Shown one piece after another: positions 1 through 32,693 of a DNA stretch of 32,693 nucleotides; the stretch's first letter is position 1; each line of letters starts with the position of its first letter. Made by a program: the position numbers and the translations under genes. Source of the stretch: Gemmatimonadaceae bacterium (GTDB lineage: Bacteria; Gemmatimonadota; Gemmatimonadetes; Gemmatimonadales; Gemmatimonadaceae); assembly GCA_025930755.1 (NCBI GenBank), contig JAICOJ010000028.1, positions 1-32,693 of the forward strand, written 5' to 3'. The notes under the pieces were generated by a model. It was not told the DNA's origin, searched no databases, and saw only the letters and a list, made by a program, of their open reading frames with translations.

Positions 1-19
1 CAGGGGTGAAACGGGCCCG

Positions 20-73
20 CCCCGCCCCCCGCGTGCGCCCCACACCATATGCCCCCGCCCCCCACCAGCCCCC
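20..73 (-). other. C-rich tract, possible G-quadruplex on minus strand
   Basis: Runs of four to six C occur at 20-23, 25-30, 38-41, 52-56, 58-63 and 69-73, so the minus strand carries six closely spaced G-runs with short loops. This fits the G-quadruplex pattern, but nothing else in the sequence shows that one forms. The rest of 1-218 has no gene apart from the heptamer array at 84-125 and the leader of the OmpA gene. Confidence 0.35.
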
Positions 74-83
74 GCCATTCCTA

Positions 84-125
84 CCCTGACCCCTGCCTCC
101 TGACTCCTGACCCCTGACTCCTCAC
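84..125 (+). repeat. Tandem heptamer array, CCTGAC-type, six units
   Basis: Six consecutive 7-nt units of the form yCCTGAC (one reads CCCTGCC, one TCCTCAC) run without a break. The same family returns inverted at 1617-1644, just after the OmpA gene, and in both orientations at 24063-24190. No inverted arm lies next to this copy inside the window; one could lie to the left of the edge. Confidence 0.85.
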
Positions 126-218
126 TCCCATTCCCGGCATCATCCCGAAGGGTGTTTCGGTCCCGCTTCCGGGTCGTCAGCAAGTGAGACGGCGCACATC
201 ACTCAACCGGATAGGACC

Positions 219-1610
219 ATGTCAACTCGGATTCTCACCCTCACGACAGCCGTCGTGATCGCGGCGGTCGCTGCGATGCCAGCCCACGCGCAGGGCGGCT
301 TTGAGTTCGGCGGCTTCGGCAGCTACACGCAGTTCGACACGAGCCTCGCGCTCAAGGAGCGCGCCGGTGCTGGCGCGCGCCTCACGCTGATCTCGGGTCA
401 CGGCTGGTCGACCTTCATCCTAGAAGCCGAAGGCGGCTACTCGGAGCAGAAGATCGGCCTGTCGACGGTGAAGTACATTCCGGCGCGCGCACGCCTCCTG
501 TACTCCGTACCGTTAGGCTCCACCGCCTCGATCCTCCTCGGCGGCGGCGGCGTTCGCAACGACTACTCCGACGAGACGCAGCACGCGAACGACTGGGGCT
601 ACACGGCCCTCGCCGGCCTGCGCGTCAAGCTCGGCAGCTTCATGTCGCTGCGCCTCGACGCGGTCGTCGACTACATCGAGAATCCGGTGAACGAGTCGGA
701 TCTCTTCCCGCGCAACATCAACAAGGCGCTCCATGCCGGTCTCCAGTTCCCGCTCTGGCAATCGAAGTACGTGCCGCCGGCGAAGGAGAAGGGCAAGTGG
801 AACGTGACCGAGTCGACGCAGGCGGCTCCGAAGGAGGAGCCGAAGAAGGAAGAGCCGAAGGAAGAGAAGCCCGAGCCTGTCCAGCAGCAGGCGCAGGTTC
901 CGCCGCACGAGCGAGAGCTGAAGATGGCCGAGCCCGATGCGGACCGCGATGCGGTGCCCGACTCGCGCGATCTGTGCGCCGCCACGGCGCCCGGGTCGAC
1001 GGTCGATGCGCAAGGCTGCCAGGTCTATCGCGACACCGATGATGACGGCGTGACCGACGTTCGCGATCGCTGCCCGGCGACGCCGCACGGCACGCTGATC
1101 GACGGATACGGCTGCCCCGCCCGCCCGATGGAGGTCGTGCGCGAGGCTCCGGCGCGTGACAGTGATGGTGACGGCGTCGACGATCACCGTGACAAGTGCC
1201 CGGGCACGGCGGCGGGTGTGCATGCCGACGCGTCGGGATGCCCGATCGTGATCCCGAAGCTGGAAGGGCCGCGCACCGTCACCCTGCGTGGCGTGACGTT
1301 CATGTCGGGACGCGATGAGCTGTCGTCGTCCTCGCTGGTCGTGCTCGACGAGGTCGCGAAGCAGCTGGTCGCGGTCCCCGAGCTCAAGATCGAGATCGCT
1401 GGTCACACCGATTCGAAGGGGACGCGCATTCGCAACATCAGACTCTCGCTCGCTCGCGCCGAAGCGGTGCGTGCGTATCTGGTGATGCAGGGCGTACCCG
1501 CCGAGCGTCTCACGGCGCGCGGCTACGGCCCGGACAAGCCGGTTGCGTCGAATGCTGGGCCGAACGGACGGGCGATGAATCGCCGGGTCGAGCTTCGGAG
1601 GCTCGACTAG
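219..1610 (+). CDS. OmpA-family outer-membrane protein with thrombospondin type-3 repeats
   Basis: The 463-residue protein starts with a signal peptide (about 1-25, ending AHAQ). A beta-rich segment (26-185) looks like an eight-strand OmpA-type barrel. A Lys/Glu/Pro linker follows (about 192-225). Three Asp-rich calcium-type TSP3 repeats (about 235-340) each pair a D-x-D-x-D-G-like stretch with Cys residues. The last 115 residues are an OmpA/Pal peptidoglycan-binding domain with GHTDSKG, LSLARAEAV and NRRVEL, the segments that carry the diaminopimelate-binding Asp and Arg in the family. It probably tethers the outer membrane to the wall. The ATG is preceded by an AGGA-like site (GGATAGGA, 209-216). 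The fold is clear; barrel pore activity is not known. Confidence 0.93.
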   Translation: MSTRILTLTTAVVIAAVAAMPAHAQGGFEFGGFGSYTQFDTSLALKERAGAGARLTLISGHGWSTFILEAEGGYSEQKIGLSTVKYIPARARLLYSVPLGSTASILLGGGGVRNDYSDETQHANDWGYTALAGLRVKLGSFMSLRLDAVVDYIENPVNESDLFPRNINKALHAGLQFPLWQSKYVPPAKEKGKWNVTESTQAAPKEEPKKEEPKEEKPEPVQQQAQVPPHERELKMAEPDADRDAVPDSRDLCAATAPGSTVDAQGCQVYRDTDDDGVTDVRDRCPATPHGTLIDGYGCPARPMEVVREAPARDSDGDGVDDHRDKCPGTAAGVHADASGCPIVIPKLEGPRTVTLRGVTFMSGRDELSSSSLVVLDEVAKQLVAVPELKIEIAGHTDSKGTRIRNIRLSLARAEAVRAYLVMQGVPAERLTARGYGPDKPVASNAGPNGRAMNRRVELRRLD

Positions 1611-1616
1611 GAGCTA

Positions 1617-1644
1617 GGAATCAGGGGTCAGGCATCAGGGATGG
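1617..1644 (+). repeat. Tandem heptamer array, GGxxTCA-type, four units
   Basis: Units GGAATCA, GGGGTCA, GGCATCA and GGGATGG follow one another seven bases after the OmpA stop codon. GGGGTCA is the reverse complement of the TGACCCC form found at 84-125, so the two arrays face each other across the gene. Confidence 0.8.
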
Positions 1645-1648
1645 AAAG

Positions 1649-1680
1649 GCAAACGGCGGCGCGAAAGCGCCGCCGTTTGC
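1649..1680. terminator. Strong hairpin with 14-bp perfect stem and GAAA loop
   Basis: Positions 1649-1662 and 1667-1680 are perfect reverse complements around a GAAA tetraloop. It lies about 40 nt after the OmpA stop. There is no long U-tract on the plus strand, so it may be a stem-only or bidirectional terminator. The minus-strand remnant gene reads through it. Confidence 0.75.
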
Positions 1681-1686
1681 TCATCT

Positions 1687-1730
1687 GATGAGGCGGCCGC
1701 CGCGTAGCGGCGCCGCCTTTCCGCCTCATC
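1687..1730. repeat. Palindrome at the broken end of the DUF5916 remnant
   Basis: GATGAGGCGG (1687-1696) pairs perfectly with CCGCCTCATC (1721-1730), and a smaller GCCGC/GCGGC hairpin sits inside. A further short palindrome, CTCATC-T-GATGAG, spans 1680-1692. Homology of the minus-strand remnant to its family stops where this palindrome begins. Confidence 0.7.
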
Positions 1731-2129
1731 GCGTCGCGCCAAACGCGGGCGGAGCTTCGCTGGATCGCTCTCGAACATCCGTGCACCGAAGTAGATCGCA
1801 TCGCCGTCGATCAGGATGCGAACATCGGTACGCTGCGTGGCCGGCCCGGCGGTGCCCCACGCCGCCTCATCGATCCGTCCGTCGATCGTTATGGTGCCCG
1901 GCTCCACCCGCGTGACCTGGGCGATCGGGGCGGGGTGCGTGAGCGCTCCCGCCGCCCCCTGGGTGACCCCCGGCCGCGCGGTGAGAGTAGCTAGCGTCAA
2001 GCCGCACACGATGATACGCGATTGGTACATGGCGGCGGACGATGTAAGGAAACGGCGTGGAAGGGCCGGCAGCGGGTATTGGACAGTTGCGTTAAGACGA
2101 AAGTTCGGCAAGAGTGTCCGGGAACCACC

Positions 2130-2236
2130 GCGAACTGCGAGCCGCGACTACGGGCTGAACCCTATCAGGGGCTCCGCCCGTTCTGTAGACGTCGGTTCGC
2201 AGTTCGCAGTTCGCAGTTCGCAGTTCGCATTTCGCA
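2130..2236. repeat. Inverted heptamer arrays, GTTCGCA family
   Basis: Five GTTCGCA units plus one TTTCGCA run from 2195 to 2236. A degraded inverted arm (GCGAACT, GCGAGCC, GCGACTA) lies at 2130-2150. The element fills the space between the remnant gene and the RND pump and ends 23 nt before the pump's ATG. The same family appears at 11811-11961. Confidence 0.85.
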
Positions 2237-2259
2237 GCTCCACGCACATCCCCCGTGCC

Positions 2260-5200
2260 ATGAAGATCTCCGACCTCTCCATCCGCCGGCCGGTCCTCAC
2301 CAGCATGCTCGCCGTGGCGCTCGTGCTGTTTGGCGTTCTCGGCTACATCAACCTCTCGGTGCGCGAGTATCCCGACGTCGATGCACCGGTGATCTCGGTC
2401 TCGACGTTCCTGCGCGGCGCCAACCCGCGCGTCATGGAATCGGCGGTCACCGACATTCTCGAGGAAGAGCTGAGCACGGTGCCGGGGCTGCGCACGCTCA
2501 CCAGCACGAGCGCGGAGCAGTTCAGCAACATCACCCTCGAGTTCACGCTCGATCGCGACATCGAGACCGTGGCGCAAGACGTTCGCGACAAGGTCTCGCG
2601 GGTTCGCGACCGCCTGCCTGACGACATCGAGGAGCCCGTCATCGCCAAGGAGGATGCCGACGCGCAGCCGTTCTACTGGATGGCGCTGACGTCGGACACC
2701 TACAACCTGCTTCAGCTGTCCGACATCGGGGACCGTCTGGTCAAGCCGCGACTGCAGACGATCAGCGGCGTCGGCCGCGCGCAGGTCTTCGGCGAGCGCC
2801 GCCTGGCCATGCGCGTGTGGGTATCGCCAAGCGAGCTGGCCGCACGTGGGCTGACGGTGCAGGACATCTCGTCGGCGATCCAGAGTCGGAACGTCGAGGT
2901 CCCCGCGGGTCGCATCGAGAGCGACCGTCGCGAGTTCACCGTGCGCTCGATGGGCGAGCTCAAGACGCCTGACGAGTTCGGAAACATCGTCGTGGCGAAT
3001 ACCGCGGGCCAGATGATCCGCCTCAAGGATGTCGCGAACGTCGAGCTCGGGCCCGAGGACGATCGCAGCACGCTGCGCTACAACCAGGTCCCGGCGGTCG
3101 CGATCGGGGTGATCCGGCAGTCCAAGGCGAACCTCGTCGATGTGGCCGATGGCATCAAGGCGGAGCTGCCCGCCATCCAGGCCGCATTGCCGCCGGGGGT
3201 GAAGCTCATCGAGGCGTTCGATGCCTCGGTCTTCGTCAAACGGTCGATCCAGGAAGCCGAAGAGACGCTGCTCATCGCCGGCGCGCTCGTCGTGCTCATC
3301 ATCTTCATCTTCCTGCGCAATCTACGCGCGACGATCATTCCGGCCCTCGCCATCCCGACGTCGATCGTCGCCACCTTCGGCGTGATGTACTTCCTCGGCT
3401 TCTCCATCAACAACCTGACGCTGCTCGCGCTCACCCTCGCGATCGGTATCGTCGTCGATGACGCGATCATTGTGCTCGAGAACGCCTATCGACATCAGGA
3501 GGAGCTGAAGGAGTCTCCGGAGACGGCGGCGGTGAACGGGACCCGCGAGATCGCCTTCGCCGTCATCGCGACGACGATTTCGCTGATCGCCGTCTTCACG
3601 CCGCTCGCGTTCCTGCAAGGCAACACGGGGCGTCTCTTCAACGAGTTCGGCATCGCCGTGGCCGGCGCCGTCGCCGTCTCGGGCTTCGTGGCGCTGACGC
3701 TGACGCCGATGCTGTGCGCGAAGATCCTCCGGGTTCCGCCGCGGCACGGGCCACTGTATCAGCGGCTCGAGCGCGGCTTCGAATCCCTCGCCTCGGGCTA
3801 CAAGCGCTCGCTGGGCTGGGCGGTCGCGAACCGCCGCATCACCGTCGGCGCCTCGCTGCTCATCATCGTGGGGGCGGTCTTCATCTTCCGCGCGCTCGAG
3901 CGCGAGTTCGTTCCGCCCGAGGACCGGGGCTTCTTCTTCACGATCGTGATCGCCCCCGAGGGCTCGTCGCTCGGCTACACCGATAGCTATCAGAAGCAGG
4001 TGGAAGCGATCGTGGCGCGCACCAAGGACATCGAGGGCTCGTTCAGCATCGTCGGCGGCTGGGGGCCGGTGAGCCAGGGATTCGTGATCAGTCGGCTCAC
4101 CGACTGGTCGGAACGCGATCGCTCCGTGCAGGACATCATCGGCGAGGTGCAGCCACAGTTCTTCGGCATCCCGGGCGTCTTCGCGTTCGCGAACAACCCG
4201 CCGGCCTTCGGCTGGGGCAGCCCGCTGCAGTTCGTCGTCAGGCACCCCGATTTCGACTCGCTGACCAAGGGGATGGCGGTGCTCACGCAGCGGGCCGCAA
4301 CCATTCCGGGGCTGATCAACATCGACACCGACCTCAAGATCAACAAGCCGGAGCTCAACGTCACGTTCGATCGCGATCGGGCCGAAGACCTCGGCGTCCC
4401 CATCCGCGACGTGGCGGGGACGCTCGGTACGATGCTCGGCGGCGGCCGGGTGAGCACGTTCACGATGAACAACAAGCTGTATGACGTGATGGTGCAGCTC
4501 GCTCCCGAGGAGCGGGCGACGCCGAGCGACATGTCGGGGCTGTACGTGCGCGGCAACGACGGCCAGCTCATTCAGCTCAGCGCCGTGGCGCGCGTGAACG
4601 AGACGGTCGGACCGCAGGGACTCAACCATTTCAACCGCGTTCGCTCGTTCACCTTGAGCGCCGGTCTCGCCCCCGATTTCACCCTCGGGGCCGCGCTCGA
4701 TTCGCTCAATCGTGTCGCCCGCGAAGTCCTGCCCGCCGGAAGCACGATCGAGCTCGCCGGCGAATCCCGTGAGCTCGAGGAGAGCGGAAGCGCGCTGTAC
4801 TTCGCCTTCGCGCTGGCGCTGATCGTGGTCTTCATGGTGCTCGCCTCGCAGTTCGAGTCGCTCGTGCACCCGTTCACGGTGCTGCTGGCGGTCCCGCTCG
4901 CGGTGACGGGCGCGCTGGCGACACTGCTCATCGCGGGATCGACGCTCAACCTCTACAGCCAGATCGCGATGGTGCTCCTCATCGGCCTGGTGACGAAAAA
5001 CTCGATTCTGCTCGTCGAATACGCCAACCAGTTGAAGGAGCGCGGGCTGTCGACGATCGAGGCGATGCTGGAATCGGGTCGCGTCCGGTTGCGCCCGATT
5101 CTCATGACGTCGGTCGCGACGATCATGGGGGCGATGCCGATCGCGCTCGGGCTTGGCGCCGGGTCGGCGAGCCGCCGCCCATTAGGCTACGCGATCGTCG

Positions 5201-5358
5201 GCGGCCTGCTCTTCTCGACGATCCTGACCTTGTTCCTCGTTCCCGCCGTGTACGTGATGATGGATCACGCGCGCGCGCGCGTGCGCTCGAGGAGCGAGGA
5301 GCGCGCGCGGCGGAAGCACGTCGAGGAACCGGCTTTGGCGATGGAGGACGCGCGGTGA
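2260..5358 (+). CDS. RND-family (HAE1-type) efflux pump, inner-membrane subunit
   Basis: The 1032-residue length is standard for AcrB/MexB-like pumps, which use proton influx to drive drugs or lipophiles out through a tripartite complex. It opens with the family start MKISDLSIRRPVLTSML. One transmembrane helix, a porter loop, helices 2-6, then a second repeat with the same layout follow. The proton-relay residues are present: the Asp pair in VVDDAI (about 400-401) and the Lys in VTKNS (about 913). The frame stays open 148 codons upstream, but that part crosses the heptamer array and the remnant gene and has no family match, so ATG 2260 was chosen. No good ribosome-binding site is visible. Its stop overlaps the next start. 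Substrate unknown. Confidence 0.95.
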   Translation: MKISDLSIRRPVLTSMLAVALVLFGVLGYINLSVREYPDVDAPVISVSTFLRGANPRVMESAVTDILEEELSTVPGLRTLTSTSAEQFSNITLEFTLDRDIETVAQDVRDKVSRVRDRLPDDIEEPVIAKEDADAQPFYWMALTSDTYNLLQLSDIGDRLVKPRLQTISGVGRAQVFGERRLAMRVWVSPSELAARGLTVQDISSAIQSRNVEVPAGRIESDRREFTVRSMGELKTPDEFGNIVVANTAGQMIRLKDVANVELGPEDDRSTLRYNQVPAVAIGVIRQSKANLVDVADGIKAELPAIQAALPPGVKLIEAFDASVFVKRSIQEAEETLLIAGALVVLIIFIFLRNLRATIIPALAIPTSIVATFGVMYFLGFSINNLTLLALTLAIGIVVDDAIIVLENAYRHQEELKESPETAAVNGTREIAFAVIATTISLIAVFTPLAFLQGNTGRLFNEFGIAVAGAVAVSGFVALTLTPMLCAKILRVPPRHGPLYQRLERGFESLASGYKRSLGWAVANRRITVGASLLIIVGAVFIFRALEREFVPPEDRGFFFTIVIAPEGSSLGYTDSYQKQVEAIVARTKDIEGSFSIVGGWGPVSQGFVISRLTDWSERDRSVQDIIGEVQPQFFGIPGVFAFANNPPAFGWGSPLQFVVRHPDFDSLTKGMAVLTQRAATIPGLINIDTDLKINKPELNVTFDRDRAEDLGVPIRDVAGTLGTMLGGGRVSTFTMNNKLYDVMVQLAPEERATPSDMSGLYVRGNDGQLIQLSAVARVNETVGPQGLNHFNRVRSFTLSAGLAPDFTLGAALDSLNRVAREVLPAGSTIELAGESRELEESGSALYFAFALALIVVFMVLASQFESLVHPFTVLLAVPLAVTGALATLLIAGSTLNLYSQIAMVLLIGLVTKNSILLVEYANQLKERGLSTIEAMLESGRVRLRPILMTSVATIMGAMPIALGLGAGSASRRPLGYAIVGGLLFSTILTLFLVPAVYVMMDHARARVRSRSEERARRKHVEEPALAMEDAR

Positions 5359-6638
5359 TCGTCGGACTTTCATTGATACTGCAGATCGCCGCGGCGGGAG
5401 ATTCGCTTCCGCGGGTGACGCTGGCCGACGTGCTCCGGCGATCGGCGCGTCTGGACCCGCAGTACGTCACCGCGCGCGGCGAGGTGGACAATGCCGTGTG
5501 GTCACGCCGGGCGGCGTGGTACGCGATCGTGACGCCGCAGGTGCGACTGGCGGGCGATCTCGCACAGTTTTCGACACCGACCTTCGTGCTCGGAGCCGAT
5601 CAGCCGCAAGGCCGCTCGGTCACGGCCCGGGCCGAGGCGTTCTACGAAGTGTTTAGCGGAGGGCGGAAGTTCGCGGAGCTGAGCGGCAGTCGCGCCCTGC
5701 TGACGGCGGCCGAGGCGCTCGAGGTTCGGGAGCGCTTCGATGCCGAGCTGCGGGCCGAGTCCGATTACTACCAGGTGCTCGCTGACCAGGAGCTGACCCG
5801 AGTCGCTGGGGAGCGGGTGCGCCGGGCGCGCGAACAACTGGGGGTGGCGCGCGCGCGTGTGATTTCCGGTGCGGCCGTCTCGACCGATTCATTACAGCTG
5901 CTGCTCGAGCTCAACCGCGCGCGGGTAGCGGAGTTGCGGCAGGTCGCCGCGCTCCGTGTCGCACGTCTGCAGCTCGGCCGCCGGATCGGGATGGACGGCC
6001 CGGTGGACGCCACCCCGCTCGGGGATGCGCGGGCTCCCGAGCTCACCATTTCCCTGGGGGACGCGGTCGCCCAGGCAGCGCAGTCCGGCCCCACCGCCGT
6101 GGCGGCGCGCGCGGCGGAAGACGCCGCGGAGGCTCTGGTCAAGGCGCAGCGAGGATCGTATCTTCCCAACCTGACGTTAGGCGCGACCACCGCGACCTAC
6201 GACACACGTTTCTTTCCTGACGCGACCTCGCGCACTTCGCTCATCTTTTCGGCGACACTGCCGATCTGGAACGGCGGACAGCGCGAAGTCCTCATGTCGC
6301 AGGCGCGCGTGACGCGTGAGATCGCTCGCGCGACGCGCCTCGATGCGGAGCGTGCGGTCGCACGTGACGTCACCGAAACGTACGAAGGCTACACCACCGC
6401 GCGCGCGACGACGCAGCTCGCGGAGGAGGCGGTTCTGGTCGCCCGGGAGAACTACCGCGTGCAGGACACGCGATATCGCGCGGGTGCGACGACCATCCTC
6501 GACCTCATCGAGGCGCAGATTCGCCTGACGGAGGCGGAAGCGGAGTTCGTGCAGTCACGGTATGCGACCCGGTTGGCGCTGGGGCGGTTCGAGGCGCAGC
6601 TGGGCAGACGGCTCTTCAACGATGGGGCGCGACAGTGA
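5355..6638 (+). CDS. TolC-family outer-membrane efflux channel
   Basis: The 427-residue protein is the outer-membrane duct of the tripartite pump. It has a short signal-like start (MIVGLSLILQIAAAG), then two similar halves of long Ala/Arg/Glu-rich helices (about 25-215 and 225-420), as in OEP/TolC proteins. LPNLTLGA near 275 and ATTILDLIEAQIRLTEAE near the end are typical of the family. The GTG start overlaps the pump's TGA (GTGA), so translation is probably coupled. The alternative is a later start, but no good ATG lies near the signal sequence. No lipobox Cys is present. Confidence 0.92.
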   Translation: MIVGLSLILQIAAAGDSLPRVTLADVLRRSARLDPQYVTARGEVDNAVWSRRAAWYAIVTPQVRLAGDLAQFSTPTFVLGADQPQGRSVTARAEAFYEVFSGGRKFAELSGSRALLTAAEALEVRERFDAELRAESDYYQVLADQELTRVAGERVRRAREQLGVARARVISGAAVSTDSLQLLLELNRARVAELRQVAALRVARLQLGRRIGMDGPVDATPLGDARAPELTISLGDAVAQAAQSGPTAVAARAAEDAAEALVKAQRGSYLPNLTLGATTATYDTRFFPDATSRTSLIFSATLPIWNGGQREVLMSQARVTREIARATRLDAERAVARDVTETYEGYTTARATTQLAEEAVLVARENYRVQDTRYRAGATTILDLIEAQIRLTEAEAEFVQSRYATRLALGRFEAQLGRRLFNDGARQ

Positions 6639-7780
6639 GAACGGTATTGGGAGTGGCGCTCGCCGCGGTCGTGCTCGCCGCGTGCGGTGGCGGGGAGGAG
6701 GCGCAGTCGGCGCAGACGGGCGCGGCAATGGAAACGGCGAACGGCGAGAGCGCCGGAGCGGATAGTAGCGACAAAGGCGCGGAGGGCGCGGGGGGCGCTG
6801 AAGGCGCTGGCGGCCCGCCCGCGGGCGGCATGCCCCCGATGCCCGTCGAGGTGGCGGTGGCGAAAAGCGAAACGGTCATCGACGAGATTCAGGCGACGGG
6901 AGCGGTCGAGGCGGTGCAGAGCATTGAGCTGCGTCCGGAGGCCGAAGGCCGCCTCGTGCAGATCTACGTGCGCGAAGGGAGCGTCGTCGGGCGCGGCGCG
7001 CCGCTGTTCAAGATCGATGACCAGGCCCTGCGGGCGCAGGTCGCTCGTGCCGAGGCCGAGCGTGATCTCGCGCAGCAGGCGTTGACGCGAACACGCCAGC
7101 TGCTGCAACAGAACGCGACGAGCGCCAGCGAGCTGGAGCGTGCGGAGGCGACGGCGCGGAGCACGCAGGCATCGCTCGATCTCCTCCAGCTTTCCCTGAC
7201 ACGCACGACGGTGCGAGCCCCCTTCGGCGGCGTCGCCGGCCGACGGCTCGTGTCGTTAGGCGATTACGTGACGCCGCAACGGCCGCTCATCTCGCTTCAG
7301 ACCTTCGATCCGCAGCGGGCGGTGTTCCAGGTTCCCGAACGCTTCGCGGACCGTGTGCGCAACGGCCAGCGCGTGCAGTTCAACGTCGCCGCGCTGCCCG
7401 GCAAGACGTTCACCGGCGTGGTGGACTTCGTCGACCCGGTGGTGCAGCTGCCCGGCCGCACCGTGCTGGTGAAGGCGAGTGTGCCCAATCCGCGCCGCGA
7501 GCTGCAGGCGGGTATGTTCATCGAGGCGAGCCTGGCGACGGCGACTCGGCCTAACGCGGTGGTGGTTCCCGAGGATGCCGTGCTGACCTCGCTCAACCAG
7601 CGCGTGACGTGGGTCGTGCTGCCCGATAACAAGGTGGACCGGCGTGAGGTCACGATCGGCGTCCGCCGGTCGGGCTTCGTCGAGATCACCGAGGGCGTGA
7701 AAGCGGGCGAGAAGGTGGTCGTCGGTGGCGCGGAGCGGTTGCAGCCGGGCGCGCCCGTGATGCCGGTCGAAAGGAAATAG
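6635..7780 (+). CDS. Efflux RND transporter periplasmic adaptor (membrane-fusion lipoprotein)
   Basis: The 381-residue adaptor joins the inner-membrane pump to the outer channel. Its signal peptide ends in a lipobox (VVLAAC), so it should be lipid-anchored at Cys17. A low-complexity Gly/Ala/Glu stretch (about 20-70) leads to the lipoyl half-motif (EAEGRLVQIYVREGSVVGRG), a coiled-coil hairpin (about 128-185), the second lipoyl half (VRAPFGGVAGRRLVSLGD), and beta-barrel and membrane-proximal domains. The GTG start overlaps the channel gene's TGA, repeating the GTGA arrangement at 5355. In most such operons the adaptor comes first; here it is last. Confidence 0.93.
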   Translation: MRTVLGVALAAVVLAACGGGEEAQSAQTGAAMETANGESAGADSSDKGAEGAGGAEGAGGPPAGGMPPMPVEVAVAKSETVIDEIQATGAVEAVQSIELRPEAEGRLVQIYVREGSVVGRGAPLFKIDDQALRAQVARAEAERDLAQQALTRTRQLLQQNATSASELERAEATARSTQASLDLLQLSLTRTTVRAPFGGVAGRRLVSLGDYVTPQRPLISLQTFDPQRAVFQVPERFADRVRNGQRVQFNVAALPGKTFTGVVDFVDPVVQLPGRTVLVKASVPNPRRELQAGMFIEASLATATRPNAVVVPEDAVLTSLNQRVTWVVLPDNKVDRREVTIGVRRSGFVEITEGVKAGEKVVVGGAERLQPGAPVMPVERK

Positions 7781-7801
7781 GTCGTTCTCGAGCGAGTGAA
7801 A

Positions 7802-7896
7802 GGCATAACCACAGAGGCACGGAGGACACGAGAACGGCGAACCGCGGCACCAGCAGTTCGCCGTTCTCGTGTCCTCCGTGCCTCTGTGGTTATGCC
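7802..7896. repeat. Perfect 41-bp inverted repeat with 13-nt loop (nonamer CAGAGG family)
   Basis: Positions 7802-7842 and 7856-7896 are exact reverse complements around a 13-nt spacer. Inside each arm are degenerate 9-nt units (ACAGAGGCA, CGGAGGACA, CGAGAACGG). The element begins 21 nt after the efflux operon's stop and could end that transcript, but the stem is far longer than a usual terminator and has no U-tract. The segment TGCCTCTGTGGTTA recurs at 27532-27545. Confidence 0.95.
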
Positions 7897-8003
7897 AGCG
7901 CACCTCTCCGGTTCGGAATTCGTAATCCCCCTCGCGGAACATCCGGCCGCCTCGCATTGTCCTACTAGAGACACGAAAACCCCCTCCAGAGGCCAGGCAC
8001 TCC

Positions 8004-10007
8004 ATGCACGTTCTTCCGTTCGCACTCCTCCTGCTCGCTCAGCAGGGGGCGCAGGGGGCACCGCAGACTGCGCAGCCGAGCCCCATTTCCCGGATAGTCA
8101 TCGCCCCATCGACGCGCACGGTGCGCGCGGGCGATACCGTGCGGTTCACGGCGCAGGCGTACGACGCGAGTGGGGCGGTGCTTCAGAACGTCAGCGTCCG
8201 CTTCGGAGGCGGCGGCTCGGGCGCCATCGACTCGACGGGGACCGTCATCGCGAGCGCCATCGGCAAAATGCCGATCGTCGCGGTGGCGACGCTGCCCGGA
8301 GCGAAGCCGTTCGTCGAGCGCCGGGAGATCGAGATCATTCCTGCACCGGCGTCGCGCGTCGACATTCGTGTCGCACCGACGAAGCTCGTCGTCGGCCAGC
8401 AGGCACGCGTCGAGGCCGTGGGGTACTCCCCGGCCAATGATCGCGCGATCGAGCCCATTCAGTGGACGTCGAGCGCACCGGCGATCGTGCGCGCCGAGCA
8501 CGGGCTCGTCACGGCGGTTGCCGCGGGCCGTGCGACCCTGACGGCGACGGCCGGGACGGCGAAGGCGACGGTCACCGTGCACGTCGTGCCGAACACGATT
8601 ACGTCGCTGACGATCGCGCCGGCGCGTCCCAAGGTCCGCACCGGTGACGTGGTCACGTTCACGGCACGCGCCCGGTCGTCGTCAGGCGACGTCACCGGTC
8701 TCACGCCGACCTGGGCGATGCAGGGCAACGGCGTCATCGACGCCGAGGGCGTCTTCGTCGCGTACGAGCCCGGCCCGGTCGTCGTGACGGCGACGTTAGG
8801 CAACCGCTCCGCGTCCACGATCGTCGAGGTCGAGGAGCGCGCCATTCGCCGTCCGGTCTCGATCGTCGGGCGTCTCCCGCGCACCGAGTTCACGACGGCG
8901 GAAGTCTGGGTGCACCCGAACGGGAAGGTCGCCTACCTCGGCACGCACGGGGGCGGCGATCGCGTGTACACGATCGACATCTCGAATCCGGCCACGCCGA
9001 CGGTCGTCGACTCGCTGGTGCTGAACACGCGGCTGGTGAACGACGTCATGACGGACAAGGCGGGCACGGTGCTCGTGATGACGCGTGAGGGGGCGGCGGA
9101 TCGCAAGAACGGGATCGTGATCGCGTCGCTCGAGGATCCGCTGCGTCCCAAGGTCATCTCGGAGTTCACCGAGGGGGTGACGGCCGGCGTGCACTCGGCG
9201 TTCGTCTATACGCAGCCGAAGCATGGGACGCACATCTATCTCACGAACGACGGCACCGGTGCCGTGCACGTCATCGACATCAACGATCCGAGGAATCCCA
9301 GGGAAGTCGCCCAGTGGCGGACGACGAACCGTCCCGATGCCGGGCGCTATGTCCATGACATCGACGTGCAGGATGGCCTGCTCTACGCGAGCTATTGGGA
9401 TGACGGACTCGTGATCCTCGACGTGGGGAAGGGGATCAAGGGAGGCTCGCCCGCGAAGCCGACGATCGTGACGCAGTTCAAGTACAATCTCGATTCGCTG
9501 TATCGCCAGGTGGAGGCGGAATCGGGACCGGGGTTCACGCGTGGAACGCACACGGCGTGGCGGCACAAGAATTACGTCTTCATCGCCGACGAGGTCTACC
9601 GCGCGAGCCCGGTGAAAGGCGCGAAGGACGAGGCCGCCGATCGCATGTACGGCACGTTGCAGGTGATCGACGTCAGCGACATCGAGCAGCCGAAGTCGGT
9701 CGCGTGGTACACGCCGGAGAACGGCGGGGTGCATAACGTGTGGGTCGCGGGCGACACGCTCTACATGGGCGCGTACGACGGCGGCTTCCGCGTGTTCGAC
9801 ATTGCGGGGGAGCTCAAGGGCGACCTCCGCGCACAGGGCCGCGAGATCGCGTTCGTGAGCACCGCCGACATGCAGGGCAAGATTCAGAACCAGGCGATGA
9901 CCTGGGGCGTGGTCGTGAATCCGGCCGACGGGCTCGCCTACGTGAACGATTTCTACAACGGGCTCTGGATCGTGCGGGTCGAGCCCAAGGCGCCACCGGT
10001 GCCTTGA
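8004..10007 (+). CDS. Secreted protein with three Ig-like (BIG2) domains and an LVIVD-repeat propeller
   Basis: The 667-residue protein has a short signal-like start (MHVLPFALLLLAQQ). Three bacterial Ig-like domains follow (about 28-120, 121-195 and 198-275), each opening with a strand such as ISRIVIAPS or ITSLTIAPA and containing a GxVT/GTVI-type turn. From about 285 to 660 there are at least five LVIVD-type blades, including VYTIDISNPATPTVVDSL, VHVIDINDPRNPREVAQW and LQVIDVSDIEQPKSVAWY, which suggest a beta-propeller. It is likely extracellular or cell-surface; ligand and catalytic role are unknown. The gene stands alone between two repeat elements. The ATG is chosen because the signal follows at once. 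Confidence 0.85.
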   Translation: MHVLPFALLLLAQQGAQGAPQTAQPSPISRIVIAPSTRTVRAGDTVRFTAQAYDASGAVLQNVSVRFGGGGSGAIDSTGTVIASAIGKMPIVAVATLPGAKPFVERREIEIIPAPASRVDIRVAPTKLVVGQQARVEAVGYSPANDRAIEPIQWTSSAPAIVRAEHGLVTAVAAGRATLTATAGTAKATVTVHVVPNTITSLTIAPARPKVRTGDVVTFTARARSSSGDVTGLTPTWAMQGNGVIDAEGVFVAYEPGPVVVTATLGNRSASTIVEVEERAIRRPVSIVGRLPRTEFTTAEVWVHPNGKVAYLGTHGGGDRVYTIDISNPATPTVVDSLVLNTRLVNDVMTDKAGTVLVMTREGAADRKNGIVIASLEDPLRPKVISEFTEGVTAGVHSAFVYTQPKHGTHIYLTNDGTGAVHVIDINDPRNPREVAQWRTTNRPDAGRYVHDIDVQDGLLYASYWDDGLVILDVGKGIKGGSPAKPTIVTQFKYNLDSLYRQVEAESGPGFTRGTHTAWRHKNYVFIADEVYRASPVKGAKDEAADRMYGTLQVIDVSDIEQPKSVAWYTPENGGVHNVWVAGDTLYMGAYDGGFRVFDIAGELKGDLRAQGREIAFVSTADMQGKIQNQAMTWGVVVNPADGLAYVNDFYNGLWIVRVEPKAPPVP

Positions 10008-10008
10008 C

Positions 10009-10053
10009 GGTGAGGTGGGCGAGGTGGTCAAGGTCGTCGAGGTGATTAAGGCG
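10009..10053 (+). repeat. Tandem nonamer array, GTCGAGGTG family, five units
   Basis: Units GGTGAGGTG, GGCGAGGTG, GTCAAGGTC, GTCGAGGTG and ATTAAGGCG begin two bases after the stop of the propeller gene. The same nonamer occurs at 12925-13020, 14478-14513 and 20253-20337. The array overlaps the 5' end of the following gene. Confidence 0.8.
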
Positions 10054-11112
10054 AGGGGCTCGGGCATTCCGGGCCCCTCGATTGTTCTGTCCGCGGTGAC
10101 CCTCTTCCTCGGGGCGCCGGCGGAAGCGCAGCGGCCTCCATCTGTCCGATCCCTCGATCCCGCGATTCTCCGGCCGGCCTTCGACCGCGCCGCGCAGCTC
10201 CCGAAGCTGCGCAGCCTGCTCATCGCCGTCGACGGAAGCCTCGTCGGCGAGCGGTACTATCGCGGCGCGACCCGCGCGCGCACGGCCAACGTGAAGTCGG
10301 TCTCGAAGAGCATCATCTCGGCGCTGATCGGGATCGCGATCGCCGAGGGAAAGCTCGAGGGCGTCGATCAGACGATCGCGGAGTTCTTTCCACGCGACCT
10401 GCGTGACAGCGCCTCCGCCGAGAAGGCGCAGATCACGATCGGTGACCTCCTGTCGATGCGGGCCGGTCTCGAGTCCACGAGCTTCGATGGGTACGGCCGA
10501 TGGGTCACCAGCGCGAACTGGGTACGATCGGCGCTCGCGAGGCCGATGGTCGCGCCGCGCGGCGGTCCCATGATCTACAGCACCGGCAACACGCACCTGC
10601 TGTCGGCGATTCTGACGAAGGCGACGGGGATGAGCACGTGGACCTACGCCCGGCTGAAGCTGGGCGTGCCGTTAGGCATCGACATCCCGCGCTGGCCGCG
10701 CGACCCGCAGGGTGTCTATTTCGGCGGGAACGACATGCGGCTGACGCCACGGGCGATGGTGGCCGTCGGCGAGCTCTACCGCAACGATGGCCGCGTCGGC
10801 CGGCGCCAGGTCATCCCAGCCTGGTGGGTAGACAGCTCGTTCGTCGTGCGAACGCACTCACCGTTCAACGGCCACGGATACGGCTGGGGATGGTGGACGC
10901 GCACCGCCATGGACTACCGGGTGAACTTCGCCTGGGGCTACGGGGGCCAGTTCATCTTCATCATCCCGGCGCTGCGGGCAACGGTCGTCATGACGTCCGA
11001 CGCCGAGGGACGGCGCGAGTGGGGTCACCTCGATGCGCTGCACGACCTGATCGATTCGCACGTGATCCCGGTGCTCGAGAACTATCGGTGCGAGCGGATG
11101 AGGGCGTGCTGA
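10042..11112 (+). CDS. Serine hydrolase, beta-lactamase/penicillin-binding-protein-like (class C type)
   Basis: The fold is read from the catalytic SxxK (SVSK, about residues 86-89), the IGDLLSMRAGL segment, a YxN-like YSTGN, and GYGWGWW and GYGGQF near the C-terminus in the place of the KTG/HxG motif. Such proteins include esterases, DD-peptidases and amidohydrolases; the substrate cannot be told. A hydrophobic stretch, SIVLSAVTLFLGAPAEAQ, looks like a signal peptide. The start is uncertain. The frame opens at GTG 10015, but 10015-10053 is the nonamer array. GTG 10042 has AAGG eight bases upstream and supplies the Lys/Arg n-region. Either way, the n-region is encoded by repeat and hairpin sequence. 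Confidence 0.85.
   Translation: MIKARGSGIPGPSIVLSAVTLFLGAPAEAQRPPSVRSLDPAILRPAFDRAAQLPKLRSLLIAVDGSLVGERYYRGATRARTANVKSVSKSIISALIGIAIAEGKLEGVDQTIAEFFPRDLRDSASAEKAQITIGDLLSMRAGLESTSFDGYGRWVTSANWVRSALARPMVAPRGGPMIYSTGNTHLLSAILTKATGMSTWTYARLKLGVPLGIDIPRWPRDPQGVYFGGNDMRLTPRAMVAVGELYRNDGRVGRRQVIPAWWVDSSFVVRTHSPFNGHGYGWGWWTRTAMDYRVNFAWGYGGQFIFIIPALRATVVMTSDAEGRREWGHLDALHDLIDSHVIPVLENYRCERMRAC
10052..10080 (+). terminator. GC-rich hairpin inside the 5' end of the hydrolase frame
   Basis: Positions 10052-10063 and 10069-10080 pair over 12 bp with one mismatch around a 5-nt loop. Placed 45 nt after the propeller gene's stop, it may end that transcript. It also lies inside the open frame of the next gene, where it could hinder translation. 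There is no U-tract. Confidence 0.5.
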
Positions 11113-11266
11113 AAGGAACGAGGAACGAGGAAGTGACCGAACGAGGAACTGACCAACCGAGGGACGAGGAACGAGGGAGAGGCTCTCCAGGCTCGCGCGC
11201 ACCGATGCGTGGCTGGCCACTTCCTCGTTCCTCGTTCGGTCAGTTCCTCGTTCTCGTTCGTCGCTG
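11113..11266. repeat. Inverted heptamer arrays, GAGGAAC family
   Basis: Units such as AGGAACG begin one base after the hydrolase stop. The stretch at 11117-11135 pairs perfectly over 19 bp with 11218-11236; further degenerate units extend both arms. The element separates two convergent genes and supplies the last codons (ending RTRTRN) of the minus-strand gene. The same family is at 14514-14534, 17437-17529 and 21558-21633. Confidence 0.85.
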
Positions 11267-11968
11267 ATTGGCGACGATCGCCTTCCACCGAGCGGCGCGC
11301 TCTCGAGGTGACAGGGCCAGCGCCTCATCCCACGCCCGGGGGTACGGTCCGCGGCGCCGCTTCTCGACGGCGACTTGCGCGTCGGCGAACTCCTGTCCGT
11401 ACAGCGACACCCACACGTCGTACAGCCACAGGAACAGCGGGCCGTGCTCCTCGTCGGTCCGGCGAAAGAGCGGTGACTGGAGGCGGTGTCCGAGCTCGTG
11501 GATGAGCGTCGCGCGCTTGGTGTCGATGGGATAGCTCGCGCGCAGGCGCATCGGCGTGTCGCCAACGCCTGACGAGCTCACGCCCTCGAACACGATGGCC
11601 GTGATCGCCGTGTCGGAAAAGGTGAGTCCCGAGACGTCCTGCATCGTGCGCGCAATGCGGGCGGCGTCAGCGGCCCAGATGCGCTCGTATTCGCCGACGG
11701 CGGCCGCGAAGGTCTCCGATGCAGGAACGAACTCGAGGCGGGGGACACGGAGAGGCGCGCCTGGAGAGGTTAGTGGCGCGTTCGAGCTGCAGGCTCCGAC
11801 GAAAAACAAAACTGCGAGCTGCGAACTGCGAGCTGCGAACTGCGAGCTGCGAACTGCGAACTGCGAACTGCGAATGAACCACCGGCGCGTCCCACGCGAC
11901 GAATGATTTCCCTTCGCAGTTCGCAGCTCGCAGTTCGCAGCTCGCAGTAGGCAGTTCGTAGCTCTCAC
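11240..11968 (-). CDS. Putative lipoprotein with HELGH zinc-protease motif; 5' end built from repeats
   Basis: The conserved part contains ATLIHELGHRLQSPL, an HExxH zinc motif, with DEEHGPLFLWLYDVW following, where a third ligand could lie. A lipobox-like LFFVGAC comes shortly before the mature region, so the product is probably a periplasmic, lipid-anchored metal-dependent protein of unknown family. The start is unresolved. The only in-frame GTG directly follows the stop of the upstream gene (11969), and the roughly 60 codons up to the Cys are translated heptamer array (SSQFAVR and similar). That leader is too long for a normal lipoprotein signal. Both ends of the gene run into repeats. It may be intact with an unusual start, or have had its original 5' end replaced. 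Confidence 0.6.
   Translation of the reverse strand: MRATNCLLRAANCELRTAKGNHSSRGTRRWFIRSSQFAVRSSQFAARSSQLAVLFFVGACSSNAPLTSPGAPLRVPRLEFVPASETFAAAVGEYERIWAADAARIARTMQDVSGLTFSDTAITAIVFEGVSSSGVGDTPMRLRASYPIDTKRATLIHELGHRLQSPLFRRTDEEHGPLFLWLYDVWVSLYGQEFADAQVAVEKRRRGPYPRAWDEALALSPRERAARWKAIVANQRRTRTRN
11811..11961. repeat. Inverted heptamer arrays, GTTCGCA/GCTCGCA family
   Basis: Nine unbroken 7-nt units (ACTGCGA alternating with GCTGCGA) span 11811-11873. Seven inverted units (TTCGCAG, CTCGCAG and two decayed copies) span 11913-11961. The arms can pair in several registers because every unit is nearly the same. In transcript order the array begins seven bases after the stop of the cupredoxin-like gene and runs into the next frame. 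The related element at 2130-2236 shares the GTTCGCA unit. Confidence 0.92.
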
Positions 11969-12838
11969 TCAAGCTCCTCGACCAACACTGAATTGCCTCG
12001 CCATCCCGTGCAGGAAGTGCGGCTTGCCATCGGTCTTGTCGGGAACGAAGCAGATGGCGACGTACTCCCCGGCGGGCAGATCGACCTCGAAGTAATTGGT
12101 CGTCCCGGGCTTCATGCTCGCAATGCCACCGACGGCTCTTCCCGGCGGGGGGCCGGACATCTTCGTGATCCACTGCTGCATGTCCGCGAGCGTCTTGCCC
12201 GAGTCGAGCTGAATCAACTGGATCTCGTGATCCTGCGCGGCGGGATTGGTCACCTTCACCGTGTGGCGGCCAGCGGTCAGCGGCTTGTCGAAGTTGAAGA
12301 CGTAATCGTCGAGCACGAGGTTGATGTCGGGCGTTGGCGCCATGGCATTCGTCGTCGCGCCGGTGACGGTGAAGCCGTGCACCATTCCCTTGGCGAAGTG
12401 CGGCACCTTGTCCGGCGTATCGACGAAGCAGATGAGCGCGTAGTTCCCCGGCGCCAGATCGACGGTTGCGTTCGCCTCGGCACCCGGATCGGGGACGTTC
12501 GGCCCGCCGACGAACGTCACCCACGACGGTGGCGGCCCGGGCGTCTTGAATGCCGCCTGGAGATCCGCGACGGTCTTCCCGTCATCGAGTCGCGCAATCG
12601 TGGCGTGGTGAATCTGCTGCCCTGCGCCTTTGAGCACGAACTTCGTGAGCCCGGCTGGAATCTCAGCCGGTGCCTCGAACGCGTAGTCGTTGGCAACGAC
12701 CGTGACGACGTTGGGCATGGCATGCCCAGCGTGCTCGGCTGCGGAATCGGCGGTGGCGGCCTGGTCGCCGTCACCCGTGGCGCACGCGCCCAGGAGCGCG
12801 GCCGCGACGGCGGCGGCGAGTATGGAACGGATGTGCAT
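11969..12838 (-). CDS. Lipoprotein with two tandem cupredoxin-like domains
   Basis: From ATG 12838 the 289-residue product has a signal peptide ending in a lipobox (AALLGAC). Two homologous halves follow (about 45-160 and 170-285). Each has ANDYAFEA or LDDYVFNF at its first strand, a conserved DGKTVADLQ/SGKTLADMQ helix, and a C-x9-H-x4-M ending (ICFVDTPDKVPHFAKGM in the first half). Together with an upstream His (QIHHATI; DHEIQL) this resembles a type-1 copper site, so it may bind copper or carry electrons in the periplasm. That role is inferred. An open frame extends 65 codons further upstream but crosses the nonamer array and has no signal, so the internal ATG was chosen. Confidence 0.82.
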   Translation of the reverse strand: MHIRSILAAAVAAALLGACATGDGDQAATADSAAEHAGHAMPNVVTVVANDYAFEAPAEIPAGLTKFVLKGAGQQIHHATIARLDDGKTVADLQAAFKTPGPPPSWVTFVGGPNVPDPGAEANATVDLAPGNYALICFVDTPDKVPHFAKGMVHGFTVTGATTNAMAPTPDINLVLDDYVFNFDKPLTAGRHTVKVTNPAAQDHEIQLIQLDSGKTLADMQQWITKMSGPPPGRAVGGIASMKPGTTNYFEVDLPAGEYVAICFVPDKTDGKPHFLHGMARQFSVGRGA

Positions 12839-12924
12839 GGTTGGGTCTAAGGGTTGTTGAGTGGGAAACCGGTGGTTCGACATCATTACGGAGGAGGGTT
12901 TCAGGCGGAAAGGTGGGCAGGCTC

Positions 12925-13020
12925 GTCGAGGATGTCGAGGTGATCGAGGTGCAGTCGTTCGTGTGACCGCCGTCTCCTCGATCACCTTGACGACCTCGAC
13001 ACCCTCGACGCCCTCGCCCT
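12925..13020. repeat. Inverted nonamer arrays, GTCGAGGTG family, in a divergent intergenic region
   Basis: Three units (GTCGAGGAT, GTCGAGGTG, ATCGAGGTG; 12925-12951) face five inverted units (CCTCGATCA to CCTCGCCCT; 12976-13020). GGTGATCGAGG at 12939-12949 pairs perfectly with 12976-12986. It lies between the divergent starts at 12838 and 13072, so both promoters must lie in or around it. Confidence 0.87.
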
Positions 13021-13071
13021 CAGGCACACCCATTGCCCCCGCAGTGTGGGCGTACCCCTTCGGAGCCCTAA

Positions 13072-13323
13072 ATGGACATTCTTACCTGGATCATCGTCGG
13101 TCTCGTCGCGGGCGTGCTCGCGTCACTGGTGGTGGGCGGCGGATTCGGAATCATCGCCGACATCGTCATCGGGATCGTAGGCGCGTTCGTGGGCGCCTGG
13201 CTATTCCGGGCGCTGGGCGTCAGCAGTCCCTTCGGCGGGATGGCGGGGACGATCTTGATCGCCTTCGTGGGCGCCTGCGTGCTTCTCTTGATTCTGAGGG
13301 CCTTCAGGCGGAGCAGCGTCTAA
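13072..13323 (+). CDS. GlsB/YeaQ/YmgE-family small membrane protein
   Basis: The 83-residue protein has three hydrophobic, Gly-rich helices (about 4-24, 26-46 and 56-77) and ends in a basic RAFRRSSV. The Gly-rich pattern with a GxxxGxxxxxLFRALG segment matches the transglycosylase-associated (GlsB/YeaQ) family, linked in other bacteria to general stress. Its molecular role is unsettled. GGAG at 13062-13065 is well spaced from the ATG. It sits alone between a divergent promoter region and a bidirectional hairpin. Confidence 0.87.
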   Translation: MDILTWIIVGLVAGVLASLVVGGGFGIIADIVIGIVGAFVGAWLFRALGVSSPFGGMAGTILIAFVGACVLLLILRAFRRSSV

Positions 13324-13328
13324 GAGCA

Positions 13329-13420
13329 GGGTCCTCGGGGTCCTCGGGGTCCTCCGGGTCCTCAGGGTGCGAACCCCTGAGCGCCTCGCACCCTGAGGAC
13401 CCTGAGGACCCTGAGGACCC
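13329..13420. repeat. Inverted nonamer arrays, GGGTCCTCG family, between convergent genes
   Basis: Four GGGTCCTCx units (13329-13364) face three CCCTGAGGA units (13391-13417). Positions 13356-13372 pair perfectly over 17 bp with 13386-13402, and the outer units extend the stem. It starts five bases after one stop codon and touches the other gene's stop at 13421, so it probably ends transcription from both sides. Confidence 0.9.
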
Positions 13421-14464
13421 TTACTGATACGGCCTCAGATTCCACTCCAGGAACGCCCACACCCGGTTCCAGGAGTCGCGCTGCTCCGGCGTGTCATCAC
13501 GCTCGAGCGTCTCCCGATTCACCCGCCGCGAAAAGCTGTGGCCGCCCGGCGGATCGACGTAGACTTTCGTCTCTGCCAGCTCGGGCTTCTTCGCGCGTAA
13601 GGCGCTGATGATCTGCTCCCCCTCGACGAAGTTGACGTCATCGTCGTTGGTCGCCACGTGCACGAGGAGCGGTACGGTCAGCTTGTCGACGTGATAGAGC
13701 GGGGACCGCTCGACGTAAATCTCCCGCTTCTCGAAGGGCAGTCCGCCGATCCGCCGCTGCGTCGCGAAGCTGCGCTGATAGTTGGGACCCTTGTAGGAAA
13801 GCCGGAAGATCAGGTTCGTCACCGGTACGATCGCGACGCCCGCCTTGAACGGATGCGAGTCGCGGAAGAGCAGGAGATTCGTGATGTACCCGCCATGGCT
13901 CCACCCCATGATGCCGATGCGGGCCGGGTCGACATGCGGCAGGCGCTTCAGGTAGTCGACCGCCGTCAGCACGTCGTCGAGCTCGTACCCGCCATAGTCG
14001 ATCGCGTTGTGGAAGTCGCGACCGTACCCCGTGCTTCCACGGTACTCCGGCGCGACCACGACGTAGCCGCGTTCCACCGCCTCGCGCACGAATGGCCAGT
14101 ACATCTCCGACCAGCTTCCGTGCACGCCGCCGTGCACCCATATCAGCGCCGCGTGCCGGCGCGGACCGCGCTTGTTGACCGGCTGAAAGACGTACGCTGG
14201 AATGTCCATGTCGCCGACGCTACTGCGGTACGTGACCTTTTGATAATCGACGACACCCCGCGTGCGCGCGCGATAGATGCTGTCGGTGCGTGCCTTGGCA
14301 GCCATGTCGCGCGCGAAGTCGCGCGGCGGGTGGTCCTCCCATTTGGCGCTGACATACAGTGATTCGGCGCGAGTCGTGGGACGCGCTCGCTGCCCGTCCT
14401 GCGCGGGTGCGATGTTGACGCAGGAGATGAGAACGGCCGTGCCAAGCAGGAATTGGATCCGCAT
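13421..14464 (-). CDS. Secreted alpha/beta hydrolase, prolyl oligopeptidase (S9)-like
   Basis: From ATG 14464 the 347-residue product begins with a signal peptide (MRIQFLLGTAVLISCVNIAPAQ). The nucleophile elbow is GWSHGG (Ser about 189). An Asp in VATNDDDVNFVEG and a His in PPGGHSF complete a plausible triad. HAALIWVHGGVHGSW is the oxyanion strand of the fold. The protein is shorter than full prolyl oligopeptidases and lacks their N-terminal propeller, so it is best called an S9-type peptidase or esterase with unknown substrate. The frame extends 25 codons upstream into repeats (14478-14534) with no signal, so the later ATG was preferred. Confidence 0.88.
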   Translation of the reverse strand: MRIQFLLGTAVLISCVNIAPAQDGQRARPTTRAESLYVSAKWEDHPPRDFARDMAAKARTDSIYRARTRGVVDYQKVTYRSSVGDMDIPAYVFQPVNKRGPRRHAALIWVHGGVHGSWSEMYWPFVREAVERGYVVVAPEYRGSTGYGRDFHNAIDYGGYELDDVLTAVDYLKRLPHVDPARIGIMGWSHGGYITNLLLFRDSHPFKAGVAIVPVTNLIFRLSYKGPNYQRSFATQRRIGGLPFEKREIYVERSPLYHVDKLTVPLLVHVATNDDDVNFVEGEQIISALRAKKPELAETKVYVDPPGGHSFSRRVNRETLERDDTPEQRDSWNRVWAFLEWNLRPYQ

Positions 14465-14477
14465 TGAAACCCCAGGG

Positions 14478-14534
14478 GTCGAGGTGGTCGATGTCGTCGA
14501 GGTGATCCAGGTCTTCCTCATTCCTCGTTCCTCG
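14478..14534 (+). repeat. Composite array: four nonamers fused to three heptamers
   Basis: GTCGAGGTG, GTCGATGTC, GTCGAGGTG and ATCCAGGTC (14478-14513) are followed with no spacer by TTCCTCA, TTCCTCG and TTCCTCG (14514-14534). No inverted arm was found beside it. It occupies most of the 114-nt space between divergent starts, so it must overlap or adjoin the promoters of both genes. Confidence 0.82.
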
Positions 14535-14578
14535 ATCATGATGTGTCATCCGTCCCACACAAAGGCAACCCGGTTTCC

Positions 14579-16171
14579 ATGCGTCCCCTAGCGCTGCTCA
14601 TCGGCCTGCTCGCGGCGTGCACACCCCCCGCGACGGTCCGCACGACCACTCCCACCTACGACCTTCTGCTTACCGGCGGCACCGTCATCGATGGCACCGG
14701 AGGCCCCCGGTATCGAGCCGACGTCGCGATCAGCGGGGACCGCATCGCGCTCGTCACCCGAAGCGCTCTGGCGGCCTCGTCGGCCCGGCGGACCATCGAT
14801 GCCACCGGCCTCATCGTCGCTCCAGGCTTCATCGATCTGCACGCGCACCTCGAGCCACTGCTCCGGATGCCGGACGCCGAGAGCCACGTGCGCCAGGGGG
14901 TGACGACGGCACTCGGCGGTCCCGATGGGGGCGGCCCATGGCCTTTCGCCGCCTACCTCGACTCGGCGACCTCGTTAGGCTTGGGGATGAACGTCGGGTT
15001 CCTCGTCGGTCACAACACCGTCCGGCGCACCGTCATGCAGCTGGCCAACCGGGACCCCACGCCGGCCGAGCTCGACCAGATGCGCGCCATGGTCGCGCGC
15101 GGAATGCACGAAGGGGCGTTTGGCCTCTCGACCGGGCTGCGATATCTCCCGGGCACGTTCGCGAAGACGGATGAGGTCGTCGCGCTGTCCAGGGTGGCCG
15201 CCGACTCCGGCGGGATCTACACCTCCCACCTCCGAGAGGAAGGCCTCGGTGTCATCGCAGGAGTCGCCGAGGCGATCGAGATCGGCCGGCGGACGGGGAT
15301 CACCGTCGTGTTGACGCATCACAAGGTCATCGGCAAGCCCATGTGGGGACAGAGCGTGCGGACCCTGGCGATGGTCGACAGCGCCCGCACCGCCGGCGTC
15401 GACGTGCGCATCGATCAGTATCCGTACACGGCGACCTCTACTGGCATTGGAGTGCTCGTTCCGACGTGGGCGCTCGCCGGGGGAGACAGTGCCTTCGAGC
15501 GACGACTCACGGACCCGGTGCTCCGGGACAGCATAACGCGCGGCATCGTGCAGCTCCTGCTCACCGATCGTGGTGGTGGCGATCTGTCTCGCGTACAGTT
15601 CGCGGGCGTCTCGTGGCAGCGGTCTCTCGAAGGACGCACGCTCCACGACTGGGCGGTCGAGCGAGGACTTCCCCCGACGCCGGAAACGGGCGCACAGCTC
15701 GTGATCGACGCGGTGCGCCGCGGCGGCGCGTCGGCGATCTATCACGTGCTCGATGAAGCCGACGTCGAGCGCATCATGCGCCACCCCCAGACGATGATCG
15801 CGTCGGATGGACGCCTCTCGAGTCCGGGGAACGGTCACCCGCATCCACGCGCGTACGGGACGTTCCCCCGCATCCTCGGTCGCTACGTTCGCGAGCGTAA
15901 CGTGCTGACATTGGAGAACGCGATCCACAAGATGACCGGAATGCCCGCGGCCACGCTGCGGCTCCCGGATATCGGCGTCGTGCGCGCCGGTGCCCGTGCC
16001 GACCTAACGATCTTCGACGCGGACTCCGTCGTGGACCGCGCGACGTTCCAGGAGCCGCATCAGTATCCGGCGGGCATCCCCTACGTCATCGTCAACGGGA
16101 CGCTGGCCGTCGACAGCGGCCGTTTCACCGGCGCCCGGGCTGGCCGGGTGCTTCGCAGAGGACGGCAATGA
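14579..16171 (+). CDS. N-acyl-D-amino-acid deacylase family amidohydrolase (lipoprotein)
   Basis: The 530-residue product has a lipobox signal (LLIGLLAAC) directly after ATG 14579. The amidohydrolase features are YDLLLTGGTVIDGTG, the HAHLE metal motif (His about 88 and 90), YTSHLREEG and LTHHKV with the further metal His residues, and the catalytic Asp in MIASDGR. In characterised D-aminoacylases a metal Cys lies in a GNCG segment; here the matching place reads ALGGPDGGG, so that Cys is missing. The family frees D-amino acids from N-acyl forms, or cleaves related amides. Its TGA overlaps the next gene's ATG, so the two are probably one operon. An in-frame ATG exists 12 codons upstream but adds no signal. 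Confidence 0.9.
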   Translation: MRPLALLIGLLAACTPPATVRTTTPTYDLLLTGGTVIDGTGGPRYRADVAISGDRIALVTRSALAASSARRTIDATGLIVAPGFIDLHAHLEPLLRMPDAESHVRQGVTTALGGPDGGGPWPFAAYLDSATSLGLGMNVGFLVGHNTVRRTVMQLANRDPTPAELDQMRAMVARGMHEGAFGLSTGLRYLPGTFAKTDEVVALSRVAADSGGIYTSHLREEGLGVIAGVAEAIEIGRRTGITVVLTHHKVIGKPMWGQSVRTLAMVDSARTAGVDVRIDQYPYTATSTGIGVLVPTWALAGGDSAFERRLTDPVLRDSITRGIVQLLLTDRGGGDLSRVQFAGVSWQRSLEGRTLHDWAVERGLPPTPETGAQLVIDAVRRGGASAIYHVLDEADVERIMRHPQTMIASDGRLSSPGNGHPHPRAYGTFPRILGRYVRERNVLTLENAIHKMTGMPAATLRLPDIGVVRAGARADLTIFDADSVVDRATFQEPHQYPAGIPYVIVNGTLAVDSGRFTGARAGRVLRRGRQ

Positions 16172-17436
16172 TCATCCATGTACTGCTGTTGACGCTGCTG
16201 GCGCCGTTACTCGCGGCCTGCGCTGGCGCCCAAACGCCGCGGTCATCCGCGCCGTCAGTCATCGCGCAACGTCCGAGCGTTCGGGCCGCGCTCGACACAC
16301 TGCGCGTCGCCAACGCCTGGACGCTCGAGGAGCAGGTCTCGATCTGTGAGATCCCGGCGCCGCCGTTCGGCGAGGCAAGGCGCGCCGAGGAGTTCCGTCG
16401 ACGTCTCGTTGCGCTCGGGCTGAGCGACGCGCGCATCGACGCGGAGGGCAACGTCATCGCCAGACGTCGTGGGGTGGCGCGGCATCCCACGGTCGTGCTT
16501 TCAGGACATCTCGACACCGTATTTCCCGAGAGCACGAACGTGAACGTCACGCGTCAGGGAACGCTGTTCAAGGGGCCGGGCATCGGCGACGACTGCCGCG
16601 GGCTGGCGATCGTGCTCGCCGTTGCGCGCGCCCTCGCCAGCGCCGGGGTGCAGACGCAGGGCGACATCCTCTTCGTCGGGACGGTTGGCGAGGAGGGTCC
16701 CGGCAACCTGCGCGGGGTGCGTCACCTCTTCACGAAGGAGATGAGGGATTCGATCGACTACTTCATCTCCGTCGACGGCACCGGACTGGGCCTGACGAAT
16801 CGCGCCGTGGGCAGTCATCGCTACCGCGTGTTCTTCGAGGGTCCGGGAGGCCACAGTTACGGGGCCTTTGGGATGCCGAATCCAGCGCATGCCCTGGGAC
16901 GCGCCATCGCCGGAATCGCCGAGCTGCGTGTGCCGAGCGATCCGAAGACGACGTTCAGTGTGGGAGTCCTCGAGGGAGGGACGTCGGTGAACTCGATTCC
17001 CGCTTCGGTCGCCATGGATGTCGATCTTCGCTCGGAGTCGCCCGAGGCGCTCGACTCACTCGATGCCGACTTCCGCGTCGCGCTTCAGCGTGCGCTCGAG
17101 GCAGAGCGTGCGCGGTGGCCAGGGTCTCGTGTGCCGCTGCACCTGCGCATCGACACGACGGGCATTCGTCCCGCCGGTGCGCAGCCCGACACGGCGCGCA
17201 TCGTTCGCGCGGGTCTGGATGCGGCCCGCGCGCTCGGCTTCACGTCCGAGCTCTCCTCCGGCAGCACCGACGCGAATCTGCCAATGAGTCTCGGCGTTCC
17301 CGCCATCACGATCGACGGAGGTGGCACGGGCCGAGGTGCGCATTCGCTCGCGGAGGAATACGACGACGGCGAGCGAGGGTGGCTGGGGCCGCAGTGGGCG
17401 GCGCTGATCGCGCTCAGCCTGGCCGGGGTCAGGTAG
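16168..17436 (+). CDS. M20-family metallopeptidase (lipoprotein)
   Basis: The 422-residue protein begins with a lipobox signal (LLAPLLAAC). The di-zinc M20 motifs are in order: SGHLDTVFP (His about 114, Asp about 116), GIGDDCRG with the bridging Asp, VGEEGPGN with the catalytic Glu pair, YFISVDGTG, and GRGAHSLAEEYD with the last His. A dimerisation domain (about 215-320) interrupts the catalytic domain, as in the family. PepT-like tripeptidases and carboxypeptidases are the nearest known types. It starts inside the stop of the deacylase gene (ATGA), so a joint role in breaking down peptides or acylated amino acids in the periplasm is a fair inference. Confidence 0.91.
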   Translation: MIIHVLLLTLLAPLLAACAGAQTPRSSAPSVIAQRPSVRAALDTLRVANAWTLEEQVSICEIPAPPFGEARRAEEFRRRLVALGLSDARIDAEGNVIARRRGVARHPTVVLSGHLDTVFPESTNVNVTRQGTLFKGPGIGDDCRGLAIVLAVARALASAGVQTQGDILFVGTVGEEGPGNLRGVRHLFTKEMRDSIDYFISVDGTGLGLTNRAVGSHRYRVFFEGPGGHSYGAFGMPNPAHALGRAIAGIAELRVPSDPKTTFSVGVLEGGTSVNSIPASVAMDVDLRSESPEALDSLDADFRVALQRALEAERARWPGSRVPLHLRIDTTGIRPAGAQPDTARIVRAGLDAARALGFTSELSSGSTDANLPMSLGVPAITIDGGGTGRGAHSLAEEYDDGERGWLGPQWAALIALSLAGVR

Positions 17437-17529
17437 GAAGAACGAGGAACGAGGAACGAGGAAGCGCCAGGAGAGCTCCCGTCGCGCTTCCTCGCTCCTC
17501 GTTCCTCGTTCCTCGTTCTTCGTTCTTCG
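17437..17529. repeat. Inverted heptamer arrays, GAGGAAC family, between convergent genes
   Basis: The left arm starts on the base after the M20 stop codon. Positions 17438-17460 pair perfectly over 23 bp with 17498-17520. The right arm has six units (17488-17529) against four on the left, so one arm has gained or lost units. It ends nine bases before the neighbouring gene's stop and probably serves both genes as a terminator. Confidence 0.92.
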
Positions 17530-17538
17530 TTTGTCTTG

Positions 17539-18417
17539 TCAGCTCGCCTTGCGAAGCTCCGCCCCGCCGCTGCCCGAGACGATCGTGATTCGGCGTCCGC
17601 CGCCGCCGATCGTACCGCGCAGGCGGCGCGGGTCGAGGCGGCCTTCGACGCGAACCGGGAAATCACTATCGAGGCGGCCGTTCGGGAGGCGCGCGTCGAT
17701 CTCGCCCTCGAAGTTCGCGGGCAGCGTGACGACGACATCGCCGTTGCCCGTGCGGAACGCCATGTCCGCGGTGCCGGTCAGCGATGACATCCGTGCGTCG
17801 ATGCTGCCGTTGCCGGTCGACGCGGAGACGGGACCGCTGCGGGTGGTGACACGGATGTCCCCATTGCCACTGCGTGCCTCGACTTCGCCGCCCGCCTCGC
17901 TGACCTCGATGTCGCCGTTGCCTGACGAGGCCGAGACCGGGCCACCGCTCGACGCGACACTCACCGCTCCGTTCCCGGAGGCGGCGTGCACCTGGGCCGT
18001 CGCGCCGCTGATCAGCACTTCACCATTGCCGGAGAGCGCACGGATCTTCACGCCGCGCGGCAGACGCACTTCGAAGTCGACGCTTCCCTCGCCATCGTGA
18101 CTCCACTTGCGGGAGGAGCGAATGCCTTCGGCGTCGCACTGAGCGCCCTCGAAGTACGCGCAGATGGTGACGTCATCGCCATTCCGCAGCGTGGTGATGC
18201 GAAGGTCGGCGGCATCACCGCCGCTCTTGCGTCCGATGACCTCGACCTCGCTGCCGGAGGCGGCAGTCACGCGAATGTCACCGTGGGTAGAATGCACGCG
18301 AAGCCACGCGCCCGATGGCACGCGCTCGCTGAATCTGAAGTCGCGATCCCGGTCCTGCGCCCCCGCGAGAACGGGCATGGCGAGTGCAGTCACGAGGAGG
18401 ATAACGGCCTGACGCAT
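17539..18417 (-). CDS. DUF4097-family secreted beta-repeat protein
   Basis: From ATG 18417 the 292-residue product has a signal peptide (MRQAVILLVTALAMPVLAGAQ). Seven or more repeats of the form SGNGxIxV follow (for example ASGNGAVSV, SSGNGDIEV, RSGNGDIRV and RTGNGDVVV), typical of the DUF4097/DUF4098 right-handed beta-helix proteins sometimes called putative adhesins. It ends in GRRITIVSGSGGAELRK. GGAG lies about seven bases before the ATG on the minus strand. The biochemical role of this family is unknown. It is divergent from the small lipoprotein gene at 18511, with only 93 nt between the starts and no repeat array there. Confidence 0.85.
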   Translation of the reverse strand: MRQAVILLVTALAMPVLAGAQDRDRDFRFSERVPSGAWLRVHSTHGDIRVTAASGSEVEVIGRKSGGDAADLRITTLRNGDDVTICAYFEGAQCDAEGIRSSRKWSHDGEGSVDFEVRLPRGVKIRALSGNGEVLISGATAQVHAASGNGAVSVASSGGPVSASSGNGDIEVSEAGGEVEARSGNGDIRVTTRSGPVSASTGNGSIDARMSSLTGTADMAFRTGNGDVVVTLPANFEGEIDARLPNGRLDSDFPVRVEGRLDPRRLRGTIGGGGRRITIVSGSGGAELRKAS

Positions 18418-18510
18418 GGACAACTCCGTGTACGGTCGCAGATATGACAGCGGAAACGAGGCCGAGGTTTGAATCGAGGGGCGGCTTATCACCGGTCGAC
18501 AGGAGGCATG

Positions 18511-19083
18511 ATGCTGTTAGGGCCCGGTCCACGGCAACTAGGCCGGTTGGGCACCATTTGCCTTCTCGCCCTGGCCTGCACGGCATCGCGCGGGGAGCCG
18601 GCTGGAGAAACGCCTGTGGGTAGCGCCGCGCCGTCGCCGTCGTCGCCCTCGATCGCGACCGACCGACAGTCCTACGGCCTTCGGCGCACGGCTGACGCGC
18701 TCGAGCTGGACATCGTGACGACGTTCACCAATCGCACCAGCGACACCGTTCGACTGCACCCCTGTGGAAGCACCAGCCAGCCGGCGTTCTCGCTCGAGAA
18801 ATGGGTGGACGGCGCGTGGAGGCCAGCGTACAGCCAGCCATGTCCGGCGATCCTCATGCTCGATCCCCCGAAGGTCGCTCCCGGCGCTTCTCGCACCGAT
18901 ACCGCGCGCGTGCGCGCGATGCTCGCCGTGAACGCGATGCCGCGCTTCGAGGCCGACCCGATCGCGGGGGAGTACCGCGTGGTCTACGCGCAGGCCTATG
19001 CCTCGTGGCGCCCTAACGAGGGTCCAGGAGAGCTCCTCCCGCTGGACCAACGCGTCTCCAACACCTTCCGAATCGAGGACTGA
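18511..19083 (+). CDS. Small lipoprotein with Ig-like (BsuPI-type) domain, function unknown
   Basis: The product is about 190 residues. A signal peptide ends in a lipobox-like LLALAC, followed by a Ser/Pro-rich spacer. The rest reads as one beta-sandwich: IVTTFTNRTSDTVRLHPCG, FSLEKWVDGAWRPAY, VAPGASRTDTARV and GEYRVVY, resembling intracellular-proteinase-inhibitor-like Ig folds. Two Cys (HPCGS and SQPCPA) could form a disulfide. AGGAGG at 18501-18506 is too close to ATG 18508 (one base) and better spaced for ATG 18511, so the latter was chosen. The second and third codons include TTA followed by Gly. Confidence 0.72.
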   Translation: MLLGPGPRQLGRLGTICLLALACTASRGEPAGETPVGSAAPSPSSPSIATDRQSYGLRRTADALELDIVTTFTNRTSDTVRLHPCGSTSQPAFSLEKWVDGAWRPAYSQPCPAILMLDPPKVAPGASRTDTARVRAMLAVNAMPRFEADPIAGEYRVVYAQAYASWRPNEGPGELLPLDQRVSNTFRIED

Positions 19084-19124
19084 CGTCATGAAGCTTGCCT
19101 CGATCACCTGAATCGGAGAATCCC

Positions 19125-19307
19125 ATGGCCCAAAACAAAAAGCTCACCTGCGATGCCTGCGGCACCGAGTTCGACTCCCCGGAGCAGCTCGAGCAGCACA
19201 ACCAGCGTGAGCATGCCCACGCGGCGCAGCCCAAGTCCCCGCTGTCGACGGAAACGTCCTCCCCGCGGCGCGAGGACCGCGTGGCAGGACCGGAATCAGT
19301 CGAATGA
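19125..19307 (+). CDS. Short C2H2-type zinc-finger protein
   Basis: The 60-residue, hydrophilic protein carries one motif CDACGTEFDSPEQLEQHNQREH, a C-x2-C-x12-H-x4-H pattern very like a eukaryotic C2H2 finger. A basic start (MAQNKKL) and an unstructured Ser/Pro/Arg tail surround it. No signal or membrane segment is present, so it is cytoplasmic and may bind DNA, RNA or protein. Small bacterial finger proteins of this type are known but poorly studied. GGAG about seven bases before the ATG supports the start; a longer frame from 19095 has no such site. It lies 41 nt after the lipoprotein gene. Confidence 0.75.
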   Translation: MAQNKKLTCDACGTEFDSPEQLEQHNQREHAHAAQPKSPLSTETSSPRREDRVAGPESVE

Positions 19308-19392
19308 CTGGTGAGCTGCGTCTGAACTAATGAGTGCAGTCGCAGTCAGGGCGAGGGCAACCGTGACCACAATTTTACGGCCACAGTTTAAC

Positions 19393-19481
19393 CGCGGAGA
19401 ACGCGGAGAGCGCAGAGGACTGCACCCGCGGGAGTCGTTGTCGAAAGGCGCTGTGGTTGACGCTTCTCTGCGCTCTCTGCG
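19393..19481. repeat. Inverted nonamer arrays, CGCGGAGAA family
   Basis: CGCGGAGAA, CGCGGAGAG and CGCAGAGGA (19393-19419) face TTCTCTGCG and CTCTCTGCG (19464-19481); 19402-19419 pairs with 19464-19481 over 16 of 18 bases. It lies between convergent genes (stops at 19307 and 19634). The remainder of this 326-nt gap, 19308-19392 and 19482-19633, holds no gene I can support; a run of six T is at 19503-19508. Confidence 0.75.
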
Positions 19482-19633
19482 GGGAAATTGCCGTTGCCGT
19501 GCTGTTTTTTGGCGTCAAAGGATCGGTGTTCCTGCGTATCCAGACGCTCTCGAGGTTGCCGCTCGCAGGTCGCTGCGGCTCCGTGGCCACCCTGCACTCA
19601 GGGCCTCAGACGCGGTTCACCAGGTTCGACGCG

Positions 19634-20200
19634 TTAGCGCTCCCCCGGACCGGATTCGAATTCAGGCGCGTCGACGTGGCGGACGTCACCGAGCTCAATG
19701 CGTTCGCCCGTCGCCAGCGCCTTCATCACCTTGAACAGGGCGATGACGCGCGGGGTATTGGATTTCATGTACGTCGCCTCCCGCGCCTCGACCTCGATCA
19801 GGAGGATCCGCGGATCGTCGGGCCCGCCATCCCGCTCGCCACCTTCATCACCGAGCCAGGCCTTCCAGTCCTTTTGATAGACCTCATGGATGAGCGCGCG
19901 GTCGCTGGTCAGGGTCGCGATCCCGCTCACTGAGACCCATTCGCGAGACTTGTTGTTGTAATAGGCGACGTTCACCTGCGGGTGACGCCGCAGAACGTCC
20001 GTCTTGTGTGTCTCCAGGCTGGTCATGAACCACAAGTCGACGCCCTCGCGACGCTTCTGCGTCGCCATGGGGCGCGAGGTCAGTGAGCCGTCGGCCTCGA
20101 CGGTCGTCAACATTGCGATCTCGATCCCCTCAATGAGCTCATAGAGCTCGTCGAGCTTCTTGTCCGATGAAGCGGAGTCGGCGAGAGGCGTGCGCGACAT
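19634..20200 (-). CDS. Pyridoxamine 5'-phosphate oxidase-fold protein, general stress protein 26 type
   Basis: The 188-residue protein has the split-barrel flavin-binding pattern: IAMLTTVEADGSLTSRPM, DLWFMTSLETHKTDVLRR, QVNVAYYNNKSREWVSVSG and a C-terminal ILLIEVEAREATYM. GSP26-like proteins are small dimeric FMN- or F420-binding proteins linked to stress; the substrate is generally unknown. There is no signal peptide, so it is cytoplasmic. The ATG at 20200 has only a weak GAGA upstream. The gene is divergent from the muramidase gene at 20339, with the nonamer element filling the space between. Confidence 0.88.
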   Translation of the reverse strand: MSRTPLADSASSDKKLDELYELIEGIEIAMLTTVEADGSLTSRPMATQKRREGVDLWFMTSLETHKTDVLRRHPQVNVAYYNNKSREWVSVSGIATLTSDRALIHEVYQKDWKAWLGDEGGERDGGPDDPRILLIEVEAREATYMKSNTPRVIALFKVMKALATGERIELGDVRHVDAPEFESGPGER

Positions 20201-20252
20201 GGGTATCTCATTGAATTAGGTTGCTGTGGGAAAGGCGATTCCTATGCCAGCT

Positions 20253-20337
20253 CCAGGCAGTCCAGGTCATCCAGGATGTCGAGGTGATCAAGGCAGGGTC
20301 ACCTGGATCACCTCGACGACCTCGACAACCTTGCCAA
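20253..20337. repeat. Inverted nonamer arrays, CCAGG/GTCGAGGTG family, in a divergent intergenic region
   Basis: Five 9-nt units (CCAGGCAGT, CCAGGTCAT, CCAGGATGT, CGAGGTGAT, CAAGGCAGG; 20253-20297) face four inverted ones (CCTGGATCA, CCTCGACGA, CCTCGACAA, CCTTGCCAA; 20302-20337). GTCGAGGTGATC at 20278-20289 pairs perfectly with 20306-20317. The right arm stops one base short of the next ATG, so it takes up the place of that gene's ribosome-binding site. Confidence 0.87.
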
Positions 20338-20338
20338 C

Positions 20339-21559
20339 ATGATTCTTCCCAGTGTCGGGCTTCTCGCTCTCATCCTCGCCGCCCAGCAAGTGCCGCCTCT
20401 TCCCGCGGCCCCTGTGCGCCCGGGTGTGGAGCAGTTTCTTGCTGACGTTCCCGCGCCCCTCCGTGGCAAGCGCGTGGGACTCATCACGAATCACACCGGC
20501 GTCGACGCGCGGGGCGTCAGCATCATCGACCGCCTCTTCGCGTCCCCGGATGTGAAGCTCGTCGCCCTCTTCGCTCCCGAGCACGGAATCCGTGGCACCG
20601 CCGCCGACGGCGCGAAGATCCCGTCAGGCGTCGATCGAAACACGGGCCTGCCGATCTTCTCCCTCTACGGCGACGTGCGCAGGCCGACCGCACGAATGCT
20701 CGCCAACGTCGATGCCCTCCTGTTCGACATGCAGGACGTCGGCGCTCGGCCCTACACGTACATCTCGACGATGGGGTTGGCGATGCGTGCGGCGAAGGAG
20801 AAGGGAATCCCGTTCATCGTGCTCGATCGGCCCAATCCCATCGGCGGGCACATCGTCGAAGGCGGCATTCTCGATACCGCATTCCGCTCGTTTACGGGCA
20901 TGTATCCGATCGCCCTGCGCCACGGCATGACGATCGGCGAGCTGGCGCGGATGTTCAATGATCGGTTTCGCATTGGCGCCGAGCTCGTTGTCGTGCCGAT
21001 GCTCGGCTGGAAGCGCGAGATGTGGTTCGATGAGACGGGACTGCCCTGGGTGAATCCCTCCCCGAACATTCGCCGCCTGGAGACGGCGATTCATTATCCT
21101 GGCACCGTGTTCATCGAGGCGACGAACCTGTCGGAAGCGCGAGGAACCGATCGCCCGCTGGAGCAGGCAGGCGCGCCCTGGCTCCGAGCGCGCGAGGTCG
21201 CCGACTCCATGAATGCGATGGCCCTTCCCGGCGTTCGCTTCGAGGCCACTCGCTTCATGTCGGTGCGAGGCACGGCGAAGTACCCCAACGCCTCCATCCC
21301 GGCCATTCGGTTCGTCATGACCGATCGCGAGGTCTACCGGCCGGTGCGTACCGTACTGCTCTTCGTCGACCTCGTGAGGCGCATGCATCCGGGCAAGTTT
21401 CGATGGCAGGAACGCGGCGCCGGCGTCGATCGCCTGGCGGGCACCGGCGCGCTTCGGAAGGCGATCGCCGAGGGCCGGTTGAATCAGGTGCTCGCCGACT
21501 GGGAGGCGCAGTCCAGAGAGTTTCTTTCGATACGGCGAGAATATCTGTTGTACGAGTAG
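20339..21559 (+). CDS. namZ: DUF1343/NamZ-family exo-beta-N-acetylmuramidase
   Basis: The 406-residue product has a signal peptide (MILPSVGLLALILAAQ) and then the conserved NamZ (YbbC, GH171) blocks: LITNHTGVD, FAPEHGIRG, DMQDVGARPYTYISTM, LDRPNPIGG, PWVNPSPNIR and EATNLSEARGTDRP. The characterised Bacillus member removes terminal N-acetylmuramic acid from wall fragments, so this is probably a wall-recycling enzyme in the periplasm. Length and motif order agree with full-length members. No ribosome-binding site is visible before the ATG, because the nonamer array ends there. The symbol is by family similarity. Confidence 0.9.
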   Translation: MILPSVGLLALILAAQQVPPLPAAPVRPGVEQFLADVPAPLRGKRVGLITNHTGVDARGVSIIDRLFASPDVKLVALFAPEHGIRGTAADGAKIPSGVDRNTGLPIFSLYGDVRRPTARMLANVDALLFDMQDVGARPYTYISTMGLAMRAAKEKGIPFIVLDRPNPIGGHIVEGGILDTAFRSFTGMYPIALRHGMTIGELARMFNDRFRIGAELVVVPMLGWKREMWFDETGLPWVNPSPNIRRLETAIHYPGTVFIEATNLSEARGTDRPLEQAGAPWLRAREVADSMNAMALPGVRFEATRFMSVRGTAKYPNASIPAIRFVMTDREVYRPVRTVLLFVDLVRRMHPGKFRWQERGAGVDRLAGTGALRKAIAEGRLNQVLADWEAQSREFLSIRREYLLYE

Positions 21560-21633
21560 GAACGAGGAACGAGGACGTTGAGCCGTCACGGACTGACCGA
21601 TCAGCTTCCTCGTTCCTCATTCCTCGTTCCTAC
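21558..21633. repeat. Inverted heptamer arrays, GAGGAAC family
   Basis: The left arm begins on the stop codon of the muramidase gene (TAG 21557-21559). Positions 21558-21575 pair with 21607-21624 at 17 of 18 bases, and one more TTCCTCG and a TTCCTAC unit follow to 21633. It probably separates the muramidase transcript from the DUF5916 gene at 21708. Confidence 0.87.
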
Positions 21634-21707
21634 TCGTCCTGTACGGTTTTGGTGAGTTGTGCCGGCCCCGGCTGGCCGACTTCACCCATATTTCCCACTT
21701 TGTACGG

Positions 21708-24059
21708 ATGCTCGTCCCCCTCCTGTTGTTCGCGCAGCTGCAGACCGCCGCGAACATCGCAACGCCCACCGTCCATTCCGGACGCGATGATCGCACTGCC
21801 GTCCGTCCGCCACGCTCCGAGATGGCCGTGTCGATCGACGGCGTGCTCGACGAGCCGGTATGGGCCCAGGCGGTCGTTCTTTCCGGCTTCTCGCAGTTCG
21901 CTCCCGTCGACGGCGTAGCCGCCAACGACTCGACGCAGGTTCTCCTGTGGTACTCGCCGACGGCGATCCATTTCGGCGTCCGCGCGTTCGAGGCGCACGG
22001 CGGCGTGCATGCCACCCTCGCCGACCGCGACCGCATCTTCGCCGACGATCACATCCAGATCCTCCTCGGCACCTTCGATGACGGTCGTCAGGCGACCGTA
22101 TTCGCCGTCAACCCGCTCGGCGTACAGGCCGACGGCACACTCGTCGAGCAGGGTGGAACGCGAGCGGGCTCGTTCAGTGCCGCGCAGGTCGCGCGCGAGA
22201 GCGCCGACCTCAATCCGGACTTCGTCTTTCAATCGAAGGGACGCGTCACCGCGCAGGGGTACGAGATCGAGATCCGGATCCCGTTCAAGACGCTGCGCTA
22301 CCAATCACGTCCGGAGCAGCGGTGGGGATTGCACATCCTGCGACGGGTGCAGCACTCCGGCTACGAGGACTCCTGGGTGCCGGCGAAGCGCGACGCGGCC
22401 TCGTTCCTCGCGCAGTCCGGCCACATCGAGGGGCTGACCGATCTTCGGCGCGGGCTCGTGCTCGATGTCAATCCGGAAGTGACGGCGCGCACCGTCGGCG
22501 CTCGCGCGGCAGATGGGACGTGGACGTCCGATACTGACAATCCCGAAGTCGGTGGGAATGTGCGGTGGGGGATCACCAACAACCTGACGATGAACGGGAC
22601 GGTCAATCCCGACTTCTCCCAGATCGAGGCCGACGCCGGCCAGCTCGCCTTCGATCCACGCTCGGCGCTCTTCTTCTCCGAGAAGCGACCGTTCTTTCTC
22701 GATGGCAGCGAGCAGTTCAGGACGCCGAGCAACCTCATCTACACGCGTCGCATCGTCCAGCCGTTAGGTGCGGTGAAGCTGGCGGGCAAGGTATCGGGAA
22801 CCGACATCGCGTTTCTGACCGCTGTCGACGACGACCTTCCCACGACCCGCGGCCACCGCCCGCGCTTCGTCATCGGCCGCGTGCAGCGCGACGTGGGCGC
22901 GCAGTCGCGCGTGGGGCTCGCGTACACGGACCGCGTCGTCGGCGGCGACTGGAACCGCGTCGCCAACGCCGACGCGCGTGTCGTCTTCGGAAAGATCTAC
23001 GATGCGCGCGTCCAGTGGGCGCAGAGCTTCAGCCATGAGGGGGGCCGCGAATGGAACGCGCCGCTCTGGGATGCGCGCTTCGCCCGCAACGGACGACGTT
23101 TCGGCATTCGCTACAGTCTCAATGCCATCGATCCCGAATTCGTCACGCGCAGCGGATTCATCTCGCGGCCGGGCATCACCAACGCCGGCTTCTCGCACCG
23201 CCTCACGACGTTCGGTGCGCGCGGCTCGCTCGTCGAGACCTTCAGCACCGAGCTGAATCTGCTCGGCACCTGGCAGTACGACGTCTTCACGCGCGGCGGC
23301 GATGCGCAGGACAAGAAAGCGCACCTCAATACGACCACGACGTTCCGCGGCGGCTGGTCGCTGGGCGCCTCGCTGCTCGTTGAGACATTCGGCTACGATC
23401 CCGACCTGTACTCCGGGGTTCTCATCGAAGTACCCAGGCCGCTGGGCGGGGTGGACACGATTCCGTTCACGGGCACCCCGGATCTTCCGAATCTCGACTA
23501 CGTGCTCACGATCGGCACGCCGGAATGGAAGCGCGGCTCGGCGAGCCTCTTCGTCGTATGGGGCAAGGACGAGAATTTCGACGAGTGGTCCTCCGCCGAC
23601 ATCCTCATTGGAACGCTGGAGGGCGACTGGCGGCCCACCGAGAAGATGCGCGTGAACGCGACGTACAACATGCAGAAGTACAACCGTCGCACCGACGGGA
23701 GCACGGTGCGCATCCGTCGCATTCCGCGGCTGAAGCTGGAGTACCAGATCGCGCGCCCGCTGTTCGTGCGACTGGTCGGTGAATACGACGCCGAGGACGT
23801 CGACGCGCTGCGGGATGACTCGCGCACCAACGGGGTGCTGCTGATCCCGAATGACGATGGGACGTACTCCCGGTCCCAGCCGTCCTCGGCGAACGTCTTC
23901 CGCGGCGATTTCCTCTTCTCGTACCAGCCGCTCCCCGGCACGGTGGTCTTCGCCGGTTACGGAAGCGTCATGGACGAGCCCCTCGCCTTCAAGTTCGGGG
24001 AGCTCCAGCGGTGCACGGACGGGTTCTTCGTGAAGGCTTCGTACCTGTTCCGGCTGTGA
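21708..24059 (+). CDS. CBM9-like/DUF5916 outer-membrane beta-barrel protein
   Basis: From ATG 21708 the 783-residue product has a signal-like start (MLVPLLLFAQLQTAAN). A CBM9-like N-terminal domain (about 40-210) has VSIDGVLDEPVW, IHFGVRAFE, FADDHIQILLGTFDD and AVNPLGVQADG. A DUF5916 region follows with the hallmark SEKRPFFLDGSEQF (about 325-340). The last 400 residues are alternating amphipathic strands ending in an aromatic-rich KASYLFRL, as in outer-membrane barrels. These proteins are common in Gemmatimonadota and Bacteroidota; sugar or peptide binding is suspected, not shown. The frame opens 17 codons earlier without a signal. A broken relative lies at 1635-2030. Confidence 0.88.
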   Translation: MLVPLLLFAQLQTAANIATPTVHSGRDDRTAVRPPRSEMAVSIDGVLDEPVWAQAVVLSGFSQFAPVDGVAANDSTQVLLWYSPTAIHFGVRAFEAHGGVHATLADRDRIFADDHIQILLGTFDDGRQATVFAVNPLGVQADGTLVEQGGTRAGSFSAAQVARESADLNPDFVFQSKGRVTAQGYEIEIRIPFKTLRYQSRPEQRWGLHILRRVQHSGYEDSWVPAKRDAASFLAQSGHIEGLTDLRRGLVLDVNPEVTARTVGARAADGTWTSDTDNPEVGGNVRWGITNNLTMNGTVNPDFSQIEADAGQLAFDPRSALFFSEKRPFFLDGSEQFRTPSNLIYTRRIVQPLGAVKLAGKVSGTDIAFLTAVDDDLPTTRGHRPRFVIGRVQRDVGAQSRVGLAYTDRVVGGDWNRVANADARVVFGKIYDARVQWAQSFSHEGGREWNAPLWDARFARNGRRFGIRYSLNAIDPEFVTRSGFISRPGITNAGFSHRLTTFGARGSLVETFSTELNLLGTWQYDVFTRGGDAQDKKAHLNTTTTFRGGWSLGASLLVETFGYDPDLYSGVLIEVPRPLGGVDTIPFTGTPDLPNLDYVLTIGTPEWKRGSASLFVVWGKDENFDEWSSADILIGTLEGDWRPTEKMRVNATYNMQKYNRRTDGSTVRIRRIPRLKLEYQIARPLFVRLVGEYDAEDVDALRDDSRTNGVLLIPNDDGTYSRSQPSSANVFRGDFLFSYQPLPGTVVFAGYGSVMDEPLAFKFGELQRCTDGFFVKASYLFRL

Positions 24060-24062
24060 CCT

Positions 24063-24190
24063 AGGGGTCAGGAATCAGGCATCATGGATCAGGGGGTGTC
24101 AGGGTGACGGTTTGAGGAGAACAGCACGCGCAACTCCTGAAACCTCTTCCCTGAAACCCCCTGATCCCTGAGTCCTGACTCCTGACCCCT
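24063..24190. repeat. Inverted heptamer arrays, GGxxTCA/TGAxxCC family
   Basis: GGGGTCA, GGAATCA, GGCATCA and TGGATCA begin four bases after the DUF5916 stop. Positions 24063-24092 match the reverse complement of 24161-24190 at 26 of 30 bases. The left arm is nearly the same as 1617-1644, with its units in a different order. The gap up to the kinase start at 24254 holds nothing else that I can name. Confidence 0.88.
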
Positions 24191-24253
24191 GGAGGCTGTA
24201 CGGATTGCGTTAGGGCTATTGCTCTGGACGCGCCGAGCGCCAACCCTTTACAA

Positions 24254-26020
24254 GTGTCCATCTTTAGACTCCGTCGTTCGTTACGGGCTCAGCCGCGCTC
24301 CACGATCACCCTCGCGCTGCTGCTGTTCGCGCTCGTCCTGACCGCGCTGCTCGCGCGGCAGGCGCATGTCGCCGCCAAGTCCCATCGGGAAACGGCGGAG
24401 CAGGCGCTCTACGACTATGCCTCCCTCGCCGCCTGGGAGTTCACGCGCTACGCGCGCGCGGACATGCAGGCAACGCTCATGTCGGCATTCGTCCCGTCGC
24501 TGCTCCGGCTGCCCGACGGCGATGCGTCGAAGGGAAAGCTCGCCCCGGCGGACCTCGCCGAGTCGGCGATTCGGCGGACGCAGTTCTGCGGGTGTCTGGA
24601 TTCGACGCGGTTCTTCTTCCGATTCGAGTTCCGGGATTCGACACTGGCGACGAGTGGCATTCCCGTGTCCCGCGAGCTCGCCGCGTGGGTGCGTGACACG
24701 ATCCGCGGCCACTACACAGCGACGGAGATCGCCGGAGAGCCGGTGCGCACCGTGTATGGATCGGTCGACGGCCGCACCGAGATGTCGATCGTGCTGACGA
24801 ACGACGCCTATATCACGATCGTCGCACGTGTCGACGGCGCGCTGCGAATGCTCGGCTACGTGCTGACTCGTGACTACGACGGACGTCCGGTCGCGGCGTA
24901 CGGGTTCGAGAGCGATCCCACGCATTTCACCAAGGCGCTGTTCAGCGAGATCGTGGCCCGCCAGGTCCTGCTGCCTCCGTCCCTGCTGCGCGGGCTACGA
25001 AGCGATTCCGTCCTGTCGATCAGCGTTCACGATCCCGCCGGCGACGCGATCTACCGCTCCGCCGCGCGCTTTCCGCCGCGGTATGCGCGGGAGGATACGC
25101 TCGGCAGCCGCTTCGGAAATCTGCACGTGCGCGTCGCCATCCGCCCTGAGCTGGCCGGACAGCTCGTCGTCGGCGGCTTGCCGCGCTCGCGCATGCCGAT
25201 GCTGCTCGCGCTGTTCATTCTCACGTCCGGCCTGCTGCTGATCGCGCTTCTCAATCTCCGCCGGCAGCAGGAGCTGGCGCGACTGCGCACGAACTTCGTG
25301 TCGAGCGTCTCGCACGAGCTGCGCACGCCGCTGGCGCAGATCCGCCTGTTCGCGGAGCTCCTCACGATGGACAAGCTTCGCTCCGACGATGAGCGCCGTC
25401 GCTCGGCGCGCATCATCGATCAGGAGGCTCGGCGCCTGACGTACCTGGTGGAGAACGTGCTCAACTTCGCGAGATCGGAGCGCCGCGCGAACCGGCTGCG
25501 GCTGGAGGACACGGAGGTCGCTCGCGAGATCCGCGACGTGCTCGATACCTTCGCGCCGCTCACGCGCGCGAAGGACGTCACGCTGCACGCCGAGCTCACC
25601 GACGGCCTGGTGGCGAGCGTCGACCGCGCGGCGCTGCATCAGATCCTGTTGAACCTGCTGGACAATGCGGTGAAGTACGGGCCCGCCGGGCAGACGATCA
25701 CGGTGCGTGCGCGGGCGGCGGCCGATCGCCTGCTCATCGAGGTCATCGACGAGGGCGCCGGAATCCCCGCTGAAGAGCGCGAGCGAATCTGGGAGCCATA
25801 CCACCGGCTCGAGCGCGACGCCAAGGCGGTCGCCGGCAGCGGCATCGGTCTCGCCGTCGCGCGCGAGCTGGTCGATCTGCATGGAGGTCGCGCGTGGGTC
25901 GAGGATGCTCGCCCGCGCGGTGCGCGATTCATCGTCGCGCTGCCTCTCGCTGGTGCGGGCGCCCTTGGGCAGACGACGACGTCACGTGAACGCGCGCCCG
26001 CTGAACCCGTGTCCATCTGA
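24254..26020 (+). CDS. Membrane sensor histidine kinase
   Basis: The 588-residue kinase has a first membrane helix (about 18-35), a periplasmic sensor region of some 280 residues with no domain I recognise, and a second helix (about 315-335). The DHp domain has the H-box SHELRTPL (His about 354). The ATPase domain carries the N-box LLNLLDNAVKYG, G1 DEGAGIP, F-like IWEPYHRLER and G2 SGIGLAVARE. No HAMP linker is seen: the helix runs into NLRRQQELARLR just before the H-box. It should phosphorylate the regulator encoded three bases downstream. The GTG start lies directly before the basic, membrane-targeting N-terminus; its signal is unknown. Confidence 0.93.
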   Translation: MSIFRLRRSLRAQPRSTITLALLLFALVLTALLARQAHVAAKSHRETAEQALYDYASLAAWEFTRYARADMQATLMSAFVPSLLRLPDGDASKGKLAPADLAESAIRRTQFCGCLDSTRFFFRFEFRDSTLATSGIPVSRELAAWVRDTIRGHYTATEIAGEPVRTVYGSVDGRTEMSIVLTNDAYITIVARVDGALRMLGYVLTRDYDGRPVAAYGFESDPTHFTKALFSEIVARQVLLPPSLLRGLRSDSVLSISVHDPAGDAIYRSAARFPPRYAREDTLGSRFGNLHVRVAIRPELAGQLVVGGLPRSRMPMLLALFILTSGLLLIALLNLRRQQELARLRTNFVSSVSHELRTPLAQIRLFAELLTMDKLRSDDERRRSARIIDQEARRLTYLVENVLNFARSERRANRLRLEDTEVAREIRDVLDTFAPLTRAKDVTLHAELTDGLVASVDRAALHQILLNLLDNAVKYGPAGQTITVRARAAADRLLIEVIDEGAGIPAEERERIWEPYHRLERDAKAVAGSGIGLAVARELVDLHGGRAWVEDARPRGARFIVALPLAGAGALGQTTTSRERAPAEPVSI

Positions 26021-26023
26021 CCC

Positions 26024-26707
26024 ATGACGCAGATCCTCATCGTCGAAGACAACGCGGACCTGGCGTTCGGACTCAGCACGAGCCTCGAGGTGGAGGGGTA
26101 TGAGGTTGCCGTCGCCAACGACGGACCGACGGGGCTCACCGCCGCGCGCGATCGCAACCCCGACGTCATCATTCTCGACCTGATGCTCCCGGGGCTCGAC
26201 GGGTATCGCGTGCTCCGGACGCTGCGCGAGGAGGGTCGGGAGATGCCGGTGCTCATCCTCACGGCGCGTGGGGAGGAGGCTGACAAGGTGCTCGGCTTCC
26301 GACTTGGCGCCGACGATTACGTGACGAAGCCCGTCGGCGTGCTGGAGCTGCTGGCGCGCGTGAATGCGCTGCTGCGCCGCGCGCGGGCGCCGGAGAAGAA
26401 GGAAACGGCGAACGAGAAGTTCGGGAGTGTGGAGATCATTCCGTCGTCGCGCACCGTGCTTCGCAACGGCTCGCAGGTGGCGCTGACGCCCAAGGAGTTC
26501 GACCTTCTGCTCGCTCTGGTGCGCCGGCGTGGTGCGGTCGCCTCACGATTCGAGCTGCTCAAGGAAGTGTGGGGACACCGGACCGCCGTCATGACACGCA
26601 CCGTGGATATCCACATCCGCGAGCTCCGCCGCAAGCTCGAGGACAACCCCGCCGAGCCGAGACACATCCTGACCGTGTGGAAGGCGGGGTATCGGCTGGA
26701 GGCGTAA
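26024..26707 (+). CDS. OmpR/PhoB-family response regulator
   Basis: The 227-residue regulator has a complete receiver domain (about 1-120): acidic Asp 9, phosphorylation site Asp 52 in IILDLMLPG, Thr 80 and Lys 102 in VTKPVG. An OmpR-type winged helix follows (about 130-227) with LTPKEFDLLLALVRR, the recognition-helix region TVDIHIRELRRKLED and a C-terminal KAGYRLEA. It starts three bases after the kinase stop, so the pair is cotranscribed and almost surely cognate. Targets are not evident from the window; adjacent envelope genes are candidates. Confidence 0.95.
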   Translation: MTQILIVEDNADLAFGLSTSLEVEGYEVAVANDGPTGLTAARDRNPDVIILDLMLPGLDGYRVLRTLREEGREMPVLILTARGEEADKVLGFRLGADDYVTKPVGVLELLARVNALLRRARAPEKKETANEKFGSVEIIPSSRTVLRNGSQVALTPKEFDLLLALVRRRGAVASRFELLKEVWGHRTAVMTRTVDIHIRELRRKLEDNPAEPRHILTVWKAGYRLEA

Positions 26708-26717
26708 GGGCGAAAGG

Positions 26718-26790
26718 CTGCGTACTGCGGACTGCGTGCTGCGTACTTGCGCCTGTTTGGTTTTGGTACGCAGTACGCAGTGCGCAGTAC
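26718..26790. repeat. Inverted heptamer arrays, CTGCGTA family
   Basis: CTGCGTA, CTGCGGA, CTGCGTG and CTGCGTA (26718-26745) face GTACGCA, GTACGCA and GTGCGCA (26766-26786). Positions 26722-26746 pair with 26766-26790 at 23 of 25 bases. It starts 10 bases after the regulator's stop, so it may end the kinase-regulator transcript. Confidence 0.9.
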
Positions 26791-26831
26791 TTTCTTTACA
26801 TCTCCGTCATGCGATGAAGCAAACCCTCGAT

Positions 26832-26869
26832 CACTCTCGTAGTGTCGAACACGAGGAAACCAGAGAGTG
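26832..26869 (+). promoter_or_regulatory. Possible leader hairpin before the winged-helix gene
   Basis: CACTCTC (26832-26838) is the exact complement of GAGAGTG (26863-26869), and an inner GTGT/ACAC hairpin sits at 26842-26852. The outer right arm overlaps the purine-rich stretch four bases before the ATG at 26874, so folding could hide the ribosome-binding site. Short stems like this also arise by chance. Confidence 0.35.
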
Positions 26870-26873
26870 AGTC

Positions 26874-27449
26874 ATGGCCATCGCATTCACGGAGTACTCG
26901 TTGCGACGTGCGAACGGCGAGTTATCCAATGCAAGTCGTCAGCCCGGCGCGGCGTCGGTGCTGCCCTTCGCGTCCTCGCTCGATCGAGCCTCACAGGCTC
27001 CACTCGTCAGGTTCGCGCTCACGCTCAACGAGCTCGAGCTGCACCGCGTCGTTCAGCTGCTCCAGCGGGGCGGAGTCGATATCTCGCGCGCGAACGTCGA
27101 GGAAGTCGGCGAGGCCGCCAGCGCCGAGTCGCCGCGTGAGGATGACGCCACCAGTCTGAGCTTCGGCGCGATCGAGGTGAACCTCGCCGCCCGCACCGTT
27201 CGCCGTGAGGGCGTAGACGTTCACCTCGCCCCCAAGGAGTTCGACCTGCTGGTGGCACTCCTTCGCCGCGAAGGCGCGGCGGCCTCACGGGAAGAGCTGG
27301 CGCGCGAAGTATGGGGAAGTGAGGTCGCTGCCTCGGGCCGAACCATCGACACGCACGTGTGTGCGCTGCGGCGGAAGCTCGAAGCCGATCAGCGGAGACC
27401 GAGGCACATTCGCGTGGTCTCGAAGGTGGGGTATAGGCTCGAGCGGTAG
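26874..27449 (+). CDS. OmpR-type winged-helix protein lacking a receiver domain
   Basis: The 191-residue protein's last 100 residues are an OmpR-type DNA-binding domain: VHLAPKEFDLLVALLRREGA, SREELAREVWGS, TIDTHVCALRRKLEAD and SKVGYRLER. They align closely with the response regulator just upstream (LTPKEFDLLLALVRR, KAGYRLEA). The first 90 residues are not a receiver: there is no acidic pair, no phospho-Asp and no Lys, but FALTLNELELHRVVQLLQRGGVDISRA looks helical. It may be a partner or competitor of the regulator at DNA, or respond to another input. The ATG follows a weak GAGTGA site. No gene named in databases was recognised. Confidence 0.82.
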   Translation: MAIAFTEYSLRRANGELSNASRQPGAASVLPFASSLDRASQAPLVRFALTLNELELHRVVQLLQRGGVDISRANVEEVGEAASAESPREDDATSLSFGAIEVNLAARTVRREGVDVHLAPKEFDLLVALLRREGAAASREELAREVWGSEVAASGRTIDTHVCALRRKLEADQRRPRHIRVVSKVGYRLER

Positions 27450-27476
27450 CTCAGCGCGGCACGGTCGTACGGCAAT

Positions 27477-27545
27477 GACACAGATAAGGGCGAACGGCCG
27501 TAGTCGCTTTTCGCCCTTCTCTGTGTCTCTATGCCTCTGTGGTTA
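27477..27545. repeat. Inverted repeat with nonamer CAGAGG-family tail
   Basis: Positions 27477-27494 pair with 27510-27527 at 17 of 18 bases. To its right, TGCCTCTGTGGTTA (27532-27545) repeats a 14-base piece of the perfect palindrome at 7802-7896. It lies between convergent genes (stops at 27449 and 27570), where it could terminate both. Confidence 0.82.
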
Positions 27546-27569
27546 CGCAGTGCGGCCGTTCTGCGTTGC

Positions 27570-30500
27570 TTATTGGCGCACCTCGACGAGGACGCTGTGC
27601 CCGTGCCCATCATCGACCAGCGGGATCGCGTCACCTTCGATGCGTCGGCCGTCGACGGTCACGCCGGGAGCGTCCCCTGACATCTTCACCTCGATCGTGT
27701 ACCGACTCGCCCCATACCGGTATTCGATCGTGAATCCGGGCCAGCCACTCGGGACACAGGGCTCGAGGCGCAGCGTGTCCCCGGTCTTGCGGAACCCGAG
27801 GATGGCCTCGAGCGCGACACGGTACATCCAGCTCGCCGAGCCCGTGTACCAGGTCCATCCGCCGCGGCCGATGTGTCCCTCCGCCGTGTACACGTCGGCG
27901 GCCACGACGTACGGCTCCACCTTGTAGGTGGCGACGCCGGTCGCATCCCCCGTGTGGGAGAGCGGATTGATCATCTGCCAGAGCGCGAGGGCCCGCTCGT
28001 CGTTGCCCATCATCGCGGTGGCCAGCACCACCCACAGCGCGGCGTGGGTGTATTGGGCCCCGTTTTCGCGCACCCCCGGCAAATAGCCCTTGATGTAGCC
28101 GGGATCGTTCGGCGTCTTGTCGAACGCCGGCGTCAGCAGCCTGATGATCCCGTGGTGGTTGTCGACGAGGTGCCTTTCGAGCGACGACATGGCGGTGCGC
28201 GCGCGCTCGGGATCGGCGGCGCCGGAGATCACGCCCCACGTTTGCGCCAGCGAATCGATCTTGCACTCATCGTTCGCGTGGGATCCGAGTGGCGTTCCAT
28301 CATCGAAGTACGCCCGGCGATACCACTCACCGTCCCATGACGTTCCCTCGACGGCGGCGACGTACTCGTTCGCGGTCGTCTCCAGCCATTCCCACACGCC
28401 CGCATGACCGCGGTCGCGCGCGTACCTGGCGAACGACCGCATGATCGTGGCGAGGAACCAGCCCATCCACACGCTTTCGCCCTTGCCCTCGATCCCCACC
28501 CGGTTCATGCCGTCGTTCCAGTCGCCGATGCCGATCAAGGGCAGGCCGTGATCACCCTTGGTCGCGGCGCGACGAAGCGCTCGCAAACAGTGCTCGTAGA
28601 CCGTGGCGCGCTCCGCCGAGATCCCCGGCAGATCGAACACCTCGTGCTCGTCAGGCGCCAGCGGCCGCATCTCGAGGAAAGGAACGCTCTCGTCCAGCAC
28701 GCTCGCATCGCCGGTGACGCGCACGTAGTGATCGACGACGAGCGGGAGCCAGGCGAGATCGTCGGAGAAGCGGGTTCGAATCCCGCGTCCCTCGGGCGGA
28801 TGCCACCAGTGCTGCACGTCGCCCTCGACGAACTGCCGCGACGCGGCACGCAGAATGTGCGCGCGCGCGATCGCCGGCTCGGCGTAGACGAGGGCCATCA
28901 CGTCCTGTAGCTGATCGCGGAATCCATACGCACCGCTCGATTGGTAGACGGCCGAGCGTCCCCAGATACGGCAGGCGAGCGCCTGATACAGGAGCCACCG
29001 ATTCACCATGACATCCAGTCCGGGATCGGGTGTCTTGACGACGACCGCCGACAGCAGGCGGTCCCACGACGCGAGCTGTCGGTCGAGCTCGGCCGCGGCC
29101 TGTTGGACGGATCGGTGCCGGCCGAGCAGGTCACGAACGGCCGCCTCGCCGTGATCGGCGCCAAGCAGCGCGATGATCTCACGCGTCTCGCCCGGTTTGA
29201 GATCGACCACGCATTGCAGCGCCGCGCACGGATCGATGGCCGCCCCGGCCGTCTCGTGGAGCAGCGCCCCCGCCTCCCGCAGCGCCGCCGGGTCGCTCGC
29301 GTCGCCATGACGCCCGAGGAACTCGCGCCGATCGGCCGTCCACGTGTGCACGCGCTCGCTCAGCGCCGCGAACGCCACCATCCCCGCGAACGGCGCATCG
29401 GTCATATTGCGCGCGAGTATGGCGCCCAGCTTCCGGTCGTAATCGGTCACCACCTGGTGCTGCGTGTGCTCGCGCTGGACGCCGAGCGTCCACTCGGCGA
29501 AGTAGGTGACCGTTAGGCGCTTCTTCTTGCGCGTGCGGTTCGTCAGTCGGAGCCGCGTGATCTTCACCGGGTCACGCTCTGCCACGCCGACGTGCAGCAT
29601 GGATTCCACCTCGCGATGCACGTGCTGGAAGGTGCTGAAGCCGGCGCCGTGCGTCACCACGTACTCCGTCTCGTGGCGAATCGGCGTGGGGGTCGGGGTC
29701 CAGAGGGCCCCGCTGTCTTCCTCGCGGATGTAGAGCACCTCGCCCGGCGGATCGGTCACCGGATCGTTGTACCACGGCGTGAGGCGGAAGTACTGCGAGT
29801 TGTCGACCCATGCGAAGCCGGCGCCGGCCTCGGTGATACAGCATCCGGCGCGCTCATTGGCGATCACGTTCGCCCAGGGCGCCGGCGGCAAGGCATCACC
29901 GCGCAAGGTCATGCGGTAATTTCCCGTCGCGTCGAACTGGTGCTCGACCGCCGTGGGTGCCTGTATGGCCTTCTGGGCCGGGCGTATCGCGTAGGCCGCC
30001 CGCTCCAATCGTGCGACGGACGGCTCGCGCAGCCCCGTCTCCGGCAAGTCGAGCACGCTGTCGAGCCGGGTACCGTCGCACCGCACGTGGACGCGCGCGA
30101 CCGCGCGCACGACGGCCCAGTCCTCCTCGCTGATGATATCGCGCCGACGAATGTGAACGCCGCCCCCGCGGTCGACGAGCCCCGCTTCGGCGGAGGACAT
30201 CACGGTCGTCGTGATAGCCTCGTTCAGCTCCTGGAGGTATGACGCGGGTCGCGTGTTGACCAGGAGCAGGTCGAACGTCATTCCCTTGAGCCTGAGGTAC
30301 TGGTGCGCGTCCAGCAGCTGCCTGACGGTCGGCAATCCCTCCGGCGCCTCGATCATGGCGAGCAGGATCGGCCAGTCCCCCGAGAGTCCCATCGCCCACA
30401 GCGACTGGAGCGCGGGCTTCGATGAGGTGACAGTGGGCGGCGAGGGACGGAGCGCGGGATGCCCATGCAGGAGATGGCCGGCCAGCTCCTGGTACAAGGC

Positions 30501-32693
30501 GGCATCGGACGGCGTGATGCCGAGGTCGCGCAGCTCGACCTGGGTACGTGTCCAGGAAAGGTCGAGCGCGCGCTGCGCCGCGTAGGGCTCATCGTAGCGA
30601 TCCACCAGCTCGATGGCGCGTTCGCGACTCTCCGCCATGAGGGTCGTGAACGCCACCCGTGCCGAGCCACCGGCGGGTATCGTCACCCGCACGCGCAGCG
30701 CGAACACCGGATCGAGTACCGCACCGGTGGTGTTCGACAACGGCCCCGGTGTGTCGAGCGCAACGGGCGCGCGCGGCGTGCGACCTCGGCCAAGGAATCG
30801 TGCGCGATCGGTTTCACACGTGATCGCGGAGCGCAGGTGCGATTCCACCGCGAGGACGTGCGCCCCCCAAAGCGTCTTCTCGGTGGAGCCTCTCGGACGA
30901 CGGCTCGCCAGGATCGCGGAGTGCTCGGGGAGCCACTCCGTCTGGACGAACAGATTCGTGAACGCCGGGTGAGCGCGGTCGCCGTCGATCGATCCGATGA
31001 CGACTTCGGAGTAGCTGGTGACCTCGACCTGCCGCTCCTCACCGGAGCGATTGGTGACGATGACACGACGGACTTCGGCGCCGTCGTCAGGCACGACGGC
31101 GATCTCGGTCGTCGTCTCCAGATCGCCATCCTGGCGGTGGAACATCACACGGTCGAGCGCGAAGACCGCGCTGTAGCTGTCAGCGGGGGCGGCGAGCGGC
31201 TGGTGTCCCACCGACCAGGCGAGATCGGAGGTGAGATCGCGCACGTAGCAGAACTGTCCGTAGTGATCGCGCGTTCCGTCGTTGCGCCACCGCGTGACCG
31301 CCAGACCGTTCGCGCGCGAGTAGCCGCAGCCGGCTGCGGTGACCATGATCGCGTACGGTGCGTTGCCGAGCAGCGCGATACGCGGCTGCGGCGTGTCGGG
31401 CGACGTGAACTCGCGCACCGCGGGGCGCTCGGATTCCCCCGGTGTTCGCACGCCCTCCGACTGCGGCTGCTGCGCCTCCTGCCACACGAATCGCCGGGGA
31501 ATGCGCTCGAAGAGCAGGAGCTCGGCGGCGCGCACCATCGGGTCGCGATGGAAGCGCTGCTGCCACCGCAGCTGCGTCAGCATGTTCGTCAACGAGGCGA
31601 GCCCCATTCCCAGATGGTGCGCCATGAATGCGCGGACGACACCAAATCGGGAGCCTTCGGGTCGCGTCCAGTCGAGCGCATCCCGGAAGCCGAAGCTGCC
31701 GAGCGCACCAAGCTCTTCGAGAGCCGCCGCGTTACGCAGCGCGGCATGCGGCTCCACGTGCATCGCCAGCAGCGTGGCGTACGGGGCGACGACGAGATCC
31801 TTCGCGAGTCCGCGCTTGAGCGCGAGATCGGGCACGCCGAAGGCGCGGTACTGATACGTGCCCGCCCGGTCCCGCAGGTTGTACGCCGATTCGGAGATTC
31901 CCCACGGGACACCGCGCTCGTGCGCATATGTCATGTGGCGGCGCACCGCTCCCTGATACGTCTGGTCGAGCAAGGTGAACGGATACGACCGCATGACGAG
32001 GAGCGGCATGAGATACTCGAACATGCTGCCGCTCCACGACACGAGCGCCGTCGCTCCGGACCGTTGCGTGAGGGTGCGTCCGAGCCGGAACCAGTGCTCC
32101 ACCGGGACGTCGTCCTTCGCGATGGCGATGAAGCTCGCCAGGCGAGCCTCCGACGCCAGCAGATCGTAGAAGGAGTTGTCGAGACCGCCGCGCGACACAT
32201 CGTACCCGATCGAGAAGAGCTTGCGACGGCTGTCGAAGAGAAAGCGGAAGTCCATCTCCATCGCGTAGTCGTGGGCGCGATTGGCCAACACCGCGAGGCG
32301 GCCCGTCTGCTCGGAGAGGATGGTGGAGTCCGCTGCCAGCGTCCCGATCGGCGCTCCCATCGATGACGGCTTCGCGCCGACCGCCGCCAGCTCGGCACGG
32401 TGTCGCTCGGCGAGCGCCGTCGCCCAGTCGAGCCACGCGACCGCCTTCGCGAGTGTCTCGCGCGCGGCGCCGGCGCGTCGAAGCGCATCGGCGGTCTCGC
32501 GTGTCTCTCTGACGACGCGCTCCAGCAGCGGTACTGGATCGGCCGTCGCCGCTTCTCTCGCGATGGTCGCGCGCAGCGTCCGGGCCCACCGAGTGGCATC
32601 CGTCACCGCCCGCCACGCCACCGGGTCTCCGACGCGTCCCGCGGACAGGGGCTCCTTGGCGGCATCCTCGGCGAGGGCCAACGCCGCCTGCAA
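27570..32693 (-). CDS. Cyclic beta-1,2-glucan synthase (NdvB/ChvB type), C-terminal part
   Basis: The 1707 codons seen are the C-terminal part; the frame has no start in the window and continues past the right edge. Full-length NdvB/ChvB proteins are about 2800 residues, and their N-terminal glucosyltransferase domain would lie outside. Visible from the N-side are a glucoamylase-like cyclisation domain (about 145-420; FRFLFDSRRKLFSIGYD, GALGSFGFRDALDW), carbohydrate-binding beta domains, and a GH94-type phosphorylase-like domain (about 950-1690) with WWHPPEGRGIRTRFSDD and GDWNDGMNR, the segment that holds the acid Asp in GH94. It would make or trim periplasmic cyclic glucan, used in osmoadaptation. 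The stop (TAA) is at 27570-27572. A GH94-only enzyme is less likely, because the cyclisation domain is present. Confidence 0.9.
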   Translation of the reverse strand: MQAALALAEDAAKEPLSAGRVGDPVAWRAVTDATRWARTLRATIAREAATADPVPLLERVVRETRETADALRRAGAARETLAKAVAWLDWATALAERHRAELAAVGAKPSSMGAPIGTLAADSTILSEQTGRLAVLANRAHDYAMEMDFRFLFDSRRKLFSIGYDVSRGGLDNSFYDLLASEARLASFIAIAKDDVPVEHWFRLGRTLTQRSGATALVSWSGSMFEYLMPLLVMRSYPFTLLDQTYQGAVRRHMTYAHERGVPWGISESAYNLRDRAGTYQYRAFGVPDLALKRGLAKDLVVAPYATLLAMHVEPHAALRNAAALEELGALGSFGFRDALDWTRPEGSRFGVVRAFMAHHLGMGLASLTNMLTQLRWQQRFHRDPMVRAAELLLFERIPRRFVWQEAQQPQSEGVRTPGESERPAVREFTSPDTPQPRIALLGNAPYAIMVTAAGCGYSRANGLAVTRWRNDGTRDHYGQFCYVRDLTSDLAWSVGHQPLAAPADSYSAVFALDRVMFHRQDGDLETTTEIAVVPDDGAEVRRVIVTNRSGEERQVEVTSYSEVVIGSIDGDRAHPAFTNLFVQTEWLPEHSAILASRRPRGSTEKTLWGAHVLAVESHLRSAITCETDRARFLGRGRTPRAPVALDTPGPLSNTTGAVLDPVFALRVRVTIPAGGSARVAFTTLMAESRERAIELVDRYDEPYAAQRALDLSWTRTQVELRDLGITPSDAALYQELAGHLLHGHPALRPSPPTVTSSKPALQSLWAMGLSGDWPILLAMIEAPEGLPTVRQLLDAHQYLRLKGMTFDLLLVNTRPASYLQELNEAITTTVMSSAEAGLVDRGGGVHIRRRDIISEEDWAVVRAVARVHVRCDGTRLDSVLDLPETGLREPSVARLERAAYAIRPAQKAIQAPTAVEHQFDATGNYRMTLRGDALPPAPWANVIANERAGCCITEAGAGFAWVDNSQYFRLTPWYNDPVTDPPGEVLYIREEDSGALWTPTPTPIRHETEYVVTHGAGFSTFQHVHREVESMLHVGVAERDPVKITRLRLTNRTRKKKRLTVTYFAEWTLGVQREHTQHQVVTDYDRKLGAILARNMTDAPFAGMVAFAALSERVHTWTADRREFLGRHGDASDPAALREAGALLHETAGAAIDPCAALQCVVDLKPGETREIIALLGADHGEAAVRDLLGRHRSVQQAAAELDRQLASWDRLLSAVVVKTPDPGLDVMVNRWLLYQALACRIWGRSAVYQSSGAYGFRDQLQDVMALVYAEPAIARAHILRAASRQFVEGDVQHWWHPPEGRGIRTRFSDDLAWLPLVVDHYVRVTGDASVLDESVPFLEMRPLAPDEHEVFDLPGISAERATVYEHCLRALRRAATKGDHGLPLIGIGDWNDGMNRVGIEGKGESVWMGWFLATIMRSFARYARDRGHAGVWEWLETTANEYVAAVEGTSWDGEWYRRAYFDDGTPLGSHANDECKIDSLAQTWGVISGAADPERARTAMSSLERHLVDNHHGIIRLLTPAFDKTPNDPGYIKGYLPGVRENGAQYTHAALWVVLATAMMGNDERALALWQMINPLSHTGDATGVATYKVEPYVVAADVYTAEGHIGRGGWTWYTGSASWMYRVALEAILGFRKTGDTLRLEPCVPSGWPGFTIEYRYGASRYTIEVKMSGDAPGVTVDGRRIEGDAIPLVDDGHGHSVLVEVRQ

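Follow-up and report, generated by a model that had tools for sequence, protein, structure and literature searches.

Introduction

In Xanthomonas, convergent pairs of a GGGAATC heptamer repeat were described, 70 and 75 of them in two species (Rehm et al., 2015; PMC4692102). Stable stem-loops were found to be concentrated within about 50 bp past stop codons, and transcription termination or mRNA stabilisation was proposed as their role (Petrillo et al., 2006; PMC1590033). REPs are palindromes of 20-40 bp that carry a GTAG or CGTC tag and often have a RAYT (PMC3733652). In template switching, one arm of an inverted repeat serves as template for the other, which removes differences between the two, and the loop can become inverted (PMC8604942).

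Here we analysed a stretch of 32,693 nucleotides from a Gemmatimonadaceae bacterium (hereafter the window), which contains a palindrome at 7802-7896. Judged by its sequence, this palindrome belongs to a family of hairpins dispersed over intergenic sites, the CACAGAG hairpins, and is the copy on the 3' flank of an efflux operon. The nearest described kinds are the paired heptamer arrays of Xanthomonas, 3'-end stem-loops and REPs, and the core itself is unmatched in Rfam and in the searchable open-access literature: Rfam at the gathering threshold gave no match in the window, the 14-16-mer core was not found in the searchable part of the open-access literature, and the CACAGAG word is absent from the RepRanger and GTAG/CGTC REP papers.

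Like the Xanthomonas pairs, CACAGAG hairpins lie between genes all over the genome and consist of short tandem units in inverted arrays capable of forming stem-loops, and the lower number of Xanthomonas pairs between divergent genes is a further likeness. However, the Xanthomonas unit is a different, G-rich word of 7 bp that is discussed as a quadruplex former, and the accessible part of that paper describes neither a family spanning many phyla nor copy-specific matching of arms (PMC4692102). The stem-loops of PMC1590033 resemble CACAGAG hairpins in their stop-proximal position, and some of them are repeat families; in contrast, the accessible text mentions neither tandem units nor the CACAGAG sequence, and Gemmatimonadota lie outside its coverage. 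REP/BIME elements and the GTAG/CGTC families are likewise short, multi-copy extragenic palindromes with a proposed role in termination and mRNA stability (PMC3733652; PMC2817692), whereas the CACAGAG stem is about 40 bp long, lacks the tagged foot of REPs and is abundant in several relatives that have no Y1 transposase. Homogenisation of inverted-repeat arms shares with our case the use of one arm as template for the other, but it was described for single inverted repeats, mainly in yeast genes (PMC8604942 and works cited there), and not for a dispersed bacterial family.

Results

The palindrome at 7802-7896 and the CACAGAG hairpins of the same genome

The preliminary description of the window had reported an inverted repeat with perfect 41-bp arms and a 13-nt spacer after the efflux operon. 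This holds: the arms matched at 41/41 positions, and the palindrome lies 21 bp past the stop codon of the last gene of this RND efflux operon (Table 1). When one mismatch was allowed, the stem grew to 44 bp with a 7-nt gap, and the predicted folding energy of the palindrome as RNA was -99.8 kcal/mol (z = -16 versus shuffled sequences). Perfect arms had been taken as its distinguishing trait, but other copies in the genome have arms matching at 43/43, 40/40, 40/40 and 39/39 positions, and the premise that such a palindrome should be rare or unstable was wrong here, where it belongs to a multi-copy family. The 14-base segment in common with 27532-27545 is real and is the end of a decayed second family copy (~27480-27545); it thus reflects family membership and poses no separate puzzle. 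The single copy at 7802-7896 is ordinary, and it is the family behind the palindrome that is unexpected.

Table 1. Features of the window around the palindrome, and spacers with hairpins of other words
Feature	Positions	Strand	Basis
5' arm of CACAGAG hairpin (GGCATAACCACAGAGGCACGGAGGACACGAGAACGGCGAAC)	7802..7842	+	arm matching
Loop, 13 nt, unconserved among copies	7843..7855	.	copy comparison
3' arm, perfect reverse complement of 5' arm	7856..7896	+	arm matching
HlyD/CusB-type membrane fusion protein, last gene of RND efflux operon	6635..7780	+	stop codon 7778-7780
Gene following the hairpin, Big_2/LVIVD-repeat protein; start codon 107 bp away	8004..10007	+	
Decayed family copy: 3' arm retained, 5' arm mostly gone; contains shared 14-mer	27480..27545	.	
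Spacers with other-word hairpins	11116-11253, 11811-11967, 12915-13019, 13328-13421, 17437-17528		
Spacers with other-word hairpins, continued	19393-19481, 20264-20331, 21552-21637, 24063-24190, 26722-26790		

The family core pattern (CCACAGAGNCACNGAG, one mismatch allowed) was searched over the 4.27-Mb genome. This yielded 83 matches, versus 1 with the reversed pattern, at 43 places, with both arms recognisable in 27; decayed and half copies were also seen. The arms consist of near-tandem 8-9-bp units with irregular spacing (CACAGAGG-CACRGAG...), and in some copies one side has extra units or lacks units. The consensus arm of 26 copies is approximately GCC..ACTGCAT.ACCACAGAGGCACAGAGG.CACAGAGRACGGC.AACTGC, followed by a variable loop and the mirror image. 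The family has arms of near-tandem units within the 6-9-bp range of Xanthomonas-like heptamer pairs, and it also has the terminal inverted repeats, the many copies and the lack of a gene of its own that are expected of a MITE. Hairpins with a score of at least 16 numbered 47 in a 401-kb sample of the genome versus 1 in Markov copies (three order-2 copies, each as long as the sample), and 6-9-bp periodicity exceeded the 95th percentile of shuffles in 35 of 42 strong non-coding hairpins of the sample.

Hairpins with tandem-unit arms of other words likewise end most of the remaining spacers in the window (GAACGAG, CTGCGAA, GTCGAGGTGAT, GGGTCCTC, CGCGGAGAA, TCAGGNN and CTGCGTA). The word CGCNGAG occurs at more than 300 places in Gemmatirosa (G017) and at about 80 in the genome studied here; this sister word probably represents another branch of the hairpin type to which CACAGAG belongs.

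Of the 43 copies, 13 are no more than about 100 bp away from the end of a contig, against an expectation of about 0.6 by our own arithmetic, which indicates that CACAGAG hairpins break the assembly. Contigs end inside CACAGAG hairpins far more often than by chance (e.g. C12:30, C39:51, C24:32621 and C266:36). The starts of C39 and C266 look like two halves of one hairpin and match neighbouring positions in the sister species (C67:15382 and 15532). Some stretches of the genome are 99.5-99.8% identical to the congener G001 while the remainder is about 80% identical, which suggests cross-contamination between two bins or very recent transfer.

Distribution across genomes and phyla

A covariance-model search gave matches in 13 of 41 relatives. 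Copy numbers were about 39 in the own genome and in G014, at least 46 in G017, which is placed in the same bacterial family, and zero in most other relatives; these values are below the raw match counts because a palindrome is matched on both strands. The exact two-arm form was found in 8 of 298 Gemmatimonadota. In a wider search, the two-arm pattern was present in at least 119 stretches from about 10 phyla by record titles; some of the listed genomes are bins from metagenomes and may be mixed. Acidobacteriota, Pseudomonadota, Myxococcota, Chloroflexota, Planctomycetota, Spirochaetota, Verrucomicrobiota, Nitrospirota, Bacteroidota and Gemmatimonadota were among the matches listed, as were the isolates Sorangium cellulosum, Spirosoma telluris, Roseateles caseinilyticus and Azospirillum brasilense. 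Core words per strand ranged from a few to about 300 per genome, with 100-300 in some Acidobacteriota, Leptospiraceae and Roseateles; one acidobacterium had about 300 per strand versus none with the reversed pattern. From the shared word and architecture, we infer that hairpins of the different phyla may share common descent.

The two-arm pattern was also seen in 31 stretches of IMG/VR viral contigs, which may be host DNA, with at least 4 copies on one contig. Plasmid records gave 2 weak matches, one of them in Gemmatirosa.

Position relative to genes and comparison with a sister species

Gene neighbours were called with a gene model whose training set comprised 695 kb from the own and sister genomes. 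Among codirectional copies in the own genome, 11 of 12 were closer to the upstream stop codon than to the downstream start (p = 0.006), and the family core often lay 24-31 bp past the stop (median, 28 bp). Where neighbours were called on both sides (24 copies), 8 copies were in convergent spacers and 4, some of them degenerate, in divergent spacers; with 4/24 copies there, the depletion of divergent spacers is weak for the CACAGAG family. All strong hairpins of the 401-kb sample, irrespective of word, behaved similarly: 23 of 26 codirectional ones were closer to the stop (p = 9e-5), and a strong hairpin was present in 39 of 159 spacers holding a 3' end versus 5 of 48 divergent spacers (p = 0.04).

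In Roseateles (Pseudomonadota), all 15 copies read share one orientation relative to the upstream gene, and in 12 of the 15 the upstream stop codon falls inside a 9-position window beside the hairpin. The Roseateles element is oriented and set in a stereotyped cassette with conserved flanks. In about half of these 15 copies, the element takes up the whole spacer between the stop codon upstream and a start codon about 51 bp further on, with conserved CATnTCAGTTGTC and TTCACTTCA ends. At one Roseateles locus both presence and absence of the element were seen, with absence confirmed in several species, and the flanks are too diverged to read a target duplication.

The sister species lacks the element at the orthologous site: this congener, G001, 82% identical at the locus, has a short GAGGGCTCCGAG hairpin instead. 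At orthologous spacers of the window, the hairpin words of the two species differ (GAACGAGG versus GAGGAATGAGGACTGAGG; CTGCGAA versus GGACTGCGGATTG; GGGTCCTCGG versus GAGGTGCTC), in a small sample of shared spacers (n = 24). Genome-wide word use diverges as well, with 89 versus 0 counts of CTGCGA[AG]CTGCGA and 0 versus 23 of AGACGTCAGG in the own and sister genomes, respectively. At the orthologous spacers of both species, hairpins cluster just past stop codons. Since the sister's orthologous spacers bear hairpins of unrelated words, selection for some hairpin after the stop is suggested; a hairpin seems to be wanted there, and its sequence seems to be replaceable.

Matching between the two arms

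Copies in the own genome differ from one another by about 20%, while the arms of each copy resemble one another more closely. Arm identity was 0.91 within a copy versus 0.81 between copies (permutation z = 10.6, exceeding all 20,000 permutations). At the variable position of unit 2 (A, G, C or T), the two arms agreed in every one of the 19 readable copies. Outside the own genome, copy-specific matching was weak (one acidobacterium, z = 3.4) or lacking (Roseateles, z = -1.9), and arm correction is thus lineage-specific rather than family-wide. Isolated mismatches of the CACAGAG family in three genomes comprised 4 G.U versus 12 A.C, a count for which the Roseateles strands were assigned with a poorer gene model; those of all hairpin families of the own genome and its sister comprised 30 G.U versus 21 A.C, which leans toward G.U and is not decisive.

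Since substitutions specific to a copy are found in both of its arms and G.U is not consistently in excess over A.C, we prefer arm copying: arm-to-arm correction by template switching probably explains the perfection of the arms better than base-by-base selection on RNA. The preliminary description had left open whether the palindrome was recent, corrected between its arms or under selection. Correction fits best and selection is suggested for some hairpin; recency is plausible, since the sister lacks the element.

Discussion

We consider it somewhat probable, from sequence comparisons, that the CACAGAG family is a 3'-end hairpin, either a terminator or an exonuclease block that works without a U-tract, which is spreading as a repeat. 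A 3'-end role is judged the most likely because of the position of the copies, their fixed orientation in Roseateles and the replacement by other hairpins in the sister. As in an intrinsic terminator, the element at 7802-7896 is a G+C-rich hairpin soon past a stop codon. A U-tract was not found directly after its stem, where AGCGCACCTC stands instead, nor after strong hairpins of the own genome (T fraction 0.19-0.35 at every position), and consensus U-tract terminators showed no enrichment over the window's first 20 kb (3 versus 8.2 in shuffles). The own genome encodes Rho and therefore has another way to terminate. Once transcribed, the hairpin would end or protect the 3' end of the operon, either as an intrinsic-like stop that needs no U-tract or by blocking 3' exonucleases, and between convergent genes it would work both ways. 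Copies would spread within genomes and rarely between them. The arms would stay identical because template switching or hairpin-templated repair uses one to rewrite the other, either as copies spread or afterwards.

The patchy distribution of the family would accord with a mobile repeat of the MITE or REP kind that is purely selfish and brings its host no benefit, with 3' flanks being simply the places of least harm or the target of its machinery. The exact two-arm form occurs in few Gemmatimonadota, copies range from 0 to at least 46 within one family, core words are abundant in some Acidobacteriota, Leptospiraceae and Roseateles genomes, decayed and half copies exist, and the oriented Roseateles copies have conserved flanks. 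Nevertheless, neither a clean insertion nor a target duplication is readable in Roseateles, whose orthologous site has a different spacer instead of an interrupted one, the search for a parent transposase, which covered Y1_Tnp, linked none to the hairpin, and the other hairpins at the sister's orthologous spacers suggest a demand for a hairpin. Pure selfishness is therefore possible but rather unlikely. Mobilisation as a REP element by a RAYT (Y1) transposase would accord with the shortness of this extragenic palindrome, with its many copies close to 3' ends and with the one Y1_Tnp gene of the own genome; however, the consensus of 26 copies has no GTAG or CGTC foot, and the stem alone is as long as or longer than a whole REP (about 40 bp versus 20-40 bp; PMC3733652). 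Y1_Tnp had no match in the element-rich relatives G014, G017 and G024, on which ground we rejected Y1/RAYT as the general mobiliser, and we give this origin very little credence.

Complementarity maintained solely by selection on RNA structure, base pair by base pair, would be in keeping with the element-specific compensatory differences among copies and with the strong folding. We regard it as improbable, since single mismatches are tolerable in a 40-bp stem and such selection predicts more G.U than A.C mismatches, which the two opposing counts do not consistently bear out. That the palindrome is an assembly artefact or arose by chance can practically be dismissed. The genome is a draft, and many copies lie near contig ends, where assemblers struggle; every copy, however, has its own sequence and its own flanks, and the Markov control yields almost no such hairpins. 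The family also occurs in named isolates, among them Gemmatirosa kalamazoonensis with its four-replicon assembly, and so it is not an assembly artefact. The hairpin family explains part of the fragmentation in such draft genomes.

To the 3'-end reading we add a broader proposal, which we hold tentatively and below even confidence: a single family of 3'-end hairpins may be spreading horizontally in about 10 phyla and, in several hosts that lack Y1, may attain hundreds of core words per genome, with arms re-symmetrised by copying in at least one lineage, and the 3' ends of the genus may carry a fast-changing, species-specific vocabulary of tandem-unit hairpins. Recognisable terminators are scarce in many bacteria that do not belong to the well-studied groups. 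If the proposal is true, a shared hairpin with fast turnover after the stop codon would show how such 3' ends arise and get replaced, and the family makes it testable whether arm-to-arm copying or selection keeps the arms paired.
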